NCBI GenBank assembly: GCA_029821875.1
Contig: JALGXW010000025.1
Location: forward strand, 1 to 50,428
DNA length: 50,428 nucleotides
Direction of reading: 5' to 3'
Origin: Candidatus Hebobacterum abditum
GTDB taxonomy: Bacteria > Armatimonadota > Hebobacteria > Hebobacterales > Hebobacteraceae
The notes below the pieces were generated by a model, which worked only from the letters and a program-made list of their open reading frames with translations, did no database searches and was not told the DNA's origin. Of this stretch, positions 1 through 50,428 are shown in pieces. Within the stretch, counting starts at the first letter, position 1. Every line of letters begins with the position of its first letter. The translations under genes and the position numbers were made by a program.

Positions 1-171
1 CTTCTCCTCCGGTGCCGAGTCGATCTGCTCATAGGCCAGCTCGTCCGCCATGCCCACCGTCGACAACAGATGCGTGATCGCCGACGTCAGCGTCGTCTTC
101 CCGTGGTCCACATGTCCAATTGTCCCTATGTTTACATGCGGCTTCGTCCGCTCAAACTTCGCCTTCCCCAT
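1..171 (-). CDS. tuf: Elongation factor Tu, N-terminal fragment (cut by window edge)
   Basis: This GTPase delivers aminoacyl-tRNA to the ribosome. Only the first 57 codons lie in the window. The minus strand reads [20 protein letters not shown] and continues with [12 protein letters not shown], the canonical P-loop (GHVDHGKT, about residues 19-26), then the switch-1 approach ending in EEK at the edge. The ATG at 171 follows a GGGAGA-type ribosome site by about 8 nt. It is the last gene of a str operon, 30 nt after fusA. The reading frame is open to the window edge, so it looks intact as far as visible. Confidence 0.96.
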
Positions 172-201
172 CGTCTGTGTCTCCCTGTCGGGTCTCTTTC
201 G

Positions 202-2292
202 TCAGGCCACGCTGACAGTACGGTCGCCCGGAACAATGCTGCGGGCAATATCCTCAGGCACCTCCGCGTAGCGGGAGGGCTCCATTGTGTAGGTGCCGCG
301 CCCTTGCGTCACGTTGCGCAGGGCCGTCGCGTATCCGAATGCCGTCGCGAGCGGGATGAGCGCGTCGATCGTTTCCGTCCGGCCGGGCGAGGCCTTCACG
401 CCGGTCACATGGGCCCGGCGGCCATTCAGGTCGCTGAGCACATCGCCCATGCGGTCCTCAGGGCACACGATCTCCATGCTCATGATCGGCTCGAGCAGAG
501 TCGGCTCGGCCTCCCTCAATGCCTTGCGAAACGCCTCCCCGCCCGCGATTCGGAAGGCAAGCTCCGAGGAGTCCACCTCGTGCGTTTGCCCGTCGAGCAG
601 CGTCACCTCGACGTCCACCACCGGATAGCCTGCGAGGATGCCGCTGCTCGCGGCCTCCCTCACCCCTTGCTCCACGGCTCGGACGAACTCCCGAGGTATC
701 GGCCCGCCCCTCGTCCCATCCACGAAGACGAGCCCGGCCCCCCGCTCCCGAGCGCCGACCTGCAGGCCCACCTTCCCATACTGCCCGCGCCCGCCCGTCT
801 GGCGGATGTGGCTGCCCTCGGCCGTCGCCGTCCCCATAATCGTCTCCCGATAGGCGACCTGCGGCCGCCCGATGTTCGCGCCCACCTGGAACTCCCGCTT
901 GAGGCGGTCTGTGATGATGTCCAGGTGAAGCTCGCCCATCCCGGAGAGGATGATCTGGCCGCTGTCGGGATCGGTGTGCGATTCGAGCGTCGGGTCCTCG
1001 CCGATGAGCGCCTGGATGGCCTCCACCAGCTTCACCTCTTCGGCCTTCGTGGAGGGTTCGATCGCGACCGAGATGACCGGGTCCGGGAAGGTGATGCTCT
1101 CCAGCAGCAGCGGTGCCTCTTGGTCGCAGAGCGTGTCGCCGGTGTTCGCCGTGTCGAGGCCGACGGCCGCGACGATTTCGCCCGCGAACGCCTCTTCCAG
1201 GTTCTGGCGGCGGTTGGCGTGCATGCGAAGCAGCCGGCCGATGCGAGTCTTGGTCTGCTGGGTGGAGTTGTAGACCGTGCCGCCGCGGCGCAGCGAGCCG
1301 GAGTAGATTCGAAGATAGACGAGCTGGCCCACATTGCGGTCAACGGCCACCTTGAAGGCCAGCGCGGAGAGCGGCTCGTCATCATCGGCTTTTCGGGAAA
1401 CAGGCTCGCGGGTGTGGGGGTCAAGGCCTTGGACGGGGGGAACTTCGAGGGGAGAGGGAAGGTAGTCCACGATCGCGTCGAGGAGGGGCTGGACGCCCTT
1501 GTTGCGGTAGGAGGCGCCACAGAGCACGGGGACCATCATGTAGCGGAGCGCGCCCCGCCGCAGTCCCCGGTGGATCTCCTCCTCCGTCATCTCCTCGCCG
1601 TGGACGTACTTGTCCATCAGCTTCTCGTCCGTCTCCGCCGCGGCCTCCAGCATGGCCTCGTGGAAGCGACGTGCCAGCGGCGCCATCGACTCCGGGATGT
1701 CCTCCTCGCGGAACTCCTTGCCCTCGTCGTCCAGATAGACGATCGCCTTCATGCGGATCAGGTCGATGACGCCCTGGAACTCGGCCTCCTGGCCCAAGGG
1801 CAGTTGGAGGGCCACCGCCCGGCAGCCCAGCCGCGCCCGCATATCATGCAGGACCCGATGGAAGTCGGCCCCGGTGCGGTCCATCTTGTTCACATACGCG
1901 ATGCGCGGCACGCCGTACTTATCGGCCTGCCGCCACACCGTCTCCGACTGGGGTTGGACCCCGGCCACCGCGCAGAAGATCGCAACGACACCGTCGAGCA
2001 CGCGGAGCGACCGCTCAACTTCCACGGTAAAGTCGACGTGCCCGGGGGTGTCGATGATGTTGACGGTGTGATCGCGCCAGTGGCAGGTGGTGGCGGCCGC
2101 CGTAATGGTGATGCCCCGCTCCTGCTCCTGGGCCATCCAGTCCATCGTGGCGGCGCCCTGGTCGACCTCTCCCATCCGGTGGACCCGTCCCGTGTAGAAC
2201 AGGATCCGTTCGGTGGTCGTGGTCTTCCCGGCGTCTATATGCGCCGCGATACCGATATTACGCGTCTTGTCGAGCGAAAACTCGCGCGCCAT
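202..2292 (-). CDS. fusA: Elongation factor G
   Basis: This translocase GTPase moves tRNA and mRNA through the ribosome after peptide transfer. At 696 aa it is the usual bacterial length. The G1 motif AHIDAGKT is at about residues 17-24, followed by the switch region [18 protein letters not shown], then DTPGHVDF (G3) and NKMDRTGAD (G4). The domain IV signature GGRGQYGKV and the C-terminal domain ([17 protein letters not shown]) are present. It lies between rpsG (148-nt spacer) and tuf (30 nt). No strong Shine-Dalgarno sequence precedes the ATG at 2292. The large plus-strand open frame over the same DNA is an antisense shadow of the GC-rich codons. Confidence 0.98.
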
Positions 2293-2440
2293 AGGTCATC
2301 GACTCGGTTTGTGGTGGCTGCTCGGAAGTCGGCAGAGACCTCCCGACTGCCGTGCCGGGCTACCTCGGTTTCACGCAGGGCAGCCCAGCCGTCGATGGCC
2401 CATGGCCCCCTGCCATCCGCCAGTGGCGGACGCTTCCGAA
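2293..2440 (-). other. rpsG-fusA spacer with two hairpins
   Basis: The 148-nt gap is long for this operon. Read along the transcript it contains a 7-bp inverted repeat (TCCGCCA/TGGCGGA, 2416-2430, one-base centre) just after the rpsG stop, and a 6-bp repeat (AGTCGG/CCGACT, 2327-2348, 10-nt loop) close to fusA. Neither is followed by a U run, so they look like structured spacer or RNA-processing elements rather than intrinsic terminators. Their function is unknown. Confidence 0.4.
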
Positions 2441-2911
2441 CTACCACCTATAATGAGCGAAGGCCCGGTTGGCTTCCGCCATCCTGTGGGTATCCTCTCG
2501 CTTTTTTACTGAAGCTCCCTGGCCGGAAGCGGCCTCCATCATCTCCGCCGCCAGCTTCTCCTGCATCGTGCGCCCCGGCCGAGCGCGGGCAGTGTTTACC
2601 ATCCATCGCAGCCCGAGCGCCAGCTTGCGCGTCGGCCGCACCTCCATCGGCACCTGATAGGTGGCCCCGCCCACCCGCCGCGGCTTCACCTCCAACGACG
2701 GCATCACGTTGCGTAGGGCCTCCTCGTACACCTCCAGCGGGTCCCGACCGCTGCGCGACGCGATTTGATCCATCGCGCCGTAGACGATCCGCTCGGCCGT
2801 GCTCTTCTTGCCCCGGCGCATGATCTGGTTGATCAGCCGGGAGACCAAACTGCTTCCGTAGACAACATCCGGCCGCGGTACCCGACGCGCGACCGGTCCC
2901 TTCCTCGGCAT
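2441..2911 (-). CDS. rpsG: 30S ribosomal protein S7
   Basis: S7 is a primary assembly protein of the 30S head and contacts mRNA and E-site tRNA. The length of 156 aa is typical. It begins [10 protein letters not shown] and carries the family signatures [25 protein letters not shown] (about residues 20-45), [13 protein letters not shown] and RWMVNTAR, and ends [12 protein letters not shown]. It is the second gene of the str operon, 127 nt after rpsL. In several bacteria S7 represses its own operon by binding near this junction. The long structured spacer here would allow that, but no site is proven. Confidence 0.98.
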
Positions 2912-2968
2912 AACCTTGTCCTCTTGCTGGCTATCTCACGGCGGAGCTAGGACTGTCCCCCCAATCCT

Positions 2969-2993
2969 TATATATACACATGTGTGTGCGCGC
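2969..2993. other. 25-nt perfect alternating pyrimidine-purine run in the rpsL-rpsG spacer
   Basis: Positions 2969-2993 alternate pyrimidine and purine without a break: a TA stretch, then CA/TG, then GC, with the palindrome ACACATGTGT at 2976-2985 in the middle. Such runs favour Z-DNA under negative supercoiling. The TA part is also an AT island in GC-rich surroundings, and on the minus strand TATATA could serve as a -10 box for an internal promoter of rpsG-fusA-tuf, although I find no good -35. Confidence 0.55.
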
Positions 2994-3038
2994 CCGTCGC
3001 GGCGCCGCGGCCTCGCCCTCCCGGCCGCGCTCGCCTCG

Positions 3039-3458
3039 CTATCTTCCTCGCTTCGTGCCGTAGCGGGATCGCGCGTTCTTCCGGTCGTCCACGCCGGTCG
3101 TGTCCAGGACGCCCCGCACTATGTGGTAGCGGATCCCGGGGCAGTCCTTCACCCGGCCGCCGCGCACCAGCACCACCGAGTGCTCCTGGAGAGTGTGCCC
3201 CTCGCCCGGGATGTAGGCCAGCACCTCGATTCGGTTGCTGAGCCGGACTCGCGCCACCTTCCGCAGGGCCGAGTTCGGCTTCTTGGGGGGCACCGTGTAA
3301 ACACGCGTGCACACCCCTCGCTTCAGTGGGCCGGGCGCCCACTGGTAGCGCCGCTTACTCGCGTTGAACTGCCAGCCCAGCGCCCAGCGCACCGTCGGCG
3401 CGGGCTGGGGCCGCTTCTTCTTCCGTCCTTTTCGCACAAGTTGACTGACGGTAGGCAT
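3039..3458 (-). CDS. rpsL: 30S ribosomal protein S12 with long N-terminal insertion
   Basis: S12 sits at the decoding centre and is the classic streptomycin-resistance protein. The core is standard: [65 protein letters not shown] and SRYGTKRGR. It is 139 aa, against about 124 in E. coli. The extra residues lie between GRKKK and KRGVCTRV (about residues 16-45), in the segment where Bacillus S12 also has an insertion, but the sequence (rich in W, R, Q and P) is different. First gene of the str operon. The ATG at 3458 has only a weak ribosome site. Confidence 0.98.
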
Positions 3459-3492
3459 AGCTTGACTGTTGGCTTTACAGACGCGGACTAAC

Positions 3493-3530
3493 TCGCCCCT
3501 GCCGCGACTTCACGGTGGCGCCAGGGGCGA
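3493..3530 (-). promoter_or_regulatory. 5' leader hairpin of the str operon mRNA
   Basis: A perfect 9-bp inverted repeat (TCGCCCCTG at 3493-3501, CAGGGGCGA at 3522-3530) lies a few nucleotides downstream of the start point predicted from the promoter at 3540-3568. The transcript would therefore begin with a stable GC stem. No U-tract follows, so it is not a terminator. Roles could be mRNA protection or a regulatory leader; both are inference. Confidence 0.5.
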
Positions 3531-3539
3531 CAACTTGTA

Positions 3540-3568
3540 ACCGTATCAGAAATACTACCCAATGTCAA
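3540..3568 (-). promoter_or_regulatory. Sigma-70-type promoter of the str operon
   Basis: On the minus strand a perfect TTGACA (3563-3568) is followed by exactly 17 nt and TACGGT (3540-3545). The predicted start point is near 3533, leaving a leader of about 75 nt before rpsL. The stretch is AT-richer than its surroundings and has no gene on either strand. Confidence 0.7.
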
Positions 3569-3650
3569 CATTGGCTGCACCCTTTTTCCACAGCCCATCC
3601 GGCGGAATTCTGCCACTCCCACACCCCCTGGGCTACGGGAGGCAGAGCCA

Positions 3651-3679
3651 TTGACGGCCCACCGGGCCGACAGTAGAAT
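3651..3679 (+). promoter_or_regulatory. Sigma-70-type promoter of kdsB
   Basis: TTGACG (3651-3656), a 17-nt spacer and TAGAAT (3674-3679) each match consensus at five of six positions. The predicted start point near 3686 excludes translation starts upstream of it and supports the TTG at 3714. It is arranged back to back with the str promoter. Confidence 0.65.
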
Positions 3680-3713
3680 GGCCGCGCCACCATCCGATTG
3701 CAGGAGGACGCCA

Positions 3714-4448
3714 TTGGCTCAAGCCGTCATCGTCATCCCGGCCAGGTACCACTCCACCCGCTTCCCCGGCAAGCCGCTCGCCAAGCTCTGGGGCAAGCCG
3801 CTCATCCAGCACGTCTACGAGCGCGCCGTCCAGTCCAGGCAGTGCGACCGCGTCATCGTGGCCACCGACGATGCCGGCATCGCCGCCGCCGCCGGCCGCG
3901 TCGGCGCAGAGGTCGCCATGACCCGGCCCGACCATCCCACCGGCACCGACCGCGTGGCCGAAGTCGCCAGGGGCCTCGACTGTGATCTCGTTGTCAACGT
4001 GCAAGGCGACGAACCGCTCGTCGATCCGGCCGCCATCGACGCCGCCGTCGAGCCGCTGGCCGCGGACGCCGCCATTCCCATGGGCACCCTCTGCGCGCCC
4101 ATCGAGGAGACGGCGGACCTGGCGGACCCCAATGTGGTGAAGGCGGTCCTGGACGCCGCCGGCTTCGCGCTCTACTTCTCCCGCCTGCCAATCCCCTTCG
4201 TCCGAGACGGCAGCGCCGAGGCCACCCGCTACCAGCACATCGGCCTGTATGTATACCGCCGGGAGTTCCTGCTCAAACTCGGCGACCTCGAGCCGACCCC
4301 GCTGGAGCAGGCTGAGAAGCTGGAGCAGCTTCGGGTGCTGGAACACGGCCACCGCATTCGGGTCGTCATCGTTCCCAAGGCCTCCCCCGGCGTCGACACC
4401 CCGGCCGACCTGGCCGCGTTGGAGGCAATAGAGCCAGACTCGCCGTGA
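3714..4448 (+). CDS. kdsB: 3-deoxy-manno-octulosonate cytidylyltransferase (CMP-KDO synthetase)
   Basis: Activates KDO with CTP to CMP-KDO, the donor for lipid A-KDO assembly in the cytoplasm. Typical motifs: [19 protein letters not shown] (CTP-binding start), [38 protein letters not shown], and [13 protein letters not shown]. The start is taken as TTG at 3714 because AGGAGG ends 6 nt before it and the promoter lies immediately upstream; this gives 244 aa, normal for KdsB. An upstream in-frame TTG (3651) is part of the -35 box. The partners kdsA and kdsC lie about 25 kb away, so the KDO genes are split. Confidence 0.93.
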
Positions 4449-4725
4449 CGGCACGCCTGCCGTTCCGCCGGCAACAGCGGCGGCTGGGGCGGCCGCCCCC
4501 CGCTTAGCGCGCCCTCGGCCGCGACAGCACCCAGACCGGACGCAGGAATGGCGGCGTCACCGCGGAATAAGGGGTCGGCTGCGAGTCCGTCCTCTGCGTG
4601 CCCACTGACGGGCCTGGCTGGCGGGTGGAGTCGTTGCACGGGGTGACCGCGGCTCTCTGCCGCTGACGTGCAGATGGAGAGAAGGCCGCCACCGGACCAG
4701 GCGACGGTGGCGAAGAGGAGTCGCC
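4448..4725 (+). other. kdsB-RRM intergenic region with hairpins
   Basis: No gene is visible. A 6-bp hairpin (ACGGCA/TGCCGT, 4448-4463) begins on the last base of the kdsB stop codon and is followed by TT, a plausible weak terminator. A 14-nt GC palindrome is centred in 4486-4499. The region upstream of the RRM gene contains no convincing -35/-10 pair. Confidence 0.4.
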
Positions 4726-4733
4726 ATGGCGAC
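4709..4733 (+). promoter_or_regulatory. Alternative start-site hairpins of the RRM gene
   Basis: GGCGA (4709-4713) and TCGCC (4721-4725) pair to leave the ribosome site AGAGGAG exactly in a 7-nt loop just before the ATG at 4726. The downstream arm is also half of a perfect 14-nt palindrome (4720-4733) with the ATG at its centre. The two folds exclude each other: one exposes the ribosome site, the other could sequester the start codon. This suggests translational control. Confidence 0.45.
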
Positions 4734-5019
4734 CAAGAGCCTGTACGTTGGAAACCTGCCGTATGAGGTGACGGAGGACGACCTGCGCAACCTGTTCGCC
4801 GAGTTCGGGCCCGTGGAAGCGGTCCGCGTCATTGAGGGGAAGGGCTTCGGCTTCGTCGATCTCCCCGAAGAGAAGGCATCGGAGGCGATGAGCTCGGTCA
4901 ACGGCCGGGAGTTCCAGGGCCGCGTGCTGCGGGTGGACGAAGCTCGGCCCCGGCAGGAGCGGAGGGAGCGCGGGGGAGGCTTCGGCGATCGCGGCGGAGG
5001 CCGCCGCCGCGACTGGTAG
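4726..5019 (+). CDS. RRM-type RNA-binding protein
   Basis: Small single-domain RNA-binding protein of 97 aa. The RNP-2 motif LYVGNLP (about residues 6-12) and RNP-1 motif KGFGFVDL (about residues 39-46) are both clear. The tail is rich in Gly and Arg (GGGFGDRGGGRRRDW), as in bacterial and cyanobacterial Rbp proteins, which are often cold-induced. It acts in the cytoplasm on RNA; targets cannot be told from sequence. A good ribosome site (GAGGAG) precedes the ATG, within the hairpin described separately. It stands alone between kdsB and a convergent operon. Confidence 0.93.
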   Translation: MATKSLYVGNLPYEVTEDDLRNLFAEFGPVEAVRVIEGKGFGFVDLPEEKASEAMSSVNGREFQGRVLRVDEARPRQERRERGGGFGDRGGGRRRDW

Positions 5020-5037
5020 GTCTGGCCCTGCCGTCTA

Positions 5038-5063
5038 TCGCCCGACGCAGCACCGCCGGGCGA
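5038..5063. terminator. Hairpin between convergent genes
   Basis: TCGCCCG (5038-5044) and CGGGCGA (5057-5063) form a 7-bp stem with a 12-nt loop in the 55-nt gap between the RRM gene and the convergent ceramidase-like gene. It could terminate both. No clear T-tract is present on either side. Confidence 0.4.
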
Positions 5064-5074
5064 ATCCACTACGG

Positions 5075-6343
5075 CTACGCGGCCTCGCCGATGAGGTCGA
5101 GCGCTGTGTCGGCCAGCATGTCGCCGGCCTCCCGCGCGAGGGCGGCGCCCTGGGTGAAGGTGGTCTCGTAGCCCCCACGCGGGAACGCCTCCTTGTGTGG
5201 CACGTAGCCCACCATCCCGTTCGCGCAGCTCACCACCAGCGCATGGCGCGGATGGGCCTCCTCTTTGATGCGGAGGCCGAGCTCCACGAAGTACTCGGCC
5301 GGGATGCCCGCGAACGCCCAATCACCTAGCGAGAGCACCTGCACCTCCGCGGGCTCGGTCTTCCGCTCCTCGATGCGCTTCAATAGCGCGGGCATGCCGC
5401 GGTCGTAGGCGGCCGGGTCCACGAACCGCTGCGCGCCCCTCACGGTTCCGGCTATCTCCTCGGGGCTGACCTCGCGGTAAGGTAGCTGGATAGTGCGTGA
5501 GCGGGCGTCCAGCGTCAGTTCATCGGCGAATGACATCTCGCGCAGCGCCCTGGACGTATCATCTGCCAGGGCCCGGCCCATCTGCCCCAACGACAGCTCA
5601 ATGCCGCGATACGGGTCGCCGGAGCAGATGTTGCCCGACGCGCCATTCAGGAAGAGGGTGACCAGACAGCCGCGGCCCTTCATCTCCCAGGCGAGCGCGG
5701 CGGGGAACCCGCCGGAGGCGACGGTGTCGCCGCCGTGGTCGGCGGGATGGCAGGCGAAGTTTACGAGCGCGCCGAGCAGCTCTCCGCCCTTGCCGCGGGC
5801 CGCGACCACCGCGACCTCCGGATCGATCGGACCCTCCACATAGAGCGCATCGGGATAGCGAAACGGGCCGTGCGTGCTGGCGGTGCCATCCCGCATCACG
5901 ACCCGGCGGTTGTGCGAGATGTTCCATTCGGGCGCGCTGGCGAAGCCGACCTCCGCCTCCTGCCTACTGTCGAGCGCCCGGCCGAAGCAGTCGACGACCT
6001 TGCCGACCATCGTCTCGACGTAGGCATCATCCCGGCGGACATCGCCGCAGTGCGCCACTGGGGGCCCCGCGTGGTTGTGCGTCGCGGCGACCATGATGTT
6101 GCTGCCAGGAAAGTCGTACTGCGCCTCGATGCGACGGCGGATGTCGTCGGTCTGCGTCCAGCGGATGCACAGCGTGTCGAGCTGGATGAAGGCGACCGCG
6201 CCGTCGCCGGACTCGATCACTGCGACTCGGGCGAACAGTGGATCGGCGATCTCGTCGATGACGATGTCCACGATCCAGCCGATCGTGTGAGTGCCCAGCG
6301 GCGGAGTGATATCTGTCTCGGCGAACCCGGCCCTCAGCGGCAT
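5075..6343 (-). CDS. Neutral/alkaline non-lysosomal ceramidase-like hydrolase
   Basis: Resembles the N-terminal zinc-amidase domain of neutral ceramidases (Pfam PF04734 type). Motifs: AGFAETDITPPLG at the N-terminus, ATHNHAGP, NFACHPADHGG and LFLNGASGNI. It is 422 aa, shorter than full neutral ceramidases, and starts directly in the domain without a signal peptide, so a cytoplasmic location and a non-ceramide substrate are likely. Last gene of a minus-strand operon, 43 nt after the Gfo/Idh/MocA gene. Such proteins are common in sugar-degrading bacteria, where the true substrate is mostly unknown. Confidence 0.8.
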   Translation of the reverse strand: MPLRAGFAETDITPPLGTHTIGWIVDIVIDEIADPLFARVAVIESGDGAVAFIQLDTLCIRWTQTDDIRRRIEAQYDFPGSNIMVAATHNHAGPPVAHCGDVRRDDAYVETMVGKVVDCFGRALDSRQEAEVGFASAPEWNISHNRRVVMRDGTASTHGPFRYPDALYVEGPIDPEVAVVAARGKGGELLGALVNFACHPADHGGDTVASGGFPAALAWEMKGRGCLVTLFLNGASGNICSGDPYRGIELSLGQMGRALADDTSRALREMSFADELTLDARSRTIQLPYREVSPEEIAGTVRGAQRFVDPAAYDRGMPALLKRIEERKTEPAEVQVLSLGDWAFAGIPAEYFVELGLRIKEEAHPRHALVVSCANGMVGYVPHKEAFPRGGYETTFTQGAALAREAGDMLADTALDLIGEAA

Positions 6344-6386
6344 CCGACACCTCCCTCTCCGGTGGCGATGCTGCGCCCCGTCCGGT

Positions 6387-7472
6387 CTACTCGGGCATCG
6401 CGGTCCGGAGCTCCTGCGTCTCGCCGGTCTCGGCCGATCGATAGGCGGCCTCGATGATCTCGATCACGTGCCGAGCATGCTCCGCCGTCGCGATCGAGGG
6501 CGTCCCATCCCGCACCCAGTCCACGAGCTGCATCATGTCCTCGAAGACATGGGACTCCAACATCTCCGCGTGCTGACCCACGACGTGCGGCATGTGGTCG
6601 CCTTCTCGCACCATCGACTCGCCGTTTAGCTCCGTGCCGACGACCGATCCGTCGGTGCCGAAGATGCTGGGGTGGAATCCTACAGCGACGTCGCCACTCA
6701 CCGTGCCGTAGACCGTGGCGAACGCCGAGCTGCCGAAATCCAACAGCATGAACGTGCTGTCATCCATGTCGCACTCGATGGTCCGGCCGCGGTACTCGCG
6801 CTGCTTCAGCGCAAGCCCGGAGAGAGCGGTCACGCGTTTTGCGGAGCCGAGAATCCCGGTGAGCCCGTGCAGGCAGTAGACGGTCACATCCCACAGCGGC
6901 CCGCCGGCCGGCTTCCTGAAGTACCAGGTCGGATCGACGTCGGTGAGGATGTCGTCTCCCGTCCGGAACTCCTCGGTCAGGTGGTAGTCGCTCACGGCCG
7001 CGCCGGCGACGGCCCATATGACCTGTCCGATCGCGCCCTCGCGGATGCGGTCGCGGATGCGCTGGTTGTACGGCCACAGCATCATGCCCGGCGAGGCGAC
7101 GAGGCGTACGCCCTTCTTCTCCGCCCGAGCTATGAGGTCGTCGCACTCATCCGCCGTCATTGCCATCGTCTTGTTGAAGTGGATGTGCTTGCCAGTCTCG
7201 ATGGCGGCCACGCCCTGCTCATAGTGGATCCCGATGGGTGAGCCAATGGTCACCGCGTCGACATCGGGGTCTGCCAGCAGAGACTCGTAGTCCTCATATG
7301 CGCTGGGCACGCCGAACTTCTCGGCCGCCGCCTGCGCCCGCCCCGGAACGGGATCGCACACCGCAGCCAACCGCGCTCGGTCCTGCACATCCGGCAGCGA
7401 CAGATGGGACAGCGCGCCGCGAATGCCGATCGCGCCCGCGCCCACGACACCCACTCCAATTGGATTGCTCAT
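6387..7472 (-). CDS. Gfo/Idh/MocA-family oxidoreductase
   Basis: NAD(P)-dependent sugar or inositol dehydrogenase-like enzyme. The Rossmann motif GVVGAGAIGIRG is at about residues 7-18, followed by AAVCDP, then the EAGKH-like turn (IETGKHIHFNKTMA), with the catalytic Lys placed in FNKTM instead of the usual EKP. The start at 7472 (MSNPIGVG) is chosen because GAGGAG lies upstream and the Rossmann fold begins there; this gives 361 aa. It lies 19 nt after the SDR gene and 43 nt before the ceramidase-like gene. The substrate is not predictable. Confidence 0.88.
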   Translation of the reverse strand: MSNPIGVGVVGAGAIGIRGALSHLSLPDVQDRARLAAVCDPVPGRAQAAAEKFGVPSAYEDYESLLADPDVDAVTIGSPIGIHYEQGVAAIETGKHIHFNKTMAMTADECDDLIARAEKKGVRLVASPGMMLWPYNQRIRDRIREGAIGQVIWAVAGAAVSDYHLTEEFRTGDDILTDVDPTWYFRKPAGGPLWDVTVYCLHGLTGILGSAKRVTALSGLALKQREYRGRTIECDMDDSTFMLLDFGSSAFATVYGTVSGDVAVGFHPSIFGTDGSVVGTELNGESMVREGDHMPHVVGQHAEMLESHVFEDMMQLVDWVRDGTPSIATAEHARHVIEIIEAAYRSAETGETQELRTAMPE

Positions 7473-7491
7473 GCTCACTCGGCTCCTCTCT

Positions 7492-8394
7492 CTAGGACGC
7501 GGCCACCGCGTCCCTCCAGGATGTGCGCGGCTCCCAGCCGACGGCCTCGCGTAGCTTCGCATTGGACATCAGGCTCGCGTGCCCGTCGAGGCCCTTGCAC
7601 CGCGGCAACAGCTCCGGCTTGAAGCCCTCGATGAGCTCCATCGTCGGCTCGAGCGCGGTCGTGTCATCGTTGTTGCAGAAGTAGACCCCGTGCGGCTCGA
7701 TCTCTTCCGACTTCTCCATCAGCAGCCGGTGTGCGGAGGCCAGATCCTCGCTGCCGATCCACGGCCACAGCCACTCCTCCCACCCGCCGGCGGGGCCGGC
7801 GTTCTTCGCCATCTCGGCCCGGCGCTCCGCGTCGCAGATGCCAGCCGAGCGCAGGGCGTAGGTCCTGATGCCATAGGCCCGCGTGTAGGAGGCCAGCAGC
7901 TGCTCCCCCGCGAGCTTGCTGTAGGAGTAGGAATCTTCGACATCGGTGGGGTGGTCCTCATCGATGGGCAGATAGTGGATCGGGAACCCGGTGCCGCTGA
8001 CGCGGAAGCCGTGACCGAGCGCGCAGTTGCTGCCCGTCATTACGAAGATGCCGATGTTGCGCTCGACCGCCGCCTGCAGCAGGTAGTAGGTTCCCATGAT
8101 GTTGGTGCGCATGGTCTCGTCGAAGGGGCTGCCTCGTTCGGCAGCACGCTTGCGGGTCTGGGGGTGGTCCGTCGGATAGGGGCTCGCGGCGAGGTGTTGA
8201 ATCGCCTCGATTCCACCCTCCGTCGCCTTCAGACAAGCCTCGTAGTCGGTGATGCTTCCCTCCATCCAGGGCCAGCGGTCGGCCGCCTCCGGCCGCGTCC
8301 GCGACATCAGCACTAACTCGTGGCCGGCCGACTCCAGCTCGGCCACCGCGAACGGGCCGAAGCGCCCGCTCGCGCCTGTAACCAGTACTCTCAT
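7492..8394 (-). CDS. NAD-dependent epimerase/dehydratase (extended SDR)
   Basis: Extended short-chain dehydrogenase of 300 aa, of the kind that acts on nucleotide sugars. The nucleotide-binding motif TGASGRFG is at residues 6-13, TGSN contributes the catalytic Ser/Thr position, and the active-site YxxxK appears as YSYSK in the segment DVEDSYSYSKLAGE. The ATG at 8394 follows a GGAGGAGAG site. It lies 31 nt after the DegT gene and 19 nt before the Gfo/Idh/MocA gene, so the three probably act on one sugar. The exact reaction is unknown. Confidence 0.88.
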   Translation of the reverse strand: MRVLVTGASGRFGPFAVAELESAGHELVLMSRTRPEAADRWPWMEGSITDYEACLKATEGGIEAIQHLAASPYPTDHPQTRKRAAERGSPFDETMRTNIMGTYYLLQAAVERNIGIFVMTGSNCALGHGFRVSGTGFPIHYLPIDEDHPTDVEDSYSYSKLAGEQLLASYTRAYGIRTYALRSAGICDAERRAEMAKNAGPAGGWEEWLWPWIGSEDLASAHRLLMEKSEEIEPHGVYFCNNDDTTALEPTMELIEGFKPELLPRCKGLDGHASLMSNAKLREAVGWEPRTSWRDAVAAS

Positions 8395-8425
8395 GCTCTC
8401 CTCCGTCTGATGGTGCGTATCGTTC

Positions 8426-9706
8426 TCAGCCCGCTGCTTCGGGCAGGTCTTCGAGTTGCTCCGCGTTCGCCATCACCTTCCGAATCGCCTGCGCGGCGAG
8501 TTTCGCCACATCCGGACCATTGGGTGCGCGCAGCGGAGTGGTCATGCCTGTGTGGCTATCGCAGTGCTTGATGGCCATCGGGAAGCGCTCGGGCGAGTAG
8601 TCGACCGCCTCCGCATGCGGGCAACTCCATGGACAGCCATGGCCGTAACCGTCCTTGTTCTGGAACACCGTCATCGCCGGCAGGATGAACGACTGCCACA
8701 CGCTGCTCTCCAGGCCCTCCGCATTGAGGGCTCGCACGATCGTGTCCCTGAAAGCGCGGAGAGCGTGTGCGTGGCCGAGGGCCTCCATGTCGAAGCGGAT
8801 GGTGTAGTTGTACCAGTTGTGCTCGCAGTCCGGCGGCTCGATCGGCAAGATCAGGTGTGGCGTTCCCTCAAGCTCGCGGGTGAGGGCGGCTGCATTCTCC
8901 TTCTGCACCTGCAGGTAGTGGTCGAGCCGCGTGAGCTGCGCCCGGCCGAAGGCGGCTGTGAGGTCGTTGTTGCGGTAGTTCCAGCCCATCGCGTAGACGT
9001 GGTAGTCGCGGCGTTCCGTCGGGCCCACCTCCTCGCCGAACGACCATAGGGCCTGAGCGCGCTTGAGCATCGCCTCATCGTCGGTGACGAACATCCCGCC
9101 CTCCCCCGACACGAGGCACTTGTTCTGATTGAAGCTGAAGGCCGCGCAGTGCCCCAGCGTGCCGACTTTCCTTCCTTTATACTGTGCGCCGTGGGCCTGG
9201 CAGCAGTCCTCGATCACGCGCAGGCCATGCGTATCGGCGATGGCCATCACCCTGTCCATGTCAACCGCCAGGCCATGCAGGTGGACGACGATGATCGCCT
9301 TCGTCTTCGGCGTGATGGCCGCTTCGATCTGATCGACATCGATGTTCATCGTGTCGAAGTCGATGTCCACGAACACCGGGATCGCATTGTGCTGCATCAC
9401 ACACGTCGCCGAAGACGACCACGAGTAGGCCGGGACGATCACCTCATCGCCGCACCCGCACTCGCACGCCACCAGACCCATGTGTAGCGCGGCCGTGCCG
9501 CCGTTGGTCGTGATCCCGTGGCGGCTGCCATTCCAGGCCGCGAACTCCTCCTGGAAGGTGACGCAGTTCGGCCCGAAGGTGTGCTTGCCACCCTCCAGCG
9601 AAGCCATCACCATCTTCCGGTCGGTGTCATCGATGGGCGGCCATGGCTTGATCGCGCCCGGCGGCATGACCGGCTTCCCCCCTGCTATCGCTAGCTGCTC
9701 TCCCAT
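8426..9706 (-). CDS. DegT/DnrJ/EryC1/StrS-family aminotransferase
   Basis: PLP-dependent sugar aminotransferase-like protein of 426 aa. Family marks: TFGPNCVTFQEEFAAW near the N-terminus, TTNGGTAALHMGL (cofactor phosphate cup), VIEDCCQAHGA (Asp contacting PLP) and AAFSFNQNKCLVSGEGG, with the PLP Lys in the SFNQNK motif. The start at 9706 has AGGAGG about 10 nt upstream; the longer in-frame extension has no domain content. First gene of the four-gene minus operon. It could make an amino sugar or, like some StrS enzymes, a dehydrated sugar. Confidence 0.9.
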   Translation of the reverse strand: MGEQLAIAGGKPVMPPGAIKPWPPIDDTDRKMVMASLEGGKHTFGPNCVTFQEEFAAWNGSRHGITTNGGTAALHMGLVACECGCGDEVIVPAYSWSSSATCVMQHNAIPVFVDIDFDTMNIDVDQIEAAITPKTKAIIVVHLHGLAVDMDRVMAIADTHGLRVIEDCCQAHGAQYKGRKVGTLGHCAAFSFNQNKCLVSGEGGMFVTDDEAMLKRAQALWSFGEEVGPTERRDYHVYAMGWNYRNNDLTAAFGRAQLTRLDHYLQVQKENAAALTRELEGTPHLILPIEPPDCEHNWYNYTIRFDMEALGHAHALRAFRDTIVRALNAEGLESSVWQSFILPAMTVFQNKDGYGHGCPWSCPHAEAVDYSPERFPMAIKHCDSHTGMTTPLRAPNGPDVAKLAAQAIRKVMANAEQLEDLPEAAG

Positions 9707-9937
9707 GTGCTCGACGCCTCCTCGCGCAGTGTACGCACCCCCGCCGCGGGGCGGGGACTTCCCCACCAGACTACGGCCCGAAGCCCCCGCTTCCTGCGGG
9801 TCGTCGCCGTCAGACAAGCCGCCATCTGGCGGCCGGCTCGCCGGGGTCCCATGCGGGGTGTGCGCAGCGGATCAGATGTTGACAGACTCAGACGCCTCTG
9901 CTATCATCCTGGAACTACATCGAAGGCCGAGGTAGTG
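9707..9937. other. Divergent intergenic region DegT operon/padR
   Basis: Apart from the padR promoter (9879-9907), the main structure is an inverted repeat GCCGCCA/TGGCGGC at 9818-9833. A TACACT hexamer close to the DegT ribosome site on the minus strand could be a -10, but no -35 is found at the right distance. No ATGT-N8-ACAT PadR-type operator is seen. Confidence 0.35.
9879..9907 (+). promoter_or_regulatory. Sigma-70-type promoter of padR
   Basis: Perfect TTGACA (9879-9884), 17-nt spacer, then TATCAT (9902-9907). This is one of the best housekeeping promoters in the window. The predicted start point is near 9914, giving a short leader before the ATG at 9938. Confidence 0.75.
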
Positions 9938-10276
9938 ATGGGATCCCAATCACGAGAAGCGCGGCCGCAGAACGACCTCTTGGTGCTGGCCGTGCTGGCC
10001 GAGGGGCCCGCTCACGGCTACGCCATCGCGCAGGAGATCAACCGGCGAACGGACGGCCTGCTCCGCATGAAGGAGGGCACGCTCTATCCGCTGCTCCACA
10101 GCCTGGAGAGGCAGAGGCTTGTCCGCGCCACATGGCGCGAGTCTGAGAGAGGGCCGGCTCGCCGAACCTATCACCTGACGGCGAAGGGCAAGCGTGCACT
10201 CTCGGATCGTACTGCCAAGTGGCAGCGGTTCTCGCGGGCGGTGGATGCGGTGGTGAGGGGGGAGGCTCGTGCCTGA
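9938..10276 (+). CDS. PadR-family transcriptional regulator
   Basis: Winged-helix DNA-binding repressor of 112 aa. PadR signatures: LLVLAVLAEGPAHGYAIAQEI (helix 1-2), LRMKEGTLYPLLHSLERQRLV (recognition helix and wing start), RRTYHLTAKGKRAL (wing). The start is taken at ATG 9938, just after the promoter; a GTG directly upstream (9935) is the alternative. Its 3' end overlaps the next gene by 8 nt. PadR genes coupled to membrane proteins with a helical N-terminal domain are a recurrent pair in which the membrane partner is thought to be the regulated or sensing protein. Confidence 0.93.
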   Translation: MGSQSREARPQNDLLVLAVLAEGPAHGYAIAQEINRRTDGLLRMKEGTLYPLLHSLERQRLVRATWRESERGPARRTYHLTAKGKRALSDRTAKWQRFSRAVDAVVRGEARA

Positions 10277-11000
10277 CCTCGAGGCCTATCTGGATCAGAT
10301 CTGTGCTGACCTGGGCCTTCGCTCCGATGAGATCAGGCTGGAGCTGAGGCAGCACATCGAGCAGACGGCAGGGAAGCTCGAGGCCGCGGGGCACTCATCG
10401 GATCGGGCGCTGTCCCTCGCCATTCAGGAATTCGGTCCCCCGGAGGAGATTGCTGCCGGATTGGCAGCGACCCACGGACACGGAGGTGCAGCTATGTACC
10501 GGCGCGTCATCTCTCCAGCCCTGGTCGGTGTTGGCATCCTGCTGGGGACACAGGTCATCAACCTGGGGTACTCGTTTCTCCATAGGGTACGCGTGGATGC
10601 TCTCCAAGTGGGCGCGGTTCCAAGCTGGCTTCCGCCTGCAATGCCGCGGCTGGACTGGCTGGTGTTCGCCGGCGTCTTCCTGGCGATCAGTCTGTGCGCC
10701 CAGCGCGGGGGATCCAGGCGAGAGTGCATCGCGGTCGGCCTCGCGCCGCTTCTAATGGCGTCCTTGATCTATTTACCTCTCCTGATGCTCATCGCGGGCC
10801 TCTCGGCGTTCCCCGTGGCCCTCGGCATCCTCTTCCCGTACAACATCTCACTGATCTCACTGGGCACGACCATAGCGGTGCAGGAGTATGCGAGTGATCT
10901 CCTAAGCCTCGCCGCCACCTGCCTGGCGGCCACATGGCTCTACTTCTTCGCCGCCACCCGGTTCCGCGAGTCTCCCTTCTGGGCGGCCACAGAGTCGTAG
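10269..11000 (+). CDS. PadR-associated membrane protein with HAAS-like N-terminal domain
   Basis: 243 aa. Residues 1-75 are a soluble helical domain (DQICADLGLRSDEIRLELRQHIEQTAGKL, AIQEFGPPEEIAAGL) like the HAAS/permease-prefix domain of PadR partners. About five membrane segments follow (ISPALVGVGILLGTQVINL; LVFAGVFLAISLC; a long double segment around APLLMASLIYLPLLMLIAGL; FPVALGILFPYNISL; LAATCLAATWLYFFAA). The GTG start at 10269 overlaps padR by 8 nt, showing translational coupling. Function unknown beyond likely membrane signalling with PadR. Confidence 0.75.
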   Translation: MPDLEAYLDQICADLGLRSDEIRLELRQHIEQTAGKLEAAGHSSDRALSLAIQEFGPPEEIAAGLAATHGHGGAAMYRRVISPALVGVGILLGTQVINLGYSFLHRVRVDALQVGAVPSWLPPAMPRLDWLVFAGVFLAISLCAQRGGSRRECIAVGLAPLLMASLIYLPLLMLIAGLSAFPVALGILFPYNISLISLGTTIAVQEYASDLLSLAATCLAATWLYFFAATRFRESPFWAATES

Positions 11001-11131
11001 CTCTCCCTGGCTCTGGGCCGCGGCGCCGAGGCGCCCGGCGCGCTCGATGGCGGTGTCGTCTCCGAGCAGGTCGCTCTCTTCCCCTGTGTGTGCCGCGGGG
11101 CTTGCAGATATGGAACTACCCCTGTAGAGCC

Positions 11132-13300
11132 ATGGCAACGCAGACGTTCCAGCCCACAGAGCTGGCGACCGACCAAGAGAGCACGTCGCCAGCGTTCCCG
11201 CGCCAGCAACCCCTGCTGGCTCTCAGGCGCTTCGTAAGAGGCGCCCAGCAGGTGATACTCTATCCTTCGGACCACCCGTCATTCGAAGACGCACTTCGGC
11301 GCGCCTTCGACGGCTGTCGCAAGCTGCTGACACTCTTCCCCACATGGACGCTGCAGGTCGGCCCCGATGATCTGAGCCTTATGGGGGAATCCCTTCCCTC
11401 CGAGGGCCACCTCGACCGCTTCGGCCAGCGTCTCCGGGAGCGCATGATCCCGGCGCTTACCTTCGTGGAGGGAGCCACAGAGCAGGAGCTACTCGAACTG
11501 CTGCGAGTGCTGGCGACTCCTCCACAGGCGATAGAGGCCCAGGGCGGAGCAGAGCTCTGCCTCGGACGCGCCGGCGTCCGGCACATTCTTCTCAAGGCTC
11601 CGGATGCTCCTCCTGCCTACCAGGCGGAGTGGGCGTCGTTCGTCGCCGGGCAGGAGACGGCCGACGGGACGGCCCTCGAGAAACTGCTCTCTCTCTGTCC
11701 GGAGTCCTGTCGGACGGCTCAGGAAGGAGGCGAGATCGGGGCCGGCACCGACGATACGCTGGCCTGGCTGGTAGGCGTGCTTGGTGCAACTGCCGCGAGG
11801 CTGCCCGAGGGCGCGCCAGCCCGAGAGCAGTGGCTCCAGCAGACGCTCCTCGCGATCAGAGAACTCACGCCGGCCCTGGAGAGAAGTCTGTTTCGAGTCT
11901 ACCCCTGCCACGAGAGGGATGCGCTCGGCGACGTCGCTTCTCTCCTTGCGCCGGAACAGGCGGCGGAACTTCTCCTGGGCTACCCGAATGCCGTGGTGGG
12001 AGAGCCTTCGGCGCAGCTCGAGGCGGTGCTCAAGAGGCTGATGCCGAATCGAGAGCGAGCGCTCCAGGTGGAGCCGCTGGTGAAGGAGACGCTCCTATCC
12101 CGCGGCATGACCGAAGAGAGCTACGATAGCGTCGTATCGCTGGTGCTCAGAAGGCACCTCAACGCGGTCGCGCTACCCCTGGACCTTAAGGAGGCAAGGG
12201 GAGAGGTGCGCAGCGCCTCACTTCTGACCGATATCATAGCCACCGTGTCTGCCCGGGCCCTCCAAGAGAACCGACTTGAGATGCTGCTGGAGCTGACGTC
12301 TTCGCCCAGTGAGTTGGAGGGAAGAGACCAACTCGCCACACATCTCGCCGAAGAGCTTGTAGGCTCTCTTCCAGAGCTGGCCGACGGCCGAGCAGCAGAC
12401 GTGCTCCGCCGGGTGGAAGAGGCAATCGCCTTCGGCACTCTGTCTCCTCAGGACAAACGGCTGCTCCGCCTGAACGTGACCCAAGCCTCGTCGCCCGATC
12501 TCTGCCGACGAATGGCGCGTTTCCTGCTGCGTGAGCCCCGGCAAGAGAACGCGTTCCTCCTCGGGATGATCGCTCGAGCAGAAGAGGGCTTTGATGCACT
12601 CCTTCTGGTCGCAACGGAGGCATCAGTCGCGTGGCTTCAGGGGTCCGCAGGATCGGCGATCCTCCGCATGGGAGAGAGATCGGCTGAGGGCTGCTATCAG
12701 ATCCTGCGTTCGGCCGCCCCGAAGGAGGCGATTGCATTGGCCCGCGCCCTGGTGCTGTCGGGCGGCCAGGAAAGCCTCGGGCGGGCGCTGTGGGCGCTGG
12801 AGCATCCCGATCCCGAGGTGGTTGCCGGATTGATGGAGGCGCTTGCCCACAGTCGCGATGAGGCAGCCGAGCTGGTGCTCCTCGAAGCGCTGCAGGCCGG
12901 CTGCCCGGAAATCCAAGAGGCCGCCGCGCTGAGCCTGGGCGGACATCCTTCAGACGGGGCTGTCGCCGCGCTCAGCTCCCTTCTTGCCGGCCCCTTCGCT
13001 CTCCGCCGGGCCGACCTCGTCACCTCGGCGGTGAAGGCGCTTGGGCAGATCGGAAGACCCGAATGTGTGCCGCCGCTGCGCGCCCTGCTGAAGCGCAAGA
13101 GCCTGCTTCGCCGCCGTCAGACCAGAGAGCTTCAGGCGCTGGCGGCGGAGGCGCTGGCCGCGATTCCCGATCCCGCTGCAGAGCAGGTCTTGCAGGAAGA
13201 AGCGACGCGAGGATCGACGGAGCTTTCGAGCCTCTGCAAACGGGCGCTGGAGCAGAGACACTCGATGCCGCAAGCTGAGCCAGGCCATGTCCGGACCTGA
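11132..13300 (+). CDS. HEAT-repeat protein with N-terminal module shared with the next gene
   Basis: 722 aa, soluble, no signal peptide. Residues about 30-160 form a module (YPSDHPSFEDAL, ...LTFVEGATEQELLELLRVLA, IEAQGGAELCLGRAGVRHILL) that aligns with the N-terminus of the HD-GYP protein that follows. The C-terminal 250 residues are alpha-helical HEAT-type repeats (ALWALEHPDPEVVAGLMEAL, VKALGQIGRPECVPPLRALL). The ATG at 11132 is taken as start; its ribosome site is weak. It overlaps the next gene by 14 nt, so the two are co-translated. Probably a scaffold or adaptor in a signalling pathway; no catalytic motif is visible. Confidence 0.75.
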   Translation: MATQTFQPTELATDQESTSPAFPRQQPLLALRRFVRGAQQVILYPSDHPSFEDALRRAFDGCRKLLTLFPTWTLQVGPDDLSLMGESLPSEGHLDRFGQRLRERMIPALTFVEGATEQELLELLRVLATPPQAIEAQGGAELCLGRAGVRHILLKAPDAPPAYQAEWASFVAGQETADGTALEKLLSLCPESCRTAQEGGEIGAGTDDTLAWLVGVLGATAARLPEGAPAREQWLQQTLLAIRELTPALERSLFRVYPCHERDALGDVASLLAPEQAAELLLGYPNAVVGEPSAQLEAVLKRLMPNRERALQVEPLVKETLLSRGMTEESYDSVVSLVLRRHLNAVALPLDLKEARGEVRSASLLTDIIATVSARALQENRLEMLLELTSSPSELEGRDQLATHLAEELVGSLPELADGRAADVLRRVEEAIAFGTLSPQDKRLLRLNVTQASSPDLCRRMARFLLREPRQENAFLLGMIARAEEGFDALLLVATEASVAWLQGSAGSAILRMGERSAEGCYQILRSAAPKEAIALARALVLSGGQESLGRALWALEHPDPEVVAGLMEALAHSRDEAAELVLLEALQAGCPEIQEAAALSLGGHPSDGAVAALSSLLAGPFALRRADLVTSAVKALGQIGRPECVPPLRALLKRKSLLRRRQTRELQALAAEALAAIPDPAAEQVLQEEATRGSTELSSLCKRALEQRHSMPQAEPGHVRT

Positions 13301-14567
13301 TAGCTCATCTGGCCCGAGGACAGCGGCCCCGCAGGACAGCGGCGAGGACCTCGTTCGGGCCCTGGCGCTGGCCTTCAAGAGGCAGAAAGTGTACGGACCG
13401 TCTCACCCCGCAGCGCTTCGGGCTGCTCAAGGGATGGCCGACGCGCTCTCGCCTCTCCTGCGAGAGCAAGAGGAGGTCGGTGTCACACTCAACCACAGAG
13501 CCGATCCGGCAAATGGCCGGGCCCGCCCTGCAGCCAAGGGCGCCACGGCCGATCTGGTGAAGGCGGCTATCCAGCATAGCATCGATCGGATCGTCATCTC
13601 CGGAGACCTGACGGCCCGGCAGGTCATCGCGCTCGTTCAGCTCCTGGGCAAGAGGCGGGATGAGGTCGAGGCCAAGGGCGGGCTGCCTTCCGTGCTGGCG
13701 CAGCAGGGACTCACATGCATCGTCTGCGAGATCGCAGCGCCGCCCGCGGAGGTAAGCGTCGAGCAGGCTCCTCCCGGAGTGGATGCCTCCCTGGTGTCCA
13801 CCTACGGAACGGCGCTGGGGGTGATCCAAGAATCGACGCAGCAGGCGCGTCTGGGCAGAGTGCTCAACGCCGCGGCGGCGCAGACGCTGGCGAGCCAACT
13901 CGCGGACAACATGATCGAAGATCAGGCAAAGCTGCTGGGATTGCTGTCGATAAGGAAGCATGATGAGTACACCTTCCAGCACTCCCTGAACGTCTGCGTC
14001 CTTGCGCTTGCCCTGGGCATGGCGATGGGCTTGGACCGGCCGCGCCTCCATGCGCTCGGCCTCGCCGCCATCCTTCACGACGTGGGCAAGGCCTGGGTGC
14101 CGCTGGAGGTGCTGAGGAAGCCCGGCCGTCTGACCGAGGACGAACTCGCCTTGATCCAGCAACATCCGGTTCGCGGCGCAATCTACCTCAGCCAGCAGCC
14201 CGAGGTGCCTCCCCCGGCGGCGCTCGTGGCCTTCCAGCATCACCTGGGCTACGACCAGCGCGGATATCCTAAGCTGCGCTGGCCGCACTCACTGAATGCC
14301 TACAGCCTGATCGCAGGCATTGCGGACGCCTACGAGGCTCTGACCAGCGATCGCCCCTACCGTCCTACACTTGGCCCGGACGAAGCCTTGGGCGTGATGC
14401 TCGAGACCCCGCCGGGACAGTTCGAACCACGGATGTTGGATGTGTTCGCGGAGATGCTCAGCAAGTCCCATCTGCTGGCAGAGTCACCTGACCCCTCAGC
14501 AGAACGCGAGCCGTCGAGCACAGAACGCCAGTTGACGGCCGCTGAGACCGGGCCCCGGGTGTCCTGA
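13287..14567 (+). CDS. HD-GYP domain protein (putative cyclic-di-GMP phosphodiesterase)
   Basis: 426 aa. The N-terminal module (VYGPSHPAALRAA..., ITARQ-like LTARQVIALVQLLGKRRDEVEAKGG) matches that of the preceding HEAT protein. The C-terminal half is an HD-GYP domain: HSLNVCVLALALG, the metal-binding HD in AILHDVGKAWVP, KPGRLTEDELALIQQHP, then HHLGYDQRGYP in place of the usual HHExxDGxGYP, and IADAYEALTSDRPYRP. The metal ligands and GYP remain, but the Glu after HH is Leu, so activity should be tested rather than assumed. Co-translated with the HEAT gene. Confidence 0.87.
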   Translation: MSGPDSSSGPRTAAPQDSGEDLVRALALAFKRQKVYGPSHPAALRAAQGMADALSPLLREQEEVGVTLNHRADPANGRARPAAKGATADLVKAAIQHSIDRIVISGDLTARQVIALVQLLGKRRDEVEAKGGLPSVLAQQGLTCIVCEIAAPPAEVSVEQAPPGVDASLVSTYGTALGVIQESTQQARLGRVLNAAAAQTLASQLADNMIEDQAKLLGLLSIRKHDEYTFQHSLNVCVLALALGMAMGLDRPRLHALGLAAILHDVGKAWVPLEVLRKPGRLTEDELALIQQHPVRGAIYLSQQPEVPPPAALVAFQHHLGYDQRGYPKLRWPHSLNAYSLIAGIADAYEALTSDRPYRPTLGPDEALGVMLETPPGQFEPRMLDVFAEMLSKSHLLAESPDPSAEREPSSTERQLTAAETGPRVS

Positions 14568-14616
14568 CCTCACGACGTTCCGCCTGCCCCAGCTCCCTGC
14601 GAGCCGCGCGAAGCCG

Positions 14617-14634
14617 CGACGCCCCCGCGCGTCG
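14617..14634. terminator. Short hairpin between convergent genes
   Basis: CGACGC (14617-14622) and GCGTCG (14629-14634) with a 6-nt loop lie in the 74-nt gap between the HD-GYP gene and the convergent DUF4037 gene. It may act as a two-way terminator; there is no T-tract. Confidence 0.3.
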
Positions 14635-14641
14635 GAGGCGC

Positions 14642-15601
14642 TCACTCCAGCATGGGATCAGGCCCCCTGTCGCCGCGATCATCCCACCATGTCGGGTTCT
14701 TCGCGCGCAACGCTTCGACTTTCTGCTGCATTCCCGTGTAGATCCCGAACAAGCCTGGTGAACCAGGATCCTCGACAATCCCATCGGCCAGTATCATCTC
14801 GCGCTCAATGTGGCAGATCCGGCCCACCATCTCCGTCTGCTCCTCGAGGCGTCCGCTGCTCACGAGCCCGTCCACCAGAGACGCCAGCTCCTGCTGTCTT
14901 GGGATCTTCAGAAACTCGTGGTGAAGCCACTTCCAGTAGGGGCAGAAGTCGTTGCTGAGGTAGAAGCTCTGACGCATCACGTTCTCGATGAACTTGGCGA
15001 GGCAGATATGCAGCGATACAGCATCGTCCCGATGGGCAAGCCGCTCGCGGAAGTTGTACTCGCCATAGTGCCAGACGCCGAAGCACGTATCCACCAGCCG
15101 CCGCAACCGGAAGATCGGATCGCGTGCGAAAGCAGCAAACCCCTCGCGCAGTGACTCCAGACGACCAGTCGGATCGTAGTAGATGCTCCCGTGCGTGACG
15201 TCGTACAGCGACTCCTCTCCATACGCGTCGGGCATCCACTCGCTCCCGCTCCCGGGGGGCACGTGAAGGCCGACATGCTCATCGAAGTACTCCGCCCTCG
15301 AGTGGATCTCTGCGACATAGCTGTTCTCGGCCCGGCTGTATCCGAGAAACGACTGGGGCGCGTGTTCGTCGATCTTCTGTTGCACTACCGATGCGTATTC
15401 GCGGTGATCGTCCTCGTCCATCCATAGCATAAAGACGGGACCCCAGTCATGGTCCCTCGAGAGCGCGTCGTCCGCCCCAAGGGAGTCGGATCCGCCGATC
15501 TTCCCCGCTGCTACTCGTGTCGCCAGGCGCGGGAAATACTGCTGAAGAAACGGCAGCCCCCATTCGAGGAAGAACCTCCGGGAGATCTCGAGACCTTTCA
15601 T
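14642..15601 (-). CDS. DUF4037-like nucleotidyltransferase-fold protein
   Basis: 319 aa, soluble. Near the N-terminus (about residues 30-55) GKIGGSDSLGADDALSRDHDWGP fits the nucleotidyltransferase pattern GS...DxD, as in DUF4037 proteins, which resemble minimal nucleotidyltransferases. The rest (GVWHYGEYNFRERLAHRDD, LSNDFCPYWKWLHHEF) matches the helical C-terminal half of that family. The start at 15601 has AAGGAG 6 nt upstream. It is transcribed alone from the promoter at 15682-15710. Role unknown; nucleotidylation of an antibiotic, protein or small molecule is possible. Confidence 0.75.
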   Translation of the reverse strand: MKGLEISRRFFLEWGLPFLQQYFPRLATRVAAGKIGGSDSLGADDALSRDHDWGPVFMLWMDEDDHREYASVVQQKIDEHAPQSFLGYSRAENSYVAEIHSRAEYFDEHVGLHVPPGSGSEWMPDAYGEESLYDVTHGSIYYDPTGRLESLREGFAAFARDPIFRLRRLVDTCFGVWHYGEYNFRERLAHRDDAVSLHICLAKFIENVMRQSFYLSNDFCPYWKWLHHEFLKIPRQQELASLVDGLVSSGRLEEQTEMVGRICHIEREMILADGIVEDPGSPGLFGIYTGMQQKVEALRAKNPTWWDDRGDRGPDPMLE

Positions 15602-15681
15602 ATGCGACTCCTTGCGCCTGTCAACTGGCAATGGGACACCTGTTCCAGCCATGTGGGATTGCCTGCGTGTGTCCAGGCCCC

Positions 15682-15716
15682 ATGATACCGCTATAGCGGG
15701 CGTTGCTCAAATGAGC
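15682..15716 (-). promoter_or_regulatory. Promoter with palindromic operator in the spacer (DUF4037 gene)
   Basis: On the minus strand TTGAGC (15705-15710), 17 nt, TATCAT (15682-15687). The 12-nt perfect palindrome CCGCTATAGCGG (15688-15699) fills the promoter-proximal part of the spacer and abuts the -10. A second dyad, GCTCA-AA-TGAGC (15705-15716), covers the -35. A repressor bound here would block polymerase directly. The regulator is not identified. The remainder of the 15602-15914 gap shows no gene. Confidence 0.6.
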
Positions 15717-15914
15717 GCCATTGCGATTCGGCTCGGGCGGCGAGCCAGCAGACCATGGTTCGCTGCTGCCGACAGCCCGGCATCCTGTTGCGGGCCGCGC
15801 GAAGCTACAACGTCCTGCTCGGCCGCTCCGTTTCTGGAAGCGCAGGCTCGCGCCGCCAGCCCGTCGAACAGATGACGGGTTGGATCATCACGCTGAGAGG
15901 GACGGGCGGAGCGA

Positions 15915-17969
15915 ATGCAGCGGCTCGCACGGCGGGGTCACTTCTCGGCATGTCTGGCTGCGTTACTCCTCTTCCCCCTCCCCATCTCCCACGCGGCCGC
16001 GCCCGATGAGGAGGAGGGCCCGCCCCACCTCCCGGCCGCTAGAATCGACGTGCCGCCGGTCATCGACGGATTACTGGATGATCCCTGCTGGCAGCAGGCG
16101 GCACACGTGGAGGACTTCTGGCGGAAGTACGTCGACGCGGCGGAACTCCAGGCGACGGAAGCCTGGATCTGCCACGACGAGCGGGCCATCTACGCCGCCT
16201 TCCGGGCCTACGACACGGACCCATCGGCGGTGGTTGGGCGCCAGAAGAAGCGCCAGGGATCCATGCGCCGCGATGACTGGGTGCAGGTCTGTCTGGACGT
16301 GGAGGACGCGGGCCGCAACGAGTACAGCTTCCGCGTGAACGCCGCCGGTGTGCAGTACGATGACGTCCCCGGCGGGACCAGCGAGAAGATCGAATGGAAG
16401 GGAGACTGGCGCGCCGCCTCCCGCATCGACGGGCAGGGATGGACGGCCGAGATCGAGATCCCCTTCGCCATCCTCCGCTATCCTGAGGGCCAGGACTGCT
16501 TCCGCTTCTACCTGGAGCGCCACATCGGCCGGGAGCAGGATCACTGCGTCTGGCCCAAATGCTACGCGCAGATCTCGGACCGCGACCTCTGCGCCCGGCT
16601 GACCGAGGTCCCCACTCCCCCGGTGCGGCTGCGCTATGTCATCATGCCCTACGCCCTGTCCGTCTTCTCCGAGGACGAAGACGAGCGGGAGCCGCTGACC
16701 GCGGGGCTGGACCTGAAGGGCACCTGGCCCAACGGCGTGGTCGGCCTGGGCACCCTGAATCCCGACTTCAGCAACATCGAGGATGTCGTCGAGACGATCG
16801 ATTTCACCTTCGTCGAGCGCTACCTGCCCGAGTACCGTCCCTTCTTCCAGGAGGGCGCCGGCTACATGCCCTACCAGGGAAGCCAGTGGAGCCGGGGGCC
16901 GGTGAATCTGTTCTACAGCCGGCGCATCGGCGAGATCGACTGGGGCGGGAAAGGATTCGGCACGGTTGGCCGGCATCGCTTCGGCCTGCTGGATGCCTAT
17001 CGGAGAGGCGGCGAGAACCACTTCGTCTGGAACTACGAGCATCTCTTCGGGACAGAGGGCAACATCGCTTTCTCCGGCGCCGATCGCCGCGTGCCCGATG
17101 AGCCCGACAACCTCGCCATTGGGCTCGGGTCCGAGTGGACCTTTCCCTTCCCAGGAGGGGCCAAGCAGCTCAACGCTCAGTGGTTCAGAAGTCGCACCCA
17201 GGGCGATGGAGGCGACGACCACGCTATCGAGCTCGACGCGTCGGTGTGGCGAGATCAGGGATTCGGCTGGTGGGCGGGATACTACGATGTGGGGGACGAG
17301 TTCCGGGCTGATGACGGGTACGTTCCCGAGACCGGCGTTCATGCGGCCGACGTCGGAGTCAGCCACTTTCGCTCACACGAGGGAGGGAACCTCCTGACAA
17401 CCGAGTGGTATGGCATTGCGGCCGCGGGAGAATCGCAGCAAGGCCCCCGCCGTAGCGTGTCGCTCGACCACGGGCGGATGTGGCGGAATGGCTGGAACAT
17501 GTGGGCGGGCGTCGGTCGGGGAGAGAGGGATGGCTTCGACGTCGTCACCAACCAGCTCACCCTTGGCTGGAACTGGCAGGATGTCTACCGGAGCGGTAGT
17601 GTCGGCATCACCTGGGGTGAGCGCTATGGGGAACCCTATCGCTACCAGGCGCTGTCGCAGGCGATACCGTTGGGGCCTCGCTGGTCGACCAAGCTCACCC
17701 TCGAGCGAGTGTACGCGGCCTACCTCGACGAAGAAGGGAATGTCGTCCCGCCGGAGTGGTTCCGCCAACTCGTGCTGACCACAACCTATGACATCAGCCC
17801 TGACAGGAGCGTCACCGCGAGGATCGTCAGCAGCGATGGCAGCACCAACGCCTACGCCGCCTACCGCCAGCGAGTCCGCCGCGGCATGGACCTGCTCGTA
17901 GTCGTCGGCGACCCGAACGCCGCCGAATGGGTCAACCGGCTCGCCGTGAAGGCCATCTGGTGCTTCTAG
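15915..17969 (+). CDS. Secreted DUF5916/CBM9-like protein
   Basis: 684 aa. A signal peptide is evident (MQRLARRGHFSACLAALLLF..., cleavage near SHA-AAP, about residue 27). Residues about 45-215 are a CBM9-like domain (IDGLLDDPCWQQAA, AWICHDERAIYAAFRAYD, DDWVQVCLDV, WTAEIEIPFAILRY). The rest has the DUF5916 pattern (TLNPDFSNIEDVVETIDFT, LPEYRPFFQEGAGY, NLFYSRRIG) followed by amphipathic beta strands, fitting an outer-membrane barrel. It is transcribed alone and converges on the zinc-ribbon gene. Function is not known; sugar binding or transport at the outer membrane is possible. Confidence 0.82.
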   Translation: MQRLARRGHFSACLAALLLFPLPISHAAAPDEEEGPPHLPAARIDVPPVIDGLLDDPCWQQAAHVEDFWRKYVDAAELQATEAWICHDERAIYAAFRAYDTDPSAVVGRQKKRQGSMRRDDWVQVCLDVEDAGRNEYSFRVNAAGVQYDDVPGGTSEKIEWKGDWRAASRIDGQGWTAEIEIPFAILRYPEGQDCFRFYLERHIGREQDHCVWPKCYAQISDRDLCARLTEVPTPPVRLRYVIMPYALSVFSEDEDEREPLTAGLDLKGTWPNGVVGLGTLNPDFSNIEDVVETIDFTFVERYLPEYRPFFQEGAGYMPYQGSQWSRGPVNLFYSRRIGEIDWGGKGFGTVGRHRFGLLDAYRRGGENHFVWNYEHLFGTEGNIAFSGADRRVPDEPDNLAIGLGSEWTFPFPGGAKQLNAQWFRSRTQGDGGDDHAIELDASVWRDQGFGWWAGYYDVGDEFRADDGYVPETGVHAADVGVSHFRSHEGGNLLTTEWYGIAAAGESQQGPRRSVSLDHGRMWRNGWNMWAGVGRGERDGFDVVTNQLTLGWNWQDVYRSGSVGITWGERYGEPYRYQALSQAIPLGPRWSTKLTLERVYAAYLDEEGNVVPPEWFRQLVLTTTYDISPDRSVTARIVSSDGSTNAYAAYRQRVRRGMDLLVVVGDPNAAEWVNRLAVKAIWCF

Positions 17970-18004
17970 CGGTGGCTTGCCTCGATCACGCCTCCTAGAG
18001 TCAG

Positions 18005-18280
18005 CTACCTCCCCATGTCGGTCCGCCCCCAGCGATGCTCACACGCCGTGCAGTGCCAGGCCGGGTCGTTGCCGGTCAAGATGCAGCCGCCCAGCGCGAC
18101 CTCGCCCCGCTCGGCCTGCTCCGTGAGTTCGGTTCCGGGCAGGCCGTAGACGATGGGGATCACTTCAAGCGACCGGCATTCCGGGCACCGGAGTTCAGTC
18201 GGTGGGTGGCCGATCCGAGCCATCACTGCCATCGACAGCAGAACGACAAGCACCCCCACGCCGATCCACCACCATCGCAT
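18005..18280 (-). CDS. Small membrane-anchored zinc-ribbon protein
   Basis: 91 aa. One N-terminal membrane helix (WWIGVGVLVVLLSMAVM, residues 3-19) is followed by a soluble part with LRCPECRSLEVIPIVYG and WHCTACEHRWGR, two CxxC knuckles about 40 residues apart forming a zinc ribbon. The ATG at 18280 has an ideal AAGGAGG site 5 nt upstream; the longer in-frame extension has none. No family is recognised with certainty. It stands alone. Confidence 0.7.
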   Translation of the reverse strand: MRWWWIGVGVLVVLLSMAVMARIGHPPTELRCPECRSLEVIPIVYGLPGTELTEQAERGEVALGGCILTGNDPAWHCTACEHRWGRTDMGR

Positions 18281-18591
18281 TCGGTCCTCCTTGTGACCGC
18301 CCCGTATCCCTATAGATAAGACCGCTTGCCCAGGTGTTCTGTTCCCCGCGCCGCTGCTGCAGCAGACGACTGACGCTCTCAGGACCCCTGCGGCAGGAAG
18401 CAGCCCAATGGACCGCAGGACCGCCAAGCGAAACGATCCGACTTGAGCGACACCGGAAGCGGTACAAAGCGAGTGGTTTGTGTGGTATTACACCCATGGG
18501 GATCCGGGGGTAGCGGCCGTTGACAGCTCCAGGTGAGGACCAGGTGGTCCGCTGGCGGCCAAGACACAGGGGGGGAGTGGAGATCGAAGCC
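18281..18591. other. Intergenic region, no gene seen
   Basis: This divergent 311-nt gap holds no supported gene. A perfect TTGACA at 18520-18525 (plus strand) is not followed by any -10-like hexamer at 16-18 nt, so it is not called a promoter. A TATCTATAGG stretch on the minus strand upstream of the zinc-ribbon gene could be a -10 without a recognisable -35. Confidence 0.3.
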
Positions 18592-18825
18592 ATGAGTTCC
18601 GACCAGACAGCGACTGACGTAACGGGGCAGCAGCCCGAGGGCGGCGCGGGGCGGGTGAGCGTCGTCTGGGGCAGGGTGATTGTGGGCTTCATACTCTCGG
18701 CCACCGGTGGCGCGGCCTTCGGGCATGCCTGGACCGCACACGCGGCGACCTGGTGGTGGCTGGGGGCCATGAGCCTCCTGGCTGGAGGACTTCTGCTCCT
18801 GTCAGTAGCCTATGCGCGCAGGTGA
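18592..18825 (+). CDS. Small membrane protein, function unknown
   Basis: 77 aa with two predicted membrane helices (VIVGFILSATGGAAFGHAW and WWWLGAMSLLAGGLLLLSVAYA). The short N-terminus MSSDQTATDVTGQQPEGGAG is polar and likely cytoplasmic. ATG at 18592 is chosen; a GTG at 18577 right after a G-rich purine tract is an alternative. No family is recognised. No clear operon partner. Confidence 0.5.
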   Translation: MSSDQTATDVTGQQPEGGAGRVSVVWGRVIVGFILSATGGAAFGHAWTAHAATWWWLGAMSLLAGGLLLLSVAYARR

Positions 18826-19214
18826 TAGCGGCCGGACCCAGACCCTCGCGTGCAGTGAGCGGTAGACGATCCCCATAGACGCGCCGGCACGGCCGGGCTG
18901 CGGCTCATCTCCCGAACTTCTCGGTCGCCTCGGCGCCTCGGGGTTTCGCTCTCCATCCTGAGCCTTGCCCAAGGGCCGAAGCGTAGGCAGGCCCACGCGC
19001 GCACGTCGCCGCCCAACTCTCGCGCAGAGGGGGACACGCGTCGAGACGACGATGGGAGGAGTGCAGCTCCTCGGCGCGCAGACGTGACACGAGGCCCCGC
19101 GAGAGGCCTTCGCGACACAGGACGTATCACCTCAGTGAGCGAAGTCGATTCCTGGTCGCCGTCCTATCGGATGGCGCCCTTCGTCGATGGAACATCTGGT
19201 TTGAGGAGAGGAAG
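18826..19214. other. 389-nt gap without a recognised gene
   Basis: Open frames here overlap in all directions and show no domain or ribosome site. The only structure noted is a GAGGAG/CTCCTC hairpin (19056-19072, 5-nt loop). A GAACTT at about 18914 is not followed by GTCTAA. No convincing housekeeping promoter for the downstream hydrolase was found. Confidence 0.35.
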
Positions 19215-20645
19215 ATGAAGCGCCTGCCCCTCGGCATGGCATCTGCGCTCACCAGAACCGACCGACACACGATGAGAGCTGTCGCCGCGGTGGTGTGCGC
19301 GCTCGCATGCGTCCTTGCGACTGGGAGTGGCGGCCCGGCGCTGGCAGCCTCCGGAACAGACATCCTGTCCGCACGAGTACACGCGCTCTTCGCCACTGCC
19401 GAAGGCGTCGAGGCACCGGGGGCGTCGGTGCTCGTCGCCAAGTCCGGCGAGGTGGCCCATGCGGGAGGCTACGGCCTAGCCAATGTCGAACTGGGCGTCG
19501 CCAACCGGACCGACACGGTGTTCCGGCTCGGCTCCATCACGAAGTCGTTCACCGCTACGGCCGTTCTGCAGTTGCATGACAGAGGGTCGCTGAACATCGA
19601 CGATACCGTGGCCAAGTACCTGCTCGACGCGCCGCATGCTGACGAGATCACGATCCGGCAGTTGCTGTCACATACCTCGGGGATCACAAGTCTTGAGGAG
19701 GCGCCGCTGGAGTTCGCACCCGGGGAGCGCATGAACTACAGCAATGCTGGCTACCACCTTCTCGGAAGGATCATAAAGCAAGTCTCCGGCGACTCCTACG
19801 AGCAATACCTGAGGGAGAACATCCTCGATCCGCTCGGCATGGGCAGCACGGGATATGGACATCACTCCACTATAGTGAAGAACCGCGCGGCCGGCTACGG
19901 GATCGACGACGCTGGGGAGTATGTCAACGCTCCTTACCAAGACGTGTCCCTCACCTACTCGGCCGGCGCCCTCTACTCCACCGTCGAAGACATGTATATG
20001 TGGGAGCAGGCACTGTTCTCGGGCAGGCTCCTCAAGCCCGAGACGTTGGCGCAGGCGTTCTCTCCTGCCACCTTGAACGACGGGCGACGGACAGGATACG
20101 GCCTCGGCTGGATGATCGGCAGCTATCGGGGGGTGAGGGAGATAGGACACGGGGGCGACGTATCCGGCTTCAACACCTGGATCTCACGGTTTCCCGACCA
20201 CGATCTCACGGTGATCGTGCTGTCGAACACTCCCATGAGACCTCCAGGGCCGCTCCCAACAACGAGAGACCTGGCGCACGCAATCGCCGAGATCTACCTC
20301 TCTGACCACATGGAGGCGCCGACGCATGCCACCGCAGTCGCGCTCGACCCCGCGATCTACGAAGGGTACGTCGGTCAGTACAAGCTCGAGGGCGCGCCCG
20401 AGGTGCTGGAGGTCATGGGCGACACGATCACCATCACCACAGACGGGTCCGCGCTCTTCGGGGTGACAAAGATGGGCAAGCAGGAGTTGCTCCCCGAGTC
20501 GGAGACCACGTTCTTCGCCCTTCCCGATGAGGGGAATCGACTGACCTTCGTCGTGGACGAGACCGGCAGGGCCACCCACCTCGTCATCAGCCTCATGGGT
20601 GTGAGGGAGCTGCGCGCGAAGAGAGTGCAGGGCGAGCCGGAGTAG
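19215..20645 (+). CDS. Secreted serine hydrolase, class C beta-lactamase family
   Basis: 476 aa. The N-terminus has an extended signal peptide (MRAVAAVVCALACVLATG..., cleavage near ALA-ASG at about residue 46). Catalytic motifs of the beta-lactamase/penicillin-binding fold: SITK (SxxK) in RLGSITKSFTATAV, YSN in ERMNYSNAGYHLL, and HGG in REIGHGGDVSGF. A C-terminal domain of about 100 residues (YEGYVGQYKLEGAPEVLEV) resembles the DUF3471 accessory domain. Likely a periplasmic esterase or D-amino-acid peptidase; true beta-lactamase activity cannot be claimed. The GAGGAGAGG site supports the ATG at 19215. Confidence 0.9.
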   Translation: MKRLPLGMASALTRTDRHTMRAVAAVVCALACVLATGSGGPALAASGTDILSARVHALFATAEGVEAPGASVLVAKSGEVAHAGGYGLANVELGVANRTDTVFRLGSITKSFTATAVLQLHDRGSLNIDDTVAKYLLDAPHADEITIRQLLSHTSGITSLEEAPLEFAPGERMNYSNAGYHLLGRIIKQVSGDSYEQYLRENILDPLGMGSTGYGHHSTIVKNRAAGYGIDDAGEYVNAPYQDVSLTYSAGALYSTVEDMYMWEQALFSGRLLKPETLAQAFSPATLNDGRRTGYGLGWMIGSYRGVREIGHGGDVSGFNTWISRFPDHDLTVIVLSNTPMRPPGPLPTTRDLAHAIAEIYLSDHMEAPTHATAVALDPAIYEGYVGQYKLEGAPEVLEVMGDTITITTDGSALFGVTKMGKQELLPESETTFFALPDEGNRLTFVVDETGRATHLVISLMGVRELRAKRVQGEPE

Positions 20646-20804
20646 GCGCCGCCCGCACCCTGGAGATGATCTCGGGGACCGCCCGGCGGCTGCACTCCTC
20701 CACCCACAACGCCGGCGGAAGTCGCCTCGCGCCCTGTGAGGCCTTTTCGAGCGGGATGCCCGTCATGTAGGGAGAACACATCACCTGCTGACGAGGAGAG
20801 AGCG

Positions 20805-21218
20805 ATGGAGCACGACTCGGTATTCGGGGCCTTGGGATTCTGGATACTCCTGCTGGTCATCGTCCTGGTCGCCTGGACCCGCTATCTGCAGCACAAAGAG
20901 ACGATCGAGACGCTGAAGCGGCAGGCGGAGCCTGACCGCGTTGTGTGGGACAGGCAGATCGTCCGACTGCGCAAGGGACTCCTCCTCGCGGTGGGGCTCC
21001 TCGCGATGGGCGCGGGGCTCGGGGCAGGGCTTGCTGTAGTGATGGGAGAAGGGCTGCTCACACCTGAGGTAACCGCCCCCTTTGTGGGCCTTGCAGTCTT
21101 CTTCTTCGCTCTCGGAGCCGGGACCCTACTGCTTCACATCCTGTGGATGCGGCAGGCCAGTGTCGCTCCTGCAGCCGAAGATGAGCAGCCCGAGGAGCCG
21201 GCGGAGCCGGAGCAGTGA
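20805..21218 (+). CDS. Membrane protein, DUF6249-like, sigma-factor operon
   Basis: 137 aa with three predicted helices: ALGFWILLLVIVLVAW (residues 9-24), GLLLAVGLLAMGAGLGAGLAVV, and PFVGLAVFFFALGAGTLLLHILW. Between the first two lies a charged loop (HKETIETLKRQAEPDRVVW) like that in DUF6249 proteins, which often sit beside ECF sigma genes. The acidic C-terminus ends EEPAEPEQ. GAGGAG precedes the ATG by 6 nt. Its stop overlaps the GTG of the sigma gene by 4 nt. Probably part of the membrane sensing unit; inference. Confidence 0.65.
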   Translation: MEHDSVFGALGFWILLLVIVLVAWTRYLQHKETIETLKRQAEPDRVVWDRQIVRLRKGLLLAVGLLAMGAGLGAGLAVVMGEGLLTPEVTAPFVGLAVFFFALGAGTLLLHILWMRQASVAPAAEDEQPEEPAEPEQ

Positions 21219-21829
21219 TAGCCGCTCTGGCGCGCTCGGCGAACCTCGCTCTCCTCGCGCTGGGCGGCCGCACCTCGGACGACGACACGGCGCTGGTGGC
21301 GAGGGCGCGGGAGGGCGATCCCTCCGGCTTCGACGAGATCGTGCGCCGCCACCACAAGCGCGTCTACACCCTCGCCTATCGCATGCTGCATCATCCTGAG
21401 GAGGCGGAGGACGTCACCCAAGAGGCCTTCCTCAATGCCTACCAGCGCCTCTCCCAGCTGCGCGAGGCCGAGTCGGTCGGCGCCTGGGTCTGCCGCATCG
21501 CGTCAAACCTGTGTCTCGACCGGCTGCGCTCGCCCCGCCGTGACACCGAAGTCCCAATGCCCTCGCCCGACCTCGCGCCGGCCGACCCGGCCGACGACGA
21601 CGAGGGAACGTCCGAGACCGTCGAGCGCATCCGGGCCGCGGTGGCCGAGCTGCCGCCCAAGTACCGGCTTGCAGTGGTCGCCTACTATCTGCGCGGGCAC
21701 ACCTACGAGGAGGCAGCGCGCCTGATCGGGGTGAACGTGCGCACCTTCAAGACCCACCTCTACCGCGCACGCCAGCGCTTGATCGCCATGCTCAAGGACT
21801 CGACACAGGCCCGGGGGGAGCCGCCATGA
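21215..21829 (+). CDS. ECF-type RNA polymerase sigma factor
   Basis: 204 aa with region 2 (DDTALVARAREGDPSGFDEIVRRHHKRVYTLAYRML, AEDVTQEAFLNAYQRL, core-binding and -10 recognition) and region 4 (ELPPKYRLAVVAYYLRGHTYEEAARLIGVNVRTFKTHLYRARQRL, -35 recognition helix-turn-helix). The GTG start overlaps the preceding stop (GTGA) and the stop overlaps the anti-sigma start (ATGA), so the three genes are translationally coupled. It may read sigma-E-like promoters such as those upstream of the SLH genes at 41.6 and 44.2 kb; that link is speculative. Confidence 0.94.
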   Translation: MIAALARSANLALLALGGRTSDDDTALVARAREGDPSGFDEIVRRHHKRVYTLAYRMLHHPEEAEDVTQEAFLNAYQRLSQLREAESVGAWVCRIASNLCLDRLRSPRRDTEVPMPSPDLAPADPADDDEGTSETVERIRAAVAELPPKYRLAVVAYYLRGHTYEEAARLIGVNVRTFKTHLYRARQRLIAMLKDSTQARGEPP

Positions 21830-22257
21830 GGTGCCGCAAGGCGCGAGCGAACCTGCAGGCGCTTCTCGATGGGGCGCTGCCGGCGAGCGACGAGGCGCGA
21901 CTGCGCGATCACCTCGCGGCCTGCGAGCCATGCCGCGGTCACTTGAACTCACTGCGGCTCGTCGATGAGGCGCTCTCCACCCAGCCCGAGGCGGAACCGC
22001 GGCCCGAGCTGGCGCCGGCCATCATGGCCCACGCGAGGGCACAGCGCGGCCGACGGCGGCCGCTGGTACCCATATGGCTGGAGGGATGGACGCTCGCTTC
22101 GGCGGCACTCGGTCTGGCGGCCTGCGGCCTGGCGGCGTCGCGCTTCCTTCCCGCGGCCGGACTGCCTGACGAGCTGGCCGTGCAGGCCAGCGGCCTGCTT
22201 CCCGTCGCCCTCGTCGCAGCCTTCGGCCTCTTCGGGGTGTGGTACTACCGGGCCTAA
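21826..22257 (+). CDS. Zinc-finger (zf-HC2) anti-sigma factor
   Basis: 143 aa. The N-terminal domain has the anti-sigma zinc motif HLAACEPCRGHL (HxxxCxxC, about residues 28-37) with an upstream Cys (MRCRKARANL). Two membrane helices follow (LASAALGLAACGLAASRFL and LLPVALVAAFGLFGVWYY), placing the finger in the cytoplasm where it would hold the sigma factor. Overlaps the sigma gene by 4 nt. The periplasmic part is very short, so the signal may come through the first gene of the triad; inference. Confidence 0.9.
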   Translation: MRCRKARANLQALLDGALPASDEARLRDHLAACEPCRGHLNSLRLVDEALSTQPEAEPRPELAPAIMAHARAQRGRRRPLVPIWLEGWTLASAALGLAACGLAASRFLPAAGLPDELAVQASGLLPVALVAAFGLFGVWYYRA

Positions 22258-22304
22258 GCTGACCTCAGGGCAGAAGACACGGGCGGCCCGCCTCTTGTCC
22301 CTGC

Positions 22305-22343
22305 TGTCATTCTGAGTCCGCCGGAGGTGGACGAAGAATCTCG
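22305..22343. repeat. REP-like hairpin element
   Basis: ATTCT (22309-22313) and AGAAT (22335-22339) bracket an inner stem TCCGCC/GGTGGA in the convergent gap. The text around it (CATTCTGAG...GAAGAATCTCG) resembles short dispersed palindromic elements common in bacterial intergenic DNA. Only one copy of this exact type is in the window. It may also serve as terminator between the anti-sigma and HUMPS genes. Confidence 0.4.
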
Positions 22344-22371
22344 CCGTTGACCGTTGCCCCGCGGACTTCGC

Positions 22372-23046
22372 CTACTCTATCGTCTCCAGGAACTCGCGAG
22401 CGATGGCGGCGACATCGCTGTCGGCCCGGATGCCCCGCCAGGACTTGCCGGGCGCGACGATGTTGGCGACCACGATGTTGGCCCCGTTGAAGATGGCAGT
22501 GCGAGCCCCGCCCAGATCGACGCCCCCGGCCGCCGCGATGGCGACGTCGTACTTGCTGCGGATGCGGGTGACGTGCTTGTACTGGATGACCTTGCCGCGG
22601 GTGCTCTCCTCATCTCGGCCCAGGTGCAGCACCACCACCGACGCGGGCTGGGTGCGCAGCGGCCGCAGCACCTTCAGCGGGTCGGCCACGCCGAGCATGT
22701 CGATGATGGCGTCCATCGACCGGCTGTGGCACTCGTTGATGAAGCGTTCGATGGTCTCGGTGGGACAGCTGCCCAGCACGGTGGCCGCGGTGGCGCCGGC
22801 CCGGTGGACCATCTCCACTTCCTCGCTGCCTCCGTCGGTGGTCTTCAGGTCGGCGACGATTCCATGCCGCCAGAGCCAGCGCAGCCGCCTGATCCCCTTC
22901 ATCCCCTCCCGCTTGATGAAGGGCGTGCCGGCCTCGATGAGGATGCGCTCGTCCTTGGGCAGTGTGGCCAGGATGCGCATCGCGGTGAGCAGGTCGTCAT
23001 TGAACGCGATCTGCAGATAGCGCGTCCGCCGGTCGAGCATCGGCAC
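22372..23046 (-). CDS. HUMPS/OMP decarboxylase-family protein (hexulose-6-phosphate synthase-like)
   Basis: 224 aa TIM-barrel enzyme of the orotidine-5'-phosphate decarboxylase/HUMPS suprafamily. The signature is VADLKTTDGG (DxKxxD, about residues 64-73), with LIEAGTPFIKREG before it and AAAGGVDLGGARTAIFNGANIVVAN (phosphate-binding loops) near the C-terminus. Members include 3-hexulose-6-phosphate synthase and 3-keto-gulonate-6-phosphate decarboxylase; the exact one is uncertain. The GTG at 23046 follows the upstream stop with no gap; an ATG two codons later is the alternative. No 6-phospho-3-hexuloisomerase gene is nearby. Confidence 0.8.
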   Translation of the reverse strand: MPMLDRRTRYLQIAFNDDLLTAMRILATLPKDERILIEAGTPFIKREGMKGIRRLRWLWRHGIVADLKTTDGGSEEVEMVHRAGATAATVLGSCPTETIERFINECHSRSMDAIIDMLGVADPLKVLRPLRTQPASVVVLHLGRDEESTRGKVIQYKHVTRIRSKYDVAIAAAGGVDLGGARTAIFNGANIVVANIVAPGKSWRGIRADSDVAAIAREFLETIE

Positions 23047-23823
23047 TCATTCCCTGGCCGCTGCCCGCCCGCCGAAGCCGAAGATGTCGGAGGGCAGGAA
23101 GAGCACGATCTTCTCCGACGGGTCGGCCGCGATATCGCGAATCGTCTGCAGCGTGCGCAGCTGCAGCGCGCCCCGACCTCGGGACAGGTTCTCGGCCGCC
23201 TGCCGCAGGTTCTCCGATGCGCTCAGCTCGCCTTCGGAGATGATGATAACCGCGCGGCGCTCCCGCTCGGCCTCGGCCTGCTTGGCCATCGCCCGCTTCA
23301 TCTCGGCCGGCAGCTCTAGCTCCTGGATCTTGATGGACTCTATGTCCACGCCCCAGTCATCGGTCTCCTGACCCACCATCTCCCGGATGGCGTTGCCGAT
23401 CTGCTCGCGCTCGCCGAGCACGAAGTCCAGCTCGTGGTTGCCCACCACATCGCGCAGCGCCGCCTGCGTGTACTGGCGCACCGCGAAGATGTAGTCCTCG
23501 ATCTTGATGATCGCGTCCTCGGGCCGGACCACCCGGAAGTAGACGACCGTGTTGGCCAGCACCGGGATGTTGTCCTTGGTGATGACCTCCTGACGGGGGA
23601 TGTCGGCCGTCTTGATGCGCATGTCCACCTTGCGCATGGTCTGGACGATGGGCCAGATGAACCGCAGCCCCGGCGCGCGGGTGTTCTTGTACACGCCGAA
23701 GGTGAACACCACGCCCCGTTGATACTGGTATAGTATCCGGATGCCGGACAGCAGATACACCGCCGCCAATGCCAGGACAACCCAGAGGAACACATCTCCG
23801 GCGTCGGGACCCGAACGATACAT
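23047..23823 (-). CDS. SPFH/stomatin-like (slipin) membrane protein
   Basis: 258 aa. One N-terminal membrane helix (FLWVVLALAAVYLLSGI, residues 11-27) is followed by an SPFH/band 7 domain (YQRGVVFTFGVYKNTRAPGLRFIWPI, VDMRIKTADIPRQEVITKDNIPV, RDVVGNHELDFVLGEREQIG) and a helical coiled-coil C-terminus (EMKRAMAKQAEAERERRAVIIISEGE). This is the slipin type, forming membrane microdomain oligomers. A near-perfect AGGAGG site precedes ATG 23823. No NfeD protease partner is adjacent; instead the HUMPS gene abuts it. Confidence 0.9.
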   Translation of the reverse strand: MYRSGPDAGDVFLWVVLALAAVYLLSGIRILYQYQRGVVFTFGVYKNTRAPGLRFIWPIVQTMRKVDMRIKTADIPRQEVITKDNIPVLANTVVYFRVVRPEDAIIKIEDYIFAVRQYTQAALRDVVGNHELDFVLGEREQIGNAIREMVGQETDDWGVDIESIKIQELELPAEMKRAMAKQAEAERERRAVIIISEGELSASENLRQAAENLSRGRGALQLRTLQTIRDIAADPSEKIVLFLPSDIFGFGGRAAARE

Positions 23824-23946
23824 GTTGCCGCCTCCTGTCTCGCGTCTCAGCGCTTACATGGCCAGTTACCACACGCGGAGAGGCGATTCACCTGCGCGCG
23901 GGCAGGAGGCTGCGTCGCGGGGGATCGTGGGAGAGGGCGCCAGGCC

Positions 23947-24285
23947 TCACCTCTGCTCGGCCCGGACCCATGTCCGCAGGTAGGCCCGGCAGTTGGGGCA
24001 GAGCAGCCGGATGTTGTCGAGCTTCCAGTTCTCGATGTTCGCGTCGCGGTGAAAGACGAAGAGCGTGATCGGCTTGTCCATCCACTCGCTCCGGCCGCAC
24101 TGCTCGCACTCGTGGCCGCGTTCCCTGATGAGGGCGCGCCGCCGCGCCGGCCTCGACCGGAGCGTGGTCTGACCGATGTCCTTCTTCTCCCTGACGGTGT
24201 GCTGGTTTTGGCAGCGCACCGTGCAGTAGGCGCCAAACCGTATTCTCTTGCCGCAGTTGAGGCAATTGAGGCCGGACTCAGCCAT
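23947..24285 (-). CDS. HNH-type zinc-finger protein (possible endonuclease)
   Basis: 112 aa with two metal sites. An N-terminal knuckle CLNCGKRIRFGAYCTVRC is followed by a basic stretch (SRPARRRALIRERG) and then an HNH-like core CEQCGRSEWMDKPITLFVFHRDANIENWKLDNIRLLCPNCRAY. The histidine and Asn of the betabeta-alpha-metal core are recognisable, but the His after the last CPNC is Arg, so nuclease activity may be altered. The start at 24285 is chosen over a longer extension. It is a stand-alone gene upstream of the SPFH gene on the same strand (123-nt gap). Possibly mobile in origin. Confidence 0.65.
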   Translation of the reverse strand: MAESGLNCLNCGKRIRFGAYCTVRCQNQHTVREKKDIGQTTLRSRPARRRALIRERGHECEQCGRSEWMDKPITLFVFHRDANIENWKLDNIRLLCPNCRAYLRTWVRAEQR

Positions 24286-24470
24286 CTCGCCACCTGACAC
24301 AAGTAGGCCCTTCCACCTCTGGCAGTCTTCCCGCTTGGCGCGCCACCTCCCTGCCGCGAGCACCCGTCCATCGTCCTCCGTTGGGGGCAGGAGGCAGGTT
24401 CCTTCGCTCCGAAGTCAGCGACAGGACGGCCGGAGGAACGGGGACGGAGCGCTCAGGCGGGAGAAGCAGC

Positions 24471-24947
24471 ATGTATTCGCCAGCGGATCAGGTAGAGATC
24501 ATCGGGTTGATGGCGGCCCACGAGTCGGCAATCGCCGACCTCTATCGGGCCTACGGGAGGCGATTCCCGGAGCACAAGGAGCTGTTCGACGGCCTCGCCG
24601 AGGAGGAGGTTGGACACGCGAGGCAGATCGCCCGCTTCGCAGACAGGGTCCGCTCCGGATCGGTTCACGTCGACGCCGGGCGCTTCAGCGCAGAGTCCAT
24701 TCTCGCCTCCCTGGATCACATGCGCGGCCGAATGGAAGAGGCGGAAGAGGCCGAGCTCTCCTTCGCCAGCGCCCTCTCCATCGCCATAGACGTCGAGGAC
24801 GCCCTGATCGAGAGGCGATACTTCGAGATCTTCGAGGACGATACGCCCGACCTGAAGGAGCTTCTTCGATCCCTGGAGGCAGAGACCGAAGAGCACAGGC
24901 AGAGGCTGGGCAAAGCCCGGGAGCGCGAACGGGGGGCAACACCCTAA
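24471..24947 (+). CDS. Ferritin-like di-iron protein (rubrerythrin-type helix bundle)
   Basis: 158 aa, all helical. Iron ligands are suggested by HESAIADLYRAYG (first Glu), EEEVGHARQIARFAD (ExxH), ALSIAIDVEDALIERRYFEIFE (third Glu) and LEAETEEHRQRLG (second ExxH). No rubredoxin domain is present. Likely roles are iron storage or peroxide reduction in the cytoplasm. ATG 24471 has a GGGAG site; 43 nt separate it from the UroD-family gene. A degenerate copy of the GGGCAGGAG repeat lies upstream at 24385-24393. Confidence 0.75.
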   Translation: MYSPADQVEIIGLMAAHESAIADLYRAYGRRFPEHKELFDGLAEEEVGHARQIARFADRVRSGSVHVDAGRFSAESILASLDHMRGRMEEAEEAELSFASALSIAIDVEDALIERRYFEIFEDDTPDLKELLRSLEAETEEHRQRLGKARERERGATP

Positions 24948-24990
24948 CGAAGGGGACAGGTCCACCCCCGCCGCCGAAGCGACAACCGCC

Positions 24991-26157
24991 ATGATGGCCC
25001 AGCGCGATCGCTTCTTCGCCGTGATGGAGAACAGGCGCCCTGACGGCGTGCCGTTCTTCCCCGACATCACGGACTGGTACCTCGCCCGTCGCACCCCCCG
25101 CGGCGAGCGACAGCCCTTCGCCACCGGACAGATGATCTTCGACGACGACCCGATCCACGGGCGCCGGGTAGACATGCCCGAGCGCTTCCGCGATTTCACG
25201 CTCCTCGACTTCTACCGCGAGTTCGACTGGGGCTGCCCCATCCACGCCTATGAGGGGATCGTCGCCGAACGCGATGGCGTGTCCGTTCGCACCAGGCAAG
25301 ACGGGCAGCGGCGCCATCAAACCATCGAGACCCCCGAAGGCACGCTTCACACTGTCTGGGGACGGGCCCCCCACGGCAGCGAGTCCATCCTGCGCTATCC
25401 GGTTCAGGGGCCGGACGACGTGCGCGCCGTCGAGTTCCTGGCCAGGCACACGCACTATCGGGGGGACGCGCAAGCGGTCGAGCACATCCTCGACGCGCTG
25501 GGCGGGCGCGGGGTCATCGACGTCGCGATCGGCCGCACGCCCTTCGGCCTGCTCGTGCAGGAGCTGATGGGGTACGAGGCGGTGGCCTATGCGCTCGCCG
25601 ACGAGCCCGACGCGATCCACCGACTCATGGAGGCGCTCTCCCCGGGGTTCTACGAGCGGGTCCGCATCGCGGCCGAGCTGCCCGGCCGGATCGCCATCAT
25701 CAGCGACCACGCCGACGAGCACCTCATCAGCCCGCGGCAGTTCGAGCAGTTCTGCCTGCCCCACTACCGGGAGGCGCAAGATGCGCTCCACGCGGCCGGC
25801 AAGCTCGTCTCCACACACCTCGACGGCAATATCCGCGGGCTGCTGCCGCTGCTGCCCGAGGCGGGATTCGACCTCCTCGACGGCTGCACGCCCGCGCCCA
25901 TGGGCAACTACGAGCCGGAAAACCTCGGCCCCGTTCTCGGCCCGCGGCTGAAGGCCTACTGCGGCGTCCCCTCCGCCCTCTTCTGCACCAACGTTCCCAC
26001 CGACGAGATTCTAAGCTACGGCCGCCGGATCACCGAGGCGCTTGCCCCCAACGTCATCCTCAACATCGGCGACGTGCTCCCACCCGATGGTGACATCGAG
26101 CAGGTCATCGCCCTCGGCGAGGCGGCCCGGAAGATGCCCAGCGACGCTGGCGCGTAG
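24991..26157 (+). CDS. Uroporphyrinogen decarboxylase (URO-D) family protein
   Basis: 388 aa. The fold is indicated by DRFFAVMENRRPDGVPFFPDITDW, the mid-barrel HYREAQDALHAAGKLVSTHLDGN, LLPLLPEAGFDLLDGCTPAPMGNY and LNIGDVLPPDGDIEQVIALGE. This is the broad MtaA/CmuA-like branch common in environmental bacteria with many paralogues; the zinc/corrinoid-type H...C pattern is not clear, so neither heme synthesis nor methyl transfer can be assigned. Two ATGs lie in tandem at the start and the ribosome site is weak. Follows the ferritin-like gene by 43 nt. Confidence 0.8.
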   Translation: MMAQRDRFFAVMENRRPDGVPFFPDITDWYLARRTPRGERQPFATGQMIFDDDPIHGRRVDMPERFRDFTLLDFYREFDWGCPIHAYEGIVAERDGVSVRTRQDGQRRHQTIETPEGTLHTVWGRAPHGSESILRYPVQGPDDVRAVEFLARHTHYRGDAQAVEHILDALGGRGVIDVAIGRTPFGLLVQELMGYEAVAYALADEPDAIHRLMEALSPGFYERVRIAAELPGRIAIISDHADEHLISPRQFEQFCLPHYREAQDALHAAGKLVSTHLDGNIRGLLPLLPEAGFDLLDGCTPAPMGNYEPENLGPVLGPRLKAYCGVPSALFCTNVPTDEILSYGRRITEALAPNVILNIGDVLPPDGDIEQVIALGEAARKMPSDAGA

Positions 26158-26230
26158 CTCCCCTGTCCTCAGTACGGACGCTATCTGCGGGGCCTGTAGC
26201 GCGCCCACACGAACGACTACTCCTGCGATC

Positions 26231-26239
26231 TGCTACACT
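26231..26239 (+). promoter_or_regulatory. Extended -10 promoter candidate for the glycogen-synthase-like gene
   Basis: TGC followed by TACACT (26231-26239) fits an extended -10 element (TGn-TAnAnT). No good -35 lies 17 nt upstream, which is typical for extended -10 promoters. The leader would be about 105 nt. The rest of the 26158-26349 gap shows no gene. Confidence 0.35.
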
Positions 26240-26349
26240 GGACCGAACGGCTGGGAGGTCTGCCTCCGGCGGGGGCACAGCTTGCAGCGTTCGCGGCGGC
26301 AGTCGGCGAGGACTCGGATACGGTGGCCCGATCGGCCAAGGAGGTCGAT

Positions 26350-27858
26350 GTGCCAAAGAAGATTCTCCTCGTGGCAGCCGAGCTGGCGGAGGTGGCGCCC
26401 GTGGGCGGCGTCGCCGAGTACGTGCTCGGCCTGGCCGCCGCGCTGAGGAGAAGGGGGCACGACGTGCGAATCGCCTTGCCCGCTTACGAGCACCTCCGGT
26501 CTCGCAAGGGCCCTGAGCTCGAGGAAGTAATGCCTCGCCTGATGGTCCCCGTTGGATCGGGCGGGCCGGCGGCCACCGCGGTTCACCGGTTGGAGCTGCC
26601 CTGCCCGGGAGATGAGTCGCTCACGCTGCCGGTGCTGCTGCTGGGCGGCCACGAGCACTTCGCCTCGACGACCTCAGACCGAGGCATCTACGGCTGGCCG
26701 AACCCGGAGCCCTGGATCGCCTTCTCCCGCGCCGTCGTGGAGTACGTCAACGCCGGCGACTGGCACCCCGATGTTATCCACTGCCAGGACGCGCACACCT
26801 CCCTCGTGCCTGTCTATGTGAAGTATCTGCGTGAGTCATGCGAGGCGGGCGACGCGCCCCCCGCCGCCCGCGCACGCACGATCCTGACCATACACAATCT
26901 CCTGGATCGGGGTCTGGGGGACCGCGCCCTCGTTTCTTACGCCCGCCTCCCCATGGACCGGCTCGACGCCGAGACATTCGAGTTCTACGGCAAGGCGAGC
27001 TGCTTCAAGGCCGGGCTGCTGTCTGCCGACCGGGTCAACGCGGTCAGCCCGACATATGCCGAGGAGATTGCCAGCAGCAATGCCTATGGGTTCGGCCTCG
27101 AAGGAACACTGCTGCGCCTCAGGGAGGCGGGCCGCCTGAGCGGCATCGTCAACGGCATCGACGAGTACCGCTGGCAGATGAGCGGCCTGAGGTACGACGG
27201 GACAGACGACGTCGACGACCTCGTCGCGGCGAAGAGGCGTGAGCGCACGGGGCTCTACCGCCAATGGAAGTGGCAGGACCTCGACCGGCCCCTGATCGCC
27301 TTCCGAGGACGATGGGACACGCAGAAGAACGTCATGGCTCTCGCCGACGGTGCGGAGCGGGTCATCGAAGTCGCCAACCTCCTCGTCGTCACCTGGGGAT
27401 TCCCGGGTGCGACCCCGGAACTGCGCCGCGCCTGGCACAAGCTCAGCACAGTCGCTGCCCAGGCGCCGGACTGTCTCCTCGTCAACCCTCCGGGCATCGA
27501 CGGGATCGAGAATGTGCGCACCCACTACGCGATATCCGACTTCTTCCTCATGCCCTCGCGCTACGAACCCTCGGGCCTGGCCCAGATGGAGTGCCAGCGG
27601 TTCGGGACCGTCCCCATCGTCCGCAAGACGGGCGGGCTGGCCGACACCGTGTCGGACCAGCAGACGGACTCCTTTCCCTCCCCCAACGGCTTCGTGTTCC
27701 GCAGGGATGATCCGCGCGCCATGGTCGAGGCCGTCGAGCGCGCAGTGAGGGCCTTCGAGGATCCAACCGCGCGAGAGAGTTTCATCGCCAACACACTCGT
27801 GCAGCGGAATAGCTGGGATACCCGCGTGCCCGAGTACGAGGCCCTCTACGACAGCTAG
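26350..27858 (+). CDS. Glycogen/starch synthase-like glycosyltransferase (GT5)
   Basis: 502 aa from GTG 26350, which has AAGGAGG 5 nt upstream. GT5 marks: DVIHCQDAHTSLVPVYVKY, TILTIHNLLDRG, RVNAVSPTYAEEI, GLEGTLLRL, LSGIVNGIDE, MPSRYEPSGLAQMECQRFGT and VPIVRKTGGLADTV (C-terminal donor site). It would extend alpha-1,4-glucan from ADP- or UDP-glucose. The N-terminal KxGGL motif that contacts the donor is altered to APVGGVAEYV, with no Lys at the usual place, so kinetic properties or substrate may differ. No glgC or glgB gene is nearby. Confidence 0.82.
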   Translation: MPKKILLVAAELAEVAPVGGVAEYVLGLAAALRRRGHDVRIALPAYEHLRSRKGPELEEVMPRLMVPVGSGGPAATAVHRLELPCPGDESLTLPVLLLGGHEHFASTTSDRGIYGWPNPEPWIAFSRAVVEYVNAGDWHPDVIHCQDAHTSLVPVYVKYLRESCEAGDAPPAARARTILTIHNLLDRGLGDRALVSYARLPMDRLDAETFEFYGKASCFKAGLLSADRVNAVSPTYAEEIASSNAYGFGLEGTLLRLREAGRLSGIVNGIDEYRWQMSGLRYDGTDDVDDLVAAKRRERTGLYRQWKWQDLDRPLIAFRGRWDTQKNVMALADGAERVIEVANLLVVTWGFPGATPELRRAWHKLSTVAAQAPDCLLVNPPGIDGIENVRTHYAISDFFLMPSRYEPSGLAQMECQRFGTVPIVRKTGGLADTVSDQQTDSFPSPNGFVFRRDDPRAMVEAVERAVRAFEDPTARESFIANTLVQRNSWDTRVPEYEALYDS

Positions 27859-27894
27859 GCCGGCCGGGCGGAAGAGCGCACGCCAACGACGGCC

Positions 27895-29028
27895 TCACTC
27901 CTGCAAAGCCTCTGCGGCCGTGAGGACGGCGGCCGCGACCCGGCCCACCCCCTTCTTTCCCTTCTTCACCTGCTCGGCGGCGAGGACGATCGTCACCTCC
28001 TCCAGCGAAGTCCAGGTGGTCGCCAGGTATCCCACCATCTTCTCCGTGGCGTCCTTGCGGGACACCTCGATGAGCCGCCGAACGGCCTCCTCGTTGTTCC
28101 AGCCCGCAGGCCACACCCGGAACCCCTTCTGCTGGAAGTAGCGAACGGAGGGGTAGTCGTCTCTCACCCCGTAGTGCCAGTCGCAGATGACGATGTCCTT
28201 CGGGATCATATCGATGGCCTGCCAGGTGTCGTTCATGCTGGCATCGTAGTCACTGTAGCCCATCGCCCCCGCGTCGAGGAGGCGGTCGCCCCACATCTGC
28301 ATCTCGACTCCCCGGCGCCCGACCAGATGAGCGTGGTAGTCGTTCACGGCCTTGGCGAACAGCTCCGCGTTGGGCGTGCCCTTACACCGCTCGCAGTGGC
28401 CGAGCACGAAGACCTCATCCATGCCCACGTGGAAGGCGTCGGCCTCGAAGGCGTCGATCAGTTCGTCGAACAGGTCGAAGACGAGGGCGTTGATATCCGG
28501 ATGGTTCGGGCACCAGCTCATGCAGTAGAAACCTGGTGCCGTGGGGTCGAGGTCGGGCGCCTCGTTGAACTCCGGGTGTGCGCGAAGGACAGCGCCGATG
28601 TGCTCGCGCCACGACTGGTGGCCGAGACACTGGTATTGGGGCACGAGGTGGATGCCCTTCTCCCGCGCCACCTTCGCGAGCCGACGGGCATCCCCGGCGT
28701 CCATGGAGTCCGGCTCGGCCACCTCGGGATGGCTCTGGTAGGCGAAGCGGGTGTTCACTTCGAGGATGATCCAGTTGAACCCGAGGGCCGCTGCGACGTC
28801 GATGAGTCGCTCGATGTATGGGACCGCTGACTTCGAACCCATCATCACGTGGATGCCTCTGCGCTCTCCTGCCCGGTCCCCGGTAGAACGTCCTTCCTCT
28901 GCCGCTCCCGCCGCCATGCACGCCAACAGCATCAGCGCACACACCAGCACAGACACCAGAGAAGTGGCGCGGCCCACCGGCCGCGAAGCCCATCCGCCCT
29001 TTCGCGTCGAGAGACCCGACTCGCCCAT
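27895..29028 (-). CDS. Secreted glycoside hydrolase, GH20-like
   Basis: 377 aa from ATG 29028 (AGGAGC upstream). The signal peptide is clear (SLVSVLVCALMLLACMAAGAAEE). The TIM-barrel domain includes LGFNWIILEVNTRFAYQ, LVPQYQCLGHQSW, and the Asp-Glu pair in AFHVGMDEVFVLG typical of beta-N-acetylhexosaminidases, then QMWGDRLLDAG and WPAGWNNEEAVRRLIE. The non-catalytic GH20 N-terminal domain is missing, so substrate is uncertain. A Cys in the signal region (LLAC) could suggest lipoprotein processing. It diverges from kdsA. Confidence 0.78.
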   Translation of the reverse strand: MGESGLSTRKGGWASRPVGRATSLVSVLVCALMLLACMAAGAAEEGRSTGDRAGERRGIHVMMGSKSAVPYIERLIDVAAALGFNWIILEVNTRFAYQSHPEVAEPDSMDAGDARRLAKVAREKGIHLVPQYQCLGHQSWREHIGAVLRAHPEFNEAPDLDPTAPGFYCMSWCPNHPDINALVFDLFDELIDAFEADAFHVGMDEVFVLGHCERCKGTPNAELFAKAVNDYHAHLVGRRGVEMQMWGDRLLDAGAMGYSDYDASMNDTWQAIDMIPKDIVICDWHYGVRDDYPSVRYFQQKGFRVWPAGWNNEEAVRRLIEVSRKDATEKMVGYLATTWTSLEEVTIVLAAEQVKKGKKGVGRVAAAVLTAAEALQE

Positions 29029-29258
29029 CTGCTTGCTCCTCCTGACCGCCAAGACTGGCGCAAGGCCGACCGCGGCGCCGGCCGCGCAACTGGTTCGTCC
29101 CCCAGCATTCCTTGTCGGGCTTCCGTACACCTTCGTATCGGCCCCTGGGTAGGCGCCAACCGGCCCGGACAACCCATCCTTCTCCCAGGCAGGTCCCCCC
29201 TTCCCTGCGGCGAAGTGCGCCATGACAACAGGACGCAGCCAGGGGTCGAGCACTCGCA

Positions 29259-30116
29259 ATGGAGCACTACCAGGTCAGCAAACAGGTCCAGGTCGGCGAC
29301 GTGACCGTGGGCGGCGAGAAGCCGCTCGTCCTTATCGCGGGTCCGTGTGTCATCGAAGACGGGGACATGACGGTCAAGGTCGCTCTGCTGGTGGCCCGCA
29401 CCGCGAAGGAGTTCGGCATTCCCGCCATCTTCAAGACCTCCCTCGACAAGGCGAACCGCATGGGCATTTCCTCCTACCGCGGCCCCGGCCTCGAAGAGGG
29501 CCTGAAGGTGCTCGCCTCGGTCAAGCAGGAGGCCCGCATCCCCATCGTCACCGACATTCACCTCCCCGAGCAAGCGGAGCGCGTGGCCGAGGCGGTGGAC
29601 ATGCTCCAGATCCCGGCCTTCCTCTGCCGCCAGACCGACCTCGTCGTCGCAGCTGCTCAGACCGGCAAGCCGGTGCTCATCAAGAAGGGCCAGTTCATGT
29701 CGCCCGAGGGCATGGGCTTCATCGCCCAGAAAGCGGCCGCCAGCGGCGATGGCGGAGTGCTGCTGGCCGAGCGCGGCACGACGTTCGGCTACCAGAAGCT
29801 GGTGGTGGACATGAGCGGCCTGTCGGCCATGCGGCGGCTCGGGTGGCCTGTCGTCTTCGACGCGACCCATAGCGTGCAGCTGCCCGGCGCGGCCGGTGGC
29901 GCCTCGGGGGGAGAGCGGGAGTACATCGGGCCGCTCGTGCGAGCGGCCGCCGGCGCGGGCATCGATGCGCTCTTCGTCGAGGTGCATCCCAAGCCCGAGG
30001 AGGCGAAGTCCGACGCCGAGACACAGCTCCCGCTCATCGAGCTGGCCGACCTGCTGAAGCAAGCCCTGTCGGTCGATGCGGCCCGTCGGGCGATCATGGA
30101 AGGAAGCCCGGAATGA
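29259..30116 (+). CDS. kdsA: 3-deoxy-8-phosphooctulonate synthase (KDO-8-P synthase)
   Basis: Condenses arabinose 5-phosphate with phosphoenolpyruvate to give KDO-8-phosphate. 285 aa. Marks: IAGPCVIEDGDM, FKTSLDKANRMGISSYRGPGLEEGLKVL, IPAFLCRQTDLVVAAAQTG, IKKGQFMSP, ERGTTFGYQKLVVDM and FDATHSVQLPG. The Cys in AGPCVIE, where the E. coli enzyme has Asn, places it in the metal-dependent class as in Aquifex. It overlaps kdsC by 4 nt, so synthesis and dephosphorylation are coupled. The ribosome site before ATG 29259 is modest. Confidence 0.96.
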   Translation: MEHYQVSKQVQVGDVTVGGEKPLVLIAGPCVIEDGDMTVKVALLVARTAKEFGIPAIFKTSLDKANRMGISSYRGPGLEEGLKVLASVKQEARIPIVTDIHLPEQAERVAEAVDMLQIPAFLCRQTDLVVAAAQTGKPVLIKKGQFMSPEGMGFIAQKAAASGDGGVLLAERGTTFGYQKLVVDMSGLSAMRRLGWPVVFDATHSVQLPGAAGGASGGEREYIGPLVRAAAGAGIDALFVEVHPKPEEAKSDAETQLPLIELADLLKQALSVDAARRAIMEGSPE

Positions 30117-30691
30117 AGGTCACAGGCGCGCTCAGGGCGCGCCTCGCCGAGATCGAGATGATGGTGTTCGACGTGGACGGCGTGCTGACCGAGGGCGGCA
30201 TATTCTACGTGGACACGGGAGCCGAGGGCAAGATGTTCGACGTGAAGGACGGCCTGGGCATTCGCGTCGCCGGCAGCGCCGGCCTGAAGACCGCGATCAT
30301 GACCGGCCGCTCCTCACGTGTCGTCGAGCGGAGAGCGAGAGACCTCCGCATGCTCGACGTGCTGGAGCGCGTCGCCGATAAGGCGGCCGCCCTGCGGCGC
30401 CTCGCCGATGAGAAGGGAATGTCGCTGGCGCACATCGCCTTCATGGGCGATGACCTCAACGACCGCGAGGCGATACGGGCAGCGGGAGTGTCCTTTGCCC
30501 CCGCCGACGCGGCGCCGGAGATCAAGGAGATCGCCGACCTCGTCACTGACGCGCCCGGTGGCAAGGGCGCGGCCAGGCAGGCGGTGGAGGCCGTGCTCAA
30601 GGCGCAGGACCGCTGGGAGAAGGCGGTCGACGACTACCTCGCCGGCCTCGCCGAGCGGGACCGCTCCCGCCGCACGGCGGAGGGGAAGTAG
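30113..30691 (+). CDS. kdsC: KDO-8-phosphate phosphatase (HAD family)
   Basis: Removes the phosphate from KDO-8-P to give free KDO. 192 aa. HAD motif I VFDVDGVLTEGG (about residues 18-29), motif II Thr in IMTGRSS, and motif IV FMGDDLNDREAI; the C1-type cap is absent, as in KdsC tetramers. The C-terminal GGKGAARQAVEAVL corresponds to the tail that closes neighbouring active sites. The ATG overlaps the kdsA stop by 4 nt. It converges on the GT-C gene with only 2 nt between stops. Confidence 0.94.
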   Translation: MKVTGALRARLAEIEMMVFDVDGVLTEGGIFYVDTGAEGKMFDVKDGLGIRVAGSAGLKTAIMTGRSSRVVERRARDLRMLDVLERVADKAAALRRLADEKGMSLAHIAFMGDDLNDREAIRAAGVSFAPADAAPEIKEIADLVTDAPGGKGAARQAVEAVLKAQDRWEKAVDDYLAGLAERDRSRRTAEGK

Positions 30692-30693
30692 GC

Positions 30694-32217
30694 TCACTTC
30701 GTCGCGCCAGCCTCTCCCGGCCGCTTCGGCACGTAGAGGAAGTAGGGCTGCATGGAGTCGGCCAGGCGGTAGCGCTCCATCAGCGGCGCGATGATGCCAT
30801 CCGGCCACCGGCCGCACACCCAATCCTCGCCCGGCTCGTGGCCCGGGATGTCCTCTGGGTTGAACCGCAAGACGATCAGCGGGAACCTGCCCTCTTCCAC
30901 ATCTCGGTACACCGGCTCCGGGTCGAGCACCCCGCCGGCCGCCATCTGCGTGAACTCGAACGGCTCGAGGGGGATCTCCCTGCCGGCGAGCAGGATCAGC
31001 CCGACGTCCTCGCACAACACCGGTCCGGGGGCCTCCTCGATCAGCTCGACCACCGCCCGGCTGCTGCTTGGGTTCGCCTCCGGCCGGAGCAGGCTTATGT
31101 TGTAGTTCATATCGCGGCCCGTCCAGACGAGCTGGATCGCGAGCGCTCCCGCCACCAGGATGAGGGCCGGCCGCCACTTCGGCCCGAGCTTCGCAAGCTC
31201 CGCCCACAGCACGCCGACAAGCATCCCGCCCACCGCCAGCGGCTCCACGAGGTAGTTAAAGGAAGATCCGATTCGCCCGACCGTCAGGAAGAGCCCGCAC
31301 GTCACCAGGAAGTAGGCGAGCACGCCCCAGTGCTGCGGCCGGGCGACACACATCACCGCCCCAACCAAGGCGAGCGCGAAGTAGACCGGCCACTGCCGCA
31401 GCGCCACCGAGAGGATCAGCCACACTTGCTCCCAAGTCCACGCCTCGCCGAGCGAGCTGGTCGTGTGCCAGGAGAGCTGCTGGAACATCCCGCCCCGGCT
31501 CCAGAGGTTCGCCACCACGACGAGCACTGCGATCAGCGCGGCCTGCGCGACACCGGCCATCAGCGCCGCCGGCCAGCCGTGCTTGGCCACCAGTCCCACG
31601 AGCGATCCGATGATCGCACCGACGTTGGTGCGCCGCGTGAGCACGGCCAGCCCCATCGCACCGATCCCCGGCACGCGCCAACCGCGCTCGACCAGCACGA
31701 AGCCGGCGATGCTCAGGGCGTGCGCGGGAACGTCCACCCGCATCAGGTTCGACCACACAATGATGATGGGAACGGCGAGCACGAATCCGAAGGCCAGGAA
31801 GGCGGCGAACCGGTTGCGCGTCTTGTCCCACACATACTGCGCCCCAGCTCCGGCCATCACGAGCCCCCCGAGCGCGGCGATCAGCCTACCGCCGAGGAAG
31901 CCAGGCCCGGTCGCCCACACAGCCAGCGTAGAGAGCGCGTAGTACACGGGCATGTAGCTCGCGACCACATAGGGATAGCCGTCCAGCGTCATCGGGTACA
32001 TCGCCTCGCCACGGGCCACCCGCATCGCGATCTGGAGGATCGGCCCCTCCCCGTAGTCGAGCTGATAGGGAAAGGTGATCATGGTGTAGGAGTACAGCAG
32101 GTAGTAGCCGGCCTGCAGCGCGAGCAGCACTCCCGCCAGCGCGGCCAGCAGCGTGACCAGTGGATCGCGCTTCTCAGCGCGCTTCAATGCTTCCCCCCTG
32201 CCTCTCGGCTCGGACAC
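30694..32217 (-). CDS. Polytopic membrane glycosyltransferase (GT-C/GT39-like)
   Basis: 507 aa with about ten membrane helices (LLAALAGVLLALQAGYYLL, LIAALGGLVMAGAGAQYV, FLAFGFVLAVPIIIVW, ALMAGVAQAALIAVLVVVANL, VYFALALVGAVMCVA, and others). The first periplasmic loop carries LDYGEGPI, like the acidic motif of lipid-dependent GT-C enzymes. The C-terminal 130 residues are soluble (VLCEDVGLILLAGREIPLEPFEF). It probably transfers a sugar from a polyprenyl-phosphate donor to a cell-surface acceptor. 49 nt downstream of purN on the same strand. Acceptor unknown. Confidence 0.75.
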   Translation of the reverse strand: MSEPRGRGEALKRAEKRDPLVTLLAALAGVLLALQAGYYLLYSYTMITFPYQLDYGEGPILQIAMRVARGEAMYPMTLDGYPYVVASYMPVYYALSTLAVWATGPGFLGGRLIAALGGLVMAGAGAQYVWDKTRNRFAAFLAFGFVLAVPIIIVWSNLMRVDVPAHALSIAGFVLVERGWRVPGIGAMGLAVLTRRTNVGAIIGSLVGLVAKHGWPAALMAGVAQAALIAVLVVVANLWSRGGMFQQLSWHTTSSLGEAWTWEQVWLILSVALRQWPVYFALALVGAVMCVARPQHWGVLAYFLVTCGLFLTVGRIGSSFNYLVEPLAVGGMLVGVLWAELAKLGPKWRPALILVAGALAIQLVWTGRDMNYNISLLRPEANPSSSRAVVELIEEAPGPVLCEDVGLILLAGREIPLEPFEFTQMAAGGVLDPEPVYRDVEEGRFPLIVLRFNPEDIPGHEPGEDWVCGRWPDGIIAPLMERYRLADSMQPYFLYVPKRPGEAGATK

Positions 32218-32266
32218 TCATAGCCCGGCCTGCAATCGGCGCTGTGCGCGGCCGCCCCAAACGGCG

Positions 32267-32911
32267 TCATGCCTTCCGCGGCAGTATCCGCACTCGCCGC
32301 CCCTCTATCTTCAGCCGCCCCTCAGCGAAGAGCTGGATCGCCTCCGAGTATAGCTCATGTTCGTGTGGGAGTATACGGGCCGCCAGGGTCTTCGGCGTGT
32401 CGTCCTCCTCCACCGGCACCGGCCGTTGAAGAATGATCGGCCCCTCATCGGTCCCCAGTGTGACGAAGTGCAGCGTCACCCCCGAGACCTTGCACCCATA
32501 GTCGAGCACGGCCTGGTGGACATGGTGCCCCCACATGTCTTTGCCGCCGAAGGAGGGCAGCAGCGCCGGGTGGATGTTTATCATCCGCCCCGCGTAGGCC
32601 TCCACCAACTCAGGGGTCATGATGCGCAGATAGCCGGCCAGGCAGACCAGCTCGGCCTCGTGCTGCCGCAAGCACGCGAGCACGGCCCGGTCGAACTCCT
32701 CTCGCCTGGGGAAACGCTCCTTGTCGCGACGGTCGATGTGCTCAGCGGCGATGCCGGCCTTGCGGGCCCGCTCCAGCGCGCCGCACTGCACATCGCTGAT
32801 GACGACCACCACCTCCGCGTCGAGCTTGCCCGACGCGCAGTTGTCAATGATCGTCTGCAGATTCGTCCCCCCGCCCGAGGCGAGCACCCCGACTCGCAGC
32901 TTCTTCGCCAT
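32267..32911 (-). CDS. purN: Phosphoribosylglycinamide formyltransferase (GART)
   Basis: Third step of purine synthesis: transfers a formyl group from 10-formyl-THF to GAR. 214 aa from ATG 32911, with AGGAGG 5 nt upstream. Motifs: VGVLASGGGTNLQTIID (GAR phosphate loop), LVCLAGYLRIMTPELVEAY, and the catalytic segment MINIHPALLPSFGGKDMWG with the Asn-His pair and later Asp in LGTDEGPIILQ. The longer in-frame frame upstream overlaps the Dps-like gene and is not coding. The adjacent GT-C gene is likely read through from purN. Confidence 0.96.
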   Translation of the reverse strand: MAKKLRVGVLASGGGTNLQTIIDNCASGKLDAEVVVVISDVQCGALERARKAGIAAEHIDRRDKERFPRREEFDRAVLACLRQHEAELVCLAGYLRIMTPELVEAYAGRMINIHPALLPSFGGKDMWGHHVHQAVLDYGCKVSGVTLHFVTLGTDEGPIILQRPVPVEEDDTPKTLAARILPHEHELYSEAIQLFAEGRLKIEGRRVRILPRKA

Positions 32912-32944
32912 CGCACCCTCCTGCCAACAGGACCACACTTCGTA

Positions 32945-32967
32945 GGGCAGGAGCCTGCCTCCTGCCC
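32945..32967. repeat. GGGCAGGAG hairpin (REP-like)
   Basis: A perfect 9-bp stem (GGGCAGGAG/CTCCTGCCC) with a 5-nt loop in the purN/Dps-like divergent gap. A relative with one mismatch is at 39938-39960 and a half-copy is at 24385-24393, so it looks like a small dispersed palindromic element. Confidence 0.5.
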
Positions 32968-33007
32968 CTGCCGTTGTGTAGGACCGGCCTGCCTCAACAT
33001 TCTGGTT

Positions 33008-33031
33008 GCTTCGGTAGCTTGCTGCCGAAGC
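33008..33031. repeat. Eleven-bp stem hairpin flanked by CATTCTG repeats
   Basis: GCTTCGGTAGC (33008-33018), TT loop, GCTGCCGAAGC (33021-33031), one G-T pair. The direct repeat CATTCTG flanks it at 32998-33004 and 33034-33040. With the hairpin at 32945-32967 it makes a BIME-like pair in one intergenic region. Confidence 0.5.
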
Positions 33032-33166
33032 CCCATTCTGTTCAGCCCGAGCCCCGCCCGCCGTTGTGCCCCCGCCAACACAACCCGTTCCCGCCAGACA
33101 AGGAAGGCACCCCGGGTGCCGGAAGTCGAGGCCGCGAGCGACACACCGCACAGGAGGAAAGCCGAC

Positions 33167-33724
33167 ATGGCCAAAGTTGCGCGAGAGATGGTGGAGAAGG
33201 CCGGAGTGAACGTCGACGAGTTGCTCGAGCTGCTCGTGAACAACGCGGCGGCCGAGCTGACCACCTTCTACTACTACACGATTCTCCGGGTCAATCTCAT
33301 CGGCCTGGAAGGTGAGGGGATCAAGTCGATTGCGGAGGACGCCCGCATCGAGGACCGGAATCACTTCGAGGCCCTCGTCCCTCGCATCTACGAGCTCGGG
33401 GGCAAGCTCCCCGAGGACATGAAGGAGTTCCACGACTGCTCAGCCTGTCCGCCGGCCAAGTTGCCGAAGGACCCGACAGACACGAAGGCTCTGCTCAAGG
33501 TCCTGCTTGAGGCAGAGCGCTGCGCCGTCCGCGGCTACACCCACATCTGCAATATCACCGCCGGCAAGGACCACCGCACCTACGACCTCGCGCTCGCCAT
33601 TCTCCATGAGGAGATCGAGCACGAGGCCTGGTTCTCCGAGTTCCTGGGCGAGGGCCCGTCCGGGCACTTCGGCCGCCGCACGCCCGGCGAATCGCCGTTC
33701 GTTTCCAAGTTCCTGCACCCGTAG
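33167..33724 (+). CDS. Dps-like ferritin (DPSL/thioferritin type)
   Basis: 185 aa helix-bundle protein. Ferroxidase ligands are suggested by NNAAAELTTFYYY, IAEDARIEDRNHFEAL, VLLEAERCAVRGYTHI and ILHEEIEHEAWFSEF. A Cys pair in the segment FHDCSACPPAKLP matches the cysteines near the metal site of Dps-like (DPSL) ferritins described in archaea and some anaerobes. Likely function: iron mineralisation using peroxide, protecting DNA. AGGAGG lies 9 nt before ATG 33167. A terminator-like hairpin follows. Confidence 0.82.
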   Translation: MAKVAREMVEKAGVNVDELLELLVNNAAAELTTFYYYTILRVNLIGLEGEGIKSIAEDARIEDRNHFEALVPRIYELGGKLPEDMKEFHDCSACPPAKLPKDPTDTKALLKVLLEAERCAVRGYTHICNITAGKDHRTYDLALAILHEEIEHEAWFSEFLGEGPSGHFGRRTPGESPFVSKFLHP

Positions 33725-33745
33725 CGCATCGTGCGTTGGCTGAGC

Positions 33746-33785
33746 GAGGGCGGCTCTGTCGCGTGCACGGATCGGGGCCGCCCTC
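33746..33785 (+). terminator. Hairpin after the Dps-like gene
   Basis: GAGGGCGGC (33746-33754) pairs with GCCGCCCTC (33777-33785), a perfect 9-bp GC stem with a 22-nt loop, 22 nt after the stop codon. The following bases are C-rich instead of T-rich, so termination may be partial. Confidence 0.45.
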
Positions 33786-33815
33786 CCCCGACCCGGTTGC
33801 GAGAGCGCGAACCCA

Positions 33816-34049
33816 GTGCGCACCTTCACGAGAGAGGAACTAAGTGAATACGCCGGCGAGGACGGCGGCCCGGTCTACTTCGCCTACAAGGGCAAGGTGT
33901 ACGATGCCTCCGAGAGCTGGCAGTGGCGGGGCGGCAAACACCAGGTGATGCACGCCGCCGGCCAAGACCTGACCGAGGCCCTCGCCGACGCGCCCCACGG
34001 CGAGGACCTGCTCTCCCGCCTCCCCATCATTGGCGAGCCGGTCGACTGA
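33816..34049 (+). CDS. Cytochrome b5-like heme/steroid-binding protein
   Basis: 77 aa. Starts MRTFTREELSEYAG and has GPVYFAYKGKVYDASESWQWRGGKHQVMHAAGQDLTEAL, then APHGEDLLSRLPIIGE, the pattern of small prokaryotic cytochrome b5-like proteins, with His residues in GKH and APHG as likely heme ligands. GTG at 33816 is the only suitable start; the ribosome site is weak. It lies 91 nt after the Dps-like gene behind a hairpin. Partner redox proteins are not evident. Confidence 0.82.
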   Translation: MRTFTREELSEYAGEDGGPVYFAYKGKVYDASESWQWRGGKHQVMHAAGQDLTEALADAPHGEDLLSRLPIIGEPVD

Positions 34050-34114
34050 CGCGACCTCCAACCCGACCCCGCCCCCAGCCCACCAGCATTGTGCCGGCGT
34101 CCACCGCCGCCCAG

Positions 34115-35698
34115 CTACCGCCCGTATAGCCTCTCATGGAACTCCGCGTTCCACGGACCGTAGGGGCAGCTCATGCAGGAGCAGCCCGGCAGGCCGGGGA
34201 GGCGGTTGGGCAGGTCTAGGCATTCCTCGCGGAACTGGCGGTAGGTTTCGGAGCGCCAGGCGGCGGCGAAGCCGCCTTCCTTCACATCGCCGACCACTCT
34301 CTCGCAGGCACAGCAGGGATGAATGCGGCCGTCGGCCGTGACGAGCGCGAAGATGTGGCCGATGTAGCACGGCATGTGCGCGTAGATGTTCATGGAGAAC
34401 GAGGTGCCGCTCTCGGCCAGCGCGCCGAAGGTGCCCCGCACCTCAAGGCCTCTGGACTGTGCCAGCTCGACGGCCCCGGCCACGTTACGCTTCGCCTCTT
34501 CGAGCTGCTCTTCGGTGAGCTGCACCGGCGCCTCCGGTGGGGCCGCCCCTAGCGCGCTGAAGGTGACGATATCGGCGCCCGCCTCGGCCACCGCCTCGAC
34601 CCATTGCGCCGGCTCGGCGTAGTTATCGGCCTGCACCACGAACGAGGTTTCGACGGCCGGCGCCGGCGACCCGGCCTGCTCCCGCGCCGTTCGCACCGCG
34701 CGGATGGCGTCGAGCACGCGCTCGAAGGCCGGCTCTGCTACGCCGTGCACCTTCGAGTAGGTCTCGGGCGTGGCAGCGTTGATGCTCACGTGAAGCTCGT
34801 CCAGCCCGAGCGCCACCAGCTCCCGCGCCTTCCCCTCGTCGAGCAGGCTCGCGTTCGTCACCAGCCGCACCCACAGCCCAGCCTCCTTCGCCTGCCGCAG
34901 GAAGTCGAAGAGCCGCGGGTGCAGCAGCGGCTCGCCCAGCCCGCACAGCTCCACCCCCTCGCAGCCCATGTCGCGCAGATCGGCGATGAGCGCGGCGTAC
35001 ATCTCGGGGTCCATCACCCCGAAATCGCGCTCCTCCAGCACCCCCTCGGCGGCCATGCGCCGGCCGCTGTCCGCGCAGTAGGGGGAATGCTCGGAGCACA
35101 TGATGCAGCGCTGATTGCAGCGGTCGCTCACCCCGATGTTAACGCGCTTGAACCCCCACGGCGGCCGCTTGCCGCGAAGCAGTCTCATGGCCCGCCGCCG
35201 CCGAAGCGGCGCGGCCAGACGAGCCAATGCCGCTCGGGCCACGGAGAGGGGGCCGACCGAGATCCCCGAGCGACGGAGCCATTCGCATAATGAAACTACT
35301 TCGCCCCCCGGTCCGACGGCGGCTTTCCCGCTCGCCCGCGCCAGGCGAAGCAGCACGGCCGCCCGCCGATAGGCCGGGCTGTCCAGGTCGCCGACGGCCG
35401 CCCAGGCCGCGTCGTAGCCACGGCGCACCTCCGCCAGCAGAGAGGGCCGGATCGAGAAGCCATACGGTCCGCTCGCCCGCGCCGTGATCACGCGGTCGGC
35501 CGAAAGGGATGAGCCCGGCCGCGCAACCGCGGTCACGTGCGCCACTGGGAACTGCTCGCGGAGGCGGGCCAGCGCGGCCCCGGCCGCTTCATCGTCGACC
35601 GCTGCGATGAGAAGGGCGCGGGGACCGCTCGCCCGTGCCGGAGTCTTGGAGTCACTGCTCACATGGGAAGTGTAGCACGCGCCGACGAGCACGGGCAA
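34115..35698 (-). CDS. Radical SAM protein with SPASM-type C-terminus
   Basis: 527 aa. The [4Fe-4S]-SAM site CNQRCIMC (CxxxCxxC, about residues 194-201) follows a 185-residue N-terminal region without known domain (LIAAVDDEAAGAALARLREQF). Downstream are GLGEPLLHP (the GGEP-like motif) and, at the C-terminus, Cys clusters HPCCACERV and CSCMSCPYGPW fitting SPASM auxiliary clusters. The substrate could be a peptide or a cell-surface sugar. The TTG at 35698 has AGGAG 9 nt upstream; GTG at 35662 is an alternative start. It converges on the cytochrome b5-like gene. Confidence 0.87.
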   Translation of the reverse strand: MPVLVGACYTSHVSSDSKTPARASGPRALLIAAVDDEAAGAALARLREQFPVAHVTAVARPGSSLSADRVITARASGPYGFSIRPSLLAEVRRGYDAAWAAVGDLDSPAYRRAAVLLRLARASGKAAVGPGGEVVSLCEWLRRSGISVGPLSVARAALARLAAPLRRRRAMRLLRGKRPPWGFKRVNIGVSDRCNQRCIMCSEHSPYCADSGRRMAAEGVLEERDFGVMDPEMYAALIADLRDMGCEGVELCGLGEPLLHPRLFDFLRQAKEAGLWVRLVTNASLLDEGKARELVALGLDELHVSINAATPETYSKVHGVAEPAFERVLDAIRAVRTAREQAGSPAPAVETSFVVQADNYAEPAQWVEAVAEAGADIVTFSALGAAPPEAPVQLTEEQLEEAKRNVAGAVELAQSRGLEVRGTFGALAESGTSFSMNIYAHMPCYIGHIFALVTADGRIHPCCACERVVGDVKEGGFAAAWRSETYRQFREECLDLPNRLPGLPGCSCMSCPYGPWNAEFHERLYGR

Positions 35699-35720
35699 CG
35701 GCCGCGCTCCTAGCGCCAGG

Positions 35721-36536
35721 CTATGGAGCGCCGCCCGCCATGAACCAGTCGATGGCCGTCACGGGACACCAGCGGCGGCCGCGGCCGAGGTCGAGGTACT
35801 CGAAGGCTAGATCTCCCGCGAGCACACCGCCGTCGCTCAACTCAAGTCGATAGGGGACGCACGGCCTGTTCTCCCCGTCGATGCGGACCTCGCCAACCCA
35901 GACCGATCGGATAGGACATCCGCTGAAGGTCCGGCTGCTGGTCCTGCCCGCGAGGGGCCAGCCGCGGTCATTGTCCGAGGCCGGGGCGGCGCGAGATCCG
36001 GTGCCCCCATCGCCTGGCTCTCCTCGGAGGAACTGCTCGTACTTTGCGCCCCGAATCTCCTCCAAGAGCTTCAGCGCCACGCCGCGGATCTCGTTGGAAT
36101 GGGCCGCGACATGTGCGCGCCCCTCACCGCTAGGAGGGTGCGATCTAGCGTACGCAACGCGCCGGGGCGGCACCGAGATGAGTGGATTGATGCCACGACG
36201 CCGCCAACATCCAGGCTCGGTAGGCGACCAATGGCTCCTCCGCGTGGCGGCCGCCAGCCGCAGCCCCCGGCGCCAGCACCTCGGGAAGGCTCGCGGCAGC
36301 CTGTCGTGACCGCCGGCGGCGAGACCGCCTGACGATGTCGATTCTTTCCGAGCGAATTCGGCGTCGGCTGGGCGCTCCGCCCGTCTGAACTTGGAGCCCA
36401 CGCCGCTGCCCTGCAGGCCGACCGTTGAGTCCACCCAGGCCTGCGTCTTGGGGAGCACGGCCATCCCCAGCACGATCAACGCGGTGAGCGTGACCCACGC
36501 GCCAATGGCCAACAACCGGAGTCCATCCCCTCGCAT
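35721..36536 (-). CDS. Membrane-anchored protein sharing a module with the adjacent M56 protease; possibly frameshifted
   Basis: 271 aa from ATG 36536 (GGAGG 4 nt upstream). One N-terminal helix (LLAIGAWVTLTALIVLGMAV). Residues about 150-271 (LLEEIRGAKYEQFLRG, NRPCVPYRLELSDGGVLAGDL, AIDWFMAGG) align with residues about 500-617 of the M56 protease (LFEAIQGADYDYFLNS, GRPTIPYRLTLKDGAILSGEL, GLDWHLGG). The middle (about residues 65-135) is very rich in Arg, Trp and Pro and looks out of frame, so a compensated frameshift or sequencing error is possible. Function unknown. Confidence 0.55.
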   Translation of the reverse strand: MRGDGLRLLAIGAWVTLTALIVLGMAVLPKTQAWVDSTVGLQGSGVGSKFRRAERPADAEFARKESTSSGGLAAGGHDRLPRAFPRCWRRGLRLAAATRRSHWSPTEPGCWRRRGINPLISVPPRRVAYARSHPPSGEGRAHVAAHSNEIRGVALKLLEEIRGAKYEQFLRGEPGDGGTGSRAAPASDNDRGWPLAGRTSSRTFSGCPIRSVWVGEVRIDGENRPCVPYRLELSDGGVLAGDLAFEYLDLGRGRRWCPVTAIDWFMAGGAP

Positions 36537-36786
36537 CTCGCCTCCACCCGCCCAGGTCCTATGTCCGCCCATCCCACCCACGGCAGGTGAGGCAAGGGGA
36601 GCACTGCTCGACCGAGTCGCCCGTGTCCCCTCATGCTATATAGACGCTCTGGAGCGGCGGCTTGTTACGCAAGGCCCGTCCCCCCGATCGCGACTCGGAG
36701 ACTCGCGGGCGGCCCCGCCGATGCGGGGCCGCCCGCTGCTACGGGGACGCAAGGGAGTCCCCAGTCGTCTCACTCCTGTGCCAGCC
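36537..36786. other. Intergenic region holding the M56 gene terminator
   Basis: Apart from the strong hairpin at 36705-36736 I see no gene or promoter pattern in this 250-nt stretch. Confidence 0.4.
36705..36736 (-). terminator. Perfect 14-bp hairpin after the M56 protease gene
   Basis: GCGGGCGGCCCCGC (36705-36718) and its exact complement (36723-36736) enclose a CGAT loop. It lies about 50 nt beyond the stop of the protease gene on the minus strand. No T-run follows, but the stem is very stable. Confidence 0.6.
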
Positions 36787-39459
36787 CTAGTCTTTGCCTC
36801 GTATCCGCGCCAACATCTGTGCATCAACCACCACTGTGAACTCGGGGCTGTAGTCGGCGACGAACACCCACACGTTGTGCGCCTCCCAGCCCGGGATGGT
36901 GCTCCACGTCGTTCCGGGCTTCATCACATAGCGCACGACCACTTCGTCCTTCGTTCCCGGGCGGGCGAACAGGAGGCGCGGGTGGAGGTATGTCTCGAGG
37001 GCCGCGACCAAGCTGCGGCCGTCAGTCGCCGCGGGGAAACGGTTGTTGTGATCCCCGAGGTAGGCGCGCATGGCCAGCGCGAGGTGCTCCATGTTCACGA
37101 GAACCGCAGTGAGTGCCCAGCCGCCGCCTCCCGATCCGCTACCTCCTGAGGGCCTGCTCTCCGCGTGACCGTCCGCATAGGCAACGACGCGGAGACCCGG
37201 GAGGGTCGCGCATGTCGCCTCCGCGAAGGGGGTCTCCGCGGCCTTCTCCGGCGCCACGGCCGCGCCGGAGCGGGCGAGGTACCGCACATCGAGGGGATCG
37301 CCGATGGTGGCGTGAACCAGGATGCTCTCCGGCGCCAGGTACAGGCCGAGCCGCCTCAGCAGCTCATCGACGGTCTCTCCCTTGGGGAATATGCCCGCGT
37401 GCTCCAGGAGGTAGCTTCTCATGGCGAGTCCCAGCCGCTGCATGTTGCTCTGCACGTGGAGCGCCTCCGGCATGAAGTCCACATCGGCCGCCACAACGTT
37501 CCGGCCAGCCGCACCGCGGCCACCACCTCCGCCACCACCTCCGCCGCCTCCTCGACCGCCGGCTCTGCCGCTGGCCACGCCACTTCCGCCGCCTTCGGCC
37601 ACGCCTCCCAGATGCCAGTCGAGGCCTCCCGTCGGCTGCAAACGGCGATCGTATTCTTCGTACCTAAACGGTAGCTCTCCGGACAGGATGGCACCGTCCT
37701 TTAGGGTGAGCCTGTACGGGATCGTGGGACGGCCCCACTCCCCCTCGAAGACATCGCCCAGTTCGACCCGCACTATGGGGTTCCGTCTGAGAGTGGTGCA
37801 GACCTCAGCTACCCAGCCCGGATAGTCCATATCGACACAGTAGTATCCGGCTCCCAGAGGCGGAGGGAACTCCTTCCACACATCCTGCTTGGTGGAGTTC
37901 AGGAAGTAGTCGTAGTCGGCGCCCTGGATAGCCTCGAAGAGCACCTCGGCCATCATGACGACCTCCCCCGGATGCGCCAGGGCCTCCTCGTACTTCTCTG
38001 CCCGGGCCGCTGCATCGGCCTTTGGCACGAGTATGGCGTGCCCGTCCATGTAGGCCTCCACCCGCCACTCGGGGTGGTAGTCCACGACGGCCATCAATGT
38101 ACTCGCCGGCGTCTCGACCGAGCTGTACGGCAGGCCAGGCTCGAAGGTGAACTGCACGGCCGGCTCGACTGTGCCCGGCCGCAGGAAGACAGACTGCTCC
38201 TTCACATACGGAGCCAATACCCCTATCAGCTCAACTGCGTCGCTGGTGCTCGGTAGCACGTGGTCGTGCTCGGCCATGAACATATGCACCGCCAGCGCCA
38301 CGTTCTTCATGTTGCTGAGCACCTGCACGGCTTCGCTTCGCGTCGGCTCCACCAGCCACGAGTAGCGCGAATCAGACCGGCCTCCTCCGCCGCCACCGGT
38401 TGAGCGCACCTCGACGGCCGCGAAAGCAACCGCCGCGAGAATCACAACTGCTGCCAGAACAAGCCATGCGACGCGACTGATACGGCTGACTCTGTGTCCC
38501 CTCATGATCGCCTCCACCCGCCTGAGCAGAGTGAACTTCCCTTCCGCGACTCCGACGGACGCCACCGCAAGCTCGCCACGCACCCTCTCCGCCGCCGCCA
38601 ACAGCGAGAGAGCATACCTGCGCGGGTCGGCGTCCTTTGCCAGCGCGGCCGCGTCGCAGAGCTCCTCTCTCGCCAACGTGATCCGCCGGCCGGCCAGCCA
38701 GGCCGCCGGATGGAAGAAGAGGGGCAGCTCGGCCAGGCGCTGGAGCAGGTTTTCCAGGAAGTCGCCCCGCTTGATATGGGCCACCTCGTGCGCGAGCACG
38801 GCGCGCAGGTCGGCCGGCGACAGCGAGTCGAGCCACTCCTGCGGAATGAGAACCGCCGGCCACCTGAGCCCGTAGAGCAGAGGCGCGCTCAGCTCTGCAG
38901 TGCTGCGCAGGGCCACCTTCCGGCGCACGCCTGCTTCCGCGCACAGCGCGTCGAGCAGTTCCGATGCCTCAGCATCATCCACCGGCCGGCTGGCAGCGAT
39001 CATCGACCGCAGCGACCTGTGGCCCAGCAGCAGGCGGGCGGCTACGACCGTGCACCCCACCAACCAGACCGCCATCAGCGCCGCGCTCAGTGGGATCCGA
39101 GAGCGTGTTCGCGTGCCCGCCCGGCGTGCGGCAGGCGCGAGGGCCGGCGCCTCGCGCCCGACCCTCGGCTGCAGGGCCGTTGGCGCGAGCGATTGCGCGA
39201 ACTCGACCGCGCGGACCATCGGCTGCGGGGCCGGCACGGTCACTCTGGCCGCGCTGCGCTCCAGCACCAGGCGCGCCGGAGCGAGAACCAGCGGCGCCAC
39301 GAGCACGATCCACCACAGCGAGTGTCGCGCCCGCGCCTGCGTCACCCGCAGCACCCGCTCGCAGGCGAGCACCAACACCGCAAGGAGGGCCGCCTGCCAC
39401 ACGACCGTCAGCATGACGGGGCCCCACACGTCGGCCAATCTCTGCATAGCGACCATCAT
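36787..39459 (-). CDS. BlaR1/MecR1-type M56 metalloprotease with three prepilin-like (H-X9-DG) modules
   Basis: 890 aa. Residues 1-350 are a BlaR1-type membrane protease: helices near residues 12-33, 47-65, 122-145 and 330-350, with the zinc motif HEVAH (about 224-228) and the downstream Glu in REELCDAAAL. The penicillin-binding sensor of BlaR1 is absent. Instead there are three related modules: about 380-475 (LSNMKNVALAVHMFMAEHDH, H-X9-DG at YHPEWRVEAYMDGH), 665-765 (SNMQRLGLAMRSYLLEH) and 780-885 (VNMEHLALAMRAYLGDHNN), resembling prepilin globular domains. A separate module (500-617) recurs in the next gene. Linkers are poly-Gly. It follows the BlaI gene by 10 nt. Confidence 0.85.
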   Translation of the reverse strand: MMVAMQRLADVWGPVMLTVVWQAALLAVLVLACERVLRVTQARARHSLWWIVLVAPLVLAPARLVLERSAARVTVPAPQPMVRAVEFAQSLAPTALQPRVGREAPALAPAARRAGTRTRSRIPLSAALMAVWLVGCTVVAARLLLGHRSLRSMIAASRPVDDAEASELLDALCAEAGVRRKVALRSTAELSAPLLYGLRWPAVLIPQEWLDSLSPADLRAVLAHEVAHIKRGDFLENLLQRLAELPLFFHPAAWLAGRRITLAREELCDAAALAKDADPRRYALSLLAAAERVRGELAVASVGVAEGKFTLLRRVEAIMRGHRVSRISRVAWLVLAAVVILAAVAFAAVEVRSTGGGGGGRSDSRYSWLVEPTRSEAVQVLSNMKNVALAVHMFMAEHDHVLPSTSDAVELIGVLAPYVKEQSVFLRPGTVEPAVQFTFEPGLPYSSVETPASTLMAVVDYHPEWRVEAYMDGHAILVPKADAAARAEKYEEALAHPGEVVMMAEVLFEAIQGADYDYFLNSTKQDVWKEFPPPLGAGYYCVDMDYPGWVAEVCTTLRRNPIVRVELGDVFEGEWGRPTIPYRLTLKDGAILSGELPFRYEEYDRRLQPTGGLDWHLGGVAEGGGSGVASGRAGGRGGGGGGGGGGGRGAAGRNVVAADVDFMPEALHVQSNMQRLGLAMRSYLLEHAGIFPKGETVDELLRRLGLYLAPESILVHATIGDPLDVRYLARSGAAVAPEKAAETPFAEATCATLPGLRVVAYADGHAESRPSGGSGSGGGGWALTAVLVNMEHLALAMRAYLGDHNNRFPAATDGRSLVAALETYLHPRLLFARPGTKDEVVVRYVMKPGTTWSTIPGWEAHNVWVFVADYSPEFTVVVDAQMLARIRGKD
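37518..37551. repeat. Short tandem repeat encoding poly-Gly linker
   Basis: Two and a half copies of a 12-nt unit (GCCACCACCTCC on the plus strand) encode the Gly run of the protease linker. Units of 12 nt keep frame, so slippage would change linker length only. Confidence 0.6.
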
Positions 39460-39469
39460 CGTGCCCCCG

Positions 39470-39850
39470 CTACTTCTTTCTCTTTGTGATGAGCTTCCTG
39501 ATGCGACTCAGCTCCTCGTCGGACAGAGACGGGTCGTCGAGCAGCCGTACCACCAGCGCCTCGGGGGACCCGCGGAAGGCGCTCGACACCAAATCGCGCA
39601 GGAGCCCCCTCTTCACCGACCGTTCCTGGAGGCGGGTCCGGTAGACGTGGGCCCGGCCTCGCTCGTCGCGGTCGAGGTAGCCCTTCTCGTGCATGTGTCT
39701 CATCATGATGAGCACAGTCATATAGGTGGGCCGTGGCTCCACGTCGAGCTGCTCCAGCACGTCGCGGACGGTGGAGGGGCCGCGCTCCCACAGCACATTG
39801 AGTATCAGCAGCTCCAGATCTCCCAGCTTCCTATCCGGTCGCCTGCGCAT
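39470..39850 (-). CDS. BlaI/MecI-family transcriptional repressor
   Basis: 126 aa winged-helix repressor. DLELLILNVLWERGPSTVRDVLEQL (helices 1-2), PTYMTVLIMMRHMHEKGYLDRDERGRAHVY (recognition helix and wing) and a C-terminal dimer region (SFRGSPEALVVRLL, LSDEELSRIRKLI) are typical. In the classical system BlaR1 triggers cleavage of BlaI within its dimer domain. It is followed by the M56 protease after 10 nt and is expressed from the promoter at 39887-39915. No TACA/TGTA-type Bla operator is visible; a small TTATATAA palindrome lies just past the predicted start point. Confidence 0.93.
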   Translation of the reverse strand: MRRRPDRKLGDLELLILNVLWERGPSTVRDVLEQLDVEPRPTYMTVLIMMRHMHEKGYLDRDERGRAHVYRTRLQERSVKRGLLRDLVSSAFRGSPEALVVRLLDDPSLSDEELSRIRKLITKRKK

Positions 39851-39886
39851 GGTCTGTCGGCTCCTATCTTATATAAATGCGTTATT

Positions 39887-39915
39887 ATTATGCCACGGGA
39901 GGTCCGTCCTGTCAA
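39887..39915 (-). promoter_or_regulatory. Sigma-70-type promoter of the BlaI-M56 operon
   Basis: On the minus strand a perfect TTGACA (39910-39915), 17-nt spacer, and CATAAT (39887-39892, five of six). The start point would be near 39880, leaving a 30-nt leader. The palindrome TTATATAA (39869-39876) lies at about +5 to +12 and is a candidate autorepression site. Confidence 0.72.
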
Positions 39916-39937
39916 TACCCCGCAGAGAGATTCTTGG

Positions 39938-39960
39938 GGGCAGGAGACGAGCTCCCGCCC
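39938..39960. repeat. GGGCAGGAG hairpin, second copy
   Basis: GGGCAGGAG (39938-39946), a 5-nt loop, then CTCCCGCCC (39952-39960) with one mismatch. It is related to the perfect copy at 32945-32967. It lies between the divergent BlaI and first SLH genes. Confidence 0.4.
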
Positions 39961-40060
39961 AACGAAGATTGAGGCAGTGACGCTGCCCCGCTGAGTTTCC
40001 CCCTGAGTGCGACCAGATCGCGCCGCGTCATATGCGGAATCCAGCCCGAGGGGATGTGCG

Positions 40061-41551
40061 ATGAAGGCTCTCCGACTTCTCCTCCCGTTCGCTATCCTGC
40101 TGTATGTGTGTGCCGCTCCTGCGCTTGGCGAGCAGGTCGTGGAAGTGTGGCGGGGAGGTGGGTTCCAGCTGGTCAGCGATCTCTGCGTCGACCCCACCGA
40201 CGGGTCCTGTTGGGTCGGCCACTACCTCGGGCTCGTGCACCTGGCCGCGGACGGAACGGAGCTCTATCGGAGAGACAGTGGCTGGCCCACCTCCGTCTCC
40301 GTGAACCCGACGGACGGGTCATGTTGGATGAGCGATCACCCTGATCTGGTGCACGTCGCTGCCAACGGTACGGAGCTTTGGCGAGCAGAGGAGTACTCCT
40401 GCAGGTCCGTATCCGTGAACCCAACCGATAGTACCTGCTGGACCGCTGGAACCGGGGGCGTCAGGCATCTCGATGAGGACGGCACCGAGCTGGTAAGCGT
40501 CGCCAGCTTTGCCGACGCGGCATCGGTGTCTGTGGATCCCGTAGACGGGTCCTGCTGGGTAGCAGACATCCAGGGTGACGAGGTGGTGCATCTAGCAGAG
40601 GATGGAATTGAGTTGTGGCGAGGAGGGGGCTTCCATCAACCCTCGTTGGTATGCGTGAACGCGGCAGATGGCTCCTGCTGGGTCATTGACGGAGCCAACG
40701 GGTACGCAGTCCACCTGAGGGCAGATGGCACTGAGTTGCTGCGCATCGGGGGAGTGGAGTTCGGGTCCTTCAATTGGATATCCGTCGACCCTGCGGACGG
40801 TTCCGTCTGGGTGGCTGACGGTATGAACGAGCAAGTTGCCCACCTTGCTGAGGACGGCGCCGAGCTCTGGCACGGAGGGTACTTCCCTGGTGCGGAGTGC
40901 GTCTCTGTGAACCCGGCAGACGGTTCCTGCTGGGTAGCGGCACGCACGCACGGTGAGGTGGCGCACCTGGTGATTGCCTCACCGTTCAGCGACGTAGGCA
41001 TGGAGCACTGGGCGAGGGACGAGATCGTCGCTTGCGTGGACGCTGGCATCGTTGCCGGCTATGGCGACGGTACGTATCAACCCGGCAATCCCGTGACCCG
41101 CGACCAGATGGCGGTCTACATCTCCCGCGCCCTGGCCGGCGGGGACGACAACGTGCCGGACTACACAGACACGCCGACCTTCCCCGATGTCGCGGAGGGA
41201 TTCTGGGCGCTCAAGTACGTGGAGTATGCGGTCTCCCAGAACGTCGTCGCGGGCTACCTCGATGGCACCTACCATCCTGAGCATCAGGTCACGCGTGACC
41301 AGATGGCAGTGTACGTGGCACGTTCCATCTGCGACCCAACCGGCGAAGATGGCCTGGCCGACTACACGCCAGCTGACCCCCGCAACTTCCCCGATGTGGC
41401 CTCCGGCTTCTGGTCCTACAAGCACGTCGAGTACTGTGTTGAGAACGGCGTGGTGGCAGGCTACCTCGACGGCCTCTACCACCCCGAGATCGTCGTCACA
41501 CGGGACCAGATGGCCGTCTACGTGGCGAGGGCGTTCGGGTTGGCGGGGTAG
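40061..41551 (+). CDS. Secreted seven-blade propeller protein with three SLH domains
   Basis: 496 aa. Signal peptide MKALRLLLPFAILLYVCAAPALG (cleavage about residue 23). Seven copies of a 37-44-residue repeat follow (core VSVNPxDGSCWVxD...VHLAEDGTELWR), so one seven-bladed beta-propeller is likely; Cys is kept in six of seven blades. Residues about 310-496 are three SLH domains (FSDVGMEHWARDEIVACVDA, FPDVAEGFWALKYVEYAV, FPDVASGFWSYKHVEYCVEN), each with a TRDQMAVY motif. It would be anchored at the cell surface or outer-membrane/peptidoglycan interface. ATG 40061 follows GAGGGG. Related to the next two genes. Confidence 0.88.
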   Translation: MKALRLLLPFAILLYVCAAPALGEQVVEVWRGGGFQLVSDLCVDPTDGSCWVGHYLGLVHLAADGTELYRRDSGWPTSVSVNPTDGSCWMSDHPDLVHVAANGTELWRAEEYSCRSVSVNPTDSTCWTAGTGGVRHLDEDGTELVSVASFADAASVSVDPVDGSCWVADIQGDEVVHLAEDGIELWRGGGFHQPSLVCVNAADGSCWVIDGANGYAVHLRADGTELLRIGGVEFGSFNWISVDPADGSVWVADGMNEQVAHLAEDGAELWHGGYFPGAECVSVNPADGSCWVAARTHGEVAHLVIASPFSDVGMEHWARDEIVACVDAGIVAGYGDGTYQPGNPVTRDQMAVYISRALAGGDDNVPDYTDTPTFPDVAEGFWALKYVEYAVSQNVVAGYLDGTYHPEHQVTRDQMAVYVARSICDPTGEDGLADYTPADPRNFPDVASGFWSYKHVEYCVENGVVAGYLDGLYHPEIVVTRDQMAVYVARAFGLAG

Positions 41552-41563
41552 CCGCGGCCGCGA

Positions 41564-41591
41564 GAACTTTTGGCCAGCGCGCCGCGTCTAA
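41564..41591 (+). promoter_or_regulatory. Sigma-E-like promoter upstream of the second SLH gene
   Basis: GAACTT (41564-41569), exactly 16 nt, GTCTAA (41586-41591). The same pair with the same spacing and a shared CGCCGC before the -10 is found upstream of the third SLH gene. It resembles ECF/sigma-E promoters. Predicted start near 41598, 68 nt before the ATG. Confidence 0.6.
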
Positions 41592-41665
41592 CTATGTAGA
41601 GAACCTCCGCCTCTCGCAGCCGGGCCTCGGGTCGAGCAGGGCGGCAAGGAGAGAGGTGAGCTATC

Positions 41666-44107
41666 ATGATCGCTCATCGCACGCTGCGGTATCACTGCCT
41701 CGCGGCGCTGGGCCTCGCTGCCCTCCTGTGGGCAGCGCCAGCGGTCGGGGAAGACATCCCCGCCTTCCAGTACGCGTTCGGCACGCCCGCCATCGAGCCG
41801 GTCTGGTCGGACGATTACCACGATCCGCATCGATATCCGTCTCTTGCAGTAGATGAGTCCTACGTGTACGTCGGCGGCGCCCAGCTCAACGTCTTCACTC
41901 GCGACGGAGAGTGGGTTGACTTCTGGCCCATATCGTCGGACGTGCGGCAGTTGGGTGAGCTGTCAGGGCGCGGCTCGACAGTCTCTATGGCCAGCGATAT
42001 CGCGCTGGCCGCACCGGACCGTGTCTGTGTTCTGGATGCGCCCTACGGGGCGGTTCACGTCTACACCCGGGAGGGCGAGTTCCTGACCGGCTGGGGCGGA
42101 TACGGCGACACGGCCGACACCTTCTCCGCCCCGGCGGCCATCGCGGCCGATGAGTCCTCGGTGTACGTGCTCGACACATATCCGGGGCGAGCGGTGCGCT
42201 TTGATCTGGAGGGGAACTTCCTCAACGCCTGGGACACCCCTGTGCTTCCGGAACCGTACCTCAACTCACCCATCGACATCGCCTCTGACCCAGCGGGCGG
42301 AGTGTGGGTGCTCAACGAGTCGAAGTACTTCTCCGAAGCGGAGCAGGAGTGGACTCGCGACGCCCGATGCTACAAGTATGCGCCGGACGGCTCGGAAGAG
42401 GCGAGCTGGCCGCTCGCGGATGCGTCGGGGTGGTTCGCCATAGGGGCCGATCCGGCAGGTAACGTGTGGGTGCTCGATGACGGCGGCGGCTATCCGAGGA
42501 AGCTTCGGCGCTTCACGCCAGGCGGCGAACTGCTGGTGGCGTTCAGCGCTCCTCAGGGGAGCGGGTACACGCACAACTTCGCGATCTCGCCGGACTCGCA
42601 GCTTGTAGCACTGAATCCCCAGCAGATAGCAGGGGCAGGTTGGGACACGCGAGGTGAGATTCTCTGCCCTGTGGTGTCCCTGGACTTCGAGGGCCAGCCG
42701 CTCGGGAGCTTCGGCGACCAATGGCAGATGCCGGACGTGGGCGCCCTGCTGCTGCCATATCCCTTTGCCGTCGACGCGGCGGGCGCCACCGCCTGCCGGG
42801 CCCATCCCCCGGGATACCGTTATACGCTCCCAGACTACGTCGTCCGGTACGGTCCCGGCGGGGAGCTGGTGGAGGTCGTCGAGACCGAGAAGTGGCCCAT
42901 CTACAATCCGGCGAGCGACACCGTCGAGCTGGTCGAAGCGCCCTGGCAGCCGAACTTCATCGATGGCACGGGAGCCTACTGGATCTACTCAGGGGAATGG
43001 CTCGATTGGCCGCCCGATGACATCGGCGTTCTCGACCTCGTGGTGGAGTCCGCCACGACTCAGGAGACCCTGAGCATCGTGCTGCCCTCGGCCGAGGCCC
43101 CGGAGCCGTCCGGCAACTGCTGCTGCCGCGATGTCGCCGTTCGCCAGGCGCACGACGGCAACATACTCCTCGCGGTGTGGGAGGTCGTGGACGATTACGA
43201 GACGGGTACCACCATGTTCGTTCTCACCGTGACCCGTGACGGCACGGTCCTCAGCTCTGCTACCATCGAGCAGGCGACCTTCGACTGGTACCCGGAGTGT
43301 GTCGAGCAGGACGACGCGGGAAACATCTACATCGGCAACTGGAATGGCGTGTGGAAGTTCTCGGCGAGCGGTGAGTTCATCGGCCGCATCGGCGGCTGGG
43401 GCGGGGAGGGAGACCAGCGCGACGCGCCCGGCTCCCTCGTTCTCGGCGCCCGGGCCATCGATATCGACGCGACCGGCCGCCTGCGAGTGCTCGACTACGA
43501 GGCGAACCGCATCCTGCTCTTCGCCTATACGCCAGGGCCCTTCCCCGACGTCTCCTACTCCCACTGGGCGAAGGAAGCCATTGCGGCCGCGGTCGACGCG
43601 GGAATCGTGTGCGGGTACGGCGACGGCATCTATGGGCCCGGGCTTCCGGTAAGCCGCGACCAGATGGCCGTGTACGTCTCCCGCGCGCTGGTTGGCGGAG
43701 ATGCGAACGTGCCCGAGTTCACCGGCACGCCGAGCTTCTCGGATGTGGGTGAGGAGCATTGGGCGCTCGACTACGTCGAGTACGCCTTCTCTCAGAATGT
43801 CGTGACCGGATATGAGGACGGCCTCTACCACCCCGAGTATGAGGTGACCCGCGACCAGATGGCGGTGTACGTCGCCCGTGCCCTCGTTGCACCGACTGGC
43901 GAGGCCGCCCTCGCCGACCACGTGCCGGCCGAACCGCGCAACTTCCCCGATGTGCCGAGCGATCACTGGGCCTACACACACATCGAGTACTGTGTCGAGA
44001 ACGGCGTGGTGGCCGGCTATCTCGACGGCTACTACCACCCCGAGATCGTCGTCACCCGCGACCAGATGGCGGTGTACGTGGCGAGGGCGTTCGGTCTCAC
44101 TTCGTAG
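41666..44107 (+). CDS. Secreted NHL-type propeller protein with three SLH domains
   Basis: 813 aa. Signal peptide (HRTLRYHCLAALGLAALLWAAPAVG, cleavage about residue 28). The central 600 residues are NHL/6-bladed-propeller-like repeats (SSVYVLDTYPGRAVRFDLEGNFLNAW, AGNVWVLDDGGGYPRKLRRF, AGNIYIGNWNGVWKFSASGEFIG, GRLRVLDYEANRILLFAY), distinct from the DGSCW repeats of its neighbours. An insert of about 150 residues (GNCCCRDVAVRQAHDGN) has three adjacent Cys. The C-terminus has three SLH domains (FPDVSYSHWAKEAI, FSDVGEEHWALDYVEYAF, FPDVPSDHWAYTHIEYCVEN). GAGG-type ribosome site before ATG 41666. Surface-anchored; ligand unknown. Confidence 0.87.
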   Translation: MIAHRTLRYHCLAALGLAALLWAAPAVGEDIPAFQYAFGTPAIEPVWSDDYHDPHRYPSLAVDESYVYVGGAQLNVFTRDGEWVDFWPISSDVRQLGELSGRGSTVSMASDIALAAPDRVCVLDAPYGAVHVYTREGEFLTGWGGYGDTADTFSAPAAIAADESSVYVLDTYPGRAVRFDLEGNFLNAWDTPVLPEPYLNSPIDIASDPAGGVWVLNESKYFSEAEQEWTRDARCYKYAPDGSEEASWPLADASGWFAIGADPAGNVWVLDDGGGYPRKLRRFTPGGELLVAFSAPQGSGYTHNFAISPDSQLVALNPQQIAGAGWDTRGEILCPVVSLDFEGQPLGSFGDQWQMPDVGALLLPYPFAVDAAGATACRAHPPGYRYTLPDYVVRYGPGGELVEVVETEKWPIYNPASDTVELVEAPWQPNFIDGTGAYWIYSGEWLDWPPDDIGVLDLVVESATTQETLSIVLPSAEAPEPSGNCCCRDVAVRQAHDGNILLAVWEVVDDYETGTTMFVLTVTRDGTVLSSATIEQATFDWYPECVEQDDAGNIYIGNWNGVWKFSASGEFIGRIGGWGGEGDQRDAPGSLVLGARAIDIDATGRLRVLDYEANRILLFAYTPGPFPDVSYSHWAKEAIAAAVDAGIVCGYGDGIYGPGLPVSRDQMAVYVSRALVGGDANVPEFTGTPSFSDVGEEHWALDYVEYAFSQNVVTGYEDGLYHPEYEVTRDQMAVYVARALVAPTGEAALADHVPAEPRNFPDVPSDHWAYTHIEYCVENGVVAGYLDGYYHPEIVVTRDQMAVYVARAFGLTS

Positions 44108-44140
44108 GAAGCAGACGATCCCCGCGGCGATAGGCCTCAC

Positions 44141-44158
44141 AGGCCGAGGGCCCGGCCT
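44141..44158 (+). terminator. Hairpin after the second SLH gene
   Basis: AGGCCG (44141-44146) pairs with CGGCCT (44153-44158) over a 6-nt loop, followed by TCTTGG. It lies 34 nt after the stop and 20 nt before the next sigma-E-like promoter, which fits separate transcription of the third SLH gene. Confidence 0.4.
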
Positions 44159-44177
44159 TCTTGGCGCCTGGGATCGA

Positions 44178-44205
44178 GAACTTCCCTCCGCTCCGCCGCG
44201 TCTAA
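44178..44205 (+). promoter_or_regulatory. Sigma-E-like promoter upstream of the third SLH gene
   Basis: GAACTT (44178-44183), 16 nt, GTCTAA (44200-44205), identical boxes and spacing to 41564-41591. The flanks share GAGAACTT and CGCCGCGTCTAA, while the rest of the two regions differs. The leader to the ATG at 44334 would be about 120 nt. Confidence 0.6.
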
Positions 44206-44333
44206 TCAATGGTAGGTCTGTGCGCGGCCGTGTCGCCTTCCTGCTGGCGGCGCTCTGCGGCAGCTGAGCATCCATCTTCCCGGCCGCTCCGAGGCCGAAT
44301 CCCGTGTAGCACGCAGTGCCAAGGAGGAAGACA

Positions 44334-46814
44334 ATGGCACGCTGTCATCTGCTGCTCGGATTCGCTGTCGCCCTCATCATCTGCTTCTGCTCCGGCCGTG
44401 CCGTCGCGCTGGAGGTCGTGGAGGCCTATCGCAGCCCTCTTGGGGGCCCGCGCGTGGTGTCGGTGAACCCGACCGATGGCTCCTGCTGGCTGGCCGCGGA
44501 CTCCGGCGTCTTCCACATCGCCTCCGATGGGACCATCCTCAGCCACGACCCCGGCGCCGTCGAGCCTCATGCAGTTGCTGTGAATCCCGCCGATGGGTCC
44601 TGCTGGGTGGTTGAAGGCTCGGAGTGCCCTACACGCCATGAACCCTCTGGCGAGTCCCCGGAGGGCGCGCTGGCCCGCTTGGACGACAGCGGTGCCGAGT
44701 CGCTGCGGGTGCCTTTGACGGTCGGGTCGTGGTTCTGCTGCCCCAACCCGGCGCTGGGTGTCAATCCTGCAGATGGCTCCTGCTGGGTCGGCGAGCGCTT
44801 CACGGGCCAGCTGGTCCATCTGGCCGAGGATGGGACGGAGATCTGGCGAGGTGATTACTTCGAGGCCGGGGCCATATCCGTCAACCCGGCGGACGGTTCC
44901 TGCTGGGTGGCCGATCTGTGGAGCCATGAGCTCATCCACTTGGCCGAGGATGGCACCGAGCTCTGGCGCGGGCTCTGGCTCGACACCCCGCGGTCCGTCG
45001 CTGTCAACCCGACGGACGGTTCCTGCTGGGTGGCCGGAGTGCTTGGCGCCATGGGCGACGCCGTAGTCCACCTCGCCGGAGACGGCACTGAGCTGGTGAG
45101 AGTGGGGCCGTTCGACGGAGCTCTGTCGGTTGCCGTGAACCCGGCCGACGGCTCCTGCTGGATCGCGGACACGACCCATGGGGCAGTGGTCCACCTGGCC
45201 GAGGACGGCAGCGAACTGTGGCGTGACGACACCTTTGTCGCCCCCACCTCGGTGTGCGTCGACCCTACCAATGGGTCATGCTGGGTGGCCGACTCCGCTC
45301 AGGTGGTCCACCTCAGCGAGGAGGGCGAAGTCCTGTGGCGCATGGAGGGCTTCGGATGGCCCTGGGCCGTGTCGACGAACGCCAGCGATGGCTCCTACTG
45401 GGTAACCGATACGTTGCACTATGATAGCGGCGCTGGCTGGCTGGTTCATCTCGCCGAGGATGGCACCGAGCTCTGGCGCGGCGGCGGTTTCGGAACTCCC
45501 TGGTCAGTCTCGGTTGACCCCTCCGATGGCTCCTGCTGGGTTGGCCACTGGCTCTCTGACGAGTCCTCTGTCGGCGACAGTCTGGTCCGCCACCTCGCTG
45601 AGGACGGCGGCGAGCTGTGGCGTGGCACCGAGTTCAGCTGGCCTTTGTCCCTTTCCACGAACTCGACGGATGGCTCCTGCTGGGTGGCCGATGGCGTCGT
45701 GGACACTGCGGCTTCGACTATCGTTCACCTGGCCGGCGACGGCACCGAACTCTGGCGTGGGACCGGATTCGGATGGCCAAACAGTGTCTCTGTAGACTCC
45801 TCGGACGGCTCCTGCTGGGTGTCAGACCAGGCTACGACCGTCATTCACCTGGGAGAGGGTGGCGCTGAGCTGTGGCGCGGCGGGCACGAGTTCAGCGGGA
45901 CGTTCTCGGTATCGGCGAACTCCAGCGATGGCTCCTGCTGGGTGACCGACTGCAACTTCGCCCGATCCCCCGACACTATTAGTTACATAGTCCACCTCGG
46001 CAGGGACGGCACCACACTCTGGCGTGGCGAGGGCCCAGTCTGGTGCGCCTATGCCTCGGTGAACTCCGCCGACGGCTCGTGCTGGATTGCCGCTCCTTGC
46101 GATGGCTATGTTTCCCTGCTGGCCGAGGACGGCTCCGAGCTATGGCGGGGGGACGACTTCGTCCGTCCCAGCGCGGTCTCGGCCAACCCCACCGACAACT
46201 CCTGCTGGGTGGTGGACGGGGGCACCTCTCAGGTCGTGCGCCTAGTGATTCAACGGCCGGCTCTGTTCGGCGATGTGCCCGGAGACTTCTGGGCCTATGA
46301 TGAGATTGGGGCCTGCGACTCCGCCGGCATCGTCAGCGGCTATGAGGACGGAACCTATGACCCGTCGGGTGATGTCGATCGCGCGCAGATGGCCGTCTAC
46401 ATCGCCCGCGCCATGGTCGGCGGGGAGGAGAACATCCCCGAGGCTGGGCGGCCCCGCTCCTTCTTCGACGTGCCTCGGGACCACTGGGCCTTCGATCACA
46501 TCGAGTACCTCAAGGCCGCGGGCGTCGTCACGGGATATACCTCTGGCCTCTACGCGCCCGACCTGTCGGTCCTGCGCGACCAGATGGCCGTCTACATCGC
46601 CCGCGCGAGCGGCTGGGTGACCAACGGGGACGACATGACCGGCACCTCCGAGCTCTTCCCCGACGTGCCGGCCGGGCACTGGGCCGGCGCCGCGATCCAG
46701 GAATGCCTCGACCGCGGCGTCGTGCAGGGCTACGACGACGGCTGCTATCACCCCGAGATCGTCGTCACCCGAGACCAGATGGCGGTGTATATGGCGCGGG
46801 CGTTCGACCTGTAG
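44334..46814 (+). CDS. Secreted fourteen-repeat propeller protein with three SLH domains
   Basis: 826 aa. ATG 44334 has an ideal AAGGAGG site; an upstream GTG is not needed. Signal peptide MARCHLLLGFAVALIICFCSG. Fourteen copies of the DGSCW repeat (VSVNPxDGSCWVAD...VVHLAEDGTELWRG) span residues about 35-640, which fits two seven-bladed propellers; 13 of 14 keep the Cys (blade 8 has DGSYW). Three SLH domains close the protein (FGDVPGDFWAYDEI, FFDVPRDHWAFDHIEYLK, FPDVPAGHWAGAAIQECL), the last ending HPEIVVTRDQMAVYMARAF as in its neighbours. It looks like an internal doubling of the first SLH protein. Confidence 0.88.
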   Translation: MARCHLLLGFAVALIICFCSGRAVALEVVEAYRSPLGGPRVVSVNPTDGSCWLAADSGVFHIASDGTILSHDPGAVEPHAVAVNPADGSCWVVEGSECPTRHEPSGESPEGALARLDDSGAESLRVPLTVGSWFCCPNPALGVNPADGSCWVGERFTGQLVHLAEDGTEIWRGDYFEAGAISVNPADGSCWVADLWSHELIHLAEDGTELWRGLWLDTPRSVAVNPTDGSCWVAGVLGAMGDAVVHLAGDGTELVRVGPFDGALSVAVNPADGSCWIADTTHGAVVHLAEDGSELWRDDTFVAPTSVCVDPTNGSCWVADSAQVVHLSEEGEVLWRMEGFGWPWAVSTNASDGSYWVTDTLHYDSGAGWLVHLAEDGTELWRGGGFGTPWSVSVDPSDGSCWVGHWLSDESSVGDSLVRHLAEDGGELWRGTEFSWPLSLSTNSTDGSCWVADGVVDTAASTIVHLAGDGTELWRGTGFGWPNSVSVDSSDGSCWVSDQATTVIHLGEGGAELWRGGHEFSGTFSVSANSSDGSCWVTDCNFARSPDTISYIVHLGRDGTTLWRGEGPVWCAYASVNSADGSCWIAAPCDGYVSLLAEDGSELWRGDDFVRPSAVSANPTDNSCWVVDGGTSQVVRLVIQRPALFGDVPGDFWAYDEIGACDSAGIVSGYEDGTYDPSGDVDRAQMAVYIARAMVGGEENIPEAGRPRSFFDVPRDHWAFDHIEYLKAAGVVTGYTSGLYAPDLSVLRDQMAVYIARASGWVTNGDDMTGTSELFPDVPAGHWAGAAIQECLDRGVVQGYDDGCYHPEIVVTRDQMAVYMARAFDL

Positions 46815-46851
46815 ACGCCCGGCCTGCTGGGCCAACGCGAAGCGCATGCCC

Positions 46852-46885
46852 AGAGCGCCCCTACCCGGGAAGGTGGGGGCGCTCT
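46852..46885 (+). terminator. Strong hairpin after the third SLH gene
   Basis: AGAGCGCCCCTACC (46852-46865) pairs with GGTGGGGGCGCTCT (46872-46885), 14 bp with one T-G pair and a 6-nt loop, 37 nt after the stop. The tail is TCGCTCG, not a T-run. It separates the SLH cluster from the sulfatases. Confidence 0.65.
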
Positions 46886-46943
46886 TCGCTCGAACCCGAG
46901 AGTGCGGAGACCATCCTGCGCATCACCGCGGGAGTCGAGCGCA

Positions 46944-48344
46944 ATGAAGCGGGACAACCGACGCGAGTTCGTCAGAACGGCCCTTGCGGGCGACCGAGGG
47001 CCCAATGTGATCTTTATTCTGTCCGATGACCAGGGCCCGTGGGCGGCCGGCTGTTACGGCAATCCCGAGATCCGCACCCCGAACATCGACCGCCTCGCCG
47101 CCACCGGCCTGCGCTTCGAGAACTTCTTCGTGGCGACGCCGGTGTGTTCGCCGAGCCGGGCCACACTGCTGACCGGCCGCATCCCCTCCCAGCACGGCGT
47201 GCACGACTGGATCTCCGGCGGCAACGTTGGGCCGGACGCGATCCGTTACATGGAGGGAGAGCAGGCCTACACTCACGTCATGGCGCGCCACGGGTGGACC
47301 TGCGGCATCAGCGGCAAGTGGCACCTGGGCGACTCGCAGATCCCCCAGTGTGGGTTCTCCGACTGGTACGTGCACCAGAGCGGCGGAGGCGACTACAACG
47401 CCGCACCCATGGTGCGGAACGGCCAGCTCATAACCGAGACGCGTTACATCACTGACGTGATCACCGACGAAGCACTGGCCATGCTCGACCGCTACGCGGC
47501 CGCGCAGGCTCCCTTCTACCTCAGTGTCCACTACACCGCGCCGCACTCGCCCTGGACTGGGCATCCCGAGGACGTCGTGCAGTCGTATGATGGCTGCGCG
47601 TTCGAGTCGTGCCCCCAGGAGCCGAGACATCCCTGGGCTATCTCCCTCACCGATCAGTGCCTCGGCAGTCGCGAGATGCTCAAGGGGTACTTCGCGGCCG
47701 TCACCGCCATGGACACGAACATCGGGCGGATCATCGACGCGCTCGAGGCCAAGGGCCTACGGGAGAACACGCTCGTAGTGTTCCTGAGCGACAACGGTTT
47801 CTCGTGCGGGCACCATGGATTCTGGGGCAAGGGCAACGGCACGCTCCCCCGCAACATGTACGAGAACTCGATCAAGGTCCCGGCCGTCTTCTCTCAGCCG
47901 ACCGCTATCCCGCAGAACGAAGTCGCCGACGCCATGGTGTCGGCCTATGACTTCATGCCGACCTTGCTTGACTACCTTGGCCTGCCGATCCCAACTGACT
48001 GCAGCCTTCCCGGCGGCAGCTTCGCGCCGCTGCTGCGCGGCGGCACGGTTGACACCTCCGAGCCCGTCGTCATCTACGACGAGTACGGGCCAGTCCAGAT
48101 GATACGAACCGAGGAATGGAAGTATGTCTACCGGCATGCCCACGGACCTGACGAACTATTGGATCTGCGCAATGACCCCGACGAGCGGGAGAACCTGGCC
48201 GCCGAGCCAGCGCACCAGAAGCAGATGCGCGAGCTGAAGGTGGCCATGGACGAGTGGTTCGCCCGCTACGTCATCCCGAGCCGCGACGGCCTGCGGGAGG
48301 AGGCCCCCGAGGGCGTGCCCGGGCAGAGCTGGTTGGTGAGGTGA
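46944..48344 (+). CDS. Sulfatase (formylglycine-dependent) with truncated Tat signal
   Basis: 466 aa type I sulfatase. Metal site start IFILSDDQGP, the maturation motif CSPSRATLLTGR (CxPSR; Cys becomes formylglycine, about residues 67-78), SGKWHLG, HYTAPHSPW and the late metal motif VFLSDNG. The N-terminus MKRDNRREFVRTALAG keeps the twin-arginine pattern (RREFVR), but the hydrophobic stretch is missing and the catalytic domain begins at once (DRGPNVIF), so export is doubtful. GGGAG precedes ATG 46944. Followed after 20 nt by a second sulfatase, so probably one operon. Substrate unknown; sulfated polysaccharide is likely. Confidence 0.9.
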   Translation: MKRDNRREFVRTALAGDRGPNVIFILSDDQGPWAAGCYGNPEIRTPNIDRLAATGLRFENFFVATPVCSPSRATLLTGRIPSQHGVHDWISGGNVGPDAIRYMEGEQAYTHVMARHGWTCGISGKWHLGDSQIPQCGFSDWYVHQSGGGDYNAAPMVRNGQLITETRYITDVITDEALAMLDRYAAAQAPFYLSVHYTAPHSPWTGHPEDVVQSYDGCAFESCPQEPRHPWAISLTDQCLGSREMLKGYFAAVTAMDTNIGRIIDALEAKGLRENTLVVFLSDNGFSCGHHGFWGKGNGTLPRNMYENSIKVPAVFSQPTAIPQNEVADAMVSAYDFMPTLLDYLGLPIPTDCSLPGGSFAPLLRGGTVDTSEPVVIYDEYGPVQMIRTEEWKYVYRHAHGPDELLDLRNDPDERENLAAEPAHQKQMRELKVAMDEWFARYVIPSRDGLREEAPEGVPGQSWLVR

Positions 48345-48364
48345 GGAGGAGGGGAAAGCGACAG

Positions 48365-49846
48365 ATGAGCAAGCTGACCCGAAGGGACTTCATCAAGACG
48401 GCGCTGGCGGCCTCCGCTGGGCTGACAGCGCTGCGAGGAGAGGTGAGCGTGGCGGAAGCGAACCGCGCAGCGAAGCATCCTAACCTGGTGTTCGTGTTCC
48501 CCGACGAGATGCGCCGCCAGGCCATGGGATGCATGGACGCCGACCCGGTCATCACACCCACCCTCGACCGCCTGGCGAACGACGGCATGGTCCTGACCCA
48601 GGCGGTGAGCAACTTCCCCGTATGCAGCCCTTACCGCGGCATGCTGTTCACCGGCAAGTACCCGTTCTCCAATGGCGTCATCCACAACTGCCTCTCCGCG
48701 CCGTTTTCGAAGACGAGCTACCTGCGGCAAGATGATCGATGCCTGTCCGACGTGCTGAGCGACGCCGGCTACAACTGCGGCTACATCGGCAAGTGGCACC
48801 TCGAGCGGCCGCACGAGCCCTATGTCGAGCCGCCAAGGCCAGGCGATGGCTACGTGTGGGATGAGTTCACTCCGCCCGAGCGCCGTCATGGGTTCGACTT
48901 CTGGTATGCCTACAATTGCTACGACGGGCACATGACGCCGCACTACTGGACCACCGATGCCAGCCGCGACGAGAAGACCGAGATCCGCGAGTGGTCCGTC
49001 AAGCACGAGGCCGACATCGCCATCGACTACATCGAAAACCGCGACGGCAAGCATAGAGATTCGAGCAAGCCGTTCGCGCTCTTCCTCGCCCACAACCCAC
49101 CCCACATGCCCTTCGACCTCGTCCCAGACGAATACGTCGCCAGGTACGGCGACAAGACCTATGCCGACCTCCTAACCCGTCCCAACGTAGACCTCTCCAT
49201 AGAGGACGGCCCCACCGCACAGGCCAAGCGGTGGGTCAAACACTACTTCGCCGCCGTCACCGGCATAGACGAGAACCTAGGCAGAATCCTCGAGTGCCTG
49301 AAGGAACAGGGCCTCGAGGACAACACCATCGTCGTCTTCACCTCCGACCACGGCGAGATGATGGGCAGCCACAACCTCATGCACAAGAACCAGATCTATG
49401 AGGAGTCCTTCGGCGTGCCGTTCCTCATCCGCTATCCGCGGAGGATCGCGGCCCGATCGCGAGACGACATTCTCCTCAGCACGCCCGACGTCATGCCGAC
49501 ACTGCTCGGCCTCATGGCCCTGGCCGCGCAGATTCCGCAGCAGGTCGAAGGCGCGGACCATTCCGATGTGCTCCTCGGCAAGTCCACCCAGCGGCCCGAG
49601 CTGGCAGTCTACATGCATCTCCCGCCCACCAACCTGGCGCGAGGGCGACGCGGCCTGCGCACTCCAGGCTACACAATGGAGATCACGAGGAACGACCGGG
49701 GCGAGAGCGTCAAGCTCTTCGACAACGAGAAGGACCCCTACCAGATGAAGAACATCGCCGACGACAGCCCGGCCGTGGTCGAAGACCTCACCAAGAACCT
49801 AAACGAGGAGCTCGCCCGCATCGGCGACCCGTGGGCCGGCGCCTGA
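48365..49846 (+). CDS. Sulfatase (formylglycine-dependent) with Tat signal peptide
   Basis: 493 aa. The N-terminus MSKLTRRDFIKTALAASAG is a classic Tat signal (RRDFIK plus hydrophobic region), predicting export folded to the periplasm. The sulfatase motifs are LVFVFPDEMRRQ, CSPYRGMLFTG (CxPxR with Tyr for Ser), IGKWHLERP, LAHNPPHMPF and VFTSDHGEMMGSH. The C-terminal LFDNEKDPYQMKNIAD is the usual family tail. GAGGAGGGG precedes ATG 48365. It is paired with the sulfatase upstream, which lacks the hydrophobic part of this signal. Maturation needs a formylglycine-generating enzyme not in the window. Confidence 0.92.
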   Translation: MSKLTRRDFIKTALAASAGLTALRGEVSVAEANRAAKHPNLVFVFPDEMRRQAMGCMDADPVITPTLDRLANDGMVLTQAVSNFPVCSPYRGMLFTGKYPFSNGVIHNCLSAPFSKTSYLRQDDRCLSDVLSDAGYNCGYIGKWHLERPHEPYVEPPRPGDGYVWDEFTPPERRHGFDFWYAYNCYDGHMTPHYWTTDASRDEKTEIREWSVKHEADIAIDYIENRDGKHRDSSKPFALFLAHNPPHMPFDLVPDEYVARYGDKTYADLLTRPNVDLSIEDGPTAQAKRWVKHYFAAVTGIDENLGRILECLKEQGLEDNTIVVFTSDHGEMMGSHNLMHKNQIYEESFGVPFLIRYPRRIAARSRDDILLSTPDVMPTLLGLMALAAQIPQQVEGADHSDVLLGKSTQRPELAVYMHLPPTNLARGRRGLRTPGYTMEITRNDRGESVKLFDNEKDPYQMKNIADDSPAVVEDLTKNLNEELARIGDPWAGA

Positions 49847-49855
49847 GGCGCGGCC

Positions 49856-50428
49856 TCACCCGCCGCGGGCGGCCGTGCCGTACCGGTTCTCGTGCAGGAT
49901 GTCGGCGAGGCGGCGCTTGGGGATGTGGAGCGTATCGCCCTCGTCGAGGTAGTACTCGACCGATTCGCTCGTGTCCTCCGCCACCGGCTGCTCGGCCGGG
50001 TAGCCCAGCGAGACGACCGAGTCGATGTCGAGTTGATCGGGAATGCCGAGGATGCCGCGCACCTCGTCGCGATTCACCGACCCGATCCAGCACCCGCCGA
50101 TCCCCTTCTCCCACGCCGCCAACAGGAGATTCTCGATGGCCGCGGCCGCGTCGTGCTCGCCGCCCGAGCTGCGGACCTCGCGGTTGATGAGCACGATGAC
50201 GTAGGCCACCGGGCGCTTGCCCGCCGGCGGGTCGCGGCGGGGAGCAACATTGCCGGCCCAGGCAAGTGTGGGGAAGATCTGTGACACGACTTCTTCGTCG
50301 TGCACGACGACATACTCCAGCGGCTGCAGGTTCCCGCCCGAGGGCGCGAGCCGCGCCGCGTCGACTAGCTCTCGCAGATCGTTCACCGGTATTGCCCGCT
50401 GCTGGTAGAACCTGATCGTGCGTCGAGC
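49856..50428 (-). CDS. Nitroreductase-family protein (cut by window edge)
   Basis: FMN-dependent oxidoreductase family, at least 190 residues visible. The frame runs to the window edge, reading ARRTIRFYQQRAIPVNDLREL, so the N-terminus lies beyond 50428 and the internal GTG near 50386 is not the start. FMN contacts: the RRTIR motif, APSGGNLQPLEYVVV, and GIGGCWIGSVNRDEV (the second FMN loop). EYYLDEGDTLHIPKRRL forms the tail. Likely reduces nitro compounds, quinones or flavins. It converges on the sulfatase operon. Confidence 0.9.
   Translation of the reverse strand, partial: ARRTIRFYQQRAIPVNDLRELVDAARLAPSGGNLQPLEYVVVHDEEVVSQIFPTLAWAGNVAPRRDPPAGKRPVAYVIVLINREVRSSGGEHDAAAAIENLLLAAWEKGIGGCWIGSVNRDEVRGILGIPDQLDIDSVVSLGYPAEQPVAEDTSESVEYYLDEGDTLHIPKRRLADILHENRYGTAARGG

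Follow-up and report, generated by a model that had tools for sequence, protein, structure and literature searches.

What does a BlaR1-type membrane protease respond to when its outer part carries prepilin-like modules and the penicillin sensor is missing? This question is raised by a gene pair on the minus strand of the window, the whole 50,428-nucleotide stretch of Candidatus Hebobacterum abditum DNA analysed here. The first gene (39470..39850) encodes P0002, a BlaI/MecI-type repressor of 126 aa (PF03965, E=2.9e-26; 92.5 bits against a Pfam cut-off of 22.6). It adjoins the gene for P0001, which starts 10 bases downstream on the same strand (36787..39459) and encodes an M56 membrane protease of 890 aa with a module-bearing ectodomain. 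PF05569 matched residues 22-318 of P0001 (E=3.7e-38; 131.8 bits against a Pfam cut-off of 31), and this M56 domain (38506..39396, minus strand) holds HEVAH, EELCD (EXXXD), Y and RR motifs. The original prediction of a BlaI gene followed by an M56 protease with HEVAH was thereby borne out.

The cryo-EM study of BlaR1 names H201EXXH, D210, E242XXXD, Y261 and R293/R294 (PMC9834060). The M56 part of P0001 aligned with solved BlaR1 at E=9e-5. All of the named residues (HEXXH and the D following it, EXXXD, Y and RR) have counterparts in P0001, and the HEXXH, EXXXD and Y residues were kept in 11 of 11 aligned module-bearing M56 proteins. Hydropathy placed four hydrophobic segments (residues 11-42, 47-69, 120-147 and 323-356) N-terminal to the ectodomain, and by homology the C-terminal part of P0001 is predicted to be extracytoplasmic. 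Searches with Pfam and NCBIfam found no penicillin-binding (class-D lactamase-like) domain in P0001, as had been claimed. The NCBIfam BlaR1 model reached 83 bits against a cut-off of 400 and covered the M56 part only, and the sole SxxK of the ectodomain falls inside the helix of module 1. With its sensor looked for and absent, P0001 lies outside the beta-lactam sensor family; it probably works like members of that family.

One profile matched three stretches of the ectodomain, all encoded on the minus strand. Module 1 (residues about 367-486; 38008..38352) has an exact H-X9-DG; module 2 (residues 656-776; 37144..37488) keeps ADGH and has lost the H of H-X9-DG; module 3 (residues 774-890; 36790..37128) has lost H-X9-DG altogether, ADGH included. 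The exact motif occurs once in P0001, at residue 462 (HPEWRVEAYMDG), where composition alone gives an expectation of 0.05 for the ectodomain. When a single sequence (module 1 plus the next domain) was searched against the whole genome, it reached module 3 at 1.3e-10, module 2 at 3.2e-6 and, with scores as strong as 1e-19, unrelated genes elsewhere in the genome, indicating that the repeat is real and not due to chance. No methylation helix was found before any of the three P0001 modules, which begin after the point where that helix would end. Three related modules, an exact H-X9-DG in the first and the missing methylation helix had all been predicted correctly. The reading of the ectodomain as three modules needed one amendment: residues about 490-625 (37597..38016, minus strand) form a fourth, unrelated domain with no Pfam match. 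Gly-rich linkers join the ectodomain parts, and the junctions fall in Gly-rich stretches.

The fourth domain is shared with the downstream gene, P0003 (35721..36581, minus strand), whose product consists of one hydrophobic segment and a copy of this domain. It shares about 31-34% identity with the C-terminal halves of P0003 and of the P0003 counterpart in the related genome G001, where a 286-aa protein is encoded at the same place. A search of the phylum found genus-limited copies only, two matches at E 0.005-0.009 not being credited. No Pfam or NCBIfam model names the modules, the fourth domain or P0003.

We then compared the modules with prepilins. The module start SNMKNVALAVHMFMAEHDHVLPS aligned with the SNVKNIALAIQMYLADNNDTLPP stretch found in a dozen or more prepilins from the same genome, in which the methylation helix directly precedes SNVKNIALAIQMYLADNNDTLPP; every own-genome prepilin that was read to its end had an exact H-X9-DG of type RHLGGVNLGFLDG. 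Profile-profile alignment of 70 modules with the own-genome prepilins gave a probability of 99.3% (hhalign). DUF1559 matched 36 of the 70 module relatives (best 1e-16) and TIGR04294 matched 15 (best 3.4e-9), while the window modules themselves stayed below the family cut-offs (Pfam DUF1559 on P0001, E=0.015). Three intermediates, L024, L116 and L117, retain part of the prepilin helix together with the full head. As judged from these comparisons, the modules are H-X9-DG/DUF1559 prepilin heads that lack the pilus-building helix, in agreement with the predicted pseudopilin derivation.

Structure prediction gave a well-defined model of module 1 (AlphaFold2, 70 sequences; pLDDT 91.1, pTM 0.82), with three helices, the first long and the third short, then four strands and a final helix. 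The same order of elements recurred in both modules of an AlphaFold model of the module 2-3 tandem, which was of lower confidence (pLDDT 77.7, pTM 0.57). The expected resemblance of the predicted fold to solved pseudopilin heads did not materialise: Foldseek searches of the PDB with module 1 and with the tandem returned nothing at E<=0.001, and the best pilin listed was PilV 5v23 at E=3.6. The case for a prepilin origin therefore rests on sequence. PDB sequences searched with the module profile yielded only noise. Because no solved structure is related to these heads in sequence, the lack of a fold match counts only weakly against a pilin fold.

Comparison with relatives revealed which parts of the ectodomain are stable. 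In the three closest genomes, which span two genera, modules 2-3 were kept and the middle part was swapped. At the place of the fourth domain, G001 has a much longer insert with a peptidase-MA-like part (below the Pfam cut-off), and G002 has nothing, its 592-residue protein consisting of the M56 domain and modules 2-3. The fusion of M56 with modules, lacking module 1 and the fourth domain, was found in two separately assembled relatives and is thus not an assembly artefact. Across the genome of the window (G000), G001 and G002, modules 2-3 are the constant core of the ectodomain, and module 1 with its neighbouring domain seems to have been inserted into a Gly-rich linker.

Modules 2-3 are 85-87% identical to those of two relatives, across genera. 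We estimated synonymous divergence between G000 and G002 by the Nei-Gojobori method in windows of about 60 codons, in which single values are rough, and obtained about 1.45 for FtsZ, 1.55 for BlaI and 1.2-1.4 for the first half of M56, compared with about 0.5 for the last third of M56 and 0.17-0.28 (up to 0.3) for modules 2-3. Slow evolution of the module pair under selection alone was rejected, because synonymous divergence is low too. A synonymous divergence of 0.17-0.3, where FtsZ shows 1.45, speaks for a recent exchange, and the simplest reading is that recombination carried the module pair and the end of the protease between genera. The dN/dS ratio was about 0.28-0.30 for modules 2-3 and 0.34-0.39 for M56, and modules 2-3 are under purifying selection.

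Across the phylum, the module profile matched 201 of 251 Armatimonadota genomes at E<=1e-9, a count that includes full prepilins. Module carriers comprised beta-propeller-like proteins, a zf-HC2 anti-sigma protein, fusions of sigma factors to ectodomains, small lipoproteins and a CHAT-like protein, several of these types being named from sequence alone. The module is thus a mobile, general add-on of extracytoplasmic proteins across the phylum and is not special to BlaI/M56. The zf-HC2 anti-sigma-type protein (L117:3-1781, genome G073) combines an embedded prepilin-like membrane helix, a full H-X9-DG head and DUF4349, and represents a second signalling context for the module. At L074:2004-4367 and L127:3316-5361, ECF-type sigma factors are fused to a membrane segment and to an ectodomain with a prepilin-head module at its end. 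The protein at L123:1391-5620 (G247), of 1409 residues, has two such modules and a region of repeats, and its C-terminus is CHAT-like.

Module-bearing M56 proteins numbered at least 12 of the 64 examined and belonged to families f1, f15 and f24; the 12 emerged from crossing module matches with M56 matches and reading the loci, and the 64 form a set enriched for module bearers. The same architecture, sought in other genomes, was thus found, and the combination of M56 with prepilin heads is real and recurrent in distant relatives. A BlaI gene lay directly upstream in 11 of 11 module-bearing M56 loci checked, several with 4-nt overlaps, and the twelfth (L215) was also BlaI-linked. On the M56 tree the module label requires no fewer than five changes, of which one may be due to a sequence truncated at the end of a contig, indicating that the combination arose or was lost several times. 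The six module-bearing proteins of f15 form one clade (99/92) and are mostly compact with one module; the compact forms of module-bearing M56, at 479-548 aa, are near BlaR1 in length and have no other ectodomain.

Upstream of the BlaI gene we found a candidate operator (39866..39886, minus strand), a degenerate dyad read from the sequence (ATAATAATAACGCATTTATAT, 5 mismatches) that is near-identical in G001 and related to the perfect dyad CTACTAAYAAYGNATTAGTAG. In G002 the perfect form precedes the orthologous BlaI gene; in G000 and G001 it precedes paralogous pairs. It occurs once per genome in these three genomes and nowhere else within three mismatches, and a reversed control pattern gave no occurrence. 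The position of the perfect dyad before BlaI fits autoregulation of the operon. None of the BlaI genes examined was preceded by the classical operator, TACA..TGTA. Divergent from the BlaI operon, three adjacent genes (40007-41551, 41666-44107 and 44316-46814) encode large proteins that combine propeller-like repeats with S-layer-homology segments at the C-terminus, Pfam confirming SLH for the first two, and two adjacent sulfatase-like genes follow by ORF reading (46902-49846).

Gene neighbours in the f15 clade offered a clue to the regulated process. In five of its six members the same-strand gene after M56 was sugar-related (3-keto-disaccharide hydrolase in three, GH31 in one, alpha-L-fucosidase in one), and in the sixth it was a gene for an MnmE-like GTPase, as read from sequence. 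Genomes carried 2-6 copies of the 3-keto-disaccharide hydrolase, and a scan of nine control M56 neighbours, of which some lie on the opposite strand, turned up no glycoside hydrolase. These neighbours are suggestive of control of sugar-degradation genes by f15 BlaI/M56 pairs. They do not amount to proof, because the three hydrolase cases represent one inherited linkage and L215 has no sugar-degradation neighbour of the f15 type. The window's own pair has no adjacent sugar gene.

According to the BlaR1 model, the membrane helices relay an ectodomain change to a cytosolic zinc site that cuts BlaI (PMC9834060, PMC7593790). We consider it reasonably probable that the pair described here is a regulated proteolysis system of BlaR1 type in which prepilin-head modules form the extracytoplasmic input. 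BlaI would repress its own operon and probably few other genes, and the M56 protein would act as a membrane antirepressor that cuts BlaI once its outer part is triggered. Behind membrane helix 4, the penicillin sensor of BlaR1 would have been replaced by prepilin heads that lack the membrane and methylation helix and are joined by Gly-rich linkers. Binding of a solute, of a glycan fragment or of another envelope protein to these heads might send a conformational change to the protease. The catalytic residues, the upstream BlaI gene, the placement of the modules after the last membrane helix, in the position of the BlaR1 sensor, the purifying selection, the dyad and the f15 neighbours all argue for an antirepressor. 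DUF1559 has been described as a solute-binding family, and in Rhodopirellula it reacts to salt and cold stress (PMC2754498); this is in keeping with binding by the heads but does not demonstrate it. That the ligand class is sugar-related is a guess from the neighbours in the distant family f15. The earlier idea of an antirepressor that senses through pseudopilin-derived domains thus stood as regards the BlaI/M56 pair without a penicillin sensor, the prepilin derivation of the modules and the recurrence of the architecture; the fold search gave it no support, and sensing itself is an inference.

The modules need not be the sensor, since they also occur on proteins with no link to signalling. 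They could be spacers or decoration, spread by shuffling at Gly-rich coding repeats, with the signal sensed elsewhere, for example in the loop between helices 2 and 3 or in the fourth domain. The attachment of the module to very different proteins, the free swapping of the middle part among relatives, the Gly-rich junctions and the different parts found at the module position in other M56 proteins of the same genome would all be expected of such decoration. We nevertheless regard it as unlikely, given the purifying selection on modules 2-3 and their 85-87% identity across genera, the compact forms that have no other ectodomain, and a combination that arose or was lost several times, always on BlaI-linked M56 proteins.

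Alternatively, the modules might dock head-to-head onto the cell's own pseudopilus or pilus, so that the protease reports assembly or secretion. Partners would be plentiful, as the genome has its dozen or more such prepilins, whose head the modules keep from the helix end to DGH, and in Fimbriimonas 65 of the 79 PulG-type genes include the methylation motif (PMC4072686). Module 3 has lost H-X9-DG, however, pilus or secretion genes were not seen beside the BlaI/M56 pairs read, and head-head contact is without structural support, which makes docking quite improbable. Least credible of all is the idea that the modules are not prepilin-derived and share the helix motif by a coincidence of amphipathic helices: the failure of Foldseek to match the modules significantly with a solved pilin or pseudopilin and the sub-threshold DUF1559 score on P0001 are what it can draw on, whereas the own-genome prepilin profile match, the intermediates with a partial helix and full head, the many DUF1559 and TIGR04294 matches among module relatives and the weakness of a fold search against structures that include no sequence relative of the heads leave it very little room.

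Returning to prepilin heads as the input of a BlaR1-type pair, their place in the sensor slot of a well-understood protease means that binding could be read as repressor cleavage. H-X9-DG/DUF1559 and PulG-type proteins occur by the dozen in Planctomycetes and Armatimonadota, with 74 DUF1559 genes in Rhodopirellula (PMC2754498), and the function of their heads is little known; if true, the proposed role would give these very numerous heads a functional clue, namely ligand binding. It would also mean that the BlaR1 mechanism has been re-used with a different sensor exchanged as a cassette. More tentatively, and with considerable doubt, we suggest that Armatimonadota possess a class of antirepressors of BlaR1 type that use domesticated prepilin heads as exchangeable ligand sensors, probably for sugar-related compounds, on a cassette that moves between genera by recombination. 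In the literature searched we found no description of an M56 protein with prepilin heads.

Compared with H-X9-DG/DUF1559 prepilins (TIGR04294, PF07596), the modules match the head from the end of helix 1 to DGH, but they are missing the methylation helix, the class III signal and the prepilins' long insert, modules 2 and 3 have lost H-X9-DG, and all are fused to a membrane protease. Other BlaI-linked M56 proteins of the same genome likewise have M56 behind BlaI with a swapped ectodomain, and differ from P0001 in what that ectodomain is: CarboxypepD_reg plus a module (L005/L073), HEAT-like repeats (L004, contig C23) or a LolA-like part (L003, contig C100), the latter two named from their sequences only. 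The L073 pair (L073:8099-12169, contig C27) comprises BlaI and an M56 protein of 1356 residues with one module and carboxypeptidase-regulatory-like repeats, and has the perfect dyad in its promoter. With BlaR1/MecR1 and BlaI/MecI (MEROPS M56) of staphylococci and Bacillus licheniformis, the window pair shares the gene order, a winged-helix repressor, four predicted membrane segments, a HEXXH/EXXXD gluzincin site and a C-terminal part predicted to be extracytoplasmic. Unlike those systems, it has no adjacent beta-lactamase gene, and where they have a class-D beta-lactamase-like sensor, the window protein has three prepilin-head modules and an extra domain instead.

Follow-up and report, generated by a model that had tools for sequence, protein, structure and literature searches.

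Published work gives GGAACTTTT and GTCAAA among the sigma-E sites of Salmonella (PMC1804206), GAACTT-16/17-TCCAAA ahead of rpoE/algU (PMC4336711) and CGTCTAAH as the sigma-E -10 motif of Neisseria meningitidis (PMC2893595). ECF promoters in general have AAC and CGT boxes, and about 55% of ECF factors are predicted to be autoregulated (PMC8103513). The clostridial SigI/RsgI systems control cellulosome and surface-protein genes, and SLH appears in the key of the figure that presents their targets (PMC6056542). The class Hebobacteria was defined from anoxic marine sediment in a paper whose main text contains neither 'sigma' nor 'S-layer' (PMC10290634). A search of the open-access literature returned nothing on Armatimonadota sigma factors in connection with ECF promoters, the S-layer or BamA. 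To our knowledge, the class is represented by metagenome assemblies only.

The window (the whole stretch of DNA that was analyzed, 50,428 nucleotides) contains an array of SLH genes and two predicted promoters, as follows.

40061-41551, + strand: first SLH gene of the array, without a GAACTT-N16-GTCTAA promoter
41564-41591, + strand: predicted promoter 1, with -35 GAACTT (41564-41569), a 16-nt spacer, -10 GTCTAA (41586-41591) and a CGC extension (41583-41585)
41666-44107, + strand: predicted target gene of promoter 1, with a signal-peptide-like N-terminus, weak NHL/propeller matches and three SLH stretches
44178-44205, + strand: predicted promoter 2, with -35 GAACTT (44178-44183), a 16-nt spacer, -10 GTCTAA (44200-44205) and a CGC extension
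44334-46814, + strand: predicted target gene of promoter 2, a repeat/NHL propeller-like protein (weak NHL/propeller matches) with three SLH stretches

The first-pass annotation had reported identical hexamers with 16-nt spacers at both sites and a common CGCCGC before the -10; both descriptions hold, with the sites on the + strand. The pattern GAACTT-N15-17-GTCTAA occurs nowhere else in the window and gave no match in 100 dinucleotide shuffles; a tolerance of two mismatches adds only two sites, at 1954 on the minus strand and at 42952 within an SLH gene. The two target genes are related and start 74 nt (41666) and 128 nt (44334) downstream of their respective sites. The ATG at 44334 is preceded by AAGGAGG, and the listed start of this open reading frame is the GTG at 44316. 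In the 300 nt upstream of the first SLH gene (40061) the motif scores -1.7 at best, where random 320-nt windows have a 95th percentile of 6.4, and only a CGCCGCGTCATA stretch, without a -35, is seen there. The array is adjoined by a BlaR1-type M56 peptidase and BlaI-type repressor pair (36787-39850, - strand) and is followed by two sulfatase genes (46902-49846, + strand).

The genome to which the window belongs (G000; 4.31 Mb, 103 contigs, 95% complete) was searched for the motif, as the first-pass annotation had proposed. The motif is enriched, with 16 exact matches against none for the reversed pattern; many sites lie before SLH or envelope genes, and three ECF sigma genes are preceded by copies. 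With up to one mismatch, N16 matches number 37, against two for the control. Among 40 relatives, 15 matches were found in the same-genus genome G001 and 0-5 in other family members, with more distant genomes mostly at the control level. The spacing between the boxes is fixed, as in ECF promoters: a search of seven family genomes with gaps of 6-30 nt (25 spacings) placed all 46 matches at N16 (36) or N15 (10), and the reversed control yielded 13 in all. A looser GAAC-N5-30-GCGTCTAA search of four genomes gave 66 matches, 56 of them with N16 spacing by hand count. All 14 exact N16 sites of G000 have C before GTCTAA (CGTCTAA in 14/14); GC is found in 13, CGC in 12 and CCGC in eight. The CGC adjoining GTCTAA is therefore read as an extension of the -10, with the form CGCGTCTAA in 12 of the 14 sites, and the outer bases as less general. 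Each of the 14 combines a -35 containing AAC with a -10 containing (C)GTC, and because the published sigma-E sites and the general AAC/CGT boxes correspond, we assign the motif to the ECF promoter kind.

Placement and targets were analyzed for 38 sites, comprising the 37 N16 sites and the N15 site before pilB; a second exact N15 site (L005), which lies inside a gene, was left out. At a local coding density of 85%, 34 of the 38 lie in intergenic DNA and run in the direction of the gene that follows, so that the ECF promoter feature of lying upstream of and directed at genes is seen in these 34. Three of the others share bases with called genes (in the case of L155, with just the 3' end of the preceding gene), and the fourth, L153, is not co-oriented. 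A strongly hydrophobic, signal-peptide-like N-terminus is predicted for 28 of 37 directly downstream genes, compared with 40 of 151 background genes (Fisher p ~6e-8, with a home-made hydrophobicity cut-off and gene caller and with L153 dropped from the count), and for 12 of the 13 targets of exact N16 sites. A Pfam scan covered the genes at 32 of the 38 sites and found SLH domains in 10 of these 32, six of them at exact sites; several SLH targets also carry PD40, LVIVD, RCC1 plus PKD or NHL repeats. Other scanned targets are PilB, two CarboxypepD_reg proteins, a DUF1559 protein, an alpha-2-macroglobulin (A2M), a VIT/VWA protein and a DUF4349 protein. This target class supports the envelope link of the regulon. 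The remaining site, L153 (G000 C36:24156-24183), is a perfect match, and no gene within 2 kb runs in its direction. It may give rise to a short transcript; the idea of a small-RNA promoter was rejected, with no Rfam match and only one weak terminator-like hairpin close by.

In G001, 10 of the 15 exact sites precede homologs of G000 targets, and several pairs have identical site-to-gene distances (82, 56, 341, 65 and 128 nt). The last of these belongs to the counterpart of window promoter 2 (L197), whose leader is recognizably alike and whose spacer differs. Five family genomes have the pilB site, 43-78 nt upstream of the called start; as both the G001 and the pilB comparisons start from motif hits, hexamer identity is built into them. 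In these five genomes (L163, L191, L201, L202 and L203) pilB retains an N15 site with GTGTCTAA, whose difference from the N16/GCGTCTAA form of the SLH sites hints at two sub-classes. Another ECF gene also has the motif close to its 3' end (G001 C72:14270, G002 C1:128756, G003 C172:20582 and G006 C163:6403). In G001 the match is followed after 15 nt by the start of a gene for an apparent anti-sigma factor; the matches terminate in the apparent stop codon of the ECF gene and may be a coding coincidence.

The motif marks a subset of SLH genes. At least 150 SLH repeats were found in G000, in about 64 genes or more; this gene count comes from grouping 150 entries by hand without three short partial frames, and is a minimum, since 150 of 217 candidates were scored. 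Beyond the 10 motif-bearing loci, 55 further SLH loci were scored (54 genes, as L300 and L316 share a start; L269 was dropped at a contig edge). Only six of the 55 score 12 or more, the 99th percentile of random 320-nt windows being 9.9, and we reject the motif as a general SLH-gene promoter. About 16 of the ~64 SLH genes thus carry the motif, so roughly a quarter would fall in the regulon; with ~48 genes lacking it, the regulon cannot be equated with the SLH genes as a whole. The SLH loci L313, L310, L301, L320, L319 and L181, and also L200 in G001, have in common a palindrome, ACGCGCC-n-GGCGCGT, in nearly identical form. It sits exactly between the -35 and -10 positions, is present as an almost identical spacer element in four of the six additional high-scoring loci, and may represent an operator or a leader that has been copied.

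The genome has 30 sigma genes with a region 2, and about 350 nt before each was scanned for the motif. The features relevant to the candidate readers are the following.

Window, 21215-21829, + strand: window ECF sigma factor, the reader proposed in the first-pass annotation, not supported here
Window, 21826-22257, + strand: zf-HC2 anti-sigma factor, in the same operon as the window ECF
G000 contig C37: ECF-A, own predicted promoter TAACTT-N16-GTCTAA
G000 contig C42: ECF-B, own predicted promoter GAACTT-N16-ATCTAA
G000 C27:79277-79858: ECF-C (L038/L323), own predicted promoter GAACTT-N15-GTCGAA

At the sequence level, ECF-A, ECF-B and ECF-C, and not the window ECF, are preceded by the promoter type in question: none of 200 shuffles reaches the upstream score of any of the three, whereas that of the window ECF (0.6) is reached by 52 of 200. 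ECF-B has the cleanest promoter footprint, with GAACTT kept at the same distance in all six genomes (loci found by protein search) and column conservation of 1.0 for the -35, 0.89 for the -10, 0.61 for the spacer and 0.59 for the flank; the -10 of this promoter reads ATCTAA in four of them and GTCCAA in the other two. The ECF-B protein has its closest named relatives in Armatimonadota assemblies, the top two being Candidatus Hebobacteria with 93 and 74% identity. The ECF-A promoter reads TAAC(T/C)T with GTCTAA in G000, G001 and G002 and takes weaker forms in G008, G010 and G012. With regard to a signalling chain of the RseA/RseB/RseP type, linked anti-sigma genes, of the zinc-finger type only, are seen for ECF-A and ECF-B. 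ECF-C lies between a gene that is TamB-like by our own reading (the piece examined has no Pfam match) and a POTRA/BamA-like gene, and 19 of 21 genomes encode a relative of it with an E-value no worse than 1e-35. Of the 19 Armatimonadota loci examined (L324-L341 included), 16 have a BamA-like gene directly downstream of the ECF sigma gene, and several family members also have a TamB-like gene on its upstream side. A TAGACT box upstream of the ECF-C promoter could be a housekeeping -10. Similarity to E. coli sigma-E amounts to 111 bits for ECF-C, 78 for ECF-B, ~62 for ECF-A and 54 for the window ECF. None of the four passes the RpoE family model (cut-off 236.15; ECF-C 143.9, ECF-B 107.3, ECF-A 93.9, window ECF 76.3), and by this curated sigma model the system would fall outside the RpoE system proper. 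At the positions that we take to mediate -35 recognition in E. coli sigma-E (R171, S172, F175 and R176), alignment by eye gives K, S, F, R for ECF-C, R, S, S, K for ECF-B and K, V, Y, R for ECF-A; these residues would favor ECF-C or ECF-B and are only a lead. No candidate was found in every motif-bearing draft (ECF-A was not found in G003, ECF-C in G001, or ECF-A and ECF-B in G006), so incompleteness or shared recognition must be assumed.

The reading that we favor, with a probability of roughly 0.87, is that both window sites are promoters of an ECF-type (sigma-E-like) regulon of about 35-40 promoters that serves mainly envelope proteins. The sequence features behind it are the motif, its spacing and orientation, the target class, conservation in relatives and the copies before three sigma genes. 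The first-pass annotation had likened the pattern to sigma-E-type ECF promoters, a comparison strengthened by the genome-wide enrichment, fixed spacing, gene-directed orientation and envelope/surface-protein targets. If the sites were instead a conserved operator or a repeat element travelling with duplicated SLH genes, the relatedness of the two window targets and the near-identical longer palindrome overlapping the motif at some SLH genes would find a ready explanation. Sites also stand, however, before unrelated genes (pilB, CarboxypepD_reg, A2M, VWA and DUF4349), their spacers have diverged, the half-sites lack symmetry and the spacing stays fixed when 25 values are allowed, which makes a non-promoter element very improbable.

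As to which factor reads the promoters, the first-pass annotation had pointed to the ECF/anti-sigma operon at 21.2-22.3 kb. The window ECF is an ECF with a linked zf-HC2 anti-sigma factor on the same contig as the sites, and self-regulation is not universal among ECF factors (the ~55% cited above is a prediction; PMC8103513). Nevertheless, no motif with up to two mismatches lies near its operon, its orthologs in G001, G010 and G012 also lack one upstream, about a quarter of shuffles (the 52 of 200) match its score, and of the four ECFs compared it resembles sigma-E least. We reject it on the upstream sequence in G000 and the three orthologs, and a role as reader would be the most improbable of the options considered. 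A better case can be made for ECF-C as a functional sigma-E counterpart that reads both N15 and N16 sites, the whole set being an outer-membrane/envelope stress regulon. Of the four, ECF-C comes closest to AlgU (116 bits) and to E. coli sigma-E, its best NCBIfam match is RpoE, its own GAAC-N15-GTC promoter is kept in 7/7 f1 loci, the BamA-like gene follows in most loci, and the pilB sites have the N15 GTGTC form of its promoter. Against this, its RpoE model score is well below the cut-off, it was not found in G001 despite the 15 exact sites there, its own promoter is N15 and the SLH sites N16, the flank of its own site is almost as conserved as the hexamers, and the interval from ECF-C to the BamA-like gene has no called anti-sigma gene. 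On balance this proposal is possible but rather unlikely. The most likely reader of the N16 sites would be ECF-B, a tentative choice at less than even odds; the bamA-linked ECF-C and, a little less probable again, ECF-A are close alternatives, and other sigma factors take most of what is left.

Under the favored promoter reading, a specialized envelope regulator probably reads a genome-wide promoter set. RNA polymerase with an ECF sigma factor would bind GAACTT and open the DNA at GTCTAA 16 nt on; transcription would start a few bases downstream of GTCTAA and drive the SLH/propeller gene 74 or 128 nt away. The ~35-40 such promoters in the genome would drive mainly exported, lipid-anchored or membrane proteins, and the sigma factor would probably be held by a zinc-finger anti-sigma factor and feed back on its own gene. 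Promoter function in vivo, the identity of the reading sigma factor and the inducing signal are what we infer here. More speculatively, and with considerable doubt, the Armatimonadota may have an envelope response parallel to that of sigma-E, in which a conserved ECF immediately before bamA couples outer-membrane assembly, a remodelled SLH-propeller coat and the type IV pilus machinery.

The analysis provides a concrete promoter code and some 35-40 predicted targets for an alternative sigma factor in Hebobacteria, turns a guess on two promoters into a testable regulon, and indicates a sigma gene adjoining bamA in many Armatimonadota genomes. The system predicted here resembles the sigma-E (RpoE) of E. 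coli and Salmonella and AlgU of Pseudomonas in its -35 GAACTT, fixed spacing, envelope targets and a sigma gene with the same promoter type. It differs from RpoE/AlgU in its -10 (GTCTAA with a CGC extension), in its SLH/propeller and pilus targets, and in that no candidate reader passes the RpoE model cut-off. The clostridial SigI/RsgI systems are alike in having alternative sigma factors, membrane anti-sigma factors and cell-surface protein targets, but SigI lacks a sigma-4 domain, uses A-tract promoters and is not an ECF factor. The sigma-E -10 of Neisseria meningitidis, CGTCTAAH, equals the extended -10 described here, whereas its -35 (GTMAGBWTT) and its spacing of 12-13 nt are different.
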